A stretch of DNA of 64,000 nucleotides from Gammaproteobacteria bacterium (GTDB taxonomy: Bacteria; Pseudomonadota; Gammaproteobacteria; SZUA-140), in assembly GCA_015491865.1 (NCBI GenBank), contig WFVD01000015.1, positions 124,001-188,000 of the forward strand. Direction: 5' to 3'. A program made the translations under genes and the position numbers. Position 1 is the stretch's first letter. Every line of letters starts with the position of its first letter. Below are positions 1 through 64,000 of this stretch, in pieces. The notes beneath the pieces were generated by a model that made no database searches, was not told the DNA's origin, and saw nothing but the letters and a program-made list of their open reading frames with translations.

Positions 1-128
1 CGCACCGCTATCAACAGCAACAATCCAAACACCATCACCAGACTGATGCTGACAGCACCGGCACTCACCCAGACCCACGGCGTTCCGCTTCTGAACCAGC
101 CAACCTTCTTATTATTAACGACAGACAT
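1..128 (-). CDS. pstA: Phosphate ABC transporter permease PstA, N-terminal fragment
   Basis: Reading leftwards from an ATG at 126-128, the frame stays open to the window edge, so only about 42 codons are present. The visible protein starts MSVVNNKKVGWFRSG and runs into one hydrophobic segment (VSISLVMVFGLLLLIAV), which fits the first membrane helix of a PstA-type permease. It lies 23 bp downstream of pstC on the same strand, the standard pstC-pstA order. The identification rests mostly on that neighbour, because this N-terminal piece alone has no diagnostic motif. The rest of the gene, and presumably pstB and phoU, would lie beyond the left edge. Confidence 0.75.
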   Translation of the reverse strand, partial: MSVVNNKKVGWFRSGTPWVWVSAGAVSISLVMVFGLLLLIAV

Positions 129-151
129 ATCTTTCTATATCACTCAGTTGG

Positions 152-2437
152 TTACAGTGTGCTGTATTTCTTACGCAGGCGTTGACGCACAATCTCTGCG
201 ATGGTGTTAAAGAAAAAGGTAAACATAAAAAGCACCAGGGCAGCGAGAAAGAGTATTCGATAATGGGTGCTATCGACCTCCGCCTCTGGCATCTCGACCG
301 AGATGTTGGCCGACAATGTACGCATCCCCTCAAAGATACTGAAATCCATCACAGCGGTGTTTCCCGTCGCCATCAATACAATCATGGTTTCACCCACCGC
401 ACGCCCCATGCCTATCATCAATGCAGAGAAGATGCCGGGACTTGCAGTCAGTAACACAACACGCACCATCGTCTGCCACGGGGTGGCACCGAGCGCAAGT
501 GAACCTTGCGATAGATGGCGTGGTACGCCATAGATTGCATCTTCCGCGATTGAAAAAATGGTTGGAATAACGGCAAAGCCCATCGCAAGTCCAACAATGA
601 TTGAGTTTCGCTGATCAAAGCCAATTCCCAGTTCATCAGACATCCAGTGGCGCATATTGCCATCGAAGAGGAGTGATTCAAGGACTGGGCTTAGCGCAAG
701 GCTACCCCATCCCACAATGATCACTACTGGGATCAGTAACAGTGCCTCCCACCCTTCCGGAATGGCGTGGCGCAGGCTACGAGGTAGCTGAGACCACCCC
801 CAGGCGCATAACAGGATGCCTATTGGCATGAGCACCAGTAGACTAAAGGTTCCCGGCAGATGTGTTTCAATCAGGGGTGCTAGCCACAGCCCGGCAAGAA
901 AACCGAGAATAACGGTCGGCAAAGCCTCCATAATTTCGATGCTCGGCTTAACCACGTTACGCATCCTGGGCGCCATAAAGTAAGCGGTGAACAGTGCCCC
1001 AAGGATGGCTAGTGGTGCAGCGAGTAACATCGCATAAAAGGCTGCTTTTAAGGTGCCAAATGAGAGCGGAACCAGGCTGAGCTTTGGCTCAAAGTCATTG
1101 GATGCAGATGAAGACTGCCAGATATAATCCGGTTCCGGGTAGCTTTCGTACCACACCTTGCCCCATATTGAGTTCCACGAAACCTCAGGGTGATCGTTGT
1201 GAATATGCCACACCTGCAGCACACCGCTGGACTCTTCAGCTATCATCCAGTTGGCTCGTGGCGCCACCACAAGGTGTTTGACCGGTTGTGATGAGAGCTT
1301 ACTCAGCGCGAGGTTCCGCGCCGCAGTTGAGTGGTAGATGCCGACGTTGCCCTGACTATCTGCGACCAGAAACCCTTTGCGATCATATTCTGCCGCAATG
1401 GCAGTGATTGGATTATTGCGGGCCTGTTGCTGGTCAAAACCTCGAATGCGTGTCATCACCTCCTGGTTTCGTTCATTACGAACAGGAAACCACTGGCTCA
1501 GGTAGCCATCATCGTATCCGATGATCAATGAGATGGTGCCGGTCAGAAACTCGACTGCACTGACATTACGCCCATTCTCGCTGATGTTAATCTGGTAGCG
1601 GCGCTGGGGCTCCTCTGCATCACTGATATCAAAATAAGTTAACCTGTTATTTCGCTCTACCACGTAGAGATTTTGCTGATCCTGATCCATCAGGAGTTTT
1701 AAGACCTCGCTGTCGGGTGTGGCCAGTTCACGATTAAACTGTTCCAGCACGGGTTCATCATCGAACATCGACTCTTCCGCAATAAATGCGCTAAACAGTA
1801 ACCGCCCATCTTCTGTCACAGCGGCGACAGCAGTACTCTCTTCACTGCTTTGAAAGGTGATCTGGGTTAGCGCAGCGGCATAAGGGTCGATTTCAAGCGG
1901 GGCTTTCCCCAAAGGGTATTTAATCTGCGGGACAATCCTGCGCCTGTCATTGGGGTAGGTCACACGGTAGGTGTGTCGTAATAACAGCATCTGGCCACTG
2001 GAAAGCCCCATTGCCACGATTCCCTGATGCATCTGCCCTTTGGCAAAGGAGGTGATGGTAACACCGTCGGGTATTGGCAGGGGCTCACTTTTTATGACCT
2101 CGCCGCTAGCCAGGTCAAAAAAGAGCGCTTTGCCTGACCAGGTAAAACGCACCCCGATCTCCGCCTGCTCTTCCATTGCCAGGTAGAGCGTCTGTTCGTC
2201 TGCGCCACCAGGGGCGGGGTAGGTCACACGCTTTTCAACCTCGGCAGACTGAAATAGCGGCAAAACCACAAACAGCAGATAAAAGAAAATAAGGACAATG
2301 GCAATGATAACGCCAACCCCGCCGACACCCACCGCATAGCGAGTCACGCTATCTTTTACCTTGCGAAGCCGACGATGTTTAGCGGACGCTTCGCTGGCAA
2401 AAAGAGCTGCCGCCTGTTTTTCACCTGAACTATTCAT
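152..2437 (-). CDS. pstC: Phosphate ABC transporter permease PstC, long form
   Basis: Inner-membrane permease of the high-affinity phosphate importer PstSCAB. The protein has 761 residues, against about 300-320 for enteric PstC. A basic N-terminus (RRLRKVKDS) leads into one helix at about 36-62. A large domain at about 63-455 follows, with WD/propeller-like strands and presumably periplasmic. The permease core at about 456-750 carries the EAA-type loop LSQGSLALGATPWQTMVRV (about 643-661) and GRAVGETM. Long PstC forms with such an insert are known in pseudomonads and relatives. A Pho box lies just upstream, so PhoB control under phosphate limitation is likely. The predicted -10 is so close to the ATG at 2437 that the mRNA may be almost leaderless. 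No pstS is adjacent. Confidence 0.93.
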   Translation of the reverse strand: MNSSGEKQAAALFASEASAKHRRLRKVKDSVTRYAVGVGGVGVIIAIVLIFFYLLFVVLPLFQSAEVEKRVTYPAPGGADEQTLYLAMEEQAEIGVRFTWSGKALFFDLASGEVIKSEPLPIPDGVTITSFAKGQMHQGIVAMGLSSGQMLLLRHTYRVTYPNDRRRIVPQIKYPLGKAPLEIDPYAAALTQITFQSSEESTAVAAVTEDGRLLFSAFIAEESMFDDEPVLEQFNRELATPDSEVLKLLMDQDQQNLYVVERNNRLTYFDISDAEEPQRRYQINISENGRNVSAVEFLTGTISLIIGYDDGYLSQWFPVRNERNQEVMTRIRGFDQQQARNNPITAIAAEYDRKGFLVADSQGNVGIYHSTAARNLALSKLSSQPVKHLVVAPRANWMIAEESSGVLQVWHIHNDHPEVSWNSIWGKVWYESYPEPDYIWQSSSASNDFEPKLSLVPLSFGTLKAAFYAMLLAAPLAILGALFTAYFMAPRMRNVVKPSIEIMEALPTVILGFLAGLWLAPLIETHLPGTFSLLVLMPIGILLCAWGWSQLPRSLRHAIPEGWEALLLIPVVIIVGWGSLALSPVLESLLFDGNMRHWMSDELGIGFDQRNSIIVGLAMGFAVIPTIFSIAEDAIYGVPRHLSQGSLALGATPWQTMVRVVLLTASPGIFSALMIGMGRAVGETMIVLMATGNTAVMDFSIFEGMRTLSANISVEMPEAEVDSTHYRILFLAALVLFMFTFFFNTIAEIVRQRLRKKYSTL

Positions 2438-2459
2438 GGCGCAAGGATAATAGAGTGAT

Positions 2460-2477
2460 ATGACAGTTATGTTACAG
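2460..2477 (-). promoter_or_regulatory. Pho box upstream of pstC
   Basis: On the minus strand the sequence reads CTGTAAC-ATAA-CTGTCAT, two direct 7-mers 11 bp apart that match the PhoB half-site CTGTCAT. Seven bases further on is TATTAT (2452-2447), which can serve as a -10. PhoB normally replaces the -35 contact. The spacing puts the transcription start at about 2437-2441, with the pstC ATG at 2437. The motif is seen directly; PhoB binding is inferred from the family rule. Confidence 0.7.
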
Positions 2478-2542
2478 CGCTGCCATATTTACCATTTCCG
2501 TTTGAAGGCAGTGAGATCTTTGCTCAATCAGGTGGCTATATA

Positions 2543-2570
2543 AAAGGAGGCGACCAAAGCCGCCTCCTTT
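2543..2570 (-). terminator. Intrinsic terminator of small RNA 1
   Basis: A perfect 10-bp stem, AAAGGAGGCG / CGCCTCCTTT, with an 8-nt loop. In the minus direction it is followed by T then ATATA, giving a short T-rich tail. The GGAGG in the stem adds one more potential CsrA-type motif. In the plus direction the tail is C-rich, so this is a leftward terminator. Confidence 0.75.
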
Positions 2571-2674
2571 GTCCCCCGTCACCTCCGTGTCATCGCGTCG
2601 TCCATGCAGGCATCCATGCCACCACCATCCGTGGTGATTCTCCTTTTCAGCCGTAGCCACGGCTGTGGGAACAG
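2543..2674 (-). ncRNA. CsrB/RsmZ-like CsrA-titrating small RNA, copy 1
   Basis: About 130 nt, minus strand. The RNA shows repeated GGA in short hairpin loops, the hallmark of CsrA/RsmA-binding RNAs. CACCA-CGGA-TGGTG is at 2636-2623, GGCA-TGGA-TGCC at 2620-2609 and CAC-GGAG-GTG at 2589-2580. Unpaired GGAs lie at 2643-2641 and 2603-2601. A 7-bp hairpin at the 5' side (CAGCCGT/ACGGCTG, about 2665-2648) and a 10-bp terminator at the 3' end frame the RNA. Size and layout resemble RsmY/RsmZ. The only reading frame across it (62 codons, rich in Trp, His and Gly) is best explained as a by-product of the repeats. The start is estimated from the upstream promoter-like sequence. Confidence 0.7.
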
Positions 2675-2680
2675 TGGCAA

Positions 2681-2708
2681 CCTATATGCATTTTAGCGCC
2701 AGCAACAA
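2681..2708 (-). promoter_or_regulatory. Putative sigma-70 promoter of small RNA 1
   Basis: On the minus strand TTGTTG (2708-2703) is separated by 16 bp from TATAGG (2686-2681), giving a start near 2674. I looked in the AT-rich stretch upstream (about 2710-2800) for the GacA-type palindrome TGTAAG-N6-CTTACA common before such RNAs in pseudomonads and did not find a clear match. The control route is therefore unknown. Confidence 0.45.
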
Positions 2709-2908
2709 GTGCCTGTTTTTACATATATCAATATGATAGCATTCAATTTTTAACTTAAATATAAAGTGTGAATTTTGATATCTGCATTATTATCAGCTAC
2801 TTGATAAAACCGGATGATAGTTAACCAAAGTTTCTACTTCACTGTAATGCGACCTTCTCCTATTGAAAGATCAAAGTATTCCTACAGGGATTTCAGAGCA
2901 GAAAAAGA

Positions 2909-2939
2909 AAAGGCGATTCAGATCAACTGAACCGCCTTT
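2909..2939 (-). terminator. Intrinsic terminator of small RNA 2
   Basis: Stem AAAGGCG / CGCCTTT, then one mismatch and an inner stem TTCAG / CTGAA around a 5-nt loop. In the minus direction it is followed by a T-rich run (TTTCTTTTTCTG). The plus-direction tail is also T-rich (CCTTTTCT), so it may work both ways. Confidence 0.82.
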
Positions 2940-3093
2940 CCTTTTCTAGTGACATCAGCCACTTACATCCTTATGTCACACCACTCCATGGTGTATGCGC
3001 TCCTGCGCCTGTCATATCATCCTGACTGCACTCCTTGCAGAAGATTCATCCCTGCGCTCATCCTGAGTTATTATTGACAGACATCCTTATCTC
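2909..3093 (-). ncRNA. CsrB/RsmZ-like CsrA-titrating small RNA, copy 2
   Basis: About 185 nt, minus strand, 235 bp upstream of copy 1 in the same orientation. It has at least eight GGA motifs, most of them in hairpin loops: CTCA-GGA-TGAG (3067-3057), CTGCA-AGGAG-TGCAG (3040-3026), GCGC-AGGA-GCGC (3008-2997), ACACCA-TGGAG-TGGTGT (2994-2978) and ACAT-AAGG-ATGT (2976-2965). Further GGAs lie at 3086-3084, 3051-3049 and 3022-3020. It ends in a strong intrinsic terminator. This serial arrangement of GGA loops is the defining architecture of CsrB/CsrC/RsmY/RsmZ. By that precedent it sequesters CsrA and relieves CsrA repression of mRNAs. The 5' end is estimated from a TATAGT box. Primary sequence differs from copy 1. 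Confidence 0.78.
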
Positions 3094-3099
3094 TCCCCC

Positions 3100-3128
3100 A
3101 CTATATCGTCTTGTTTTTAAAGAAGATA
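3100..3128 (-). promoter_or_regulatory. Putative promoter of small RNA 2
   Basis: TATAGT (3105-3100, minus strand) is a good -10 and places the start near 3093, just after a GGGGG run. The -35 candidate 17 bp upstream (TATCTT) is poor, which would fit an activator-dependent promoter. Upstream to 3340 the DNA is AT-rich with no gene I can support. A short hairpin CCGCAG/CTGCGG sits at 3313-3330 before the next gene. Confidence 0.35.
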
Positions 3129-3364
3129 AACGATTACTGCGTCATATTGAACCAATTTTAATGCGATATAGACATAGTATAAGTAAAGGTTATTATGGTA
3201 TTCATACTAGAAAACAACAGGTTGCTAATTCTGCTCCGCTGGGCGTAAAGCCTCAGCCTCAGGTTGAAGTATTGATTCATGACACCCTTTTCAGAAAAAC
3301 CCTACAAAATAGCCGCAGTGACATCTGCGGGTTGACTTAAAATGCGACTCAAAACGACCTAAGC

Positions 3365-6300
3365 ATGGATAGAACAGCGCAAGCAAGCGATCCACAACGC
3401 AGCATTACCGTAACCGCCTCTGCCGGTGCGGGTAAAACCTACCTGCTGGTTACGCGCCTGTTGCGGCTACTGCTCTCTGATACACCACCGGAGACAATTC
3501 TGGCCATCACCTTTACCCGCAAGGCTGCCACTGAGATGCAGCACCGTATTACTGAGCGATTGCACCAGCTTTTAACCCTGACGCCCGAAGCATTAAATGG
3601 TCTCCTTAAGGCTATCGGTATCACCCCCGACGAGACTATGCGCAATAAAGCTCAGACGCTCTATGAACAGTTACTGCGCTGCGAGCAGCCGTTACGCATC
3701 ACCACTTTTCACGCCTTTTGCCAGGAGATACTGCGCCGCTTCCCACTCGAAGCAGATGTCCCACCGGGATTTGAGATCCTGGAGAGCAGCGGGCTACTTG
3801 AAAAGCGGGCGCTGGATGCCCTTTTCAGTGATGCCACTCAGCAACCCGACGGTGAACTGGCAGAGATGTTGGCGACCTTGATGGCGCATTGCGGTGGCAT
3901 CAGCAGCACTGAAACGGCACTTAAACAGTTTATTCAGCACCGAAGCGACTGGTGGGCATTTACACTCGATCAGCCGCGCCCGCTTGCTTATGCCAGCGAA
4001 ACCCTTGCCAGGCAGTTGAAAATCAGCGCGGAACGCTATGCAACGGATGCCGACTTTCTAACCCCAGCACTGCTGCTGCAGTGCGAGGAATTTTCAGCGC
4101 TGCTCAGCAAGCATAGCAACAAGGGGAATGATGCCCACGCTGCCCTGCTCAATCAGGCTGGGGAGGATTCACTACCACCGCAACAACGTATTGCTGCTCT
4201 CAGCACCGTCTTTCTAACCGAGAAAGGTGAACCGAGAAAGCGGAAAGCGAGTGCCGCCCAGAGCAAGTCGATAGGCGTTGATGGGCAGGCGCGTCTCCTT
4301 GAGCTGCACCGCACCATCTGCGAAGCGTTAATTGAGCGACAGGATCAACTCAATCGCCACCAGCTCTATCGTGGTTCGGTCGCCTGGTATCACGTTGGCG
4401 TACGGTTACTTCACCATTATCAGACCATGAAAGAGGAACAGCGCCTGCTTGATTTTGCTGACCTTGAATGGCGTGCCTACCAACTGCTCAATCACCACAA
4501 TAATGCTCACTGGGTTCAATATAAACTCGACCAGCGCATCAACCACCTTCTGGTCGATGAGTTTCAGGACACCAACCCCACCCAGTGGCGGTTGCTACTG
4601 CCGCTACTTCAGGAGCTTGCGAGCGGCGAGGCTGAACGTAACCGAAGTGTTTTTCTAGTCGGAGATAGCAAACAGTCTATCTACCGATTCCGTCGAGCAG
4701 ACCCCCGCTTGTTTGCGACCGCTCAACAGTGGTTAGAGCAGCGGCTAAACGCGGTGACATGCCCTCTCGATATCTCATGGCGCTCGGCACCGGCAATCAT
4801 AGACTTTGTTAATCTTCTATTTGATCGCACACCATTAGGCGAGCGCCTCTCAAACTTTCAGCCTCATGACACTCATCAACACTCTCTCTGGGGTAAAGTG
4901 GAGATGCTGCCGCTGCTTGACCCAGATAGTGGTACGAAAGCCCCCCCCTCGGCAACGTTCCGAAACCCTTTAGAACAGCCGCGCATCGGGAGTGGCGACG
5001 CCTGGCAGCACCATTATGCTGAAGGCAATCTTATCGCGATGCACATTAACACGATGCTCAATGATGGCACTGCCATCAGGGAGCACGACGAACCGCGCAC
5101 CTTACAATTGAACGACATCATTATATTACTGCGCAGTCGCACCCACCTTTCCGCCTATGAAGCCGCACTGCGCGAACATAACATCGCCTATATTAGTAAC
5201 ACAAAGAGCACCGTTCTAGACACACTGGAAGCGCAGGATATGGTAGCGCTGCTGAATACACTGATCTCACCACATAATAATCTCGCACTCGCGCAACTGC
5301 TGCGCTCGCCACTATTCAATTGCGATGAAAGTGGACTGATCGCTTTGGCGTCATTAACCACACAACAGACGTTGCGCCACCATACTCGCTCCTGGTTTAC
5401 ATCGCTCGGCCTGATTCAGGAGCAGCTCACCCAGGGTGATCCACTTGCACGTGCATATCGGCTCATTAAGCAGTGGCAGCAGTATGCTGGTGAACTGCCG
5501 GTACACGATCTACTCGACCGTATCTATCATGAGGGTGATCTACAGCAGCGCTATTTCGCTGCGTTTCCTGCACATTTACACCCAAGGGTCGAGAGCAATC
5601 TCACACGTTTTATTGAACTGGCACTTGAACTTGACAGTGGCCGCTACCCCAGCCTGCCACACTTTATTAATCGTTTAAAAAGACTGAAAGAATATGCACC
5701 CGATTGCATTGATGAACCGGCTTCGATTAATCATGCGGGTGCAGTCCGTATCATGACCATTCACGCCGCCAAAGGGCTGGAGGCGCCGGTGGTGTTTATG
5801 GCAGATGCAGCGCGCGTGACAAAAAGCAAACGGGCACACCATGCGATTGTTAACTGGCCATCGGAACAGGCTAGCCCCAGCCACTTTTTTCTATGTGGCA
5901 CAAAGAGGTCGATTGACCGCGACACAATGAAATTGTTAGAGGCGGATGATCTGGAAGAGGCGCGTGAAGATGCTAACCTGCTCTATGTTGCCCTCACACG
6001 CGCCCGACAGTATCTGATTATCACAGGTTGTATCCCTAAAAAAGGTAAAGAACGCGGCTGGTATGGTGCGATGGCAGAGCAGGTGATGGAGAGTAATGCA
6101 ATTCAGAACAATGCTGGTTTTGAGATGAGCAATGGGACCATTTTAAAAATTGAAGCTGCAGAGCAGCCGAAATCGATCGAAAATAAAGCAGTGGCCGCTG
6201 TTTTCCCTGCGACTTCGACTGCCACCGCGCTCACCATTCAATCACTGCCCATTGAAAACCACACCATTCAGGCCAGCAAGGTTTTTCAGGAGGCGAGCCA

Positions 6301-6823
6301 TCGCCATGGTTTGTCAACACCCCCCAGCGACGATGAGGAGGATGAACAGAGCATTCGCGGTGAGACGATCCATCGTATCCTTGAGCTGATGACCCACCAC
6401 CCAGCACCAGGACGGGCTGTGGTCACGCAGCAGATTATGGAGGAGCAAGGGGTCAATGTTGCGGCTGACACACTGCTCAAATGGGTTGATGAGGCTGGCT
6501 CGCTGGTAGAGAACCCTGAACTTAGCTGGCTATTTGATCCTGCTCAATTTGATGCAGCACATAATGAAATGGCCATCTATTTCTCTGATGATCGAGGTAA
6601 CTTTGCGGGCATCATTGACCGGCTGGTTATCAAAGATGACGCAATTGTAATTGTCGATTACAAAACACATCGCAATATTACCCCACGCACTGTAGCTGCA
6701 TATGGAGAGCGCTACCGAGAGCAGATGGCGATCTACCAATCTGGTATCGAAAAAATCTGGCCAGATAAACGTGTCAAGAAGAGCCTGTTATTTACACATA
6801 GCGCCCTCTGTTACACGCTCTAA
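3365..6823 (+). CDS. addA: AddA-like UvrD-family helicase with C-terminal nuclease
   Basis: A 1152-residue superfamily 1A DNA helicase. By motif it resembles the AddA subunit of AddAB-type double-strand-break resection enzymes. Visible motifs in order: Walker A ASAGAGKT near residue 20, motif Ia TFTRKAA, motif II VDEFQDT, motif III VGDSKQSIYRFR, motif V TIHAAKGLEAPVVF and motif VI YVALTRARQYL. The C-terminal PD-(D/E)XK nuclease signature is GIIDRL...IVDYKTH near the end. Length is normal for AddA. AddB is usually encoded directly upstream, but here the upstream DNA is the small-RNA region and no addB is in the window. The ATG at 3365 has only a weak ribosome-binding site. A RecB role is less likely because the nuclease spacing and N-terminus are AddA-like. 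Confidence 0.85.
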   Translation: MDRTAQASDPQRSITVTASAGAGKTYLLVTRLLRLLLSDTPPETILAITFTRKAATEMQHRITERLHQLLTLTPEALNGLLKAIGITPDETMRNKAQTLYEQLLRCEQPLRITTFHAFCQEILRRFPLEADVPPGFEILESSGLLEKRALDALFSDATQQPDGELAEMLATLMAHCGGISSTETALKQFIQHRSDWWAFTLDQPRPLAYASETLARQLKISAERYATDADFLTPALLLQCEEFSALLSKHSNKGNDAHAALLNQAGEDSLPPQQRIAALSTVFLTEKGEPRKRKASAAQSKSIGVDGQARLLELHRTICEALIERQDQLNRHQLYRGSVAWYHVGVRLLHHYQTMKEEQRLLDFADLEWRAYQLLNHHNNAHWVQYKLDQRINHLLVDEFQDTNPTQWRLLLPLLQELASGEAERNRSVFLVGDSKQSIYRFRRADPRLFATAQQWLEQRLNAVTCPLDISWRSAPAIIDFVNLLFDRTPLGERLSNFQPHDTHQHSLWGKVEMLPLLDPDSGTKAPPSATFRNPLEQPRIGSGDAWQHHYAEGNLIAMHINTMLNDGTAIREHDEPRTLQLNDIIILLRSRTHLSAYEAALREHNIAYISNTKSTVLDTLEAQDMVALLNTLISPHNNLALAQLLRSPLFNCDESGLIALASLTTQQTLRHHTRSWFTSLGLIQEQLTQGDPLARAYRLIKQWQQYAGELPVHDLLDRIYHEGDLQQRYFAAFPAHLHPRVESNLTRFIELALELDSGRYPSLPHFINRLKRLKEYAPDCIDEPASINHAGAVRIMTIHAAKGLEAPVVFMADAARVTKSKRAHHAIVNWPSEQASPSHFFLCGTKRSIDRDTMKLLEADDLEEAREDANLLYVALTRARQYLIITGCIPKKGKERGWYGAMAEQVMESNAIQNNAGFEMSNGTILKIEAAEQPKSIENKAVAAVFPATSTATALTIQSLPIENHTIQASKVFQEASHRHGLSTPPSDDEEDEQSIRGETIHRILELMTHHPAPGRAVVTQQIMEEQGVNVAADTLLKWVDEAGSLVENPELSWLFDPAQFDAAHNEMAIYFSDDRGNFAGIIDRLVIKDDAIVIVDYKTHRNITPRTVAAYGERYREQMAIYQSGIEKIWPDKRVKKSLLFTHSALCYTL

Positions 6824-6841
6824 TCCGCTGGCGACAGGAGA

Positions 6842-7387
6842 TCAATCGTCCAGAATATGGGTCGGTTTGCCATCAATACTAATTTGGTTGTTCTCTTCCC
6901 AGTACGCTTTTATTCCGGCTTCCCCTTTTTTCTCCGACCAGCGTACGAGAGTGTCGCGCTCTCCCTGGTAATCAAATAGCGGAACAGCGTAACCGCATGA
7001 AGTCTGAACCAGATCGACCGCCACCTCAATGATCTGGCGTGCGCCTGACTTCTCCGGAAAGCGCGCAAGAGACTCACTCCAAGCGGGATCTCGAGGGTGA
7101 ATCACCCGACCATTTCCATACAGCCTCAGTATGTTAGGTGGCCCTTCATATGAACAGAACATCACGGTTATGCGACCATTTTCATAAAGATGGGCCGCAG
7201 TCTCATTTCCGCTCCCCGTGTAATTGAGCCAGCGTACTTTATTGGGTGAGCAGACCCGAAACGAATCCATTCCCTTTGGCGAGAGGTTGACCCGCCCCTC
7301 TGCACCTGCAGTCGCAACAAAAAAGATCTTCTGCTGCTGGATAAATGCTGAGTGCCTCTCATCGATTGAATCAAACTGTTTTGCCAT
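6842..7387 (-). CDS. Pyridoxamine 5'-phosphate oxidase-family FMN-binding protein
   Basis: About 181 residues. It is a split-barrel flavin-binding protein of the general pyridoxamine-phosphate-oxidase family. The protein reads FVATAGAEGRVNLSPKGMDSF near the N-terminus, then WLNYTGSGNETAAHL and GNGRVIHP, typical of the short stand-alone members whose substrate is usually unknown. It is not PdxH: it lacks that enzyme's C-terminal dimer extension, and its core motifs differ. The longest frame starts at a GTG (7396). The ATG at 7387 is preferred because AGGCGG lies 10-11 bp before it. It is convergent with the helicase gene, with an 18-bp gap and no obvious terminator. Confidence 0.8.
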   Translation of the reverse strand: MAKQFDSIDERHSAFIQQQKIFFVATAGAEGRVNLSPKGMDSFRVCSPNKVRWLNYTGSGNETAAHLYENGRITVMFCSYEGPPNILRLYGNGRVIHPRDPAWSESLARFPEKSGARQIIEVAVDLVQTSCGYAVPLFDYQGERDTLVRWSEKKGEAGIKAYWEENNQISIDGKPTHILDD

Positions 7388-7511
7388 CGTTTTCACCGCC
7401 TGCTACTGCCAAATAATGAAGATATCAAGCCAGGTAGTACCTTCTTTTTATATATAAAGAAACCACTAACTAACTAGAATTTATCAATTTTTTCGAATTT
7501 TATATCATGTT

Positions 7512-7526
7512 GGTCAGAAATTGACC
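7512..7526. promoter_or_regulatory. Inverted repeat in the divergent promoter region
   Basis: GGTCA-N5-TGACC lies in a very AT-rich 240-bp gap between two divergent genes, 103 bp before the HDOD start. The symmetry and position suit a dimeric regulator's operator, but no regulator is identified and short palindromes occur by chance. Confidence 0.25.
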
Positions 7527-7628
7527 GATAACCTCAAATAAGATAGATAAATTAGCAATCTTATAACCACTCGTGCTCTAATCTGGTATAGATTGGCTGA
7601 GTATAATCAGAGGAAGTGGACAGTAGCA

Positions 7629-8483
7629 ATGGTAGCCCCCCCCCCTGAACAACTTGTCAGTGATATCGGTGAGCTGGTTTCATTACCGGAGGCGTGCATT
7701 CGTATTAATGAAATGGTCGATGATGCCAGCTGTTCTGCGGAAGATATTGGCAAGGTGATTAGCAGTGACCCCGCCTTGACGGTGCGCATTCTCAAGATCG
7801 CAAATAGCCCCTTCTACGGACTCTCCACTGAGGTCGATACCGTGAGCCGTGCAATTACAGTGCTGGGCACTGTTCAGCTACGAGACTTGATACTCGCCTC
7901 GTCAGCCTGTAAGGCTTTTGAAGGGATCCCCAATGAGCTCATCTCAATGGATGATTTCTGGTATCACAGTATTTTCTGTGCAATTACGGCGCGTAAATTA
8001 GCCAATAGCTGCATGCTAGGACGTGGTGAGGCTCTTTTTGTTGCGGGGCTGCTGCATGATGTCGGGCAGCTTGTGATCTTTAATAAACGGCCAGTGGATG
8101 CAAAAAAAGTGCTCTTAAGGTCTAAGGTCACACACAATGAATCGGCACTACACCTGATCGAACAGGAGATCATCGGTTTCGACCACACCGAGGTGGGTGC
8201 TGCACTCACCAGGCAATGGAAATTGCCCCCATTTCTACAGGAGTGTGTGGGCTTTCACCACGCACCATCGAAGGCGACCATTTTTCCCCAGGAGGCTGCT
8301 ATCGTCCATATTGCACAGGCGATCACCAACCTTGCGGGCAAGCACTCCCTGGAGGGGGATGATAGCGGTGCAATTGATGAGAGCACCTGGAAAATAGCTG
8401 GCCTTTCAAAGGCCGTGATTGAGGAGACGATCGCGGATGTTGAGGCTGAAATCCCGGAAGTGCAGGCGATGTTCTCAACATAG
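7629..8483 (+). CDS. HDOD domain protein
   Basis: A 284-residue protein consisting almost entirely of one HDOD domain, the HD-like helical fold found in bacterial signalling outputs. It shows LPEACIRINEMVDD, SDPALTVRILKIANSPFYG, TVLGTVQLRDLILAS and the partly conserved HD pair in AGLLHDVGQLVI. Unlike HD-GYP proteins it has no GYP signature, so c-di-GMP hydrolysis is not predicted. HDOD proteins are generally tied to motility, stress or CsrA/Gac networks, but the role here is unknown. The longest frame begins at TTG (7593). The ATG at 7629 is chosen because of the AGAGGAAG ribosome-binding site and because the family match starts shortly after it. Confidence 0.88.
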   Translation: MVAPPPEQLVSDIGELVSLPEACIRINEMVDDASCSAEDIGKVISSDPALTVRILKIANSPFYGLSTEVDTVSRAITVLGTVQLRDLILASSACKAFEGIPNELISMDDFWYHSIFCAITARKLANSCMLGRGEALFVAGLLHDVGQLVIFNKRPVDAKKVLLRSKVTHNESALHLIEQEIIGFDHTEVGAALTRQWKLPPFLQECVGFHHAPSKATIFPQEAAIVHIAQAITNLAGKHSLEGDDSGAIDESTWKIAGLSKAVIEETIADVEAEIPEVQAMFST

Positions 8484-8617
8484 CCAGAGCCCGCCCTACC
8501 GCGCAGGGCTATTATTGTGCTGAAATGCTTCATAGCCACACCTGGCCCGAAAAGGTACTGGCCGATGAATGGAGCGTAACGCAGGAATTTTTTAAAAGCC
8601 TGGACTAAGTCACAAAA

Positions 8618-8641
8618 AAAAGGATCCCGAAGGATCCTTTT
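8618..8641. terminator. Bidirectional terminator between the HDOD gene and pnp
   Basis: A perfect 10-bp stem AAAAGGATCC / GGATCCTTTT with a CGAA tetraloop, A-rich on one side and T-rich on the other. It serves the rightward HDOD gene and the leftward pnp operon, which converge here. Confidence 0.88.
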
Positions 8642-8679
8642 AATCATGCGGCTATCGACTACTGTTAAAGCGTTTTAAC

Positions 8680-10767
8680 TTAGCCGCCACTGACTGCTTT
8701 CATGCTGAGGCGGATACGTCCCTGTTTATCGATTTCAAGCACTTTAACCTTGATGACTTCGCCTTCACTCAGCTTGTCGCTAACGTTCTCTACACGTTCA
8801 TCAGAGATCTGAGAGATATGAACCAGACCATCTTTTCCAGGCAGGATAGTCACAAATGCACCAAAGTCCATTAGCTTGGCAACCTTGCCTTCGTAGATGG
8901 TGCCGACCTCAACATCTGCTGTGATCTGTTCGATACGACGACGCGCTTCTTCGCCGCCCTCACAATCAACCGATGCGATCTTCACCACACCATCGTCTGT
9001 AATATCGATGCTGGCACCAGTCTCTTCGGTCAGTGCACGAATCGTTGCGCCGCCTTTGCCAATTACGTCACGGATCTTCTCCGGGTTAATCTTCAGAGAG
9101 ATAATACGCGGTGCAAACTGAGAGATATCATCACGCGGTGCCGAGATCACAGCATTCATGTTTTCCAGAATATAGAGACGTCCCTCTTTAGCCTGCTCCA
9201 GCGCTGCATCCATGATCTCACGGGTGATGCCGGTAATTTTGATATCCATCTGTAGCGCAGTGATACCATCGTTGGTGCCGGCGACCTTGAAATCCATATC
9301 GCCAAGATGATCTTCATCACCCAGAATGTCTGACAGTACAGCAAATTTGCTATCCTCTTTGATCAGCCCCATAGCGATACCGGCAACTGGTGCTTTCAGT
9401 GCAACACCCGCATCCATCATCGCAAGACTTGAACCACAGACAGAAGCCATCGAGCTTGAACCATTAGATTCAGTAATTTCAGAAACCACACGTACCACAT
9501 ATGGAAACTCTTCCATGTCTGGCATCACTGCCGCGACACCGCGCTTGGCCAGGCGCCCATGGCCGATCTCACGACGTTTGGGGCTACCGACAAAACCGGT
9601 CTCACCAACACAGTAGGGAGGGAAGTTGTAATGCAGCATGAATGGGTCTTTCTTTTCACCTTCAAGCGCATCGATGATCTGTGCGTCACGCGCAGTACCC
9701 AATGTTGCCACCACTAGCGCCTGTGTTTCTCCGCGGGTAAAAAGTGCAGAACCGTGAGTACGTGGTAGTACACCGACACGAACATTGATATCACGTACGG
9801 TGCGGGTATCACGACCATCGATACGCGGTTCACCGTTAATGATCTGGCCACGAACAACATTTTTCTCAATCTTGCTGATCACCCCCTTAACATCTTCAGC
9901 AGACCAGCTGGCGTCTTCAGCAGAGGAGAGTTGCGCCACCACATCATTGCGGATTTCCGCAAGACGATCCTGGCGCTCCAGTTTTTCCTTGATCTGGTAT
10001 GCAGCGGTAACAGCTTCGGTCGCCGCACTTTCGACGGCGCTGATTAATGCTTCATCAACAGGTTCTGGCTCCCATCTCCATGCAGGCGTATTCACTTCAG
10101 CCGCCAGTGCTTTGATGGCATTCACCACAACCTGCTGCTGCTCATGTCCAAAGATTACCGCACCTAGCATCACCTCTTCTGGGAGCTCTTTCGCTTCAGA
10201 TTCAACCATCAATACCGCGTCATCAGTACCGGCGATCACGAGATCAAGGTCAGAGCCTTCTAGCTCAGAAAGCGTTGGATTCAACAGGTATTCGCCATCT
10301 TTATAGCCAACACGTGCTGCGCCAATCGGGCCGCTGAAAGGGATGCCAGAAATTGCCAGTGCCGCAGAAGCACCAATAATTGCTGGAATGTCCGGATCAA
10401 TCTCTTTGTTCAGAGAGACAACAGAGGCGATGATCTGAACTTCATTTTTGAACCCCTTCGGAAACAGCGGGCGAAGTGGGCGATCGATCAGACGGCATGT
10501 CAGGGTCTCTTTCTCACTTGGGCGTCCTTCACGCTTGAAGAAACCCCCCGGAATTTTACCAGCAGCATAGGCACGCTCCTGGTAGTTAACGGTCAGAGGA
10601 AAGAAGTCACGCCCAGGCTCGGCCTCCTTACGACCAACAACGGTCACCAGTACAGCGGTGTCATCCATATTGACCATGACCGCAGCGGTTGACTGCCTTG
10701 CAATCTCACCCGTTTCGAGTGTTACAGTGTGCTTCCCGTACTGAAAAGTTTTTTTAATGGGCGTCAC
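8680..10767 (-). CDS. pnp: Polynucleotide phosphorylase
   Basis: 3'-5' phosphorolytic exoribonuclease and degradosome partner, 695 residues, normal length. It has two RNase PH domains (N-terminal about 1-230, second about 310-540 with [10 protein letters not shown] and [14 protein letters not shown]). These are followed by a KH domain ([18 protein letters not shown], about 560-620) and an S1 domain ([15 protein letters not shown], about 622-690). It is the last gene of the operon running from rimP, 53 bp after rpsO. That arrangement with rpsO is conserved across gammaproteobacteria and usually gives RNase III/PNPase autoregulation. A strong terminator follows. Confidence 0.98.
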
Positions 10768-10820
10768 ATTTAATTCCTTAGAAAGTAGAAAATCATTGAT
10801 GGTTAAGAGAGTTGGTGCGC

Positions 10821-11090
10821 TTACTTACGCAGCCCCAGGCTTTTAATCAGATCCTGATAACGTGAGTTATCTTTTCTCTTCAGGTAATCAAGCAGTTTTC
10901 TACGTTGGCTTACCATTCTTAGCAGCCCCTGACGTGAATGGTGGTCGTGGATGTGCTCCTTGAAATGGCCAGACAGTTGTTCAATGCGCGCGGACAGAAG
11001 TGCAACCTGCACCTCTGGCGAACCAGTATCACCGTCTGCTCGTTGGTACTTGCTAACGACCTGTGATTTAGTTTCAGCGTTTAATCCCAT
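10821..11090 (-). CDS. rpsO: 30S ribosomal protein S15
   Basis: 89 residues, the standard length, with the conserved S15 body ([42 protein letters not shown]). It binds the central domain of 16S rRNA early in 30S assembly. It lies between truB and pnp and has its own promoter in the 116-bp gap upstream. A GAGGAAATT ribosome-binding site precedes the ATG at 11090. Confidence 0.98.
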
Positions 11091-11140
11091 AATTTCCTCT
11101 GTGTTTTACAAACGTTACTTACTTTTAAAAATGAGCGGCT

Positions 11141-11170
11141 ATTTTATCGCCTTAAGTACATGAATGACAA
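11141..11170 (-). promoter_or_regulatory. Sigma-70 promoter for rpsO-pnp
   Basis: On the minus strand TTGTCA (11170-11165) is followed after 18 bp by TAAAAT (11146-11141). It sits in the truB-rpsO gap, about 50 bp before the rpsO ATG, the same place as the known internal rpsO promoter of E. coli. Confidence 0.6.
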
Positions 11171-11206
11171 GATAAATAACTGCCCTGAATGGGTACCTTG
11201 CAGATT

Positions 11207-12124
11207 TTAGGCACTATTCAACAGGCGTCTCGGGGCAACACGACCATCATCCATGATATATCCCACCCCCAGAAAGACATTTTCCTCTGCAAAAAGCTTT
11301 ACAAGCCCCTCACGCGGCGCTTTTGGTACCATCACGGCCTGCCCTCGTTTCAGGAAAAAGGCCACATCTTGTGACAACCTGACCTCCGGCCAGTTAACGA
11401 GCGCACTTTCCATCGGAAGCAGTAATTGATCCAGCGCCTCAAAGCCGCCTTCTTCAGCGATATTCTCCAGCTGCGCCGCTGTGATCATCTTTTTGCCGCT
11501 AAAAGGGCCGACGCTGAAGCGCCTTAATAGTGCTACATGCGCACCACACCCTAAGCGCTCACCGATATCTTCTGCCAATGTTCGAATATAGGTACCTTTA
11601 GAGCAGTGAACATCAAGCTCCAGAAGGTCTCCCTCTGCTGCCAGTATCTCAATACTATGAATCTTAATGTTGCGACCCTTGCGTTCAACCTCAATCCCTT
11701 TACGCGCAAGCTTATAAAGGGGTTGACCATCTTTCTTCAAGGCTGAATACATCGGCGGAATCTGCTCAATATCACCCAGAAACTCAGCCAGAACCAACTC
11801 TAGTTTCGGGTTGCTATAGTGACCCACTTCACGGGTGAGAATTGCTTCACCTTCGGCATCACCTGTCGTGGTTTTAATACCGAGCTTAATTGTGGCCTGG
11901 TAACGCTTATCAGCATCCAGCAGGAAGCCAGATATTTTAGTCGCTTCACCCAGGCAAATTGGCAAGAGGCCAGAGGCCAGAGGATCAAGGCTGCCAGTAT
12001 GGCCCGCCTTACGCGCATTGAAAATACGTTTAATGCGCTGAAGAACAGCGTTAGAACTCATCCCAACAGGCTTATCAAACAGAAGAATCCCATTGACTTC
12101 ACGCCCAGACTTACGACGTGCCAT
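11207..12124 (-). CDS. truB: tRNA pseudouridine-55 synthase
   Basis: Makes pseudouridine 55 in the T-arm of tRNAs. The protein has 305 residues with GILLFDKPVGMSSN near the N-terminus and the catalytic block GHTGSLDPLASGLLP, whose Asp is the nucleophile. A PUA-like C-terminus follows. The frame is open further upstream to 12160. The ATG at 12124 (MARRKSGREVNG) is chosen because AGAAGGACC lies just before it and it aligns with the usual N-terminus. This start overlaps the end of rbfA by 14 bp, consistent with translational coupling. Confidence 0.96.
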   Translation of the reverse strand: MARRKSGREVNGILLFDKPVGMSSNAVLQRIKRIFNARKAGHTGSLDPLASGLLPICLGEATKISGFLLDADKRYQATIKLGIKTTTGDAEGEAILTREVGHYSNPKLELVLAEFLGDIEQIPPMYSALKKDGQPLYKLARKGIEVERKGRNIKIHSIEILAAEGDLLELDVHCSKGTYIRTLAEDIGERLGCGAHVALLRRFSVGPFSGKKMITAAQLENIAEEGGFEALDQLLLPMESALVNWPEVRLSQDVAFFLKRGQAVMVPKAPREGLVKLFAEENVFLGVGYIMDDGRVAPRRLLNSA

Positions 12125-12500
12125 CCTGGTCCTTCTTGCGATTTTTTTCATCAGCGGCAACAGCTGAATCGATCAGTGCTGACAATGCGGTGCCCTGTTC
12201 AACCGATGCGTCGTAATGAAAACGCAGTGTCGGTACAACACGGAGCTTCATCCGTTGTCCAATAGCGCGGCGTAAAAAAGCGGCAGCGCGGTTGAGCACC
12301 TTGATGCATTCGTCTACTTGCTGGTCATCGCCCAGCAATGTTACATGCACCTTCGCATGTGACATATCCGATGAGATATCGACAGCAGTCACTGTCACCA
12401 TCCCCACTCTGGGGTCCTTGATTTCCTGCTGAATCAACTGCGCAATTTCACGCCGTATCTGCTCACCCACTCTCAGGGTACGACTGAACTCTTTAGCCAT
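12111..12500 (-). CDS. rbfA: 30S ribosome-binding factor RbfA
   Basis: Ribosome maturation and cold-adaptation factor, 129 residues, normal length. It shows the family KH-like core (RTLRVGEQIRREIAQLIQQ, KDPRVGMVTVTAVDIS, DLSH-type AKVHVTLLG). It lies between infB and truB in the conserved operon order. The C-terminal tail is charged (DEKNRKKDQDG) and overlaps the truB start. Confidence 0.97.
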   Translation of the reverse strand: MAKEFSRTLRVGEQIRREIAQLIQQEIKDPRVGMVTVTAVDISSDMSHAKVHVTLLGDDQQVDECIKVLNRAAAFLRRAIGQRMKLRVVPTLRFHYDASVEQGTALSALIDSAVAADEKNRKKDQDGTS

Positions 12501-12542
12501 AACTAGAGACCGCTACAGATAACACCCAGCTAATAATCAGTA

Positions 12543-15149
12543 TCAAAGCGTACGCTCTACTGATACAGTTTCATAAACCTCAATCTGATCACCCGGTTTA
12601 ACATCGTTATAATTCTTAACGCCGATACCACATTCAGTACCTGCGCGCACTTCATTAACATCATCTTTAAAACGACGTAATGATTCGAGCTCACCTTCAT
12701 AAATCACAACATTATCTCGCAGCACACGGATTGGGTTACTACGCTTAACCGCGCCCTCTACCACCAGGCAACCGGCAATCGCACCCAGTTTAGGTGAGGT
12801 AAAGACATCACGCACTTCGGCCATGCCAACAATCTGCTCCTTGATTTCAGGTGTCAGCATGCCAGAGAGGGAGTTCTTCACATCATCGATCACATCATAG
12901 ATCACGCTGTAATAGCGAGGCGAAAGGCCGGACTCTTCACCCAGGCGGCGTGCGGCAGCATCAGCACGCACATTGAAACCTATCAGAATAGCATCGGAAG
13001 CGATCGCCAGGTTAACATCAGATTCATTAATACCACCCACGCCAGAGGCTACAATTTTCACCGCCACTTCGTCATTGGAGAGTTTGGTTAAAGCATCGCG
13101 CAGCGCTTCAACTGACCCCTGCACATCGGCTTTGATCAGAAGATTAAGGATATCAACCTTATTGCTACCCATCTGTGAAAACATATCCTCCATCTTGGAG
13201 GCCTTCTGACGCGCCATCTGCACTTCACGCGCTTTGGCCTGTCTGAACAGTGCCACTTCACGGGCCTTACGCTCATCGGGAACAACCAGCACTTCGTCAC
13301 CCGCACTCGGGGTGCCAGAGAGACCTAATACAACCACCGGTATTGATGGCCCCGCCTCTTCAACAGGCTTCCCTGCTTCATCAAACATGGCGCGCACACG
13401 GCCGTACTCCTGTCCTGCAAGTAGCATGTCGCCTTTACGTAAAATACCGTTTTGCACCAGAATGGTTGCGACCGGGCCACGTCCTTTATCAAGGCTCGAT
13501 TCGATCACAGCACCGCGCGCTGGGCACTCTTCAACGGCCTGCAGCTCAAGCACTTCTGCCTGAAGCAGGATCGCATCCAGTAGCGCCTCAATCCCTTCAC
13601 CCGTCTTGGCTGAAACGCCGACAAACATGGTGTCGCCGCCCCACTCTTCAGGGATCACTTCATGACCGACCAGCTCCTGCTTCACACGCTCTAAATCGGC
13701 TTCCTGTTTATCAATCTTGTTAATTGCGACAATCAGCGGCACCTCGGCGGCTTTAGCATGCTGGATCGCTTCCAGTGTTTGTGGTTTGACACCATCATCA
13801 GCAGCAACGACCAGAATCACAATATCAGTGACATCAGCACCACGTGCGCGCATCGCAGTAAATGCGGCGTGGCCAGGGGTGTCGAGAAAACTTATCATCC
13901 CCTTATCCGTTTCAACGTGGTAGGCACCCATATGCTGGGTAATACCTCCCGCCTCACTACTGGCAACTTTCGCGCGGCGAATATGATCCAGCAGCGATGT
14001 TTTACCGTGATCGACATGCCCCATAATGGTCACAACCGGTGCACGCGGTACTCGTTCTCCTTCGATCGCCTCCTCTGCCTGTTGCAGCTCATCTTCAACA
14101 GCATTTTCAGCCAGTGGTTTCGGTTTATGCCCCATCTCTTCAACTACAATTGAAGCTGTATCCTGATCTAGTACCTGGTTGATCGTGACCATCGACCCCA
14201 TACCCATCAGCACTTTAATTAGCTCCGCAGCCTTCACTGACATTTTCTGTGCCAGCTCAGCGACGGTGATTGTTTCTGGAATGGTGACATCACGCACGAC
14301 AGGGGCGGTTGGCATCTCAAAACCGTGCTGACCGCCTGGAGAGACCGCTGGCTTCGCCTTAAATTTCCCTTTCTTCTTGCGTCGGCCCGCTTTATCTCCG
14401 GCAACATGAAGTTCACGTCGACCATACTTGGTAGAACGCTCATCTCGCCCTTTTCGCTTATTGCCTTTCTTATCTGTGGTTGATGGTGGCTCCGGCTTAG
14501 TGGTCTTTGGCGCTGCGGCAAGTGCTGCCATTTTCGCAGCCTTCGCCACCCTGGCTGCTTCAACTTCCTGTTCTGCGGCAACATGCTCATTCGCTGCTGC
14601 TTTCACCATCTCAATCGCTGCCTGCTCCGCAGCACGCTGTATCTCTTCTGCTTTAGCCTGAGCTGCTGCTTTAGCCGCTTCCTTTTCTTTAATGGCCTGC
14701 TGCTCACGTTCCTGCTTGAGCAGCTCCTCTTTGACGGCGCTCTTTTCTGCAAAATCGGTCTTTAACGCATCAGCGACTGCTTGCTTAGTCTCTTCTGATT
14801 CACGTGCTGCCTCTTCTTCAGCGGCTAACTCGCTACGTTTTGCATAGGTACGTTTGCTACGGAATTCAACATTAACCTTTTTAACCTTTTTTACGCGCCC
14901 TTGCGTGCTACTCTGCTCGAGTTCACTAACAGTTTTTCGTCGCAATGTGATTTTCTTAGGCTCACGTTTCGTCGGTGCTTCCTCACCATGGCTTCTTCGT
15001 AGATAACTCAGTAGCTCTACCTTATCTTCATCGCTTATCGACTGGTTTTCATCCTTGATGGTTCGACCAGCCTTACCCAGCTGGGCAATCAATCGATCAA
15101 CTGGAATGCCAACGACTTCTGCGAGTTGTTTTACCGTTACTTCTGCCAT
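12543..15149 (-). CDS. infB: Translation initiation factor IF-2
   Basis: GTPase that places initiator tRNA on the 30S subunit, 868 residues. An N-terminal IF2N domain ([20 protein letters not shown]) is followed by a long charged Ala/Glu/Lys coiled region at about 80-260. A second IF2N motif ([15 protein letters not shown]) comes next. The G domain has [12 protein letters not shown] (G1), DTPGHAAF (G3) and NKIDK (G4), and domains II-IV reach the C-terminus. The low-complexity linker gives several spurious overlapping frames. It lies 15 bp after nusA. Confidence 0.98.
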
Positions 15150-15164
15150 GCGTCTCTACCGATT

Positions 15165-16673
15165 TTAACCTTGATTGATTTGCTCATTCTCAAACCATGG
15201 TGCACGTGCAGCCATGATCAATGCGCTCGCGCGCGCCTCATCCATCCCTTCAATCTCAAGCAGCTCATCAACTGCCTGCTCTGCTAAATCTTCCTGTGTC
15301 ACAATGCCGTTGCTGGCCAGCAGACAGGCAAGTTTTTTATCCACCCCTTCCATTGCCAGCAGATCCTCAGCTGGTTCGGCATCACTAATCTTCTCTTCGG
15401 TCGCAATTTCTCGGGTCAGTAAGACATCACGAGCGCGGTCACGTAGTTCCTTAACAATCTCTTCATCAAACTCTTCAATGGCCAGCAGCTCTTTTGTTGG
15501 AACGTAAGCCACCTCTTCGATGCTGGAAAAACCTTCCTGCACAAAAATCAGTGCGATTTCTTCGTCCACATCCAGATGTTCCATAAAGAGGTTTTTCAGT
15601 GCTTCGCCTTCTGCTTCACTCTTCTCTTCAGCCTGAGCCTCTGTCATGATGTTGAGTTCCCAGCCAGTCAACTGACTCGCCAGGCGCACATTCTGCCCAC
15701 CACGGCCTATCGCCTGTGAGAGGTGCTCTTCAGCCACGGCTAGATCCATGCTGTGCGCATCTTCATCGACAACGATGGATTCAACTTCAGCAGGTGACAT
15801 CGCATTGATCACAAACTGTGCCGGATTTTCGTCCCACAGGATGATATCGATCCGCTCACCCCCCAGCTCATTTGAGACGCTCTGTACCCGTGAGCCGCGC
15901 ATCCCGACGCAGGCACCGACTGGATCGATCCGCTCATCATTTGCATTAACGGCGATCTTGGCCCGCGAACCTGGGTCACGCGCGGCACCCAGAATATCGA
16001 TCAGCCCTTCCCCTACTTCCGGCACTTCAATTTTAAATAGTTCAATCAACAGTTCCGGGGCAGTTCGACTAATAAATAGCTGTGCGCCGCGCTGTTCGGA
16101 ACGGACATCCTGCAGATAGCCACGGACACGGTCGCCTGTCCGCACCGCTTCACGTGGAATCATATCATCGCGCAAGATCAGCGCTTCCGCATTCCCCCCC
16201 AGATCAAGGATAGCATTGCCGCGTTCAACGCGTTTAACCACACCGGTGACCAGTTCACCAATACGGCCTTTATACTGTTCGACAACCTGAGCGCGCTCTG
16301 CTTCACGCACCTTCTGCATGATCACCTGTTTCGCCGCCTGTGCTGCAATACGCCCAAAGCCGACCGATTCTATACGCTCTTCAATTCTGCCGCCGACGAC
16401 GGCATTGGGGTCACGTTCTCGGGCTTCGCTTAAGGTCAACTGGGTGATCTCTTCTTCGATCTCATCCGAGTCATCAGCATAAATATCCCAGTAACGGAAG
16501 GTCTCATAGTCGCCTGTTTCGCGGTCAATTGAGACGCGCACAGCAATATCGTCGCTGTAACGTTTTTTTGTTGCGGTCACCAGGGCCGCTTCGATCGCCT
16601 CGATAATGACCTCTTTGGCAATCCCACGTTCATTGGAGACTGCGTCCACAACCAGTAAAATTTCTTTGCTCAT
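15165..16673 (-). CDS. nusA: Transcription termination/antitermination factor NusA
   Basis: RNA polymerase-binding elongation factor, 502 residues. An N-terminal polymerase-binding domain (about 1-125) is followed by S1 ([18 protein letters not shown]), two KH domains ([35 protein letters not shown]) and two acidic C-terminal repeats (about 355-495). The AR1/AR2-type tail is the form found in E. coli and relatives. Position between rimP and infB is canonical. Confidence 0.98.
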
Positions 16674-16738
16674 ATCACGCCTCTATCTCAATCCTGGCAG
16701 CAACAAAACTGTTGCGCCAATAATCTATTCATCCTTCT

Positions 16739-17200
16739 TTATTCAAAAACCAGACGAGCCTTTTCAATCCTCTCCCATGGCAAGCGGATGATCTCTTCAT
16801 CAATTGCCAGCTCTACCAATTGATCAGCTGTTTCTACCCCCTGTAGCAAACCTTTAAAATTTCGTTGCCCCGCCAGCGGTGTTTGCAATCTTATCTGTAC
16901 GATATTGCCACTAAAGCGTTCGAAATCTTCGAATTTAAACAGGGGCCTATCAAGCCCTGGTGATGACACTTCAAGGACATAATGGCCACTAATGGGATCT
17001 TCAACCTCCAGTACGCCGCTCACCTGATGGCTGACCGTGCCACAATCATCCACTGTCACTCCACCGGCTTTATCGATATAGATACGCAACAGCGAGTGTT
17101 TCCCCTGCGGCAGGTACTCCAGCCCAACAAATTCATAACCCAATGAGTCCACAACTGGGGCCAGGAGCCCCTCCAGCTGTGTCTGTGCTCGTCCTGCCAT
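16739..17200 (-). CDS. rimP: Ribosome maturation factor RimP
   Basis: 30S assembly factor, 153 residues. It carries the conserved LLAPVVDSLGYEFVGLEYL, LRIYIDKAGGVTVDDC and SSPGLDRPLFK. It is first in the rimP-nusA-infB-rbfA-truB operon. The ATG at 17200 has no strong ribosome-binding site, but the family N-terminus (LEGLLAPVVDSLG) begins just after it. About 205 nt of leader separate it from the predicted promoter. Confidence 0.96.
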   Translation of the reverse strand: MAGRAQTQLEGLLAPVVDSLGYEFVGLEYLPQGKHSLLRIYIDKAGGVTVDDCGTVSHQVSGVLEVEDPISGHYVLEVSSPGLDRPLFKFEDFERFSGNIVQIRLQTPLAGQRNFKGLLQGVETADQLVELAIDEEIIRLPWERIEKARLVFE

Positions 17201-17235
17201 CTCTCGCCGCCATCCCTAATAAAAGGGCTAAAAAC

Positions 17236-17257
17236 AAAAAATGGGCACAAGGCCCAC
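17236..17257 (-). terminator. Leader hairpin before rimP (possible attenuator)
   Basis: In the rimP leader, minus strand, GTGGGC-CTTGT-GCCCAT forms a 6-bp stem (one G-U pair) followed directly by a run of six T. This looks like an intrinsic terminator placed between the promoter and the first gene. A similar hairpin-plus-T leader is known from comparative work upstream of rimP in gammaproteobacteria. It could attenuate the whole operon. The antiterminator side is not resolved here. Confidence 0.55.
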
Positions 17258-17411
17258 TTTTAAAAATTCTCTGTATGATGCTGATCCACATAGCATCAAA
17301 TACCGCCTGATCAAAAAACCGGCCAATTACCAATGTACATTCAATAACTTACATACATGACCACTTACTCAGACCTATACCTGAATAGCAGCAGCCCGCT
17401 GCTCGTCGGGT

Positions 17412-17440
17412 ATTATATGGATGAATACGCTTTTTATCAA
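17412..17440 (-). promoter_or_regulatory. Near-consensus sigma-70 promoter of the rimP-nusA-infB operon
   Basis: Minus strand: TTGATA (17440-17435), 17-bp spacer, TATAAT (17417-17412). Both boxes are near or at consensus with ideal spacing. A GC-rich hairpin (AGCAGC/GCTGCT) follows the start. No tRNA gene (such as metY) was found in this leader, unlike E. coli. Confidence 0.75.
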
Positions 17441-17521
17441 TAACTCTTCCGGGGATATTTATCTTACCTGTCTAATCATTTCAATAAATTATGTGCTGAA
17501 TGTGCACTTTGACCTGCGGCG

Positions 17522-18601
17522 TTAAATCTCTTTCACGCAGCGAAAGCCAACATCCTCAGAGCGCAGTTCAGCTGCCGCAAACTGGCGCGCCGCACCACGA
17601 AAAAACATACTTAAGGCGTAGTGGCCAACGCCGCCGCCGCCGCCACGAATCACCTTGTTCTTTTTACCGAAGAGATCGCTCTGATAGTCAGACCCTTCAT
17701 AGGGCTGGTACCAGTCTGCTACCCACTCCCAAACATTTCCAGCCATATCATAAGCACCGACGGGCGATATGTTTCCGGGGTATGATCCGACCGGCGCGAT
17801 CCCCTCATCCCAGTCGGAATCATCGCCTGTATTAGTAATCTTCACATCCCACTGGTTACCCCACGGGTATTCACGTCCATCCGTGCCGCGAGCAGCTCGC
17901 TCCCACTCCGCTTCCCGTGGCAGGCGCTTGCCGCGCCATTGACAATAGATGCTGGCCTCCTGCCAGGTGACATCGGTCGCGGGTAACGGGTCCATCTTCT
18001 TCTGCACTGCCACCATCGCTGCCATTAGCGCCTCTCGATCCATCTCGCGGGTATCCATATCGAGCTTAAAATCATTGGCCGCGATGTCACGCAGGCGTTC
18101 AAGTCTCATTCGCCCGGCCTCCTCCATTGTCAACCCATAGCCATTACTGCCCCATAGAAAAGGCAACAGGCGATCTGTGGCAAGGATAAACTCTTTGTAT
18201 TCCGCTTTGCTCGTTTCATAGGTGTCGATCATAAACGCCCCCAGTTGATGTTTATGTTCGGGGTGTTCATTAACAAAGAGTGGCGTTGAAAAACCGTAAC
18301 GCTCCTGTAGCCCCTCATCATCGACCTTGTTGCTTCCCATGATGAATTCGCCCGCAGGTACTGTCACCATTGGAATCGAAGCCGTTAGCGGTGACTCCCT
18401 GCCAAGCTGTAGCTCCGTTTCACTCAGCATATCCTGTGGTGATTTTTTCGTAGTGAGCGGCTTATTAGTGATTTCAGAGGCGGCCATCATCGGAGATTTA
18501 TTCGGTGCAACAGTAGCGGCAGAATCCAGTCCTGAATTTTTATCACACGATAGCAACCCAAGGCTTACCAATATCAATACCCCGCACTTAGTGCAATTCA
18601 T
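17522..18601 (-). CDS. SUMF1/FGE-fold lipoprotein, probably non-catalytic
   Basis: 359 residues. An N-terminal lipoprotein signal ends in LGLLSC (Cys19), so the protein is predicted to be membrane-anchored in the envelope. A SUMF1/formylglycine-generating-enzyme domain runs from about residue 80 (VPAGEFIMGSN, TWQEASIYCQWRGKRLP, AEWERAARGTDGREYPWG, YDMAGNVWEWVADW, VGFRCVKEI). Around the position of the catalytic cysteine pair it reads RGGGGGVGHYALSMFF, with no cysteine, so oxidase activity is unlikely. It begins on the last base of the upstream cytochrome-FGE gene's stop codon, so the two are translationally coupled. It is probably a structural or ligand-binding partner; the exact role is unknown. 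Confidence 0.82.
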   Translation of the reverse strand: MNCTKCGVLILVSLGLLSCDKNSGLDSAATVAPNKSPMMAASEITNKPLTTKKSPQDMLSETELQLGRESPLTASIPMVTVPAGEFIMGSNKVDDEGLQERYGFSTPLFVNEHPEHKHQLGAFMIDTYETSKAEYKEFILATDRLLPFLWGSNGYGLTMEEAGRMRLERLRDIAANDFKLDMDTREMDREALMAAMVAVQKKMDPLPATDVTWQEASIYCQWRGKRLPREAEWERAARGTDGREYPWGNQWDVKITNTGDDSDWDEGIAPVGSYPGNISPVGAYDMAGNVWEWVADWYQPYEGSDYQSDLFGKKNKVIRGGGGGVGHYALSMFFRGAARQFAAAELRSEDVGFRCVKEI

Positions 18602-19656
18602 TACTCATCTACTCCTGACGATATGGCCACATCTTTTGCGCAACGAAAACCAAAGGTGTCGTTTTTCGTCCGTTTGGCAAAAAAGGCGCGGTTAAACAGC
18701 GGTGCTGAGATGCCACATTTATAAAATGAACAGTCAAACCATGAACCGCCCTTGAGTGTTTTATAACGCTCACCATAGCTCTCTGATGGCACTTCGTTTC
18801 CTGGATAAGGGTAGTACCAGGAGTCCGTCCATTCCCAGACGTTGCCTGAAGTGTCATACAGCCCATATACGCTTGCCCCTTTAGCAAAAGCGCCCACTGG
18901 CGTGGTATCACCTGTTTTTCCGGCAGCACGCCAGCGCACCGGGTTGTTGCTCTTTTTCGGGTCAAAAATATCACCCCACGGATAAGTTCGGCCATCACTG
19001 CTACGCGCCGCTTTTTCCCACTCTTTATCTGTCGGTAGACGCTTACCCGCCCAGGCGCAATAATCAACGGCATCATCCCATCCGACAAAAACAACGGGGT
19101 GATCGACTTTCCCCTCGGGGTAAGTGCGGTTTCTAAAGTGTGCCGGTGAACGTCTGTTATTGGCCTCTATATACGCTTTATATTGAAGGTTAGTTACCTC
19201 ATATTTATCGATTAGAAAAGCGCTGAGATAGCGCGTATGCTGCGGCCCTTCATCGGGCAAGCGGCCATTGGTTCCCATGATAAATTTGCCTGCAGGTACC
19301 TCGACCATCTCACTCGGCTTGGCACCAAAACGGGATTGAGTATAGTAGAGAGGTACGCTCATCCCCGCATCTGCCGTTAATCTCAGTGCTGGATCAACCC
19401 CTTCAACTGTTGAAAAAGGGAGCGCAGCAGTAAAATCCCCCGCTTTAATCTGCTCCGCTGTATGGCATTGAATACAGCTATCTTTCGGCTGGGCGAGCAC
19501 CTTTAGCAGTTCAGATATCCCTTCCTTATGACAGCTCACACACTGCTTATCCGAGTGCAGATGATCCTGTGGACGTTCAGCCGCGACAACTGCCAGGCTC
19601 ACTAACGACAACAGTAAAACCAGTGCAGGGGAAAGCAATGTGAAAGGGAAAATCAC
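18601..19656 (-). CDS. Di-haem cytochrome c fused to a formylglycine-generating-enzyme-like domain
   Basis: 351 residues with an export signal at about 1-26. Two haem-c attachment motifs follow, CVSCH (39-43) and CIQCH (61-65), and then a SUMF1/FGE domain at about 117-343. Its signatures are VEVPAGKFIMGTNG, VGWDDAVDYCAWAGKRLP, KEWEKAARSSDGRTYPWGD, YDTSGNVWEWTDSW and TFGFRCAKD. Unlike the next gene it keeps a C-x4-C pair (Cys309, Cys314) in GGSWFDCSFYKC. That is the same spacing as the copper-binding active-site pair of aerobic FGE, shifted by one residue. The protein is therefore periplasmic and possibly redox-active. It overlaps trhP by 4 bp. Substrate is unknown; no sulfatase gene is nearby. 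Confidence 0.82.
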   Translation of the reverse strand: MIFPFTLLSPALVLLLSLVSLAVVAAERPQDHLHSDKQCVSCHKEGISELLKVLAQPKDSCIQCHTAEQIKAGDFTAALPFSTVEGVDPALRLTADAGMSVPLYYTQSRFGAKPSEMVEVPAGKFIMGTNGRLPDEGPQHTRYLSAFLIDKYEVTNLQYKAYIEANNRRSPAHFRNRTYPEGKVDHPVVFVGWDDAVDYCAWAGKRLPTDKEWEKAARSSDGRTYPWGDIFDPKKSNNPVRWRAAGKTGDTTPVGAFAKGASVYGLYDTSGNVWEWTDSWYYPYPGNEVPSESYGERYKTLKGGSWFDCSFYKCGISAPLFNRAFFAKRTKNDTFGFRCAKDVAISSGVDE

Positions 19657-20966
19657 AGGTTCTTCGCCAGCAGTCCACGTTGATAATCGGCACCATCATT
19701 TGGTAACAGGATCTTCACTCGGTAACCACTGCCGAGCACCTCATCGACTGCCTCATCTCGCTCATTACGCATCGCTGTCAAGGTGATGGTGCGGCTACCA
19801 CGAGGCAGTATCAACTCCAGTTCATCACCCACTGCAAACTTGTTTTTGACTTCGACCTCAGCGACACCCGTTTCCGCATCGTAGTGGGTAATCTCACCGA
19901 CAAAGCGCTGCTTATGGCTGTTGGAACGGTTCTGCATGTAGTTCTGATATTCCTGGCTGTGATAACGTTTAAAAAAACCGTCGGTGTAACCACGATTCGC
20001 CAGGTTTTCCAGTACCCCCAGGTGACGTTCATTAAAGGGGCGCCCTGCGAGCGCATCATCGATTGCATGGCGGTAGGTCTGAGCAGTACGCGCCACATAG
20101 TAGTGCGACTTGGTACGTCCTTCAATCTTGAGGCTGTCGATCCCCATCTTCACCAGCCGCTCCACATGCTCAACCGCGCGAAGATCTTTTGAGTTCATGA
20201 TGTAGGTGCCATGTTCATCCTCCTCAATCGGCATCAGCTCACCAGGGCGCTCAGCCTCTTCCAGCAGGTAGACCTGTTCCTGTGCAGCAGAGTGTTGCGG
20301 CGCAGGCTTATCACAGACAACGGTATCGCCTGAAATATCTGTTTCAGCATCTTTCACATCATACTTCCAACGGCATGAATTGGTGCAGGTTCCCTGGTTG
20401 GCATCGCGATGGTTAAAGTAACCTGAGAGCAGGCAGCGGCCTGAATAGGCGATGCAGAGCGCGCCGTGAACAAAGACCTCAAGCTCCATATCGGGACATT
20501 GTTGACGTATCTCCTCAACCTCATCCAGCGACAGCTCGCGTGACAGAATGATGCGCTTCAATCCGATCGATTGCCAGAACTTGACACCGGCATAGTTGAC
20601 CGTATTAGCCTGCACCGAAAGATGCACTGGCAGATCCGGCCAGCGCTCGCGCACCTGCATAATCAGCCCCGGGTCGGCCATGATCAGCGCATCAGGATTA
20701 AGTGCCACCACCGATGTAATATCATCCATGAAGGTTTTAACCTTGCTATTGTGCGGCAACACATTGCAGGCAAGGTAGAAACGTTTGCCTGCGGCATGAA
20801 CCGTTTCAATGCCAGCCGAGAGGCTTTCGTAGTTACTGAAATCATTATTGCGCACGCGCAGGCTGTAACGCGGCATCCCGGCATAAACGGCATCGGCTCC
20901 GTAGGCGATCGCATATTCCAGGTTTTTCATCGTGCCGGCAGGCGCAAGTAGTTCAGTTGATTTCAT
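19653..20966 (-). CDS. trhP: U32-family tRNA 5-hydroxyuridine hydroxylation protein TrhP (YegQ)
   Basis: 437 residues, a U32 'peptidase' family member of the YegQ/TrhP type, which acts in prephenate-dependent hydroxylation of tRNA U34. It begins ELLAPAGTMKNLEYAIAYGADAVYAG. The U32 signature follows as ELEVFVHGALCIAYSGRCLL with the cysteine cluster GTCTNSCRWKY, which likely carries an Fe-S cluster. It is the promoter-proximal gene of an operon with the two SUMF1-type genes (4-bp overlap with the first). The functional link between them is not evident. Confidence 0.93.
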   Translation of the reverse strand: MKSTELLAPAGTMKNLEYAIAYGADAVYAGMPRYSLRVRNNDFSNYESLSAGIETVHAAGKRFYLACNVLPHNSKVKTFMDDITSVVALNPDALIMADPGLIMQVRERWPDLPVHLSVQANTVNYAGVKFWQSIGLKRIILSRELSLDEVEEIRQQCPDMELEVFVHGALCIAYSGRCLLSGYFNHRDANQGTCTNSCRWKYDVKDAETDISGDTVVCDKPAPQHSAAQEQVYLLEEAERPGELMPIEEDEHGTYIMNSKDLRAVEHVERLVKMGIDSLKIEGRTKSHYYVARTAQTYRHAIDDALAGRPFNERHLGVLENLANRGYTDGFFKRYHSQEYQNYMQNRSNSHKQRFVGEITHYDAETGVAEVEVKNKFAVGDELELILPRGSRTITLTAMRNERDEAVDEVLGSGYRVKILLPNDGADYQRGLLAKNL

Positions 20967-21285
20967 TTCAGGAGTACAACGCTTAAATTAATACCGTTAT
21001 GCAAGCTGGTGGCATAACACAAAATAACGTGCCAGTGGCACCGCTTTAGAAAAGGCTTTTGCTTATAGCACAAAAGAAAAATGAGCTAAAACTTTTCTGA
21101 TTGAAGCAGACCATCACGCACTATTGACAGGTTTCTTAACGATAAGCAGGGAAATATTGGCTTTTTACTCGTTATGGTATCGCGCAAAAAGTTCACAATA
21201 ACAGCCCAACCAGTGCTAAAGATAGTGGGCAGTACTATAAAGAACGAAAGAGCGTCAGCCAGCTAATAGACTGCTTTTCCGCTTC
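20967..21285. other. 319-bp intergenic region before trhP
   Basis: It holds a 7-bp inverted repeat GTTATGC/GCATAAC with a 9-nt loop near 20997-21020. On the minus strand there is a weak promoter-like pair, TTTAGC-N17-TATAAG, in the region 21064-21093, that could drive trhP. No reading frame or known RNA is recognised. Confidence 0.3.
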
Positions 21286-21468
21286 CTATTCTTCTCGCTC
21301 AGCGCGCTCTTTTTTCACTATTCTCGCTGCCAGAAAGCAGGGCAGTATAACGACTAGCAGGAAAGCCAGGCCAAGACCCATGCCACTACTGAGAGCTCCA
21401 CTCGATGAGAGATTGATAAGCAGCGCAATAATCGCTGCCGCACCGATACAGTAAATTGCTACATTCAT
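21286..21468 (-). CDS. Small two-helix membrane protein of unknown function
   Basis: 60 residues. Two hydrophobic segments (about 4-20 and 28-49) are separated by a Gly/Ser loop (SSSGALSSGMG), and the tail is charged (RIVKKERAEREE). The composition is clearly that of a membrane protein. The ribosome-binding site is weak (GGTGG about 10 bp upstream). It lies 61 bp downstream of the propeller-like gene on the same strand. Family not recognised. Confidence 0.5.
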   Translation of the reverse strand: MNVAIYCIGAAAIIALLINLSSSGALSSGMGLGLAFLLVVILPCFLAARIVKKERAEREE

Positions 21469-21529
21469 AATTTTTTTACCACCATGCTATTAAAAATATC
21501 TCTCTCATACAGACGACAATCAAATTAGA

Positions 21530-22780
21530 TTAAGCCAGCCATACACGAGAATGAGGGGTTCCTTCTGTCACTTTAAGTGTTTCTATTAGTGAATCATCTT
21601 CACCATCAATGATTGCCAGCGTACCGGCGGCAGAGTTGGATGAGAACACCAGCCGGGTACCCTCCTCGTCGCCAAAGAATGCAAGCGAACCCGATGATGA
21701 ATCCAGCTTAAGCTCTGTTAATAATTTAATTTTTGGCAGCGTATTCAGATCAAAAACAAGCAGCGCATCGTGCTTCAGATTTGCCGCCTGCTCTGGGCTA
21801 CCAGAGCTGCTCGTCGTCAGATAGAGCTTGCTACCATCATTATTAAAGTAGTATTTGCTAATGTAGATATCGGGCAGCTCAATTGCGTCCATTACCCTGT
21901 GCGTTCCCGCATCTAGCACCGTAAGCTTTGCTACAACATGCTCAGGGTCTGACTTACGATCAGCACCACGACCAAAGATATAACGACCACAGGGTGTCAC
22001 AAACAGATTGCTGTGCCCCTTAAATTCGATCCGTTCTTCAATCACGTTAGTGACAGGGTTGATGACCGCAATCGTGCCGTAACCGTTGTTCAGGTTATAG
22101 AGTTTGCCTGATATCTTTGAATAGACCAGACCATGCGGAAAAGCGTTGCAGGGCGCGCCTGCTCGGCCATCTTTTTCCTTATCAGGCTCACATAGATCAA
22201 TGGTTGCGATCACTTTCAGGTAGTGCTCTTCATTGTCAGGATCATTGCCAATCGCAGACACCGTGCCATCTTTCAGATTACTGATGTAAGTGGTGTTCGG
22301 TACCGCTGGTGCCTGCTCTGATGGGTAGGAAAAACTGGCCTGATGGTGGCCGCGTCCGACACAGATAGTGGCCAGGTGTCTGGCTGAGGCGCTGGCACTA
22401 TTTTCGATGACCGTGACTGACGAGCCGTGTTCACCACAGTTTATGGTATCGTTGCCGCTCTCTTTATCGCCATCATTCATAAACCAGTCGCGGTTGGCAT
22501 GGGGGTCTGAATAGATATGTGCGGGAAAGGCGTCAACCGGGAAATTGGTCTGAATACGAATCGACTTAGTCTCAGGATTCAGCAGAATAAAACGGTGCTC
22601 TTCAGTCAGTCCGACAAAAATGGGTTTCAGGCCCTTCTCAAGCCCGCTCTCCGCTTCTACCCCCAGGCAGTTGATAGAGAACTCTCCATTGCGTCGTTTA
22701 ACCACACAGACCCTGCCAGTTTTACGGTCACTGCTGTAATATCCCAGCGTAAAATCAATCCCCAGCGCAGCATCACTCAT
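21530..22780 (-). CDS. Propeller-like protein of unknown function
   Basis: 416 residues. Repeating strands resemble YVTN/cytochrome-d1-type beta-propeller blades, for example TTYISNLKDGTVSAIGND, LYNLNNGYGTIAVINPVTNVI, CGRYIFGRGADRK, KLYLTTSSSGS and RLVFSSNSAAGTLAIIDGED. No signal peptide or lipobox is visible, so unlike most YVTN proteins it should be cytoplasmic. It has no haem-binding motif. The region upstream is shared with a divergent helical protein. The function is not known to me; a scaffold or sensor role is only a guess. Confidence 0.7.
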   Translation of the reverse strand: MSDAALGIDFTLGYYSSDRKTGRVCVVKRRNGEFSINCLGVEAESGLEKGLKPIFVGLTEEHRFILLNPETKSIRIQTNFPVDAFPAHIYSDPHANRDWFMNDGDKESGNDTINCGEHGSSVTVIENSASASARHLATICVGRGHHQASFSYPSEQAPAVPNTTYISNLKDGTVSAIGNDPDNEEHYLKVIATIDLCEPDKEKDGRAGAPCNAFPHGLVYSKISGKLYNLNNGYGTIAVINPVTNVIEERIEFKGHSNLFVTPCGRYIFGRGADRKSDPEHVVAKLTVLDAGTHRVMDAIELPDIYISKYYFNNDGSKLYLTTSSSGSPEQAANLKHDALLVFDLNTLPKIKLLTELKLDSSSGSLAFFGDEEGTRLVFSSNSAAGTLAIIDGEDDSLIETLKVTEGTPHSRVWLA

Positions 22781-23039
22781 AACATCATCCTACAAAGCTC
22801 AAAATAGCAAAATATAAACCAAACCTGTCAACCCACCCTATCCCCCCGAGAGAGGTTGTATCACGCCAGCACAATCAGGGCCACAGGATAAAATGTGTCA
22901 ATTATAGCGGATCAGATCAATTGAGTGGAAAAAATCTAATACAAAAAGGGACTTGGAAGCCACCCCACCCCTTATGGGTTCTCAACTGGTGCCGATAAAA
23001 ATGTGACGAACCAATAACAATAATGGAAAGGGAGTACTC

Positions 23040-23597
23040 ATGTCTGAAGAATCATCCAATACACTCTCCACTTCTCACGCCCCAGATCTGGACTGGAGCC
23101 AGATTCGTGAAACCGTTGCGATGCTAACCCTTTCTGTCGCCCGTATTGAGTATGCGATGAAAGATGGTAATGATTCGGTCGATACGCTCACCGAGTGGTT
23201 CACCTCGATGGTTGGCAACGCTCAGGTGATCAATATGGCTGCACAGGCGCTTCCTGAAGGTGACACCCGTGACACTATTCTGAGCAACTGCCAGGCGGTC
23301 GATGAGAAAGTTCAGTCGGCCATCATGGCCTTTCAGTTTTATGACAAATTTACGCAGCGCCTGAGCCATATATCTGTAATTTTAAAATCGCTCTCTGAAA
23401 TCGTCTCAGATTCTAGCCGGGTATACAGCCCTTATGAGTGGAGTGCCCTGCAAAATATGATCAAATCAAAATATACACTCGATGCCGATCAGCGGATGTT
23501 CGATGCGATCCTTGCTGGTAAGTCAGTCGATGAGGTGCTCAAGGAAGCAGTTCAAATGGAGAAAGAAAAACAGGACTCAGATGTCGAACTTTTTTAA
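23040..23597 (+). CDS. Helical protein with a CheZ-like phosphatase motif
   Basis: 185 residues, all helical in composition, no signal or membrane segment. The centre reads AFQFYDKFTQRLSHI. This gives D102-x3-Q106, the same spacing as the catalytic Asp and Gln of the CheY-P phosphatase CheZ. A four-helix-type region precedes it and a short charged tail ends in DVELF. A good ribosome-binding site (GGAAAGGGAG) precedes the ATG. No chemotaxis gene is nearby. Similarity to CheZ or histidine-phosphotransfer helices is a motif-level inference; the protein may simply be a conserved hypothetical. Confidence 0.6.
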   Translation: MSEESSNTLSTSHAPDLDWSQIRETVAMLTLSVARIEYAMKDGNDSVDTLTEWFTSMVGNAQVINMAAQALPEGDTRDTILSNCQAVDEKVQSAIMAFQFYDKFTQRLSHISVILKSLSEIVSDSSRVYSPYEWSALQNMIKSKYTLDADQRMFDAILAGKSVDEVLKEAVQMEKEKQDSDVELF

Positions 23598-23748
23598 TGA
23601 GAGGCTAACACATCAAAAGTAATCATATTTTTTAGGGGGTTATAAATTCATATCCAAAAGATAATACAGGAGTTATAGTTAGCTCTTCTAGCCGGGACGG
23701 TACTTTAACTGGCCCTGGCTTTTATTCGATAAGAGGAGGTGTTTAATC

Positions 23749-24126
23749 ATGAGGAAAATGTTCGGTCTATCCCTGGCCTTACTGATGATCTTTACAACTC
23801 ACACCGCCATTTCCGGTAGCGGTCACGGTGAGATTAAAACCATGGCATCAATTCTGGCGGGGCTGAACCATTATCCCAGTAGCGCTGAAAAAAGAGCGCT
23901 CAAGGCGATTGTCGATGACAGCCATGTATCAGCTCATTCACGCACCTTGGCACAGGCGATGATCAATCTGGACCACTCCATTAGCAGAGCAGACAAACCA
24001 AAACTGCAAAAAATTGCTAACGATTCTGACGCATCAGCAGATGAGCGCGAACTCGCTGCCATTCTATTAAACCTTAACCATAAAGCGAGTTCTGCGGATA
24101 AAGAGAAGCTGCATAAGATGCATTAG
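23749..24126 (+). CDS. Secreted protein with three about 36-residue repeats
   Basis: 125 residues. A signal peptide (about 1-22) is followed by two full repeats and one partial repeat of about 35-36 residues, near 33-68, 69-103 and 104-125. Each repeat has the pattern L-x-x-L-(N/D)-H-x-x-S-x-A-(D/E)-K-x-x-L-x-x-I. The full repeats then continue with D-(D/S)-S/D and SA-x-x-R-x-LA. The Leu spacing and the His/Asp/Ser positions suggest a small helical solenoid. A very strong ribosome-binding site (AAGAGGAGGTG) points to high expression. Family and function are not recognised. A 12-bp A-rich/GC-rich leader stretch upstream shows no clear promoter. Confidence 0.72.
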   Translation: MRKMFGLSLALLMIFTTHTAISGSGHGEIKTMASILAGLNHYPSSAEKRALKAIVDDSHVSAHSRTLAQAMINLDHSISRADKPKLQKIANDSDASADERELAAILLNLNHKASSADKEKLHKMH

Positions 24127-24153
24127 CAGGGAGTTGAAGTTCACCCAGGCTGC

Positions 24154-24182
24154 TCGAGCGCCCCATCTAACGGGGTGCTCGA
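24154..24182. terminator. Hairpin between convergent genes
   Basis: An 11-bp stem TCGAGCGCCCC / GGGGTGCTCGA (one G-U pair) with a 7-nt loop lies between the secreted-repeat gene and thrC. Neither side has a good T-run (AAAATTC on one side, GCAGCC on the other). Termination is plausible but not certain. Confidence 0.45.
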
Positions 24183-24207
24183 AAATTCATGCAGCGGAAC
24201 AGTGGCT

Positions 24208-25284
24208 TTAAAGATTGTCTAGAATGGCTCTCTTTACCGAATCAAGCGTCGCCTCAACACTTTGTAAAGGTGCCTTGCACTGCTTAATCGCGGTATCCGG
24301 GTCTTTAATACCGTTGCCGGTAAGGGTGCAGACAACCTTGCTGCCTGCAGGGATCTTGCCGCCCTTGACATCCTTGATCATGCCCGCTAATGATGCGGCC
24401 GATGCCGGCTCACAAAAGACCCCTTCACGCTCAGCCAGCATCTTCTGTGCAGCAAGAATCTCTTCATCAGTGCACTCATCAAACCACCCTTGCGACTCTT
24501 TCTGGGTCGCCCACGCCTTGTCCCAGCTCTGGGGATGGCCGATACGGATCGCAGTCGCGACGGTTTCCGGGTCATCCACCATCGCACCTCTTATAAAGGG
24601 CGCTGAACCACTCGCCTGATACCCCGCCATCACCGGCAGACTGTTCACGATGCCGTGTTCGTTGTACTCTTTATAACCCATCCAGTGAGCCGTGATGTTG
24701 CCCGCGTTTCCAACTGGAATGCAGTGATAATCGGGTGCGCACCCCAGCTCTTCCATAATCTCGAACGCGGCTGTCTTCTGCCCCTGCAGGCGGTAGGGAT
24801 TGATTGAGTTTACAATCGTCACAGGAGCGTGCCCTGAAATCTCTTTCACTAACTGCATACCCACATCAAAATTTCCTTTGATCTGAATCACCGTCGCGCC
24901 ATGCATCATCGCCTGTGCCAGCTTGCCGAGTGCAATCTTGCCGTCCGGAATCAGTACAAACGCCTTAATACCCGCGCGCGCTGCGTATGCCGCAGCAGAG
25001 GCAGAGGTGTTACCGGTTGAAGCGCAGATGATCGCTTCACTGCCCTCTTCTACCGCCTTGGTCACTGCCATGGTCATCCCGCGATCTTTGAAAGAACCAG
25101 TTGGATTGAGCCCTTCAAATTTCACATAAACATCAACATCCCCCTCAAGCAGTCCGGGGATATTGTTGAGACGGATCAGTGGCGTGTTACCTTCGCCCAG
25201 GCTAATAATACGGGTATCATCATGCACTGGCAGGCGGTCACGATAGGTATCAATCAGACCGGTATAGCGAGATCGAAATGGCAT
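24208..25284 (-). CDS. thrC: Threonine synthase
   Basis: PLP enzyme making threonine from O-phosphohomoserine, 358 residues, the short class typical of many bacteria outside the enterics. It shows [12 protein letters not shown], the PLP-lysine motif [11 protein letters not shown] (about residue 60), [18 protein letters not shown] and the phosphate-binding [11 protein letters not shown]. It is the third gene of alaC-hom-thrC on the minus strand, 65 bp after hom. Confidence 0.97.
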
Positions 25285-25349
25285 AGTTATGTTTCCTTAA
25301 ATATTAAATGCGATGCAGCTACGTTTTCTATTGGCAGATCGGGCAAGCG

Positions 25350-26657
25350 TTATTTATCCAGCTGCTCAAGGCGAATACGGGTAATGTCACCCTCAATCAC
25401 ATCGAGCTGTTCAATGCGGCGAATCGCTTCATTCATCTGGCTCTCAACCACGCGCTGGGTCAGCATGATGATCGATGCGATACTCTCACCTTCGGCAGGC
25501 TCTTTCTGAATCATCGCTTCAATACTGATCCCTTGTTCACCAAGGATCTGGGTCACTTCGGCCAGTACGCCCGGTCGGTCTACCGCCTGCATTCGCAGGT
25601 AGTAGGCTGTTACAATCTGCTCCATCGCAAGTACGGGCGTATCCGAAAGTGCATTCGGCTGAAACGCCAGGTGCGGCACACGATTTTCAGGGTCTACCGT
25701 CATGGTGCGCGCGACATCAATCACATCGGCCACCACCGCTGAAGCGGTCGGCTCCGAACCGGCACCGGCACCATAATAGAGTGTTGGACCAACAGCATCC
25801 CCCTGAACCAGCACAGCGTTCATAACACCATCAACATTGGCAATCAGGCGGCGCTCCGGGATCAGGGTTGGATGGACTCGGAGTTCAATCCCTTTCTCCG
25901 TTTTACGTGTGACTCCGAGATGTTTAATGCGATAGCCAAGCTGTTCAGCATAGTTGACATCTTCACGGGTGATCTTTGATATCCCCTCGGTATAGGTCTT
26001 TTCAAACTGGAGCGGTACACCGAATGCGATCGATGCCAGGATTGTCAGTTTGTGCGCGGCATCGATCCCTTCAACATCAAACGTTGGATCAGCTTCGGCA
26101 TAACCGAGCGCCTGCGCTTCCGCCAGTACATCAGAAAAATCACGCCCCTTGTCGCGCATTTCAGTCAAAATAAAGTTGCCGGTACCGTTGATGATACCCG
26201 CCAGCCATTCGATCTGATTCGCGGCTAGCCCTTCTCGTAGCGCCTTAATAATAGGTATACCGCCCGCGACACCCGCCTCAAAAGCGACCATCACCCCTTT
26301 TTTCTGCGCCGCTTCAAAAATCTCATTGCCGTGCAGTGCAATCAGTGCTTTGTTCGCGGTGACAACATGTTTGCCGTTTTCAATCGCCTGGAGTACCAGT
26401 TGACGAGCAGGGTCATAACCGCCAATTAGCTCCACGACGATATCGATTTCAGGGTTATTAACGACAGCAAAGGCGTCGTCGCAGATATCTATTCCTTCAG
26501 TATTGAGAGCCGGGATCACTTCACGTGCAGCAGCGTGGGTAACGCGAATTTCGCGTCCAGCACGGCGCGCAATCTCCTGCGCATTTCTGCTCAGTACATT
26601 GGCAGTACCCCCGCCGACAGTGCCTAGCCCTAACAGCCCTACTTTAATTGGTTTCAA
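25350..26657 (-). CDS. hom: Homoserine dehydrogenase
   Basis: 435 residues, monofunctional. The N-terminal NAD(P) fold is [16 protein letters not shown]. Catalytic-domain motifs are [47 protein letters not shown] and [10 protein letters not shown]. The C-terminal ACT domain at about 350-430 ([23 protein letters not shown]) predicts threonine feedback. It overlaps alaC by 4 bp. Confidence 0.98.
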
Positions 26658-27877
26658 CTTTTCTCTCCCATCGCATCACCTGTGGCGTCGTCTAGAACAC
26701 CATCCTTTTTAAACATCTGTCGAATCCCACGTACGGCCTGTCGTGTGCGATGTTCGTTTTCAATCAAACCAAAACGGACATGGTCGTCACCATACTCACC
26801 AAAACCAACCCCTGGTGAAACGGCAACTTTCGCCTCTTCCAGTAATTTTTTGGAAAAATCCAGCGACCCCATCGCCCGATACCTTTCAGGGATACGCGCC
26901 CAGACAAACATCGTCGCCCGCGGTTTTTCGACCGCCCAGCCAATGGCATTCAACCCTTCGCATAACACATCGCGGCGACTGCGATACATATCGGTGATCT
27001 CCCGAACACACGCCTGCGACCCTTCGAGTGCCGCGATTGCCGCCACCTGAATGGGGGTGAACATGCCGTAATCGAGATAAGATTTGATCCGTGCCAGCGC
27101 ACCGACCAGCGTCGAATTGCCGCACATAAAACCGACGCGCCAGCCCGGCATATTGTAACTCTTTGAGAGGCTGTAAAACTCAACAGCCACATCTTTTGCC
27201 CCCGGAACCTGCAGAATGGAAGGCGCTTTATAGTCATCGAAAACAATCTCGCCATAAGCCAGGTCATGAACTACCCAGATTTCATGCTCACGCGCAATCT
27301 CAACGACCTTTTCAAAAAACTCCAGATCAACACACTGGGTGGTGGGGTTGCCGGGGAAATTCAGCACCAGCATTTTGGGGCGCGGAAACGAGTTTCTGAT
27401 TGCCGACTCCAGCTCTTCAAAGAAATCGACATCGGGCGTTAACGGCACATGGCGGATATCTGCACCGGCGATAATAAAACCGTAGGGATGGATCGGATAA
27501 GCGGGATTAGGTACTAGTACGGCATCCCCAGGACCCACAGTAGCCAGCGCTAGATGGGCCAGCCCCTCTTTCGAGCCAATGGTGACGATCGCCTCACTCT
27601 CCTGATCCAGCTCCACATCGTACCGATCTCTGTACCAGTTGCAGATCGCACGACGCAGACGCGGAATGCCGCGCGACATTGAGTAGCGGTGGGTATCTCC
27701 CCGCTGCGCCGCTTCGGTGAGCTTATCGACAATATGCGCAGGCGTTGGCTGGTCCGGATTGCCCATGCCAAAATCAATAATATCTTCGCCGCGCGCGCGC
27801 GCCTGCGCCTTCAAATCGTTTACGATATTGAAAACATAGGGCGGCAGTCGCTTTATTCTGGGAAATTCCTCGATCAC
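26654..27877 (-). CDS. alaC: Glutamate-pyruvate aminotransferase AlaC
   Basis: 407-residue class I/II PLP aminotransferase of the AlaC (YfdZ) type. It starts [20 protein letters not shown]. The PLP-lysine block is [20 protein letters not shown]. Further motifs are [12 protein letters not shown] and [14 protein letters not shown]. It is first in an operon with hom and thrC, an order conserved in many proteobacteria. It was historically mistaken for an aspartate-family enzyme because of that context. The upstream 103 bp are shared with the divergent Mth938-like gene. Confidence 0.93.
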
Positions 27878-27980
27878 CTGCTTATTTCACTCCAAAACTG
27901 AACGCCTAAAAATAAACGCGTATAATATCAAACTTTTAAAGATTAGCTATCCGAAATAAAAGTCGCTATTGTAGCCCACT

Positions 27981-28445
27981 ATGAAAAACACAGCAGCATC
28001 AGAATCACGTAAAAGCGTAAAAATCACCCTGGATGAAGATCACAGTCGCTTTGGGATCTACGCCTATCAACCGGGTGAAATCACCATTATTCGCCCCAAT
28101 GAGAGCTATAAAGCGGACAACAGCAGCTTTGGTAACCAGACACTAAAAAAAGAGGTACTGACCAATAGCCTGATCATGATGCCCCACTGCCTTATCAGTG
28201 ACTGGGCACCGCGAAATATTGATGAGCTGACACAACAGCACTTTGAACTGCTACCCCAAAAGCCGCCACAAATTTTACTACTCGGCACCGGTGCGACTCA
28301 TCGCTGGCCACCGACTGAACTGTTGGGCTCGTTAACCAACCAGGGGATCGCAGTTGAGGTGATGGATACTGCCGCTGCCTGTCGTACCTACGCCATTCTC
28401 ACTTCAGATGGACGAGATATTGGTGCTGCACTGCTTATTGAATAA
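27981..28445 (+). CDS. Mth938-like (DUF498/NDUFAF3-type) protein
   Basis: 154 residues. The core is the Mth938-like fold: NSLIMMPHCLISDWAPRNIDEL, then LLLGTGATHRWPPTELLGSL and VEVMDTAAACRTYAIL. Homologues include the mitochondrial complex I assembly factor NDUFAF3, but the bacterial role is unknown. It is divergent from alaC, and its leader is short. In other proteobacteria it often sits beside unrelated housekeeping genes, so context is not informative. Confidence 0.85.
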   Translation: MKNTAASESRKSVKITLDEDHSRFGIYAYQPGEITIIRPNESYKADNSSFGNQTLKKEVLTNSLIMMPHCLISDWAPRNIDELTQQHFELLPQKPPQILLLGTGATHRWPPTELLGSLTNQGIAVEVMDTAAACRTYAILTSDGRDIGAALLIE

Positions 28446-28621
28446 CCGATCCCACCCACTATCATAGCTACACATTAAAACAATCTTACCAGGTTGTGAA
28501 ATAGCTCAAGCTTTAGCTTCTTTTAACCTCCTATAATTTCCTGAAATCCAGTGTATTGCCGTTAGTAATCTGCTAATTAGCAAATCTCGGCTTCCCAGAA
28601 TAATATTTCGAGAAATGAAAG

Positions 28622-30175
28622 ATGAGCAACGCGATAAAACGAACAGCCTTATTGATAGCGGCAGCGATGATTCTCACGGCATGCAAACCCGACTCACCTG
28701 ACCAGGGCGAAACCAGCAACGAGACCATAACCCTGTTTGGTGCCCAGGCTGTTAGTGGTGAAGCGGCCGCACTCACAACCAGCGAATACAACCAGCTAAC
28801 CGCTGAAGAACAATACGCTGTCTCTAACCGTTTAATGGGTACGCTCTACAAAGGGATTCCCGTGGATGAGTTCTTTGATCTCAGCCAGGGGCTTGCATCG
28901 CCTAAAGTTGGCGCAGGTGGCAACTTCATTAACCGCACTGCACAGCAACTGACAAAAGAGTTGCCAGATCCTGGGGCATATATTGAACAGATCAATGAAA
29001 ATTATGATTTCAATTCTACCCGATATGCACAGGAGATGCCGTTGGCACTGATGTTTGATCTACCCGTCAGCCGAGACCTGTTTACCCACTGGATGGCCTA
29101 TACCCTGGCCAACACCATTCTCTTCTCTCCCGCCCTTGAAATGGAATCAGCTGATTACTTTGATGTCCACCGAGTCTATAGCAAACTGGTTAGCAGAATT
29201 AATATGAATATGGAGATCCGGGAGATCATCTACCAGCACATGATCTCTCAGGAGAACTGGCGCCGTTTTCGTTCGCCAGAAGATAATACACGTGAAATGA
29301 TCGAGATTTATCTCGGTCTGTTTGACAGGGACGACGAAGTGCCAAAGGCTTCACAGGCGTGCCAGAACTGGCACCTGACCGGAGACAACCAGGACTACCA
29401 GCTTGTGATCACCCTTGATGAGAATATTGTGCCGCAAAAAGTGCTCGGCCGCTGGATCAATACCTGTTTTGATTTTTACCGCACTGTTGCTGACCACCCT
29501 AAAGTCATCACCAGGATGATCTATGTGCTGGTCAACCACTTCTTTATTGATATGGATCAGGCCAAGCGTGCAGCGTTGGTCCAGAGCATCGCCAACAGTA
29601 ACCCGACCCGTTTTGAACATATCTTTACCGCAATCCTCTTTTCCCGTGAGTACCTGCTCAATAGTGACCGACCAAGACGCCTGGAAGAGACCTTTTTCAA
29701 TATTGCAGCTCGCACCCAATGGAAGCCTCATCGACGTTTTTTCCAGGATCTGAATAATCCATCGGGCAGCTCCTCATACCCAACTCTGGCACAGATGAAA
29801 CAGCCAGGGTTAACATTGAAACTTGGACGCTGGCCCTTTCAACCGCTGGATTCCCTCAGTTTCTCTTACTATCACAAACTGGTGCGTGAACGTCTGTTGC
29901 TTGATCGAAGAACAAACCTGACAAACGCCAATGATGCCGGCTGGGAACCTGCATTCCTTGAAAAGGCAGCAAACCTGAGTGACGAAGACTTTCTCCACTA
30001 CCTCTTTTTAAGCACGGTTGGGCGTAAAGCCAATAGCCAGGAGCTAACCACATTGAATGATGTATTTGCGAACCGAGGTTATGACCGGAGTGATCGCCGC
30101 ACTCAGCAGGCCTTAATCTCATTTGATTACATATCGAGACTACCCGAAACCTATTTCAACAATCGTATTAATTAA
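28622..30175 (+). CDS. Large lipoprotein, distant DUF1800-like partner of DUF1501
   Basis: 517 residues. The lipoprotein signal ends in AAAMILTAC (Cys about 21). The rest is soluble and helix-rich, with paired C-terminal segments (SDEDFLHYLFLSTVGRKAN; RRTQQALISFDYISRLPETYF). These resemble the end of DUF1800/planctomycete-type cytochrome-like proteins that are co-encoded with DUF1501 proteins. The match is weak and mostly contextual: the next gene, 17 bp away, is a clear DUF1501 protein. Such pairs are thought to be exported and surface-associated. Function unknown. Confidence 0.65.
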   Translation: MSNAIKRTALLIAAAMILTACKPDSPDQGETSNETITLFGAQAVSGEAAALTTSEYNQLTAEEQYAVSNRLMGTLYKGIPVDEFFDLSQGLASPKVGAGGNFINRTAQQLTKELPDPGAYIEQINENYDFNSTRYAQEMPLALMFDLPVSRDLFTHWMAYTLANTILFSPALEMESADYFDVHRVYSKLVSRINMNMEIREIIYQHMISQENWRRFRSPEDNTREMIEIYLGLFDRDDEVPKASQACQNWHLTGDNQDYQLVITLDENIVPQKVLGRWINTCFDFYRTVADHPKVITRMIYVLVNHFFIDMDQAKRAALVQSIANSNPTRFEHIFTAILFSREYLLNSDRPRRLEETFFNIAARTQWKPHRRFFQDLNNPSGSSSYPTLAQMKQPGLTLKLGRWPFQPLDSLSFSYYHKLVRERLLLDRRTNLTNANDAGWEPAFLEKAANLSDEDFLHYLFLSTVGRKANSQELTTLNDVFANRGYDRSDRRTQQALISFDYISRLPETYFNNRIN

Positions 30176-30192
30176 GCAGGTATCCTAATATT

Positions 30193-31605
30193 ATGGACAG
30201 AAGAAAGTTCCTGAAACACCTTGGCGTGCTGGGTGGTGCCTGCACGGCAGCATCCCTGCTGGGTGGGCGTAATCTTATCTCACCCAGTATGGCGGCACTT
30301 AATAATGGAAATGCAAATGATGTCATTCTGAATGAAGTCAACTACGTACGACCCACTGTGTTGCCACAGATCATCCACATCTTTCTCTATGGCGGCCCCT
30401 CTGAACTGGCGGGTAATCTTACTAATATCGAAGATATTAATGCCAATTCGCAAAATGCCTACCCATCTAATCTGGACCCGAATAACAGTAACAATATCAT
30501 TACACCCAATAACTTCTGGGGTGGCGGTAATAACGGAGCCGGCGGCGAGATTATGGAGAGCCTGATTGCATCGGGTGATATGACTATCTTCCGTACCATT
30601 AATCGAATTAAAGAGGACTCAAAAGCACACCGCACCAGTATTTTTCAGAACCTGACCGGGCATCTGGATGCAGAAAACAACCCCGGAATGGGAACCACAC
30701 TGGCTGCTGTTTTGAGCGCCCACAATGCGTTTGGTAAAGCACCTGAAGATATGATATTGCCCTTTGTCTCTTTCGAAGGGGACTCACTGGTATATGAGCT
30801 TGCCTCGCTAAATATTCCGCTAGGGGCAAAATATATCTCTCTCGATCAAAACTTTAGAAACCCCTATGATCGCTCAAATAACTCTGCCCTGGGTGGCCCT
30901 GGAATTAATGAAGATGCCATTGAAGCGCTCGCTCGCAGCGCGTCGCGGCATGAGAAGTTTTTAAAAGTCAGAGAAGCGTTCACAAAACGAAAAGAGCTAT
31001 CTGAATTTATTAATGCCAGTTTTAATGCGGCAAGCATCGATGCCGATCTCGCCGGGCTTGGAATTTCCTATCCGAACACCAACTTTGGTCGCCGCATGAA
31101 GGCCGCCGTCAGTCTGGCAGTTAATAACCCGGATAGTCTTTTCATCTCCATGGGGAGCGGTGGCCTTGGTGGCTGGGATGACCATGATTCAAGCCTGTCA
31201 GATTATCCTGACCGAATGCTGGACCTGATGACATCACTTGAGGTCGCAGTCAACCATATAAATCTTACTAACCGCGACAACATCATTATCAATGTCTATG
31301 GTGAATTTGGGCGCAATGTCAATCTCAACAACTCCATCGGCTGGGATCATGGCAATAACCAGAACCTGATAACACTTGGGGGTAAAGGAATACCGGGCAG
31401 AACACTAGGTAAAATTGTGGGCACAACAGAGCGTATCGGATCATCCGGTGTCAACCGACAGTTCACCTCACCCACAAGCGATAGCTATCAGGCCGAACCA
31501 TTTTCTATCGCTTCTTCTGTCTATAAATACTTTGGTGTTCAGAACTGGGATGTGCTCAACGATGATCCACCGTTAGATGAGAATGCGCCAAATGAGGCTA
31601 TTTAA
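30193..31605 (+). CDS. Tat-exported DUF1501 protein
   Basis: 470 residues. A twin-arginine signal, MDRRKFLKHLGVLGGAC, leads to a hydrophobic stretch and cleavage near residue 34 (MAALNN). The body is DUF1501, an alkaline-phosphatase/sulfatase-like fold, with IFLYGGPSELAGN, VSFEGDSL, GSGGLGGWDDHDSSL, NVYGEFGRNV and WDHGNNQNLITLGG. Those Asp/His/Gly motifs are where metal ligands sit in related proteins. It follows the lipoprotein by 17 bp as one operon. The substrate is unknown. Confidence 0.85.
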   Translation: MDRRKFLKHLGVLGGACTAASLLGGRNLISPSMAALNNGNANDVILNEVNYVRPTVLPQIIHIFLYGGPSELAGNLTNIEDINANSQNAYPSNLDPNNSNNIITPNNFWGGGNNGAGGEIMESLIASGDMTIFRTINRIKEDSKAHRTSIFQNLTGHLDAENNPGMGTTLAAVLSAHNAFGKAPEDMILPFVSFEGDSLVYELASLNIPLGAKYISLDQNFRNPYDRSNNSALGGPGINEDAIEALARSASRHEKFLKVREAFTKRKELSEFINASFNAASIDADLAGLGISYPNTNFGRRMKAAVSLAVNNPDSLFISMGSGGLGGWDDHDSSLSDYPDRMLDLMTSLEVAVNHINLTNRDNIIINVYGEFGRNVNLNNSIGWDHGNNQNLITLGGKGIPGRTLGKIVGTTERIGSSGVNRQFTSPTSDSYQAEPFSIASSVYKYFGVQNWDVLNDDPPLDENAPNEAI

Positions 31606-31628
31606 ACTAACCATCTTTAAGAATGAGA

Positions 31629-32525
31629 TTAAAAGCACAGAAATTCGACTTCCTGCTGCTTTAAGAACGCCTTAGCATCAGGCCCTTTAAGTATCGCAAA
31701 AGTAGAAAGCATACCCGCCTCCATACAGGTTGATGCAACCGTTGTGACGGATCGCGGTGCGCCTGGAACAGGCCAGCCGGTAAGCGGGTCCAGGATATGT
31801 CCGTAACGGACACCGTCTTTGATCAGATAACGCCGCGCATCACCACTGGTCGCAACGGCGCCCGATTTAAGACTAACAACGGCAAGCTGGCTTTTATTGC
31901 CAGCCTGTGGGTCTTCGATTGCGATCTCCCATGGACTCCCATCCTGGCGGGGACCAGGCGCATAGAGATCACCGCCATAATTAATCAACACCCCGCTCTC
32001 CATGTAAGGCCTGATTAACAGTGCAGTTCGATCAACCGCATACTCTTTCCCTATGCCGCCCAGATCGATTTCCATACCGCTCTTCAAAGTCAGCAAGGGA
32101 GGGTTCCATTCAACCTGGGACCAGCCTACACGAGCCAACACTGAATTTATGCTATCTATTGATGGAATTTGATCACTTCCATCAAACCGCCACACCTCAC
32201 GTAGCACCCCGGATGTGATATCAAACCGGCCTTTACTTAACTGGAAGCATTGATCGGCATAGTTCAGCAGCAGAGCTGTCTCTTCATCAACAGCCACGGG
32301 TTGACCCAATGAGTTATTAATTCTGGCAATGATATTATCGTCGCGATAACGGCTGAACTTCTGCTCTATTCGCCTGGTTTCATTTATCGCTATCGAAAGC
32401 AGGTGAGATGCCAGTTCATTTTCTGGCGTATCGATCAATAACTCACATGGACCAGCCATCGCACTAAAATGCCCAACCCATAAACCATTAAGGCGCTCTA
32501 ATGAGAACTGTTCAGATTCCTTCAT
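31629..32525 (-). CDS. apbE: ApbE-type FAD:protein FMN transferase, no signal peptide
   Basis: 298 residues. It contains the ApbE blocks GRFDITSGVLREVW, IDLGGIGKEYAVD, INYGGDLYAPG, VATSGDARRYL and HILDPLTGWPVP. ApbE transfers FMN from FAD to a threonine or serine of a target protein. Most ApbE proteins are periplasmic lipoproteins; this one has no signal or lipobox, and the frame upstream meets a stop without an alternative start. The protein may therefore act in the cytoplasm or use another export route. It is the last gene of TlpA-DUF4266-DUF3570-ApbE. No flavinylation sequon was found in the window. Confidence 0.88.
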   Translation of the reverse strand: MKESEQFSLERLNGLWVGHFSAMAGPCELLIDTPENELASHLLSIAINETRRIEQKFSRYRDDNIIARINNSLGQPVAVDEETALLLNYADQCFQLSKGRFDITSGVLREVWRFDGSDQIPSIDSINSVLARVGWSQVEWNPPLLTLKSGMEIDLGGIGKEYAVDRTALLIRPYMESGVLINYGGDLYAPGPRQDGSPWEIAIEDPQAGNKSQLAVVSLKSGAVATSGDARRYLIKDGVRYGHILDPLTGWPVPGAPRSVTTVASTCMEAGMLSTFAILKGPDAKAFLKQQEVEFLCF

Positions 32526-32609
32526 TAATGAAAATAGCTCAGCATCTACCGATTATGAAAATTTGCTCATGAGAGCAGGTAACCAGAAAATATAGTTTAT
32601 CAGGGTCAG

Positions 32610-33935
32610 TTAAAACTTAAAGGTAAATGTTCCCTGGTAGACCAGTGCTCGCATATCGGGTAGATCGACACCTCTGTAACGTTGAAGAATATATGTCGCG
32701 CGCATGGCAAATAACCCATTATCGCCAAGCGCCTTACCATACTTTATTCCAATGCTATAAGTGGCCAGCTTACCTAAACGGTAGTCTGCGCTAGCATACT
32801 CAGGCAGGCTATTGACTGAAGCATCGATCGCCTTCTGAAAGAAATCAGCATTTGACTGCAGGTTATACCTGAGATGTGGTTGCAGGTAGTTTTTCGGAGC
32901 ATAGTCATAGCGGTAGTTATAATCAATCGTATGGGATCGAATCCCCCAGTCATCCCAGAAATAACGATAGGAGAAATCAACAACTTTTTTGGGGCTGAGC
33001 TGACTAATGGTTTTCCAGTAAATGCTGTTACGCGCCCTTTCATCTGGCCGCTTCTCATAGAGGATTATCACCTCTTCACCATCTAGTTCATAATCCACAA
33101 CACTAATTAACTTGTAGGGGTCAGTAAGGTAGCCGAGTGAGACGCCATAACTGTAGTTTAGCTGTGTAACCGTACGCTCGTTTAATACCTGTGTCACCCC
33201 AATAACACTATCTATCACCCGCTTTGAACCATTACCAAAACGTGGGCTTGTAATGTTGCAGTTTGCCCACGCAGGGCGTGATGCCAGCGCAGCAGGAGTG
33301 TCATTACAGTTTGATATCGCCAACCCTTTTGGGGTTCCTGCCCCGGGACGAACGCTCTCACTTAACACTGCCAGCCCAGCGGTAATTGTGGTGTTCCGCT
33401 GATTCATATCCCAGGCGACTGTCCCAGCAGCACCATATGAGACGAAATCATTCTCAGATGAATAACTCCCCTCCACTGTCCCCGTCAACATGCGTGATAG
33501 TGATTTCTCCAGGCTCAGGTCTATAGCTGCTCGTTTATCTGTAAACTCTGTCAACCATACCTGTCCAGTGTTACCGCTGCTATTCACATTTACACTAAAA
33601 CCTGATGCCGAGGTAAAGGGGATACTGCTGTCACCCGCCTGCGCAGGTATGATACGCCCATTCGGTGATGCCCCCGTAATGGTATCGTATACAAAATTGG
33701 CACGTAAAAGGGTTTCATCACCAAGGTCATTTTCAATAGCAACATGGGTCGTATTAACTGATACCCGGTTCTCTTCAGAGTAATAAAAGGTCGAAAGCCC
33801 TATACTGGAGAGTGTATTTTCCTCTTCTTCGGCAGCGACTGATGATAGCGAGCCAGATAAAACTGTGCATGTAGCAACCATGAGCGCGTTACGAACTTTC
33901 GGTTTTGGCTGTGATTTTTTATCTATTAATTGCAC
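32610..33935 (-). CDS. DUF3570 outer-membrane beta-barrel protein
   Basis: About 441 residues. The signal region ends near SSVAAEEEEN, and strands with alternating hydrophobic/aromatic residues run to a terminal aromatic (GTFTFKF), typical of an outer-membrane barrel. Recognised as DUF3570 from its body and neighbours. The longest frame starts at TTG (33941). The GTG at 33935 is preferred because AGGAGG lies six bases before it. That ribosome-binding site falls inside the Gly-rich end of DUF4266, which it overlaps by 10 bp. Confidence 0.82.
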   Translation of the reverse strand: MQLIDKKSQPKPKVRNALMVATCTVLSGSLSSVAAEEEENTLSSIGLSTFYYSEENRVSVNTTHVAIENDLGDETLLRANFVYDTITGASPNGRIIPAQAGDSSIPFTSASGFSVNVNSSGNTGQVWLTEFTDKRAAIDLSLEKSLSRMLTGTVEGSYSSENDFVSYGAAGTVAWDMNQRNTTITAGLAVLSESVRPGAGTPKGLAISNCNDTPAALASRPAWANCNITSPRFGNGSKRVIDSVIGVTQVLNERTVTQLNYSYGVSLGYLTDPYKLISVVDYELDGEEVIILYEKRPDERARNSIYWKTISQLSPKKVVDFSYRYFWDDWGIRSHTIDYNYRYDYAPKNYLQPHLRYNLQSNADFFQKAIDASVNSLPEYASADYRLGKLATYSIGIKYGKALGDNGLFAMRATYILQRYRGVDLPDMRALVYQGTFTFKF

Positions 33936-34180
33936 CCGCAACCTCCTCCACCAACACCCTGTCCACCATTGGCACTCTCACGACTGTAGTACACTTTCTG
34001 ATTTGCACTATTTTCCAGGGGGTATGGGTTAAGCTGCATTCGCTCTTCTGCCAATAGCGCCTTATGCCACGGTTTAACTTTATCAAAAGCAAACATTCCA
34101 CCCGGTTTTAAAGTGGAACAACCCGACAATATAAGGAAAGACAATAACAAACTGGAACGTAGCAATATTCTCATCATCAT
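33926..34180 (-). CDS. DUF4266 small lipoprotein
   Basis: 84 residues. The lipobox LILSGC puts the lipid-anchored Cys at residue 21. The mature part has KPWHKALLAEERMQLNP, the DUF4266 hallmark, and ends in a glycine/cysteine tail (GGGGCGCN). DUF4266 is nearly always encoded between a TlpA-like protein and a DUF3570 barrel, as here. The three possible ATG starts (34180, 34177, 34174) differ little. It is probably a periplasmic partner of the barrel; no activity is known. Confidence 0.8.
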   Translation of the reverse strand: MMMRILLRSSLLLSFLILSGCSTLKPGGMFAFDKVKPWHKALLAEERMQLNPYPLENSANQKVYYSRESANGGQGVGGGGCGCN

Positions 34181-34183
34181 ATT

Positions 34184-34675
34184 TTAGTTTTTACCAGAAT
34201 TGAGTAGCGCTTTGATTTCATCTTCTAACAATGGGATGTCTCTGTTACGGAACCCCAGATGTACACTATGAAGGTTACCGCCCCTGTCGATCAGATAGGC
34301 ACTAGGCATTCCCTGTAACTCGTAAAGACCTGCTACAGCACCCTGTGGGTCGAATGCAATATCAAAATTTGGTTGTAGCTGAGTCAGGAATTTATCTGCA
34401 TCGGCCCGTTTAGCATCCAGGTTAACAGCGATGACACGCAACCCTTTTTTCTCAAAACGAGATTGTATCTCATTCATCCATGGAAATGACATCCGGCAAG
34501 GAGTGCACCACGAAGCCCAAAAGTCTAGATAGACAACTTTCCCCTGATAGTCAGACAACTTTACCTTGCCATCTACCCCTTCAAGGTCGAAGCTGGGCGC
34601 CGAACCAGCAGCGAATAACGCATGCGATAAAAGAAGTGACAAAGAGAGCATCGTGGCTTTAAGAAGAGCTTTCAT
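34184..34675 (-). CDS. TlpA-like thioredoxin-fold protein
   Basis: 163 residues. A signal peptide precedes a redoxin domain with the active site WCTPC in FWASWCTPCRMSFPW and the cis-Pro region GMPSAYLIDRGG. It should be a periplasmic thiol-disulfide oxidoreductase. The longest frame starts at TTG (34687). The ATG at 34675 is better, with GGAG seven bases upstream. It is the first gene of a four-gene operon with DUF4266, DUF3570 and ApbE, and probably keeps a partner's cysteines reduced. Confidence 0.88.
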   Translation of the reverse strand: MKALLKATMLSLSLLLSHALFAAGSAPSFDLEGVDGKVKLSDYQGKVVYLDFWASWCTPCRMSFPWMNEIQSRFEKKGLRVIAVNLDAKRADADKFLTQLQPNFDIAFDPQGAVAGLYELQGMPSAYLIDRGGNLHSVHLGFRNRDIPLLEDEIKALLNSGKN

Positions 34676-34902
34676 CAGCGTCTCCAACGAGTAGTAAAAT
34701 TAATCATCTCGCTATTAAAGCGCAAATGAGCCATTCATTTTGTGAACAGCTATACAATTCGCTAAAGCGATAATAAATAATTACGATGAGCTAATATTCC
34801 TGATGGAGGCAGAAAACTAGGTTATATACAAATAATATATCCGGAAAGGTACAGTGCGGATGGCTAGACGCCCAGACAGCAGAGGGCTACGCGTACAGGT
34901 TA

Positions 34903-35286
34903 TTATTCATCGGCGACTAGAGTCACAAAAGCGACCGCGTATTCATCTTCATCTGAAACGGAGAGATGACTTTTACTGACCTTTAAACGCTTACAGTGTT
35001 CAATAGCTTTATCACTATATTCCAGTAGCGGTTTTCCTAATGCATCATGCCCGGTGCCGATATGCGATAACATAAGCCCATCTCTGAAACCGCATCCCAT
35101 CGCTTTCGCAGTCGCCTCTTTTGCTGCAAAACGTTTTGCGAGAAAACTGGCGGGGTTTTTATGTTGTAAGAATTCGGCCAGCTCATTTTCTGTTAAAATG
35201 CGCTCTGCAAATTTATTCCCAAAACGTTGCAGGTTTTTTTCAATCCGCGAGATACGGACAATATCTGTACCAATACCAACAATCAC
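34903..35286 (-). CDS. acpS: Holo-[acyl-carrier-protein] synthase
   Basis: 127 residues. Transfers phosphopantetheine from CoA to acyl carrier protein. It starts [19 protein letters not shown], the AcpS metal/CoA site, and has [16 protein letters not shown]. The 4-bp overlap with pdxJ and position at the end of the lepA-to-acpS block are normal for gammaproteobacteria. Confidence 0.97.
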
Positions 35287-36020
35287 CGGCGCGCGTCTCT
35301 CATCAATACCTTCATTTCACGCACCGCCTGCTGCAGCCCGATAAAGAGCGCACGGGATATGATGGCATGCCCGATATTCAGTTCAACAATCTCTTTCATG
35401 GCCGCAACTGGCTCGACATTATGATAGTGCAGACCATGCCCAGCATTGACCTGCAAACCACATTGATGGGCGTATGAAACCGCCTCTTCGATCTTTGTTA
35501 ACTCAGCCAGCTTCGCCTGTTCATCCGTAAGGTCGGCATAATGGCCGGTATGGATCTCAATCACGGGAGCTTCGCAGCGCACAGCAGCATCAATCTGCGC
35601 TTTATCGGCATCTATAAATAGCGACACAATGGAGCCCGCATCTGCGAGCCGTTTGCAGGCATTTTCTACTTTGGGTTCATGGCCAACAACATCTAATCCA
35701 CCTTCAGTTGTTAACTCTTCACGGCGCTCCGGTACCAGGCAGACATATTCTGGCCTGATCTCAGAGGCGATTGAGATCATCTCCTCGGTCACCGCCATTT
35801 CAAGATTCATGCGTGTCTGGAGTATCTCTTTTAGAATACGAACATCGCGATCCTGAATGTGTCGCCGGTCTTCCCGTAAGTGCAGTGTGATTCCATCAGC
35901 ACCGGCCTGTTCTGCATCGATCGCCGCCTGCACCGGATCTGGATAACGTGTTCCTCTCGCCTGTCGCAGCGTCGCAACATGGTCGATATTGACACCTAAT
36001 AATATGGGTTGTTGATTCAT
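35283..36020 (-). CDS. pdxJ: Pyridoxine 5'-phosphate synthase
   Basis: 245 residues. Condenses 1-deoxyxylulose 5-phosphate with an amino-acetone phosphate in vitamin B6 synthesis. It shows [49 protein letters not shown] and NAGHGLHY. It lies 13 bp after recO. Confidence 0.98.
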
Positions 36021-36033
36021 TCTTCGTCACCTA

Positions 36034-36828
36034 TCACTTGCTTCGGCTATCTGTTTTTTCAGGAGGAGCTGGCTGTAAACCATGTAGTAATAACTCACGA
36101 CTATGCAGTGGCTTTCTACCCAGGTGTACGCCAAGCGCTGCTCTCATCAGGTGCTTGCTCTCACGTAACGAGCTGTGATCACGAAAGGCTCCCCGAGCAA
36201 GATCGAGTAAACTGCTACCATGAAGCTTGATCTCTTCCCCCCCCTGTGATGAGTAGTGCCTGCTTTCAATGGCCACCGGCCCCCGCTCCAGGTGGTAGTG
36301 ATATAACGCATCCTCCTGCAAAGGAGCGCCACTCTTCACATCATGATCCAGTATCAAGGCGTAGCCAAGCTCATTTAGTAGTTTAGTTTCAAATATTCGT
36401 AATGCAACCTGCTCCTCTTGCTGCACCGGATCAGCAACGTGCTCAATACCAGTGAGTTGTTGCAATACAGTGAGATAGGCCTGAAACAGCTCAGTATGAG
36501 GATCATCGCGGTGTAATAACCGTACAAGCAGCTCATTAATATAAAAACCGCTAATGAGCACACGACGATTCAGCGTATGTGGCACGCCATCACTTTCGAC
36601 AGCGGTTAATGTGCCAAGTTCGCCACGTGCAACCCATGAAACAAGTAGCGGTTGAAACGGTTGAAGCAGCGGCGCCAGGCGAGATTTAGCCCTGCGAACT
36701 CCGCGTGCAACCACACTCACACGGCCATGGGTCGCAATAAAAAAATCCACAATCATGCTGGTGTCGCGGTACGGACGTTGATGCAGAACAAAACCCGGCT
36801 GTAGCTGGTGTCTTATAGAAGCCCCCAC
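36034..36828 (-). CDS. recO: DNA repair protein RecO
   Basis: 264 residues. It works with RecR and RecF in recombinational repair by annealing and RecA loading. It shows an N-terminal OB domain (VLHQRPYRDTSMIVDFFIATHGRV, GVRRAKSRLAPLLQPFQPLL) and the helical C-terminus. The family often has a zinc motif; the usual four cysteines are not visible here, as in several gammaproteobacterial RecO. It follows era by 8 bp. Confidence 0.94.
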   Translation of the reverse strand: MGASIRHQLQPGFVLHQRPYRDTSMIVDFFIATHGRVSVVARGVRRAKSRLAPLLQPFQPLLVSWVARGELGTLTAVESDGVPHTLNRRVLISGFYINELLVRLLHRDDPHTELFQAYLTVLQQLTGIEHVADPVQQEEQVALRIFETKLLNELGYALILDHDVKSGAPLQEDALYHYHLERGPVAIESRHYSSQGGEEIKLHGSSLLDLARGAFRDHSSLRESKHLMRAALGVHLGRKPLHSRELLLHGLQPAPPEKTDSRSK

Positions 36829-36836
36829 CTGAGGCG

Positions 36837-37736
36837 TTACCCCGTATAACCCAGGTTTTGTAGCGCACGTTCATCATCAGCCCACTTGTCCTTAACCTTT
36901 ACCCACAGTTGAAGAAAGACCTTCTGCTCAAACATCGCTTCCATCTCTATCCGTGCCTGCTTGCCGACCGCTTTTAGCATTTCACCCTTTTTGCCTATTA
37001 CGATCATCTTTTGATTCTCACGTTCTACCCAGATCAACGCATTAATATGCAGCACATTTTTTTTCAGTTTAAACTGCTCAATCTCTACCGTGATAGAATA
37101 AGGCACCTCCTGACCTAGTCGCATCATCAGTTTTTCACGCACCAGTTCGGCCGCCACAAAGCGCTCACTTTTATCGGTGACCTGGTCTTCAGGAAAAAAG
37201 GGTGGGGATGCGGGTAACAGTGCCGTCACTGTTGCTTCCAGCGACTCAACATTTTCCCCTTTACTGGCAGAAACAGGGATAACCTCTCTAAAGCTCATTT
37301 TCTTGGACAACTGCTGAATATGCGGTAGGAGCTGCGCCCTGTCCCCCAGTTTATCCAGCTTATTCAGCGCGAGAATGACCGGCGCATCTACCTGCTTTAG
37401 CTTTTCAAGAATAGCCTGGTCATCTTCCTCCCAGTGAAGTCCATCAACGACAAAGACCACCACATCAACGTCATTAATAACACTTGCCGCTGCCTTGTTC
37501 ATATAGCGGTTCATCGCTTTTTTACTACCACGATGAATACCAGGGGTATCAACATAGACAACCTGGGCATCTTCAGTTGTTTTAATACCAAGAATCTGAT
37601 GGCGTGTCGTCTGGGGCTTGCGCGTAGTGATACTGATTTTCTGGCCCAGGATCTGATTCAGCAGTGTTGATTTACCAACATTAGGACGACCCACAATCGC
37701 AACATACCCACAATGGTTTAAACTCTCACGCTTCAT
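36837..37736 (-). CDS. era: GTPase Era
   Basis: 299 residues. 16S rRNA-binding GTPase that checks 30S maturation. G1 is GRPNVGKSTLLNQILG, G3 is DTPGIH and G4 is NKLDK. The C-terminal KH domain has VIGKKGEMLKAVGKQAR. It overlaps the end of rnc by 11 bp, the canonical arrangement. Confidence 0.98.
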   Translation of the reverse strand: MKRESLNHCGYVAIVGRPNVGKSTLLNQILGQKISITTRKPQTTRHQILGIKTTEDAQVVYVDTPGIHRGSKKAMNRYMNKAAASVINDVDVVVFVVDGLHWEEDDQAILEKLKQVDAPVILALNKLDKLGDRAQLLPHIQQLSKKMSFREVIPVSASKGENVESLEATVTALLPASPPFFPEDQVTDKSERFVAAELVREKLMMRLGQEVPYSITVEIEQFKLKKNVLHINALIWVERENQKMIVIGKKGEMLKAVGKQARIEMEAMFEQKVFLQLWVKVKDKWADDERALQNLGYTG

Positions 37737-38415
37737 TTTTATTTAACAACTCTAGTGCATTCAATGCTGCATTCTGTTCCGCCTTGCGCCGGCTATCGCC
37801 AAGACCAATAACCTTATCGTCCAGCCCCTCAACAGCACAGTCAACCGTAAAGTGCTGGGAATGCCCCTCACCATCAATAGAGATGACAGTGTAATTTGGC
37901 AGCGTCAGTTTTCTTGCCTGAAGATATTCCTGCAACCGGGTTTTAGGATCTTTGAGTTCACGCTCTGCACAAACCTCTTCCAATGCCGAATCATATAACC
38001 CAAGAATAAAAGCCTTTGCAGCTTCGAAGCCACCATCCTGTAGTACGGCACCAATAATCGCTTCCAGCGTGCCGGCCAGTATCGACTCACGACGAAAGCC
38101 ACCGCTCTTCAGCTCCCCTGGCCCCAGAAGAATATATTCACCAAGGTTAAGTTCACGCGCTAACACTGCAAGGGTGCTACCTCTTACCAGAGACGCACGC
38201 AGACGGCTGAGTTTTCCTTCATCAACATTGGGAAACTGATGGTAGAGCGCTTCAGCAATAACAAAGTTAAGAATTGAATCACCCAGAAACTCAAGCCGTT
38301 CATTATTGTTACTGCCGACACTGCGATGCGTCAGTGCCATTTCCAGATAGTGGCGCTGCGTAAACGGGTAGGCAATCACCTTCTCTACTTGCTCAATTGT
38401 ATGGTTCAGTGCCAT
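37726..38415 (-). CDS. rnc: Ribonuclease III
   Basis: 229 residues. Double-strand-specific endoribonuclease. The catalytic block is NERLEFLGDSILNFVIAEAL, followed by a second acidic site and a C-terminal dsRNA-binding domain (DPKTRLQEYLQARKLTLPNY). The longest frame starts at GTG (38421). The ATG at 38415 is chosen because GGAG lies six bases upstream. The gene product likely processes the rpsO-pnp transcript in the same genome. Confidence 0.97.
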   Translation of the reverse strand: MALNHTIEQVEKVIAYPFTQRHYLEMALTHRSVGSNNNERLEFLGDSILNFVIAEALYHQFPNVDEGKLSRLRASLVRGSTLAVLARELNLGEYILLGPGELKSGGFRRESILAGTLEAIIGAVLQDGGFEAAKAFILGLYDSALEEVCAERELKDPKTRLQEYLQARKLTLPNYTVISIDGEGHSQHFTVDCAVEGLDDKVIGLGDSRRKAEQNAALNALELLNKNEA

Positions 38416-38442
38416 GAACACTCCGTTTCATTAATCACTGCG

Positions 38443-38814
38443 TTAAAGTTTTAGCTGGTCATTAAAGTAGATCACAATATCGATATTACCCACGAGCGGT
38501 TTACGTACTTCATATTTAATGTCGATCGTCATATCACCCTTGACTTTCTCAATAGTGATATTCTCTCTTGTCACATTATCAACTTCATTAATTGAAAAGC
38601 GACGCTCAAGCAATGTCTTGATCGCTGAGTTTTTCATCTCTTTAACACCGCTTTCATTACTCAGTGAATTTAGAGAAGTAGTGACATTAAAGTGCTCCAT
38701 GTAAACAGGAAAAAGCTTTAGCAGCAGTAATACTGACACTACGATTGCAGCAAGCAGAACAATAAAGCCACCGCCACTGACACCGCCCTGTTTTGCTATC
38801 ATTCTTTCCATCAC
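38443..38814 (-). CDS. DUF4845 membrane protein
   Basis: 123 residues. One N-terminal membrane helix (about 15-35, GGFIVLLAAIVVSVLLLLKLFPVYM) and an extracytoplasmic domain. DUF4845 proteins are regularly encoded between lepB and rnc in gammaproteobacteria, as here. The function is unknown. The start is ATG, with a GAGTGATGGAAAG upstream region. Confidence 0.85.
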   Translation of the reverse strand: MMERMIAKQGGVSGGGFIVLLAAIVVSVLLLLKLFPVYMEHFNVTTSLNSLSNESGVKEMKNSAIKTLLERRFSINEVDNVTRENITIEKVKGDMTIDIKYEVRKPLVGNIDIVIYFNDQLKL

Positions 38815-38832
38815 TCACTCCTTGGCCATTCA

Positions 38833-39663
38833 TTATTTAATGCTGGAGCCGATGCGCTCCCAGTTAACGCCACCAGCGGATGAATCCCAGTTTAGCCAGA
38901 TCATGAAGGCCTTTCCGACCAGGTGGTCTTCCGGCACTGTACCCCAGAAGCGGCTATCATTGCTGTTATCACGATTATCACCCATGACAAAATATTCGCC
39001 TTCTGGCACAACAAATTCACCTTCGCGTGCTCGTTGAGCAGTATCGATCAGGATCTCATGCTCCACATCACCAAGTATCTCAATACGTTGACTGGCACCG
39101 CTAGAGTTCAATCCACTACCAATACCGACATAGCGGCCTATCTCTTCCTGAGCAACAGGTTTACCATTAATATAGATCATTTTGTTAAAATAACCGATAC
39201 GGTCGCCCGGCAGACCAACAACACGCTTGATATAGTCGAGCGATGGCTCTTTAGGGTAGCGAAAAACCACCACGTCGCCCCGCTCCGGCTCACCGATATC
39301 CACTATTTTGGTACCTGCCACCGGTAGACGCACCCCATAGGTGAATTTGTTTACCAGAATAAAATCACCGACCAGTAAGGTTGGCATCATCGAACCCGAC
39401 GGGATTCTGAAGGGTTCAACCAGAAATGAACGCATCACAAATACGATGAGAATAATGGGAAAAAATGACTTTGCATATTCGACGTAAGTGGGTTCTTTAA
39501 ACGTCCTGGCCAGCTTTTCATCATCGATCGGGGGCTTCATCGAGGCACGCGCACGCTTCTTTGCCTCTTCTCTTTTGGGCGCCCACTTCCAGTGGTCTAA
39601 TCCCCAGATGATGCCGCTCACCACTAGCAGTAGCAACATAAAACCTTGAAAATCAAAAGTCAT
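38833..39663 (-). CDS. lepB: Signal peptidase I
   Basis: 276 residues. Cleaves signal peptides of Sec substrates. It has two N-terminal helices and the catalytic serine block PSGSMMPTLLVGDFILVNKF. The Lys block is YIKRVVGLPGDRI and the structural block GDNRDNSNDSRFWG. It follows lepA by 2 bp. Confidence 0.98.
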   Translation of the reverse strand: MTFDFQGFMLLLLVVSGIIWGLDHWKWAPKREEAKKRARASMKPPIDDEKLARTFKEPTYVEYAKSFFPIILIVFVMRSFLVEPFRIPSGSMMPTLLVGDFILVNKFTYGVRLPVAGTKIVDIGEPERGDVVVFRYPKEPSLDYIKRVVGLPGDRIGYFNKMIYINGKPVAQEEIGRYVGIGSGLNSSGASQRIEILGDVEHEILIDTAQRAREGEFVVPEGEYFVMGDNRDNSNDSRFWGTVPEDHLVGKAFMIWLNWDSSAGGVNWERIGSSIK

Positions 39664-39665
39664 CG

Positions 39666-41456
39666 CTATTTACCTGTCTTTAATACAGCAAGGAAGGCGT
39701 CTTGCGGGATCTCGACCGAGCCAACCTGCTTCATCCGTTTCTTACCCGCTTTCTGTTTTTCCAGCAGTTTACGTTTACGACTGACATCACCACCATAACA
39801 TTTTGCAGTGACATTTTTACGCAGTGCCTTGACTGTTTCACGTGCAATCACATGAGCACCAATCGCCGCCTGGATAGCAACATCAAACATCTGACGAGGA
39901 ATCAGGCCACGCATCCGCTCCGCCAGCTCCCGACCGCGAAACTGTGCACGGTCCCGATGGATAATCAGCGACAGCGCATCAACGCGTTCACCATTGATCA
40001 GAATATCAAGCTTAACCAGGTCCGCCGCCTGAAAACGGAGGAACGAATAGTCGAGTGATGCGTAACCCCGGCTCACCGATTTAAGCCGGTCATAGAAATC
40101 CATCACCACTTCACTCATCGGCAGCTCGTAGCTGACAGCGACCTGATTGCCATGATAATGCATCTTCTTCTGCACTCCCCGTTTTTCGATACAGAGATTA
40201 ATCACCGCCCCCAGGTGTGTCTGCGGTACAAGAATATCGGCTTGAATGATCGGCTCACGGAACTCTTCAATCATCCCCGGGTCAGGAATGCGAGAGGGGT
40301 TATCAACCTTCAACACCTCACCCTTGGTGGTCAGTATTTCATAAATCACCGTCGGTGCCGTGGTGATCAATGAGAGGTTATACTCGCGCTCCAGCCTCTC
40401 CTGAATGATCTCCATATGTAACATACCAAGAAAGCCACAGCGGAAACCAAAACCGAGCGCCTGTGAAGACTCTGGCTCATAAAACAGTGATGCATCATTT
40501 AGACACAGCTTGGCCAGTGCATCACGGAAATCTTCATAATCCTCGGCGTTAATCGGAAACAGGCCCGCAAATACCTGAGGTTTCGCCTCCTGAAAATCTG
40601 GTAGTGCAGCCTCAGCGGGATTAGCGGTTAAAGTGAGCGTATCGCCTACAGGCGCGCCATTAATCTCCTTGATACCTGCAATGACATAACCGACTTCGCC
40701 CGCCGCTAGCGATGCCAGATCATTCGCCTTGGGGGTATAGATGCCGACACGATCGATCTGATGGCTCTTACCCGTTGACATCACCGTCACCTTATCTTTG
40801 ACCGCGATCGTTCCCTGAACAATACGGACCAGTGATACCACGCCAAGAAAATTATCGAACCAGGAGTCGATGATCAGCGCCTGCAGTGGTGCCTTAGGGT
40901 CACCCACCGGTGGGGGTACCCGCGCGACGATATCTTCCAGCAGCGCATCCACTCCCAGCCCAGTCTTGGCGCTGACACGGATGGCCTCTTCCGCCTCTAC
41001 CCCGACAATCTCTTCGATCTCCTGAATGACGCGATCCGGGTCCGCTGTTGGCAGGTCGATTTTGTTCAACACTGGCACCACTTCGAGCCCCTGTTCTATC
41101 GCGGTATAACAGGTCGCGACCGTCTGTGCCTCAACCCCCTGAGAGGCGTCCACCACTAGCAGCGCTCCTTCACAGGCAGCCAGTGAACGAGACACCTCGT
41201 AGGCAAAATCGACATGCCCGGGCGTGTCGATAAAATTGAGCTGGTAGCGCTCGCCATCACTGGCAACATATTCCAGTGTGACACTCTGCGCCTTGATGGT
41301 GATACCGCGTTCGCGTTCGATATCCATTGAATCGAGCACCTGAGCAGACATTTCACGCTCACTCAGGCCGCCGCAAACCTGAATCAGCCGGTCTGATAGC
41401 GTTGATTTTCCGTGGTCGATATGGGCAATGATTGAGAAATTACGTATGTGCTTCAT
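39666..41456 (-). CDS. lepA: Elongation factor 4 (LepA)
   Basis: 596 residues, normal length. GTPase back-translocase/ribosome factor. G1 is [11 protein letters not shown]3 DTPGHVDF and G4 NKIDLP; the LepA-specific C-terminus ends in [18 protein letters not shown]. It is in an operon with lepB, separated from mucD by a strong terminator. Confidence 0.99.
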
Positions 41457-41499
41457 TATGTAGGCAAACTCAGAACGGGAATGACCCCGGAAATTCCAA

Positions 41500-41538
41500 A
41501 AAAGAAGGGGGAATTCTAAACGATTCCCCCCCTTCTTG
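41500..41538 (-). terminator. Terminator after mucD
   Basis: Stem AAGAAGGGGGAATT / AATCCCCCC-type arm (ATTCCCCCCCTTCTT) with a short loop. In the minus direction it is followed by TTTTTTGG. It separates the sigma-E block from lepA, although lepA's own promoter is not obvious in the short remaining gap. Confidence 0.8.
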
Positions 41539-41589
41539 TATCATTTCCGTGCGAAAAAACGGAAAAACCGGCTTTCTTGCCGTTATCAG

Positions 41590-43050
41590 CTACTCATCGT
41601 CCATAATCTTCAGCGCAAGAAAGACCGGGCCGCTGCTTCGCTGCACCAGCACGGGCACAGAACGTCCCGTTTTCAACTCCTCAACGATCGCCTTGAATCT
41701 CTTTACGCCATCGATATCCCGATTATTCAGCATCACGATGATATCACCCTTGCGTATGCCGGCATGTGCAGCGGCACCGCGGCCAACCGAATCGACATAG
41801 ACACCCGACTTGCCTTCCTCAAGAATCGCCTTCTGCTCATCTTCCAGCGCTGAAACGATCACTGCCAGGCGTTCAATTTCAACCTCTTTATCCTCCGCTT
41901 TCTTTGAAGCCGAAACCTTTAAATCGTCATCCAGCGGTAATTCACCAATCTTAACCTCAAGGGTGATCGCTTTACCCTCGCGAATAACCTGGGTCTTAAC
42001 CTTTTCGCCTACGCGGGTACTTCCGACCATGGGTGGTAAAGCGGAAGAGCTGACGACCTCCTCGCCATTGAAAGCCACCACAACATCACCCACTTTGATG
42101 CCGGCAGCTTCAGCAGGGCTTTCAGGGATCACTTTTGCCACCAGGGCGCCGATCGGTTTCTCCATTTCAAATGATTCAGCCAGCTCACGAGTCACATCCT
42201 GAATCAGGATGCCAAACCAGCCGCGTGTCACATGGCCACTCTCTTTCAGCTGCTCAACGACATTCATCGCCATATCCATCGGAATCGCAAAAGAGAGGCC
42301 CATAAAGCCACCCGTGCGACTATAAATCTGAGAGTTTATCCCCACCACCTCACCCTCTAAATTGAACAGTGGGCCGCCCGAATTACCGGGGTTGATCGCC
42401 ACATCGGTCTGGATAAAGGGAACATAATTTTCATTGGGTAAACTGCGCCCTTTGGCGCTCACGATCCCGGCGGTCACCGTATGATCGAAACCAAATGGCG
42501 AGCCGATGGCCAGCACCCACTCACCCACTTTCAGCGCATTCGATTGACCAATTTTTACAATCGGTAGATCATCGGCGTCGATCTTTAACAGCGCCACATC
42601 GCTGCGCTTGTCCATGCCAATCACCTCCGCCAAAAATTCGCGTCGGTCGCTCAAACGAACAATAATTTCATCCGCCCCTTTAATCACATGATTATTGGTC
42701 AGCACATAACCATCTTCAGAAATAATAAAACCCGAGCCAAGTGATTTAGCGTCAAAGAGATCGGGGCGACCATGACCACCACCCTCTTTATCACCAAAGA
42801 AACGTTTTAGAAAATCATCAAAAGGGGCGCCCGGTGGAATGCCCCGCGGCCGCTCCAGCCGTTCACTTTGGTTCACCTTCTGGGAGGTGCTAATGTTGAC
42901 GACTGCTGCACTATGGGTCTCGACCAGCGCGGTAAAGTCAGGCAGTCCTAACGCATTTTTTGCTGCCCAGCTACTGTTGATCGTTGCGACAAACAACATG
43001 AGTGTAAATGCAATAAAGGAAGCCCCCTTTATCGTCATTGCGTTTCTCAT
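41590..43050 (-). CDS. mucD: Periplasmic serine protease MucD/DegQ
   Basis: 486 residues after start correction. A signal peptide (about 1-30) is followed by a trypsin-like domain with His121 (TNNHVIKGADEI), Asp151 (RSDVALLKID) and Ser224 (NPGNSGGPLFN), and two PDZ domains (about 290-390 and 400-480). It removes misfolded periplasmic proteins. The longest frame would begin at 43227, but that extension runs into rseC. The ATG at 43050 has GGGAGATG just upstream and gives a clean signal peptide. It is the fifth gene of rpoE-rseA-rseB-rseC-mucD and so probably sigma-E controlled. Confidence 0.95.
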   Translation of the reverse strand: MRNAMTIKGASFIAFTLMLFVATINSSWAAKNALGLPDFTALVETHSAAVVNISTSQKVNQSERLERPRGIPPGAPFDDFLKRFFGDKEGGGHGRPDLFDAKSLGSGFIISEDGYVLTNNHVIKGADEIIVRLSDRREFLAEVIGMDKRSDVALLKIDADDLPIVKIGQSNALKVGEWVLAIGSPFGFDHTVTAGIVSAKGRSLPNENYVPFIQTDVAINPGNSGGPLFNLEGEVVGINSQIYSRTGGFMGLSFAIPMDMAMNVVEQLKESGHVTRGWFGILIQDVTRELAESFEMEKPIGALVAKVIPESPAEAAGIKVGDVVVAFNGEEVVSSSALPPMVGSTRVGEKVKTQVIREGKAITLEVKIGELPLDDDLKVSASKKAEDKEVEIERLAVIVSALEDEQKAILEEGKSGVYVDSVGRGAAAHAGIRKGDIIVMLNNRDIDGVKRFKAIVEELKTGRSVPVLVQRSSGPVFLALKIMDDE

Positions 43051-43078
43051 AACATCTCCCTTGCTTTTGACTATTTTA

Positions 43079-43579
43079 TTACTCCTGCCCTTTAAGGGCG
43101 GAATTATGTTTAAACTCAACTCGAGCCTCATTGGGTGCGCTGCGCAATATTTCAGGCTGACAGAGATTTCGCCGACGCAGCTTTTGTGTATATCGGCGTA
43201 ACCAGGCGAAGCCAACAAAAAGGCCAACAGCAGCGCCGAGAATGGTTGTCCCCTCGGATGCCGTGCCCCACCAGCGAACAGCCATCATTTCACCGATACC
43301 AGCGCAAAGCAACATCAATAAAAGTGGGACAATATAAACGGCAAAAGAACTTTTTAACAGCCAGCGTTCATCGATACCGATCACAACCTGCTGATCGACC
43401 CTGGCATCGATATGGTTGATCGCCCGGAGTTGAACCGCTGCACGCCCCAGCGCTTTGCTGACCACTGCGGTGCCGCAACCTTTATTGAGCGAACAGGATT
43501 CACAGGTCGATTTACGCTGCGTCTCAACCCGCGCATATTCACCTTCGATCGCAACCACACGTGCCGTCTCTTCTATCAT
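43079..43579 (-). CDS. rseC: SoxR-reducing/sigma-E regulatory protein RseC
   Basis: 166 residues. It begins MIEETARVVAIEGEYARVET, followed by a cysteine cluster CESCSLNKGCG that probably binds a metal or Fe-S centre. Two membrane helices follow (about 78-105 and 113-128). The annotation is rseC by context and fold. The longest frame starts at 43633 and overlaps rseB; the ATG at 43579 is used, which matches the family start. Confidence 0.9.
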   Translation of the reverse strand: MIEETARVVAIEGEYARVETQRKSTCESCSLNKGCGTAVVSKALGRAAVQLRAINHIDARVDQQVVIGIDERWLLKSSFAVYIVPLLLMLLCAGIGEMMAVRWWGTASEGTTILGAAVGLFVGFAWLRRYTQKLRRRNLCQPEILRSAPNEARVEFKHNSALKGQE

Positions 43580-43589
43580 GAAAATAAGT

Positions 43590-44588
43590 TCAATGGGTAA
43601 CCATAACAGGGGTGTGGTGAACTGACTGGCCAATCAGTTCTAACGTCGTCAGCGGCACTTCACCCATAACGACAAGCTGGTAATCATCAATGGCAGCAAG
43701 GTAGGCGTTCATCACCCCACGCTGAGAGACGCCATTAAAAGCGCCACTCTCTTCCATTTTCTCGATAAATACTGACACAGCCGCCAGCCCATCTGAAAAC
43801 ACGATATGTTCATAGGCAGCCTGCTGCGCATTCAACAGGCGCTGGTAGCTCACCAGTTTAAAACCATCAGGAATATATTTGACTACCCAGTTATTCGCCT
43901 CATCATGACCCGTTACGGGCTTCGATGAGAGGCCCGTCTGAGTCTTGTCGATAACGTTGTCAGCCAGCATCTGACGCACATCGACAGGGAGAGTATTATT
44001 AAAAATGTCAATCTCTGAGTAGATCATCTGTTCCAGCACCTCACCGCTCGCGCTCAGGTGAGCGGACTTCAGTAACAGACCGCTCTGCTGATCGATCCAG
44101 AGATGATAACCATATCGAAACTCATCACGCGGGATGATCGCTATTTTCTGACTCATTCTGCCAGCTACGCGTGACACCTCAGCAAGTGATAGCTGATAAT
44201 ATCGACCGATCTCTCCCAGACGTGCATGCAGCACCTTTTCGCCCTCGCTCATTCGCTCTCCGTTACCGGAGACAAGCGATATATCACTGCTAGCAAGCTG
44301 GCATCTCACATGGTCAGGGTTTCGCGCTACCTCTCCCGCGCTTCCACTGAGTGAGCTTAGCTGTTCAAACATACCCTGCTCTCCCTTGGCCCGCACAATC
44401 TTCATCGCCACCATTTCATCTCTATAACGATAAACAAAGGCACCTCGATAGCTAACCGTATGCTCAGCCTTAACCATTTTCTGTAACCACGCCTTCACCA
44501 GTACAGACTCATCTGCGGCATAGCTGATCCCCATCGGGATCGAAAACAGAAGCAATAATGCAGAAAAACGGTACGGTGCGTGCTGCAT
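43590..44588 (-). CDS. rseB: Sigma-E regulatory protein RseB (MucB)
   Basis: About 332 residues. Periplasmic protein that protects RseA from cleavage and senses lipopolysaccharide/lipoprotein stress. It has a signal peptide ending near GISYA and the RseB core (VSYRGAFVYRYRDEMVAMKI, HLWIDQQSGLLLKSAHLSASG, GFKLVSYQR). The longest frame starts at a TTG (44609). The ATG at 44588 is preferred. Confidence 0.94.
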   Translation of the reverse strand: MQHAPYRFSALLLLFSIPMGISYAADESVLVKAWLQKMVKAEHTVSYRGAFVYRYRDEMVAMKIVRAKGEQGMFEQLSSLSGSAGEVARNPDHVRCQLASSDISLVSGNGERMSEGEKVLHARLGEIGRYYQLSLAEVSRVAGRMSQKIAIIPRDEFRYGYHLWIDQQSGLLLKSAHLSASGEVLEQMIYSEIDIFNNTLPVDVRQMLADNVIDKTQTGLSSKPVTGHDEANNWVVKYIPDGFKLVSYQRLLNAQQAAYEHIVFSDGLAAVSVFIEKMEESGAFNGVSQRGVMNAYLAAIDDYQLVVMGEVPLTTLELIGQSVHHTPVMVTH

Positions 44589-44653
44589 AGGTCTCAGGAA
44601 AGTGTGCAATTAGATTTCATTAAGATAAAACTTCCGCACAGATGGTTGAATGT

Positions 44654-45346
44654 TTACTGCGTACTCTCGTATCCAACCAGGCGCGCATACGGCAGCATCG
44701 CCCCCTGGGCAGGCATCGCAACCGAATGCTCATTGTGGTTGACGATATAACGATAGAGCTTTTCGTCAGGGATAGGGGAAAGTGGATAGCGGTGCTGTAC
44801 CGGCTCCTGCTTCACCTCATGACTCCATGATATCTCACTGAGCAGCGGTACATTGGTGATCTGGGGCTGCTGTGAGACAAACATCTGAGCTGCCGGCTGA
44901 GCCGACTGATTTTGCTGGTTCAACTGGAATAGACCTGTCATTGCAACAGCACTGATAGAGGCAGCAATCGCATAGCCTAACACAGGACTCTTAACCTGAC
45001 TCACTGCCGGCACAGTATTGGTCACTACCACGCTCTCATCACTTGCCGACTGAGATAGCGGCTCATTTTGATGGGTAGCTTCGCTCGCAATCGCGGCACT
45101 GATTCTGGTTGATAAATCTGGGTAGATTGTATCTGGGAGGTTTTTGCGCATCGCCTCACCAATCAGGTGGTACTGATCCCAGCTCGCTGCGCCGTTTCCG
45201 TTGCCTATCTCAGCGATCATCTCTGCATACTCCTGATTGCTGAGCTCGCCATCAACCATCGATGAAACTCTTTCGTGAAGGCTATTCACTACTGCATCCT
45301 GGGTAATATCAGGGGTGATATCTGAAGGAATATCTATTTTCGACAT
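44654..45346 (-). CDS. rseA: Anti-sigma-E factor RseA (MucA)
   Basis: About 230 residues. The N-terminal sigma-binding domain (VSSMVDGELSNQEYAEMI, SWDQYHLIGEAMRKNLPD) is followed by one membrane helix (about 125-143, GYAIAASISAVAMTGLFQL) and a Gln-rich periplasmic domain. The protein is degraded by regulated proteolysis to free RpoE. The longest frame begins at GTG (45355). The ATG at 45346 has AGGTG seven bases upstream. Confidence 0.94.
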   Translation of the reverse strand: MSKIDIPSDITPDITQDAVVNSLHERVSSMVDGELSNQEYAEMIAEIGNGNGAASWDQYHLIGEAMRKNLPDTIYPDLSTRISAAIASEATHQNEPLSQSASDESVVVTNTVPAVSQVKSPVLGYAIAASISAVAMTGLFQLNQQNQSAQPAAQMFVSQQPQITNVPLLSEISWSHEVKQEPVQHRYPLSPIPDEKLYRYIVNHNEHSVAMPAQGAMLPYARLVGYESTQ

Positions 45347-45381
45347 AATTAACACCTAAAATCCAAATCTAGCCACTACTT

Positions 45382-45957
45382 TTAATTCACCAGCGCTTTC
45401 AATTTAGCCTGTATCGTTTCGCGTGCCCTGAAAATCCGCGACCGTACCGTTCCCACAGGACACCCCATCGCCTCCGCGATCTCATCATAGCTTAACCCTT
45501 CCAGCTCTCGCAGTGTGATCGCGATCCGTAAATCCTCTGGCAGACTATCGATCGACTCGGCCACCACTCGCTCAATTTCATCTTTAAGCAGCAATCGCTC
45601 AGGCGTTGCGTACTCCTTAAGCGCTGCACTGCTATCAAGTTGCTCTGCATCACTCACATCCATATCGATACCAGGTGGTTTACGCCCTTGCGAAACCAGA
45701 TGGTTTTTTGCCGTATTGATCGCAATGCGATACAACCACGTATAAAAGGCACTCTCCCCACGGAAATTGGGGATCGCCCGATAGGCTTTAATAAAAGCCT
45801 CCTGGGTCACATCGAGCACGTCACCAGAATCATTTAGAAAGCGAGATACCAGTTTGACAATGCGATGCTGATATTTCTTAACGAGAATATCAAAGGCCTG
45901 CTTATCGCCACGCTGGACACGTTCAACCAGATACTGGTCCGTTTTACTATCGCCCAT
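45382..45957 (-). CDS. rpoE: RNA polymerase sigma-E factor (RpoE/AlgU)
   Basis: 191 residues. Extracytoplasmic-function sigma factor. Region 2 is HRIVKLVSRFLNDSGDVLDV with AFIKAYRAIPNFRGESAFYTWLYRIA, and region 4 is LPEDLRIAITLRELEGLSYDEIA. Length and gene order match AlgU/RpoE. It is the first gene of the rseA-rseB-rseC-mucD block, and a sigma-E-like promoter lies upstream, so it probably activates itself. Confidence 0.98.
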   Translation of the reverse strand: MGDSKTDQYLVERVQRGDKQAFDILVKKYQHRIVKLVSRFLNDSGDVLDVTQEAFIKAYRAIPNFRGESAFYTWLYRIAINTAKNHLVSQGRKPPGIDMDVSDAEQLDSSAALKEYATPERLLLKDEIERVVAESIDSLPEDLRIAITLRELEGLSYDEIAEAMGCPVGTVRSRIFRARETIQAKLKALVN

Positions 45958-46008
45958 GCGGGCAAACCCCTACAACAATAAAGGTTTGACGGCGTTCGCT
46001 AATCTTCA

Positions 46009-46035
46009 TACGACAACTTGGATATTGTTTAGTTC
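46009..46035 (-). promoter_or_regulatory. Candidate sigma-E autoregulatory promoter of rpoE
   Basis: Minus strand: GAACTA (46035-46030), 16-bp spacer, TCGTA (46013-46009), about 50 bp before the rpoE start. The first element fits the GAACTT -35 of sigma-E well. The second is only a partial match to the TCTGA/TCnAA -10. The position agrees with the autoregulation usual for rpoE. Confidence 0.4.
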
Positions 46036-46084
46036 AGAATTAAATGAAAGAATTATCTGGTATTTCTACTACTTTCACAGTATC

Positions 46085-46108
46085 AGCCATAGTAATGTAT
46101 CTATGGCT
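46085..46108. other. Hairpin in the rpoE upstream region
   Basis: A perfect 8-bp inverted repeat AGCCATAG / CTATGGCT with an 8-nt loop lies 128 bp upstream of rpoE in otherwise AT-rich DNA. No T-run follows it. It could be a factor-binding site or a structural remnant. The rest of 45958-46290 shows no gene I can support. Confidence 0.35.
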
Positions 46109-46290
46109 ACCATTCCAGCAGCGCACAACCCCCTAAATATACCTGACTACAACCCTCAAGAATACCCCTTCATCCATTTGCATCAACATCTCGGCGATAC
46201 TAGCCAGACAGCCTCCGACCCCTTAGCCACACCATTAACGGAGCAGTAGCACAGTGCGCTAAACTCAAGCATACTGACGCTGCGGACACT

Positions 46291-46544
46291 ATCTCTAATT
46301 TCTATGAACGCTTGGTGATTGATCATATAAACAGGAAGTGTAAAGCGCGTGACCTTAAACTGGATGCAGGTGCCAAACAGGACATCGCCTGTCTCGCACT
46401 CAACCAGTTACCCCCCCCAATTATGTTCGCCATAGTATTGATACCATCTTCTTTATTCCAGATGATGAGCGCACCCAGATCGATAATAATGTCGATAAAG
46501 CGGTGAGCAAAGCCATTGATAAAGTCAGCCGCAATCCCCGTTGA
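46291..46544 (+). pseudogene. ComFB-like gene broken at a poly-C tract
   Basis: Translating from 46291 gives a coherent start, ISNFYERLVIDHINRK, then DAGAKQDIACLALNQLPP. The frame is then lost at CCCCCCCC (46431-46438). In another frame the next codons continue the same family pattern (NYVRHSIDTIFFIPDDER, then VDKAVSKAIDKVSRNPR) to TGA at 46544. Joined, they match the ComFB family, whose members bind c-di-GMP in some bacteria. One base more or two fewer at the C-run restores one frame. No ATG with a good ribosome-binding site starts it (TTG 46312 or GTG 46315 possible). It is a decayed, phase-variable or mis-sequenced gene. Confidence 0.6.
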
Positions 46545-46557
46545 CAACATCCAGTCA

Positions 46558-47319
46558 CTAGTGGCGCAGGCGGTACCCCTGTTTGAGTAGCTTAATCGCA
46601 AATGATGCGAGCCCTGAAAAGGCGACCACCATAATCGCCAGACTTATCCAGGGTGAGGTGTCTGACACGCCAAAAAAGCCGTAGCGAAAACCATCAATCA
46701 TATAAAAGAAAGGGTTTAGGTGTGAAACGAATTGCCAGAATGGAGGCAAGGAGTGGATCGAATAAAAGACACCACTCAAGAATGAGAGTGGCATGATCAC
46801 AAAATTCTGAAAGCCTGCCAGCTGGTCGAATTTCTCTGCCCATATCCCCGCAATAATGCCTAATGTTCCTAATATAGCACTGCCCAGCACTGCGAAAAGC
46901 AACAGAAAAAGAAAACTGTGCACGGGCACCGAAACAAAACAGATCGCCACGAGAAACACGCCCACTCCTACGACGATCCCACGGACCACAGCTGCCAGCA
47001 TGAAGGCAAGATAGAACTCCACATATGAGAGCGGCGTTAACAGTACAAACACAATATTCCCTGTTACCTTAGATTGAATCAGGCTTGATGAGCTATTCGC
47101 GAAAGCGTTCTGGATGATGGTCATCATCACCAGCCCAGGAATCAGAAAGGAGGTGTAACTGATCTCTTCAAACACCATCACTCGCCCTTCCAGGACGTGG
47201 GAAAAAACCATAAAGTAGAGCAATGTCGTGATGATCGGAGCAAGAATCGTCTGAAATGCTACCTTGTAAAAACGCAGTGTCTCTTTATAAAAAAGCGTAT
47301 AAAACCCTCGATTGATCAT
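46558..47319 (-). CDS. ABC-2 type exporter permease
   Basis: 253 residues with about six hydrophobic helices, an ABC-2 permease. It has a cytoplasmic N-terminus (INRGFYTLFYKETLRFYKVA), the family motif AGFQNFVIMPLSFLSGVFYSI and SLPPFWQFVSHLNPFFYMIDGFRYG. It is closest in layout to the YadH type. It overlaps the ATP-binding gene upstream by 4 bp. The exported substrate is unknown. Confidence 0.9.
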   Translation of the reverse strand: MINRGFYTLFYKETLRFYKVAFQTILAPIITTLLYFMVFSHVLEGRVMVFEEISYTSFLIPGLVMMTIIQNAFANSSSSLIQSKVTGNIVFVLLTPLSYVEFYLAFMLAAVVRGIVVGVGVFLVAICFVSVPVHSFLFLLLFAVLGSAILGTLGIIAGIWAEKFDQLAGFQNFVIMPLSFLSGVFYSIHSLPPFWQFVSHLNPFFYMIDGFRYGFFGVSDTSPWISLAIMVVAFSGLASFAIKLLKQGYRLRH

Positions 47320-48254
47320 TCAGAAGCCCTTTTACGCGTTAGCTCGACAAAGACATCTTCAAGGTCGGCCCGCTCTGTTTCCAGATCGACCACCTGGATA
47401 TCAACGGCTGCAATGGCGTTGAGCACATCAACGATCGCGTCTTTATCTTTATACAGTTCAAGCCGAATAGTACGGCCATCGATCTGCTTCACCATTTTAC
47501 GGACAGAGGGTGCCAGCTGTTGAGGCAGGGTAACGACCTCTTCGGCAGTTTTAATAACCAGATGCATCTTGTTACAGATTTCACTCTGCAACAGTGCCGC
47601 CCGGGTATCGAGCGCCACCACTTCACCATGGTTGAGGATTGCGATCCGGTCACACAGTTTCTCCGCCTCTTCAAGATAGTGAGTCGTTAATACGATGGTA
47701 TGTCCTTCCTGGTTTAGCTGCACAACAAAGTTCCACAGCAGCTTACGCAGCTCAACATCGACCCCGGCAGTCGGCTCATCCAGGATCACCACTTCCGGTT
47801 TATGGACCAATGCCTGGGCAATCAACACACGGCGCTTCATCCCACCCGAGAGTGCGCGCATATTAGTGTTCGCCTTTTCGGTGAGTGCCAGCGCATCTAA
47901 CAGCTCATCGATCCATTCGCTGTTCTCTTTGCCCAGCCCAAAGTAGCCAGACTGAATCTGCAGCACCTCTCGCACCGAAAAGAAGGCATCAAACACCAGC
48001 TCCTGCGGGACCACGCCGAGCGCACGCCGGGCCTGTCGATAGTCATCAACCACATGATGCCCAAGGACTGAAACATCACCTGAATCCGCATGCGCCAGCC
48101 CCGCAATAATATTGATCAAGGTCGATTTTCCAGCACCATTTGGCCCCAGCAAACCAAAAAATTCACCTCGGTGAATCGTCAGGTCAACCCCTTTCAATAC
48201 CTCAAGCGAACCATAGGATTTTTTTACATTTCTGATTGAGATTGCAGCGGTCAT
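47316..48254 (-). CDS. ABC exporter ATP-binding protein
   Basis: 312 residues. Walker A is GLLGPNGAGKSTLINI, the signature LSGGMKRRVLIAQAL, Walker B VVILDEPTAGVD and the H-loop TTHYLEEAEKLCDR. The C-terminal extension resembles drug/lipid-export ATPases (YadG type). It works with the permease encoded next. Confidence 0.93.
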   Translation of the reverse strand: MTAAISIRNVKKSYGSLEVLKGVDLTIHRGEFFGLLGPNGAGKSTLINIIAGLAHADSGDVSVLGHHVVDDYRQARRALGVVPQELVFDAFFSVREVLQIQSGYFGLGKENSEWIDELLDALALTEKANTNMRALSGGMKRRVLIAQALVHKPEVVILDEPTAGVDVELRKLLWNFVVQLNQEGHTIVLTTHYLEEAEKLCDRIAILNHGEVVALDTRAALLQSEICNKMHLVIKTAEEVVTLPQQLAPSVRKMVKQIDGRTIRLELYKDKDAIVDVLNAIAAVDIQVVDLETERADLEDVFVELTRKRASE

Positions 48255-48358
48255 CTGTTGGTGTCACCCATAAAGTCAGAACGGCATTCTACACTAATCA
48301 GAATGGCTCTTGTGGTGCCATTTACCCCCCTGACTTTCACCTCAGCAGACAAAAATAT

Positions 48359-48388
48359 AGCCCTGCAATGATGTCTCAAAGCAGGGCT
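48359..48388 (-). terminator. Terminator after the catalase gene
   Basis: Stem AGCCCTGC / GCAGGGCT with a 14-nt loop; in the minus direction it is followed by ATATTTTTG. It ends the leftward catalase transcript. Confidence 0.7.
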
Positions 48389-48429
48389 GGCTTCCTCACT
48401 CTATTATTTAAGGATTATCGTTATCATAG

Positions 48430-49902
48430 TCACCCTGATGCGGCCATCGCTTTGCTCACACGGAGGCTGTAATCTGCATCGGCTGCTGCAAACTGCGCAA
48501 GCATCCGCTCCTGCACATCTCTGGTAGCATGGGCAAGCGCCTCTGCAATATTGCCTGCCAACAGGTTTTTCTGCTCATCACTCATCAGGCGATAGAGCGC
48601 TCCAGCTTGCGTGAAATTATCCTCGTCCATCGTCTCATAAGGCTTGATCCACGCATCCTCCTCAACTGGCATTGCAGGTTCTGCTACTTCTGGCCGCGGA
48701 GCTGGTGCCCCATCATTGATGCGATCATTCGGGTAGAAGTTAACCCCTCCTCCCTGGTTGTTATCAGTACCAAAGGCTGGTGGCATACCTGCCATTGCGC
48801 CATCCCGTTGATAGTGGTGTACCGGGCAGCGTGGTGAATTGACTGGTAACTGATTAACATTTGCCCCGACACGATAGCGATGCGCATCTGGATAGGCCAT
48901 CAAGCGCGCCTGCAACATTTTATCAGGCGATGCGCCAATCCCTGGCACCAGATTGCCAGGGCTAAAGGCGGCCTGCTCTGTTTCAGCAAAATAGTTATCA
49001 ACATTACGATTTAACTCTAGCTGACCAATTTCAATTAATTCAAAATCGGCGTGTGGCCATACTTTTGTGAGATCAAAAGGGTTGATATTGTACTGACGCG
49101 CCTCGGCCTCTGTCATCAACTGTACCTTGACAGACCAACCAGGGAAATCACCATTATTAATAGCATCAACCAGGTCCTGCTGTGCACCAAAAGGTGGCAG
49201 CATGGCAGCCTCTGCATTCGTCAGATTCTTAATTCCCTGATTTGTTTTGAAATGCCACTTCACCCATGTACGTTCCCCTTTATGATTCCAGAAACTCAGG
49301 GTGTGTGAACTAAACCCATGCATATGGCGGTAAGAGAAAGGGATTCCCCGATCTGACATCAGAATTGTCATCTGGTGTAGTGATTGAGGGTTATTTGCCC
49401 AGAACTCGAACATTGCTGCAGGATCTGGCGTATTGGTAGCTGGGTTTTTCTTTTGCGAATGGACAAAATCGGGAAATTTAATCGGGTCCCTTAAAAAAAA
49501 GACAGGTGTATTATTCCCCACCATATCCCAGTTCCCTTCTTCCGTATAAAATTTTACGGCAAAACCACGAGGATCTCGGGCATAGTCACTTGAGTCCTGC
49601 CCGCCTCCGACAGTGGAAAAACGCACAAAAACATCCGTTTTGCTCCCTTCACACTGAAGAAACTTTGCAATCGTATGTGAAGACATCTCTTTAGTTAAGG
49701 TAAACGTGCCATAGGCACCGCTACCGCGCGCATGGACAACACGTTCAGGGAGGCGCTCACGATTAAAATGGGCCAGTTTTTCAAACATACGCCAGTTATC
49801 AAATGTAAGAGAACCACGCGCTCCAGCGCTGATACTCGCCTGATCATTGGCAATGGGGGCCCCGTTGGTCGTTGTTAGCGGGCATTTAGATGTCTTCTCC
49901 AT
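48430..49902 (-). CDS. katA: Haem catalase (small-subunit type)
   Basis: 490 residues, a clade 3 monofunctional catalase that destroys hydrogen peroxide. Distal His57 is in RVVHARGSGAYG, Asn130 in GNNTPVFFLRDP and the proximal haem ligand Tyr337 in RLMAYPDAHRYRVG. Normal length; no export signal, so cytoplasmic. It sits alone between the ABC exporter and sppA, where the usual rluC-HAD-sppA neighbourhood normally continues with other genes, so it may have been inserted here. An OxyR site could not be recognised upstream. The symbol is by family only. Confidence 0.93.
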   Translation of the reverse strand: MEKTSKCPLTTTNGAPIANDQASISAGARGSLTFDNWRMFEKLAHFNRERLPERVVHARGSGAYGTFTLTKEMSSHTIAKFLQCEGSKTDVFVRFSTVGGGQDSSDYARDPRGFAVKFYTEEGNWDMVGNNTPVFFLRDPIKFPDFVHSQKKNPATNTPDPAAMFEFWANNPQSLHQMTILMSDRGIPFSYRHMHGFSSHTLSFWNHKGERTWVKWHFKTNQGIKNLTNAEAAMLPPFGAQQDLVDAINNGDFPGWSVKVQLMTEAEARQYNINPFDLTKVWPHADFELIEIGQLELNRNVDNYFAETEQAAFSPGNLVPGIGASPDKMLQARLMAYPDAHRYRVGANVNQLPVNSPRCPVHHYQRDGAMAGMPPAFGTDNNQGGGVNFYPNDRINDGAPAPRPEVAEPAMPVEEDAWIKPYETMDEDNFTQAGALYRLMSDEQKNLLAGNIAEALAHATRDVQERMLAQFAAADADYSLRVSKAMAASG

Positions 49903-50318
49903 GTCATCACTCCTGTCTGTTTAGCGAAAATTAATGTCGAATAAGCTATCGGTCAAAACTGAAATCAATCCAATTAATAAACCCTTCACCTTAAATCGAA
50001 TAAATCGATTTCTCAGGCGCATCAACATTAGTACATTAAAAAATCAAATAACCTGGAACCTCTTCTACCGACGAGAGCTGGAGGAGGTGCTATCAAGGAA
50101 CTTCTGAATTAATTGTCATTCCGAGAAGTGAAGCGACAAAGAGCGGACAAGGAGGGCCAAAACGGAAATCGAAGCGCTGGGCGCACCCGCCCTCCTTGCT
50201 CCCCCTATCAATAGACTATGATCGCAAATCAACAAGCGATCCCTGGCCTATTACGGATAACCCTCCAGGAAGAGGGGATGTAAAGCAAATAAGCTGTAGT
50301 CTGTACGCCTTTAACCCA
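49903..50318. other. 416-bp intergenic region with inverted repeats
   Basis: It contains AAATCG-N7-CGATTT near 49993-50011, which could be an operator for the catalase gene, and a dispersed-repeat copy at 50098-50143. A 10-bp stem CAAGGAGGGC/GCCCTCCTTG (50148-50198, 31-nt loop) may end the sppA transcript. No coding region is apparent. Confidence 0.4.
50098..50143. repeat. Degenerate dispersed repeat, copy 1
   Basis: It shares the 13-mer AATTAATTGTCAT, followed by CGAGA-GTG-GCGACAAA-like bases, with 52137-52180 (about 75 % similar over 45 bp). It resembles the widely dispersed 'GTCATTGCGAGCGAAGCGA' type of intergenic repeat found in many proteobacteria. No transposase is present. Confidence 0.45.
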
Positions 50319-51347
50319 TTAACGCCAGATATCATTCATGGTTGATGATAATCCACTTGCCATTGAGGCACCGAAGCGTTCGACAAAACGCTCCAGAACC
50401 GGCTGGTCGTAGGTGTAATCAACAATTTTGTCGACTCCGACAATCTCACGTGCGACATAACTACTGCTGCCTAGGGCGTCGACCAGACCAACATCAATGG
50501 CCTGCTCACCGGTCCAGACAAGACCGCTAAAGATAGCCGAATCATCTTTGAGGCGGTCACCACGCCCCTCTTTCACCACATCAATAAACTGCTGATGGAT
50601 CGAACCAAGCAGTGACTTGATGTGCTGTGCGTCTTCTTCCTTTAGCGGTGAGAACGGATCCATAAACCCCTTGTTTTCGCCTGCTGTCATCATTCGGCGT
50701 TCGATACCCAGCTTATCCATCGCATCAACAAAGCCAAAGCCGTTCATAACCACGCCAATTGAGCCGACGATACTCGCCTTATCAGCATAGATTTCATCAG
50801 CAGCAGCGGCGATGTAATATCCGCCAGAGGCGCACATGTCGGTCACAACCGCATAAACAGGCTTATTGGGGTATTGGCCGCGCAGGCGTTTAATCTCATC
50901 GTTAACATAACCTGCCTGCACTGGGCTGCCGCCCGGGCTGTTGATGCGCAGAATAATGGCGGCGGAGTTTTTGTTTTTAAAGGCGTCACGTAGTGCCGTA
51001 ATGATGCTGTCGGCATTGGCCTCGGTATCGGCGGCGATTGTGCCGCGAATTTCAATCAGCGCGGTATGTTTATGGCTTTTATTTGCCGTGTCACTGAGTT
51101 CGTTTGGCACATAGGCCATAAAAATGAGTATGGCGATATAGGCAAACATCAGCGATTTAAAAAAGATCCCCCAACGACGAGTGCGACGTTGCTCTTTGTG
51201 GGCACTGAAAAGCAGCTCCTCCATCACGCCGCGTTGCCACTTCTCCTTTGAATCACCATTATCAACAGGGTTTTTCCTTTCACCCATCCAGGGGTCATGC
51301 TCTTTTGGCGCGGGTGAAGTGGCGTCGTTTTTCATCTCGTCTGACAT
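50319..51347 (-). CDS. sppA: Signal peptide peptidase SppA (S49 family)
   Basis: 342 residues, short single-domain form. One membrane helix (about 63-82, FKSLMFAYIAILIFMAYV) anchors the protein. The S49 core has RINSPGGSPVQAGYV, the serine block DMCASGGYYIAAAADEI and the lysine region ADKASIVGSIGV. The proteins usually form an inner-membrane ring that digests cleaved signal peptides. It is near rluC and the HAD gene, as in Pseudomonas. Confidence 0.94.
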   Translation of the reverse strand: MSDEMKNDATSPAPKEHDPWMGERKNPVDNGDSKEKWQRGVMEELLFSAHKEQRRTRRWGIFFKSLMFAYIAILIFMAYVPNELSDTANKSHKHTALIEIRGTIAADTEANADSIITALRDAFKNKNSAAIILRINSPGGSPVQAGYVNDEIKRLRGQYPNKPVYAVVTDMCASGGYYIAAAADEIYADKASIVGSIGVVMNGFGFVDAMDKLGIERRMMTAGENKGFMDPFSPLKEEDAQHIKSLLGSIHQQFIDVVKEGRGDRLKDDSAIFSGLVWTGEQAIDVGLVDALGSSSYVAREIVGVDKIVDYTYDQPVLERFVERFGASMASGLSSTMNDIWR

Positions 51348-51471
51348 TATGGTATCCGTACTATCCTGATTGAATGATCTGTTACGTAACTTTAAAATAG
51401 TGATGCAGCGTCCGCGACGGGAGCCTCTACGCGCTGACTTACTTATCGGCGACCGCCCTGCTCACATTAAT

Positions 51472-52131
51472 TCACTCTTTATACAGTAGTTCACCCACTT
51501 CTGAAATATCATTGAGACACGCCAGCGGCTGATGGCGCAGTAAACGCTCCCGCGAATGCACACCATAGGTGACAGCCAGCGATGCAGTGCCCGCCTCCGC
51601 AGCCATCTGTAGATCGTATTCAGTATCACCAATCATTAGCGTCTCCTCTGGTGCGACATCAAGAACAGCCATGATCTCCAGTAACATCTGAGGATGTGGT
51701 TTAGAAAAAGTCTCATCAGCACAGCGAGTGATGTGGAAATAGTTGCCAGTGCCGCTCTCCTCCAATACACGGTTCAACCCCCTTCTGCTTTTACCTGTGG
51801 CTACCGCAAGCAGATAGTCATCGCGATGAAGGCGTTGAATCACCGCCAACGCCCCCTTAAAAAATAGCGATGCCCCGTGCTTGCCCGCTAAAAAGTGATG
51901 GCGGTAACGCTCAACAAAGGTGTCGATGAGATCGCCCCCTTCATCAGGATAGAGCTGGCGTACCGCCTCGGGTAGACCGAGTCCAATGACGTTGCGAAGC
52001 TCGTGGTGACTGCGCTCCGCCAGCGCCAGCTCCGAAATAACGTTGGCAAGTGAGTGGGTAATCTGCGCCTCGGAGTCCATCAACGTGCCGTCCCAGTCGA
52101 ACACCACCAGTTTAAATGCTCTGTTTATCAT
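51472..52131 (-). CDS. HAD-superfamily phosphatase (Gph-like)
   Basis: 219 residues. HAD motif I is VFDWDGTLMDSE, motif II AVATGKSRRGLNR, motif III the Lys in FSKPHPQMLL and motif IV GDTEYDLQMA. This is the phosphoglycolate-phosphatase-like subfamily, with an inserted helical cap. A gene of this type stands beside rluC in many gammaproteobacteria. Substrate not determinable. Confidence 0.9.
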   Translation of the reverse strand: MINRAFKLVVFDWDGTLMDSEAQITHSLANVISELALAERSHHELRNVIGLGLPEAVRQLYPDEGGDLIDTFVERYRHHFLAGKHGASLFFKGALAVIQRLHRDDYLLAVATGKSRRGLNRVLEESGTGNYFHITRCADETFSKPHPQMLLEIMAVLDVAPEETLMIGDTEYDLQMAAEAGTASLAVTYGVHSRERLLRHQPLACLNDISEVGELLYKE

Positions 52132-52136
52132 TTAAA

Positions 52137-52180
52137 GAACCTCAAATTAATTGTCATGACGAGATGTGGCGCGACAAAAT
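52137..52180. repeat. Degenerate dispersed repeat, copy 2
   Basis: Second copy of the element at 50098-50143. The 13-mer AATTAATTGTCAT lies at 52145-52157, followed by a similar CGAGATGTGGCGCGACAAAA block. It lies in the 100-bp gap between rluC and the HAD gene. Confidence 0.4.
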
Positions 52181-52231
52181 CATCGCTTAATCAACGGTTC
52201 ATCTCGCATCGAGATTGCCGCCCTGAAGGGT

Positions 52232-53194
52232 TCAGACTTCTAGTGACGCTAAAAATCTCACTAGATCCGGGCTGAGCGGTGCCGATACGGAAATCTTTTT
52301 CTTCGTGGCCGGCAACATAAAGGTGAGTCTGTGGGCGTGTAAAAATTGCCGTTTCAGCCCCTGTTTTTTGAGTTCTCGATTTAAGCGGCGCTGGCCATAG
52401 CGCTCATCACCCAGAATAGGGTGACCCGCATGGGCGGCATGAACGCGGATCTGGTGCATCCGCCCCGTCAGCGGCTTCGCCTCAACCAGCGTCATTTTGT
52501 GAGCAAAGTGGCGCTCAACGCTAAACAGCGTGGTGGAGGCCTGGCCATCTCTGCTGACGCGTACAGTACGAGAGCCAGATTCAGCTCGACCCTTAAGCAG
52601 TGGAAAATCGATGGTGCGTTGATCCTCCTTCCAATAGCCCTGAACAAGGGCGTAATAGCGCTTATCGATCAGATTCTCGCGCAACAGTTCATGTAGCGCC
52701 AGCAGCACTGGCCGGTTTTTCGCCAGCAGCAGACAGCCTGAGGTCTGGCGATCGAGACGGTGAACCAGCTCTATCTCCCTCTCCTGCGGGCGGATGGCGC
52801 GCATAATCTCAATCACTCCGTTCGCAATACCACTCCCCCCATGAACTGCAATCCCTGCAGGTTTGTTAACCACCATCAGATCGTCATCTTCATAGAGAAT
52901 CGACTGAGAAATGGCATCGCAGAGCCCTTTTGAAAGGGGCTGCTGCTCTCCCTCTACAGGGACAGTAACAGGTGGAATCCTTACAATGTCATCAAGTTGC
53001 AGTCGATATGTCTGCTTGATTCTACCTTTATTCACACGCACCTGGCCAGTGCGCAGCAGACGATAGACGAGACTCCTGGGAACCCCTTTCAGGGCCGTAA
53101 TCAGGAAATTATCAATCCGCTGCCCGGCATTCCCGCTATCAATTGTCAGCAGCCGTACAGGATGGCGTGTCGTATTATCGCTCAATTCAATCAT
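52232..53194 (-). CDS. rluC: 23S rRNA pseudouridine synthase RluC
   Basis: 320 residues. It modifies U955, U2504 and U2580 of 23S rRNA. It has an N-terminal S4 domain (IDNFLITALKGVPRSLVYRLL, TGQVRVNKGR) and the catalytic Asp motif ELVHRLDRQTSGCLL. Divergent from rne, the conserved arrangement in gammaproteobacteria. Confidence 0.97.
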   Translation of the reverse strand: MIELSDNTTRHPVRLLTIDSGNAGQRIDNFLITALKGVPRSLVYRLLRTGQVRVNKGRIKQTYRLQLDDIVRIPPVTVPVEGEQQPLSKGLCDAISQSILYEDDDLMVVNKPAGIAVHGGSGIANGVIEIMRAIRPQEREIELVHRLDRQTSGCLLLAKNRPVLLALHELLRENLIDKRYYALVQGYWKEDQRTIDFPLLKGRAESGSRTVRVSRDGQASTTLFSVERHFAHKMTLVEAKPLTGRMHQIRVHAAHAGHPILGDERYGQRRLNRELKKQGLKRQFLHAHRLTFMLPATKKKISVSAPLSPDLVRFLASLEV

Positions 53195-53232
53195 TCTCCA
53201 GTAATATCAATAAAATAACTCATCTTATAGGT

Positions 53233-53261
53233 TTGATACTACCCGGATAACTTGATATATT
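53233..53261 (+). promoter_or_regulatory. Main promoter of rne
   Basis: TTGATA (53233-53238), 17-bp spacer, TATATT (53256-53261); start near 53268. This gives a leader of about 450 nt before the rne ATG at 53722. A weaker TTGTCC/TAACAA pair about 50 bp downstream may be a second promoter. Confidence 0.65.
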
Positions 53262-53267
53262 GAGTTC

Positions 53268-53721
53268 CGTGGTGTCCGGCCTTGAGGCGTGAGATACCCA
53301 GATTGTCCAAATTTAATGGATAGATAACAAATATTTTTTACACAATATGGCGCAAGAGAGGCTGACTGCGTTGCTCAATACGAAGTAGCGCTGCTCGACC
53401 CCCTCCCAGACAAACGGGAAGATAGCGGAGTCGAGTCAGACAAAAAAGTCAGACGATAACGAAACGCAATATTGAGCCCTCAACAGTAGAGGGCAAGGGT
53501 AACTAGCCGCTCGACCCTATTTACGAGCGCTGTTTTAAGATACGCCCCCATGCTTTTTTTGCATGGTGAGAGCCGAACCGAAATACCGCCGAGAAGCATG
53601 TAAGGGTGCTCAGGCAACATTGAACGGCGGCGAGAAATCGCCGTTCAATCAAAATGAAAATCATAGTTCGGCAATCTCCGGATAGATGGCAACGCATGGG
53701 CGCCATAGGGATTGTTATTAA
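53268..53721 (+). promoter_or_regulatory. Long structured 5' leader of rne
   Basis: The leader has several inverted repeats, the clearest being ATTGAACGGCG / CGCCGTTCAAT (53619-53649, 11-bp stem, 9-nt loop). In E. coli the 5' leader of rne folds into hairpins that RNase E binds to limit its own synthesis. Size and position here suggest the same; the primary sequence is not conserved, so this is inference. Confidence 0.5.
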
Positions 53722-56325
53722 ATGAAAAGAATGTTGATTAACGCAACTCAGCCTGAAGAGTTGCGTGTCGCCCTTGTAGACGGTCAGCGTCTATACGATC
53801 TTGATATCGAAACACCATCAAGAGAACAGAAAAAGTCCAATATTTATAAAGGGAAAATCACCCGCGTCGAACCCAGCCTGGAGGCGGCATTTGTCGATTA
53901 TGGTGCAGATCGACACGGCTTTCTGCCACTCAAAGAGGTTGCCCCGTCGGTCTTTTGTAAACAACCGCCGGAAGGCAGGCGCCTCGAAATCAAAGATGTC
54001 CTGAAAGAGGGGCAGGAAATCCTGATTCAGGTCGCGAAAGAAGAGCGCGGCACCAAAGGTGCGGCGCTCACCACCTTTATCAGTCTGGCAGGCCGCTACC
54101 TGGTACTGATGCCAAACAACCCTCGCGCTGGCGGCATCTCACGCCGCATTGAAGGCGACGACCGCTCCGAGCTGCGCGAAGTACTCGATTCACTCACCAT
54201 TCCGGAGGGGATGGGGATGATTGTTCGAACCGCAGGTGTTGGCAAAAGCGATGAAGAGCTACAGTGGGATATGGATTACCTCGCCCGCGTGTGGGAGGCA
54301 ATTGAAGCCGCGGTTCCAGAAAAACCGGCCCCCTTTCTGATCTATCAAGAGAGCAACATCATCATTCGCGCTATCCGCGACTACCTGCGCCCGGATATTG
54401 GCGAAATTTTAATCGATGATGAAGATATCTATAACAATGCACGTGAATTTATGCAGCAGGTGATGCCGCATAATCTCAACAAGATCAAGCGCTATGAAGA
54501 TGCGGTACCGCTCTTTACCCGCTATCAGATTGAAAGCCAGATCGAAGCGGCATTCCAGCATGAGCTGCGTCTGCCATCAGGTGGTTCGATTGTGATCGAC
54601 CCAACAGAGGCACTGGTCTCTATCGACATCAACTCGAGCCGTGCAACAAAAGGGAGCGATATTGAAGATACTGCGCTCTCAACCAACCTTGAGGCGGCAG
54701 ACGAGATTGCTCGCCAGCTACGCCTGCGTGATATGGGTGGCCTGGTAGTGATCGACTTCATCGATATGACCCCAAGCAGAAATCAGCGCGAAGTTGAAAA
54801 CCGCATTCGGGAAGCGCTGAAAAAAGACCGGGCGCGCATCCAGGTAGGTCGCATTTCTCGCTTTGGCCTGCTGGAGATGTCACGTCAACGCCTGAGGCCA
54901 TCACTGGGTGAATCGAGCCAGCACACCTGCCCTCGGTGCAATGGACTGGGCTCCATTCGTAGCGTTGAGTCTCTTTCACTGTCGATACTACGTATTCTGG
55001 AAGAGGATGCGATGAAAGAGCAGACTGCGCAGATCATCGCCCAGCTGCCGGTCGATGTCGCCACTTACCTGCTCAATGAAAAACGTGAGATTGTCTCTGC
55101 AATCGAAAGGCGACAAGGTGTTCGCATTCTTTTGATTGCGAACTCATCACTGGAGATACCCAACTACTCAGTACAGCGTCAACGTGAAGATGAACTGCCT
55201 GATAACGCGCAGATCAGTTACGAGTTAGCGACAGAAGTGGAAGAGAAAAAAGAGGCGATGATGTCAGCCGCGCCACAGGCTGCCGCGGAACAGCCCGCTG
55301 TAAAAGGTGTTGTGCCCAGCACGCCGGCGCCCACCAACCGAGCCGCCAGCACGAGCGATGGAAATAGTGAGAACGGCTTTATTAAACGCCTCTGGAGTAC
55401 TCTCTTTAGCGCCGGTAACAAGGAAGAGACAACCACTGAAGTTAAGATCACCACCACACCGCCCAAAACACGCCCTGCCCGCGCCAGCGGTGGTGGCCGT
55501 AGCCGCGGCCAGCGAGGAGAGAAGTCATCATCTCGTAGCGGTCGTGAAAATAGTTCGAGACGTGGTGGAAGGCGTCGCAATAATAATCAGAACAAGGGAA
55601 ATGCAGAAGCGAAAGCAGCTGAGCAGAACAGCAGCACGGTGGCAACAGCAGCTGCTGAAACGCCCCCCGCTGTCAAACCAGCAGAGAATGAGGCGGGAGC
55701 GGAAACAAGGAGTAGCCGCCCACGTAGACGCCGTGGTGGGCGCCGAAATCGTAACCGTGACAGCAACAGGCAGCGCACTGATAACACCGCCTCAACCGAT
55801 AGCGCGGTAGCAGAAATGGCTACACCGGCATCCAAACCACCCCAATCTCCAGCGGATAGCGCAGCAGGAAATCCCATTGAAAAAACGCCCGCTACCGTAT
55901 CAAAGCCAACCGAAAAGCCACCAGAGGCAGCGCAGGAAAAACCCGCTCCCAGGAGCCAAACTGCACAGAGCGCTAAGTCAGTGCCTTCTGATGTCGAAAA
56001 CAAAACTGATGGCGCAGTGAAAAAACCTGCGGCGGCTCCAAAGCCAAAGGCACCCACAGAGCGATGGGCTGATAAACGGCCAGAAAATGCGGCTTCTTCA
56101 GCCCCACAACAGAAAGCAGAAGAAAAGAAGAGTAGCAGCGGCCCTGCAACTGAGACCGTTAAGCGCCAGTCTGATACTTCACCCCCTGGCAAGGTCGCCA
56201 GCAGTAGCGCACCTGCCGCTCCAAAACCGGCCCTGGTACAGATAGAGACAAAAAGAGCTGCGCCGCAGGCAGCCGTGAAACCAGCAACACCTTTGGTGGA
56301 AAAGTCTAACGACGAGGCAAAATAG
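53722..56325 (+). CDS. rne: Ribonuclease E
   Basis: 867 residues. Essential endoribonuclease and scaffold of the RNA degradosome. An N-terminal S1 domain lies at about 36-120. Catalytic Asp302 (VSIDINSS) and Asp345 (VVIDFIDM) are present, and the zinc link is CPRCNG (403-408). From about 520 to the end the protein is disordered, rich in Ala, Pro, Arg and Gly, with RG-type RNA-binding patches ([22 protein letters not shown]) and Ala/Pro/Lys repeats. The low-complexity tail creates long spurious frames on both strands. A terminator follows at 56334. Confidence 0.98.
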
Positions 56326-56333
56326 AGAAACTC

Positions 56334-56370
56334 AACGCAGCTACCAAAACTGGGTAGTTGCGTTTTTTAT
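56334..56370 (+). terminator. Terminator of rne
   Basis: A 12-bp stem AACGCAGCTACC / GGTAGTTGCGTT (one G-U pair), 7-nt loop, then TTTTATTT. It overlaps the stop codon of the convergent phosphatase gene. Confidence 0.85.
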
Positions 56371-56843
56371 TTAAAATGGTGCTGCTTAATCACCGTTAAT
56401 AACCCGTCAGACGCAGCCTCCACCATATCGAGCACCTGTTCAAAACCGCTCGACCCGCCATAATATGGATCAGGCACATCCTGTGCGTCGAACTGCGACT
56501 GATGACTCAGAAAAAGCGACACTTTCTTCCTCATACCCCTCGGACAGATCGCTAGTAGGTTTTTGAGGTTATCGCTATCCATTGCGATAACGTAATCGTA
56601 GTATTCAAAATCCCCGGCCTGTACGCGCCGTGCTCGTTGCGGGCTTAAATCAACCCCTCGGTTTAACGCCGTTGCCTGCGCCCGTGAATCAGGGGGCTCG
56701 CCAACGTGATAGGCGTGGGTGCCGGCCGAGTCGATTTCAATCACATCACTCAACGCATGTTGCTCCACCAGGCGCTCAAACACACCCTGGGCCGTCGGTG
56801 AACGGCAGATGTTTCCCATGCAGACAAAGAGCACTTTTACCAT
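56367..56843 (-). CDS. Low-molecular-weight protein-tyrosine phosphatase
   Basis: 158 residues. The P-loop CMGNICR holds nucleophile Cys8 and Arg14 near the N-terminus (VKVLFVCMGNICRSPTAQGV). The general acid Asp is in DVPDPYYGG. Cytoplasmic. The substrate is unknown; in many bacteria such enzymes act on tyrosine kinases of exopolysaccharide synthesis, but no such gene is nearby. Confidence 0.95.
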   Translation of the reverse strand: MVKVLFVCMGNICRSPTAQGVFERLVEQHALSDVIEIDSAGTHAYHVGEPPDSRAQATALNRGVDLSPQRARRVQAGDFEYYDYVIAMDSDNLKNLLAICPRGMRKKVSLFLSHQSQFDAQDVPDPYYGGSSGFEQVLDMVEAASDGLLTVIKQHHFK

Positions 56844-56984
56844 TTATTCACCTCATTCAGATCGTAATAAACTAAACCATAACACCATGATTACTTATGG
56901 AGTTTTATAATATTACACTATAGAATCAAAACATATTATCGATCAGTGTGATTCCTGGTCGGGTATTTTCAAGAGGTTTTGAGC

Positions 56985-57251
56985 ATGACGCAACTGACAT
57001 CCGATATAGAAATCTTGCGCGATGCAATTGGTCAGCGTGTCCGTTTTCATAATGTCGTTTATGAGATCATCGAAATACTTGAAGACGGACCCGCGCTGGT
57101 TTTGCAGGACTGCGAGCAGCACACATCGATCCAACCGGACCAGCATGGCGAAGCGCACCGGCGCGTTCCGCAAACACTGACGCTGCCAGTGTTAACGACA
57201 GAAGATGGCATCATCGATTATACGGCGATGGGTTTTGAACCCTTAACCTAG
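56985..57251 (+). CDS. Small conserved-looking protein of unknown function
   Basis: 88 residues, starting MTQLTSDIEILRDAIGQRVRF. The pattern RVRFHNVVYEIIEILEDGPALVLQ suggests a small beta barrel (SH3- or hypothetical-protein-like). The longest frame begins at TTG (56979). The ATG at 56985 follows AGAGG by 8 bp. It is isolated between the phosphatase and a palindromic repeat. The family is not recognised. Confidence 0.6.
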   Translation: MTQLTSDIEILRDAIGQRVRFHNVVYEIIEILEDGPALVLQDCEQHTSIQPDQHGEAHRRVPQTLTLPVLTTEDGIIDYTAMGFEPLT

Positions 57252-57281
57252 TACTCTTTCAAGGTAATCAATTGGGATTCA

Positions 57282-57378
57282 GCGTTCCTGTGGTGTTTCG
57301 CGGCAAGGCGCAGCGCACAGGCAATGGTTGCTCCCTTGTCAAGCACTGCAACACCGCAGCGGGACACCACAGGAGCGC
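57282..57378. repeat. Palindromic element with 18-bp inverted ends
   Basis: Left end GCGTTCCTGTGGTGTTTC and right end GGGACACCACAGGAGCGC are inverted copies, differing at three positions and spaced by about 60 bp of GC-rich DNA that also folds. No reading frame lies inside. It looks like a REP- or MITE-type element or a large structured RNA; only one copy is in the window. Confidence 0.5.
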
Positions 57379-57431
57379 CCGAAGGATTGGTCTGCTAGCG
57401 ATCCCTGAGTGAGGGTGATTGAGAACGCTCC

Positions 57432-57614
57432 CTAGGAGACCTCTTCATCAGCTGGCAGCTCTCTTGCCTCATCGACCAGCATTACGGGTATGTCGTCACG
57501 AATCGGATAGGCAAGCCGGTCGACTTTACAGATCAGTTCATGTTGCTCACTGCTATAAAATAGTGGCCCTTTGCATAAAGGGCACGCCAGAATATCAAGT
57601 AGTTTTTTGTCCAT
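57432..57614 (-). CDS. Trm112-family protein
   Basis: 60 residues, start [16 protein letters not shown]. It has CPLC and a second cysteine later ([19 protein letters not shown]), the Trm112/YcaR fold. It is encoded before kdsB or lpxK in many proteobacteria. The bacterial role is a proposed methyltransferase partner, not demonstrated here. Confidence 0.9.
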
Positions 57615-57632
57615 TACCTCTGATCCATCCTC

Positions 57633-58622
57633 TCAATTGTTTGCTGTCACATTGTGTAACAAACGCAGTAGCTGCGCTTCTAGCCGCGGTTCTGGCGACA
57701 TCTCAATCGCCACAACCCAGAGATTCGCCCCTTCAAACTGTGAACACTTTACTGCATCTTTTTCAGTCATGACAACGGGTAAATCATCATTAAACAGAAG
57801 CTCTTCAGCACAATAGATGTGGTGATCGGCAAAAGGGTGCGCTATCACCTCGACACCTGCATTTCTGAGCAGATCAAAAAACTTTTCTGGGTTTCCAATG
57901 CCAGCAATTGCATGAACCGTCTGCCCGCTGAAATGCGATACCGCCTGGCGCTCAAGTGGTCTATGTAAATTATAAAGAGAAGATTGCGTGACTCTCATGC
58001 TGTATTCACCAGCAGTAGCAGCCTCACCATTAACGATACAGAGATCAACACCATTTAAGCGAGCCACAGGCTCACGTAACGGGCCGGCCGGCAGTAGCTG
58101 CTCATTGCCAAATCGTCGTTCACCGTCGATGATCACCACCTCGATATCTCGCCCCATGGCATAGTGCTGCAAACCATCGTCAGCAACAACGATATCACAA
58201 CCACCACTATCCAAAAGTGCCGTAACCGCACTACAGCGGTCAGGCGCTACCACCATCGGGCAGAGGCAGCGGCTGGCGAGCAACACCGCCTCGTCGCCAA
58301 CTAATGCAGGATCACTCTCTGGCGAGACCTGCTGCGGCCACACAGTCGCACTCCCGCCATAACCGCGAGAGACAACACCCGGTTTATAGCCATTTTGACA
58401 CAGGAAATTGACCAGCCAGATAACAAAGGGGGTCTTACCGGTTCCACCAACTGTGATATTACCGACAACAATCAGAGGGGCAGCAAAACGGTGTACTGTT
58501 AACCAGCCGTGTCTGTATAGCCAGCGTCGAGTCGTGACGACTAAACGAAACAGCCAGGAGATGGGTAGCAACGGAATAGCGCCAACACCACCTCGATACC
58601 AGATACGCTCAAGTCTGCTCAT
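57633..58622 (-). CDS. lpxK: Tetraacyldisaccharide 4'-kinase LpxK
   Basis: 329 residues. Phosphorylates the lipid A disaccharide at the 4' position. A single N-terminal hydrophobic stretch precedes the P-loop VVGNITVGGTGKTPFVIWL; SRGYGG and GDEAVLLA are also present. It lies between msbA and the Trm112 gene. Confidence 0.96.
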   Translation of the reverse strand: MSRLERIWYRGGVGAIPLLPISWLFRLVVTTRRWLYRHGWLTVHRFAAPLIVVGNITVGGTGKTPFVIWLVNFLCQNGYKPGVVSRGYGGSATVWPQQVSPESDPALVGDEAVLLASRCLCPMVVAPDRCSAVTALLDSGGCDIVVADDGLQHYAMGRDIEVVIIDGERRFGNEQLLPAGPLREPVARLNGVDLCIVNGEAATAGEYSMRVTQSSLYNLHRPLERQAVSHFSGQTVHAIAGIGNPEKFFDLLRNAGVEVIAHPFADHHIYCAEELLFNDDLPVVMTEKDAVKCSQFEGANLWVVAIEMSPEPRLEAQLLRLLHNVTANN

Positions 58623-58644
58623 CAGTAATAGTGATTAATTAGTA

Positions 58645-60444
58645 CTACTGCTTCGTTTCATCCTGCTCACCAGCGGCCGCAGGTTCGTATTGAAGGTGAT
58701 AGAGATTGGCGTAGTAACCTCCCATCGCAAGTAGTTGCTTATGTTTACCTTGCTCAACTATTCTCCCCTCATGCATCACAATAATGGTATCAGCCTTTTC
58801 AATCGTAGAAAGGCGGTGGGCGATAACAAAGGTTGTTCTGTGTTTCATTAGTACATCAAGGGCAGCCTGAATGTAGCCCTCAGATTCACTATCAAGCGCA
58901 GAGGTTGCCTCATCAAGAATCAGGATCGGCGCATCCTTCAGTAACGCTCGGGCAATCGCCAGGCGCTGACGCTGACCACCCGATAGCAAGACCCCGTTAT
59001 CACCCACCATGGTGTCGAGCCCCTCTGGCAAGGTCTCAATAAACTCCATCGCATGAGCCGCTTTCGCGGCTTGAATAATCTCCGCTTCAGAACAGTTTTT
59101 CAGGCTACCGTATGCGATATTCCGCCCTATGGTGTCATTGAATAGCGTCACATCCTGGCCAACAAGTGCTATCTGCTGACGTAGACTTTCAAGTGTAAAA
59201 TCGTAGATATCGTGCCCATCGATGGTGATCTGGCCAGATGTGTAGTCATAGAAGCGCGGCAAGAGGCTCGCAAGGGTCGTTTTCCCACTCCCTGACTTAC
59301 CAACGAAGGCGATCGTCTCCCCCGCTTCCGCGCGAAAGGAGACATCGCTAAGCACAGCCCCTTTACTCTGCTCATAACCAAAACAGAGATCTTTAAATTC
59401 GATGGCCCCCTCTACGCGCTCAACCTGAATGGTGCCGTTATCCACTTCGGCTTTAGCATCAAGCAGACCAAAGAGGCTGTGAGCAGCCGCAATACCGCGC
59501 TGGATGATGACATTAACAGTAGTCAGCCGCTTAACGGGGGTTAGCATCATCATCATCGCGGCGAGAAATGACATAAATGTCCCCGGGGTGATCGATTCCA
59601 GCATAGGCCCCAGCGTCGCCAGATAGATGATACCGGCTAACGCACATGCTGAAATAAACTGAATCACCTGTACGCTGGTGGCGCTTGTCGCAATCAGTTT
59701 CATAAATTGCCGACGATTGCCCTCATTTATCGTTTCAAAGTGAGCCGCTTCATACTCCTGCCCACCAAAGGTCTTGATCACCCGGTGCCCTTCGATCGCC
59801 TCTTCTGAAACCTGTGTGACATCACCCATCGATGCCTGAATACGTGTGCTGATACGACGAAAACGTTTATTCACAAATTTAACTAACACAACAATCACCG
59901 GCGCCAGCAGCAAAATAACAAGCGAGAGCTGCCAGCTGGTATAAAACATCAGGGACAACAGAAAGATGATTGTCAGAACATCTCTAACAACAATCGTTAT
60001 AGCATCCGTTGCCGCTTCAGCAACCTGTTCAACATCAAAGGTAAATTTCGAGATCAGCTTTCCAGATGAACTCGCATCGTAAAAACTGGTCGGTAATGAG
60101 AGCATGTGGACAAACATCTCTCGCCGTAGCGTCTTGATGATATGCCGACCGATCCACGCCATTAAAAAAGTCGCGGTAAAAGTCCCGATACCACGCAGCA
60201 GCGCAATACCGATAAATAAAATAGGCAGTATCTGGATCCATTCGGGATCTTTCTCAACAAACCCGCCATCCAGTATCGGCTTTAACATTGCAGCCAGACC
60301 AGCATCGGTTGCCGCCGCGCAGGCCATCCCAAGCACTGCCAGAAAAAAAGCGAGCTTATAAGGCGCAACATATTTTAGCAGGCGGCGATAGATCTCCGTG
60401 CCATCGGTAATCTCTTCAGGGGTTTCGTTTTTAATGCGGCTCAA
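58645..60444 (-). CDS. msbA: Lipid A/phospholipid flippase MsbA
   Basis: 599 residues, one half-transporter. The N-terminal domain has six membrane helices. The nucleotide domain has Walker A VGKSGSGKTTLASL, signature LSGGQRQRLAIARALL and Walker B ILILDEATSALD. It exports lipid A across the inner membrane. It lies directly after exbD by 2 bp. Confidence 0.96.
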   Translation of the reverse strand: MSRIKNETPEEITDGTEIYRRLLKYVAPYKLAFFLAVLGMACAAATDAGLAAMLKPILDGGFVEKDPEWIQILPILFIGIALLRGIGTFTATFLMAWIGRHIIKTLRREMFVHMLSLPTSFYDASSSGKLISKFTFDVEQVAEAATDAITIVVRDVLTIIFLLSLMFYTSWQLSLVILLLAPVIVVLVKFVNKRFRRISTRIQASMGDVTQVSEEAIEGHRVIKTFGGQEYEAAHFETINEGNRRQFMKLIATSATSVQVIQFISACALAGIIYLATLGPMLESITPGTFMSFLAAMMMMLTPVKRLTTVNVIIQRGIAAAHSLFGLLDAKAEVDNGTIQVERVEGAIEFKDLCFGYEQSKGAVLSDVSFRAEAGETIAFVGKSGSGKTTLASLLPRFYDYTSGQITIDGHDIYDFTLESLRQQIALVGQDVTLFNDTIGRNIAYGSLKNCSEAEIIQAAKAAHAMEFIETLPEGLDTMVGDNGVLLSGGQRQRLAIARALLKDAPILILDEATSALDSESEGYIQAALDVLMKHRTTFVIAHRLSTIEKADTIIVMHEGRIVEQGKHKQLLAMGGYYANLYHLQYEPAAAGEQDETKQ

Positions 60445-60446
60445 GG

Positions 60447-60863
60447 TTACTCTTTAGGTCGTTTTGTAGCGATTGAGAGTTTAACAATGCCGAGCTGTCT
60501 TGCCGCATCCATCGCAGTAATCACCGCCTGGTGGGGCGTGTTTGCATCGGCGCTGATCACCAGCGGCACCGCTTTGCGGCCAGCCATTGCCAGTTGAATC
60601 GCCTTTTTTAATGTGCCGATCTGGCGATTCACGACCTTTTGCTGGTTGATATAAAATCGCCCTTTCACATCGATTGTTAAGTCGATGGGGGCAAGCGCCG
60701 CCTCTACTGGCTCCGCATTGGCCTCAGGTAGATCAACTGTAATCTCGGCCTCTTTAGTGAAGGTGGTGGAGACCATAAAAAAGATCAGCAGCAGAAAAAC
60801 GACATCGATCAATGGTGTCAGATTGACTTCAGGGTCTTGCTTGGTGAATTGACGCAGGTTCAC
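60447..60863 (-). CDS. exbD: Biopolymer transport protein ExbD
   Basis: 138 residues. The membrane anchor with the critical Asp is in NLTPLIDVVFLLLIFFMVSTTF, followed by a periplasmic domain. It uses the proton gradient with ExbB, normally to energise TonB. No tonB is near, and the position beside msbA/lpxK is common in gammaproteobacteria. Confidence 0.93.
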   Translation of the reverse strand: MNLRQFTKQDPEVNLTPLIDVVFLLLIFFMVSTTFTKEAEITVDLPEANAEPVEAALAPIDLTIDVKGRFYINQQKVVNRQIGTLKKAIQLAMAGRKAVPLVISADANTPHQAVITAMDAARQLGIVKLSIATKRPKE

Positions 60864-60892
60864 TGTTTCGACTCGTCTATTTATGTCTGGCT

Positions 60893-61516
60893 TTAAATTC
60901 GACTATCGTTTTCACGGGCGCCATGGAGCACCTCGACCATCTTGATCGATTCGGCTTCCATGATGCAGACAAGGCCTTCAACCTTGCCGCGGAAATGGCG
61001 ATAAAAGATCAGACTCGGAATAGCGATCGATAGCCCGGTGGCGGTGGTGATCAACGCCTCAGAGATACCACCGGCCAGCACCGCAGGATCACCGACCCCT
61101 GCCGTGGTGATCGCAGCAAAAACCTTAATCATTCCGATAACTGTACCGAGCAGCCCCAGCAGTGGCGTAATCGAGGCGATGGTACCCAGTGTATTTAGAT
61201 AGCGCTCGAGCTCGTTCACCACCTGGCGGCCAGTCTCTTCGATGCTCTCTTTCATTACCTCACGATCGTGACGCAGATTCACCAGCCCGGCTGCAAGGAC
61301 CTTACCCAGTGGCGACGCCTCACGAAGGCGTGCAATCTCACCGGCATTTAGTTTGTTCTGCTTTTCCAGCTTCCAGATGGTCGCCACCAGATCATCTGGA
61401 CAGATCTTTCTTTTTTGCAGCGACCATGAGCGTTCAACAATTATCGCCAGAGCGATCATAGAACAGAGCAGGATCGGTATCATTAACCAACCGCCAGATT
61501 GTACAAGTTCAAACAC
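60893..61516 (-). CDS. exbB: MotA/TolQ/ExbB proton channel protein
   Basis: 207 residues with three membrane helices. The last two contain the conserved LGTIASITPLLGLLGTVIGMI and ALITTATGLSIAIPSLIFY. It pairs with ExbD encoded next. Confidence 0.93.
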   Translation of the reverse strand: MFELVQSGGWLMIPILLCSMIALAIIVERSWSLQKRKICPDDLVATIWKLEKQNKLNAGEIARLREASPLGKVLAAGLVNLRHDREVMKESIEETGRQVVNELERYLNTLGTIASITPLLGLLGTVIGMIKVFAAITTAGVGDPAVLAGGISEALITTATGLSIAIPSLIFYRHFRGKVEGLVCIMEAESIKMVEVLHGARENDSRI

Positions 61517-61632
61517 GCCTGTTTAATCCCTTGTTTAATTGAAAATATCAGCGGACATCATACCGGATTAACGGGTGCTTTTCATACACCTGATTGGAAT
61601 CGGATCCCCTGCTCCATACCAATTGAATGCAC

Positions 61633-63987
61633 TTATTTGGCGTGCCAGTAACGGCGATTTAGATCGCGAAAGCGCTGCACGCGAGTGATTTCACCATCGC
61701 CATCGAAATGAACTGTGATGGCACCCGCGGTGGCCGTTTGCAACATTTCAGCGCCCTGCTGCTGGTAGCGCTCTGTCACGGTCGTGTGCGGAAATCCATA
61801 ACGGTTTAAGTGCCCGACTGGAAACAGCGCATACTGTGGTGATACAACCGCAACAAAGGCCGCGCTGGATGAGCTTTTACTGCCGTGATGCGGCACCACC
61901 AGGACACGTGCAGGCAACTTATCCTGGCGCTCGCTTAGCAGCGCGCGTTCGGCAGCCGCCTCAATATCTCCACTTAATAAAAGCGACGCTCTCATTTTAT
62001 CCGCCCCGTTAAGGCTGCTGACCCTGAGCACACAGGAGCCATCATTTCCCTCAAAGCGATCCGAAGATGGGTGCACTATTTCAAACAGCACTCCATCCCG
62101 TTGCCACTGCTGCCCCTTTACACAGCGCTGTGCGCCATGTTGCCAGCTTACTTTTTGCGGTACGCTGGTGATGATCTGTTTCACTTCGATCTGTTCAATC
62201 ACTGAGCGTGCGCCCCCCATGTGATCATTATCGCCGTGGCCGATGATCAACGTCTCCACCTTATCGATACCGACGCTATTTAAAAAAGGAACCACCACTG
62301 CGCTGCCGGTATCAAAACTGCTGCTGTATCGCGGCCCGGTATCATAGATCAGCGTATATTTCTGCGTCTGCACCACCGCTGCCAGCCCTTGGCCGACATC
62401 CAGCAATGTAAACCACCACTCTCCATCAGCTGGGCGCTGTGGTGTGATAAGAAACAGCGGCAGCAGCCAGAGGGTGCCGAGCCAGCGCCCCGGAATCCCA
62501 CGCGGGGATAACAGCAACAGGACACCAATCAATGCGGGTAACAGTGTCCAGCTGGCTGGCGGATGCTGCTGCCACAACCCTTGCGGCTGTGCTGCAAGTG
62601 ATTCGAGCAGTGGCCACATCCAGCCTAGTGCGCTCGATGCGGCATTAAGCAGCATCGCACCGACATCCGGCAAGAGCAGCGTCATCGCAGTACCGAGTAG
62701 TACCAGTGGCACTACACAAAAACTGACCCACGGCACTGCAATGAAGTTAGCTACTGGCGACAGCAGTGGAAATTGCTGAAAGGTCATTAACAGCAGCGGC
62801 AGTAGCGCCACGGCCACAATCAGATGCACTCTGCCCCAGCGCCACCAGAGCTCATGTGCCCTGTTTGTAGCTGCTCGCCGGTTCATCCGCCCACTCATCG
62901 CAAAGATGATCGCCGCCACCGCTGCGAATGAGAGCCAGAAACCGGTGGACATCACGACAAATGGATCGATCACCAGAACGATCATCAGCGCCAGCGCGAT
63001 TGTATCGCTAAAACGCCGTTGGCGTTGAAGCAGTAGCATCAACATCACGATAGCCACCATCACCAGCGCACGCTGTGTCGGTATCGTAAAACCCGCTAGC
63101 GTGGCATAAAATGTCGCTGCCAGTAACCCCGCCACCGCAGCGACCCGCGGTGCTGGCCAGTGTAGCGTCGCACTGGCGATGCGAGGCCACAGCCACTGCG
63201 TCAGGAAAAAGACCATGCCTGCAACCAGCCCGATATGTAGCCCGGAGATGGCAACCAGATGAATGGTGCCGCTCTTGCGCAACACCTCCCACTGCGGCTG
63301 CGTGATCGCCTGCCGTTCACCGATCGCCAGCGCCATCACGATACCCTTGAAGTCTGGCTGTTCAAGCTGGTCAGTGATCGCATCCGCCAGCGATTGACGC
63401 ATGCGCTGCACGGGATAAGAGAGGCGATCACTTGATAGCAAGCGGTTATCTGCTGAGGTGCGCACATAACCTGTCGCCCCTATTCGCTGCTGGAAGAGCC
63501 ACCCTTCGTAGTCAAAACCACCAGGGTTCATAAAACCGTGAGGCCTTTTGAGTCTCACAGTTAACTGCCATCGGTCACCAACATTGAGTAGAGGCGCACT
63601 ACCGTACCAGTTTATTCTGACACGCTGTGGTGACTCATCAAGGGGCTGACCATTGTGCTGCATCCTCTCAACATCAAATAGAAAACGCCACCGTCGCCCC
63701 TGCTGCTGTGGGATAGATGCAATCGCTCCCTGTATTAAAAGATCTTCCCTTTCAAGGTCGGCAGGCAGGCCGCCTGCCAGCAGCAGGCTTGCCTGTAGCA
63801 GTGCCCAGTGGAAGCCAGCGACTGCAAATAGCAGCGGACGCAGCGGCGCGACAAAATATGCACATACGATGGCAAGCAGTAACAGTACAACCCAAAGTGC
63901 CAGCCGAGTAGATGAGACCTGAGGCAGTTCAGCAAGCTGCTGAAACAGCAAAATCCCACATAAAAATGCGATGGCTCCAAGACGCAT
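61633..63987 (-). CDS. comEC: ComEC/Rec2 DNA-uptake channel
   Basis: 784 residues. An N-terminal DUF4131 region is followed by the multi-helix competence domain (about 200-480, AISGLHIGLVAGMVFFL). The C-terminal metallo-beta-lactamase-like domain (about 510-750) has IIGHGDNDHMGG and VPHHGSKSSS. It moves single-stranded DNA across the inner membrane. The ATG lies 13 bp inside the right edge of the window, so the gene is complete. Function as competence protein depends on partners not seen here. Confidence 0.95.
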   Translation of the reverse strand: MRLGAIAFLCGILLFQQLAELPQVSSTRLALWVVLLLLAIVCAYFVAPLRPLLFAVAGFHWALLQASLLLAGGLPADLEREDLLIQGAIASIPQQQGRRWRFLFDVERMQHNGQPLDESPQRVRINWYGSAPLLNVGDRWQLTVRLKRPHGFMNPGGFDYEGWLFQQRIGATGYVRTSADNRLLSSDRLSYPVQRMRQSLADAITDQLEQPDFKGIVMALAIGERQAITQPQWEVLRKSGTIHLVAISGLHIGLVAGMVFFLTQWLWPRIASATLHWPAPRVAAVAGLLAATFYATLAGFTIPTQRALVMVAIVMLMLLLQRQRRFSDTIALALMIVLVIDPFVVMSTGFWLSFAAVAAIIFAMSGRMNRRAATNRAHELWWRWGRVHLIVAVALLPLLLMTFQQFPLLSPVANFIAVPWVSFCVVPLVLLGTAMTLLLPDVGAMLLNAASSALGWMWPLLESLAAQPQGLWQQHPPASWTLLPALIGVLLLLSPRGIPGRWLGTLWLLPLFLITPQRPADGEWWFTLLDVGQGLAAVVQTQKYTLIYDTGPRYSSSFDTGSAVVVPFLNSVGIDKVETLIIGHGDNDHMGGARSVIEQIEVKQIITSVPQKVSWQHGAQRCVKGQQWQRDGVLFEIVHPSSDRFEGNDGSCVLRVSSLNGADKMRASLLLSGDIEAAAERALLSERQDKLPARVLVVPHHGSKSSSSAAFVAVVSPQYALFPVGHLNRYGFPHTTVTERYQQQGAEMLQTATAGAITVHFDGDGEITRVQRFRDLNRRYWHAK

Positions 63988-64000
63988 ATTCTTCCCTGAT

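Follow-up and report, generated by a model that had tools for sequence, protein, structure and literature searches.

Csr sponge RNAs are not conserved in sequence, and finding them beyond the well-studied genera is difficult. In E. coli, CsrB carries 22 GGA motifs, and new Csr RNAs are still being found by GGA counting (PMC11882849). Tandem Csr/Rsm RNAs, each with its own box, are known from Shewanella oneidensis (PMC3171408), and a csrB duplication is reported for Vibrio tasmaniensis (PMC6262261). Genes of sRNAs under GacA control are known to have a palindromic box upstream (PMC7911923, PMC3171408); its sequence is TATAGCGAAACGCTTACA in Pseudomonas brassicacearum (PMC7911923), and in Shewanella, it is TGTAAGN6CTTACA (PMC3171408). 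A search of open-access papers found none on Csr RNAs of the lineage considered here.

Organization of the locus

The window, that is, the whole stretch of 64,000 nucleotides analysed here, comes from an uncultured gammaproteobacterial genus. Between addA and pstC lie about 900 non-coding bases of the minus strand. Here, the sequence-only reading had proposed one RNA with GGA motifs (RNA1). A second, smaller GGA-rich RNA (RNA2), in tandem downstream of it across about 230 bp of non-coding DNA, was overlooked, as were the upstream boxes that the two share. The features of the locus are as follows:

152-2437, minus strand: pstC (TIGR02138)
2541-2675, minus strand: RNA2, a predicted CsrA-sponge RNA of about 135 nt with 7 GGA, recognized by its hairpins, fold, covariation and covariance model R2
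2542-2570, minus strand: intrinsic terminator of RNA2, a 12-pair stem with compensatory changes and a T run
2903-3093, minus strand: RNA1, a predicted CsrA-sponge small RNA of about 190 nt with 9 GGA past the probable start, recognized by fold, conservation, covariation and the Rfam CsrB match
2904-2945, minus strand: intrinsic terminator of RNA1, a 19-pair stem with compensatory changes, then a T run
3365-6823, plus strand: addA (best NCBIfam family AddA, with a score under its cut-off)

A Pho-box-like sequence, CTGTAACATAACTGTCAT, is present at 2460-2477 of the minus strand, between RNA2 and pstC, and is kept before pstC in relatives. Given this position, the pst operon is probably under its own PhoB control, independently of RNA1 and RNA2.

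GGA motifs and secondary structure

RNA1 probably starts near 3093-3095. At least eight GGA motifs had been claimed for the interval 2909-3093; nine are counted on its minus strand, and a tenth (3096-3094) falls at or just ahead of the likely start. That these motifs lie mostly in hairpin loops is borne out by sampled structures, in which the probability of being in a loop is 0.55 for GGA and 0.13 for other triplets. In the window sequence, none of 5000 permutations reaches this enrichment (p<0.0002); in two relatives (L008 and L105), it is not significant. All four hairpins quoted earlier are found on the minus strand, namely ACACCATGGAGTGGTGT (2978-2994), CTGCAAGGAGTGCAG (3026-3040), GCGCAGGAGCGC (2997-3008) and CTCAGGATGAG (3057-3067). 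For the one at 3026-3040, the sequence is present and part of it belongs to the seven-genome consensus fold, but the hairpin is absent from the window’s own minimum-energy fold. The strong intrinsic terminator claimed for the end of RNA1 is also there, with its stem at 2945-2904 and the T run. The low fold energy of RNA1 (z-score -5.2) is mostly due to this terminator, as the body alone gives -1.8.

RNA2 has three of its seven GGA motifs in the small hairpins CACCACGGATGGTGG, GGCATGGATGCC and CACGGAGGTG. Its GGA-in-loop enrichment reaches p=0.02 in the window and is not significant in three relatives (L034, L006 and L032).

Segments of 190 nt with at least 10 GGA make up about 0.09% of all those on both strands, the element’s own included. 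The densest in the window holds 12 GGA and lies within the open reading frame at 17522-18601 of the minus strand; by eye, this frame looks like a formylglycine-generating-enzyme-type lipoprotein and is, hence, coding. Another region attains 9 per 190 nt. The GGA count alone is, therefore, no proof of a sponge.

Conservation and covariation in the genus

The genomes of the relatives were assembled from metagenomes and bear labels such as Chromatiales and Thiotrichaceae. By DNA search and by full-length, high-scoring matches to covariance model R1, RNA1 is present in 7 of the 10 genomes of the genus, its own included, with 56-99% identity across the seven. High-scoring matches to model R2 place RNA2 in six of the ten, all of them RNA1 carriers. 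In the loci that were read, both RNAs occupy the gap between the start of addA and pstC or, where pstC is not adjacent, that between addA and whichever gene comes next. One genome (G009, locus L035) has RNA1 and lacks RNA2, and at another pst locus (L033), where a lysS-like gene precedes pstC, neither is present. Some of these absences may be assembly gaps.

The earlier proposal had been made dependent on conservation of the GGA loops in close relatives, and the GGA positions are indeed conserved. Over the seven genomes, no other triplet class of RNA1 is kept as well as its GGA columns (0.81 against 0.63 for the others, p=0.006). RNA2 shows the same tendency, at a p of 0.08 that is only suggestive; with this value and a fold z-score of -2.6, RNA2 on its own is a weaker case than RNA1. 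Changes on both sides of the consensus stems were observed at 11 of 46 pairs in RNA1 and 6 of 32 in RNA2, and none of 500 shuffles reaches the covariation score of the two. Coming from only six or seven related sequences, this covariation is supportive of RNA stems and not conclusive. The alignments of relatives contain no conserved reading frame in either RNA. A protein-coding origin is thereby rejected.

At L105 (3814-4081), the RNA1 homolog is enlarged to about 268 nt with 15 GGA, owing to repeated AACAAGGATGTNGGTTTTAAAAGGATG-like units. Growth by repeats is of the kind expected of a multi-site sponge, and this may be a case of sponge expansion.

Family and homology searches

It had been anticipated that covariance searches might miss the element. 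At curated thresholds they do, since neither RNA has an Rfam match at the gathering score. Below it, the best and only convincing family for RNA1 is CsrB (RF00018), at 27.9 bits (E=1.1e-5) against a gathering score of 71 bits, and RNA1 is the best CsrB match in its entire genome. About half of this score comes from the terminator, without which 15.3 bits remain (E=0.02). In L003, the best Rfam match of RNA1 is CsrC. For RNA2, PrrB/RsmZ (RF00166) scores 15.5 bits in the window and 27.1 in L008, where 44 bits are required. As all scores stay under their curated thresholds and that of CsrB falls to 15.3 bits without the terminator, Rfam alone is thin evidence. Formal membership in CsrB or RsmZ is not claimed, as the curated score was failed; functional likeness to a Csr sponge is a separate matter and is well supported.

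Outside the genus, weak matches to RF00166 and model R2 (L166, L184, L168, L169 and L170) proved, when read, to be ordinary intergenic terminators, and a full-length R1 match in G002 (L131) lies, by eye, within an apparent elongation factor G coding sequence. As the outside matches are terminators or coding sequence, no homolog is shown beyond the genus. In the more distant genomes searched, most GGA-rich peaks upstream of pstC look coding. One more distant gammaproteobacterium (L102, about 5450-5650) has 8 GGA in about 170 intergenic bases, upstream of pstC and downstream of a pstS-like gene; no clear terminator was seen at this cluster, which is a possible candidate for an independent Csr RNA next to pst.

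Predicted promoters, upstream boxes and candidate protein partners

The -10-like hexamers of both RNAs were placed by eye and alignment. The upstream features, all on the minus strand, are as follows:

3289-3306, minus strand: UAS1, an activator-like box TGTAGGGTTTTTCTGAAA upstream of RNA1, with 8 of the 10 specified bases of TGTNAGN6CTNACA
3100-3105, minus strand: -10-like hexamer TATAGT of RNA1, in a GACG(A/C)TA block conserved in 7 genomes, with no clear -35
2869-2886, minus strand: UAS2, a TGTAGGAATACTTTGATC box upstream of RNA2, with conserved run and spacing in 6 genomes
2681-2686, minus strand: -10-like hexamer TATAGG of RNA2, weakly conserved in the alignment, with an invariant CTTGTT about 20 nt upstream

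The longest invariant run in the upstream alignment is ATTTTGTAGG for RNA1 (seven genomes) and TGTAGGA for RNA2 (six genomes). The distance from TGTAGG to the hexamer is 199-202 nt in 7 of 7 genomes for RNA1 and 199-200 nt in 6 of 6 for RNA2, that is, at 13 of 13 promoters, although the bases in between have diverged. TGTAGG occurs in the window at 0.07 per kb per strand, and the chance of finding it at the same four positions at RNA2 is roughly 3 in 10,000, a figure which is approximate because of the way the hexamers were placed.

The consensus of the GacA/UvrY site is TGTNAGN6CTNACA. Matches at 8 of its 10 bases are common by chance, with 18 in the window, and its second half is poorly conserved at RNA2. 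It is thus from position and conservation, and not from the match, that we infer a GacA site. Elsewhere in the same genome, two further sequences come close to the upstream box (L187 and L188), and no GGA-rich RNA follows either.

The genome encodes a single CsrA (G000:C20; PF02599, 91.4 bits) of 61 aa with Leu4 and Arg44, whose gene adjoins that of an aspartokinase. A UvrY/GacA ortholog is present (306 bits against an NCBIfam cut-off of 280). No BarA ortholog was found above the cut-off in this genome; hybrid kinases exist, the best of which scores 455 bits against 890.

Proposed role and alternative explanations

The proposal that RNA1 titrates CsrA draws support from the conserved GGA motifs, the covarying stems, CsrB as the best family, the csrA and uvrY/gacA genes and the conserved upstream box. 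The best explanation, to which we give a probability of about 0.87, is that RNA1 and RNA2 are tandem GacA-activated CsrA sponges, equivalent to csrB/rsmZ. They would be transcribed from separate promoters to separate terminators as non-coding RNAs. Several GGA motifs would be exposed on each, many of them in the loops of hairpins, and a single RNA could thus bind several CsrA dimers. About 200 nt ahead of each start, a response regulator, most probably the cell’s own GacA/UvrY, would bind the TGTAGG-type box and turn on both RNAs together, which would then draw CsrA away from its mRNA targets. The least certain step is the binding of GacA to the boxes, which we consider probable.

The same sponges may instead be switched on by another regulator reading the boxes, such as an activator that responds to phosphate or stress. 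The adjacent pst operon is probably Pho-regulated, TGTAGGNNTTTNCTGA matches the consensus only in part, and conservation of the second half is poor at RNA2, all of which would suit such a regulator. On the other hand, a UvrY/GacA ortholog scores above its cut-off in the genome, and the box follows the layout of known GacA-controlled sRNA genes (PMC7911923, PMC3171408), so that another activator is possible and the less likely choice. Incidental GGA enrichment in a base-pairing small RNA is conceivable, as CU-rich mRNA can pair with GGA-rich stretches and other regions, one of them coding, attain 9 and 12 GGA; the retention of GGA in loops of covarying hairpins, and its multiplication in L105, make this improbable. 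Slightly less credible still is that the two elements are leaders or attenuators of the pst operon instead of free sRNAs. They do lie directly upstream of pstC on its strand, but each ends in a strong terminator and has its own upstream box, and the Pho-box-like sequence intervenes between RNA2 and pstC.

With tandem CsrA sponges as the preferred reading, one may speculate further about a Csr module particular to the genus, made up of two dissimilar sponges, one CsrB-like and one RsmZ-like, that stand in tandem beside a phosphate-uptake operon with matching boxes at 200 bp and a GacA recognition shifted to TGTAGG from TGTAAG. This idea is tentative and, on balance, doubtful. For an uncultured genus of Gammaproteobacteria, the locus offers a clean and conserved case, with enough homologs for covariance models. 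Further RNAs of this kind can be sought by means of the upstream box at fixed spacing, and L105 illustrates how GGA units multiply inside one RNA.

Comparison with known Csr/Rsm systems

Like CsrB/RsmB (RF00018) and CsrC (RF00084), RNA1 is intergenic, has many loop GGA motifs and a terminator, and occurs in a genome with csrA and uvrY; the CsrB model, however, spans 356 positions, whereas RNA1 has about 190 nt and 9 GGA. RNA2 resembles RsmZ/PrrB (RF00166) in size and GGA number, and it is this family that RNA2 and its relatives match best, if weakly; RNA2 differs in its score below gathering and in its place beside pst. The csrB1 and csrB2 of Shewanella are likewise tandem Csr RNAs with a separate UvrY box predicted for each, but both are about 420 nt long with a transposase gene between them, while RNA1 and RNA2 are unequal in size and have non-coding DNA between them (PMC3171408). 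In P. brassicacearum, rsmX-1 and rsmX-2 are tandem sponges that both have their own upstream activating sequence for GacA, and they are duplicates of 75% identity (PMC7911923). RNA1 and RNA2, in contrast, are unlike in both length and layout; judged by these, there is no obvious recent common copy behind the two. As tandem Csr/Rsm RNAs, csrB duplication and finds by GGA counting are all known, the two RNAs add to a known class, and the proposed mechanism is an ordinary one. What appears to be new here is RNA2 in tandem with RNA1 and the TGTAGG boxes common to both.
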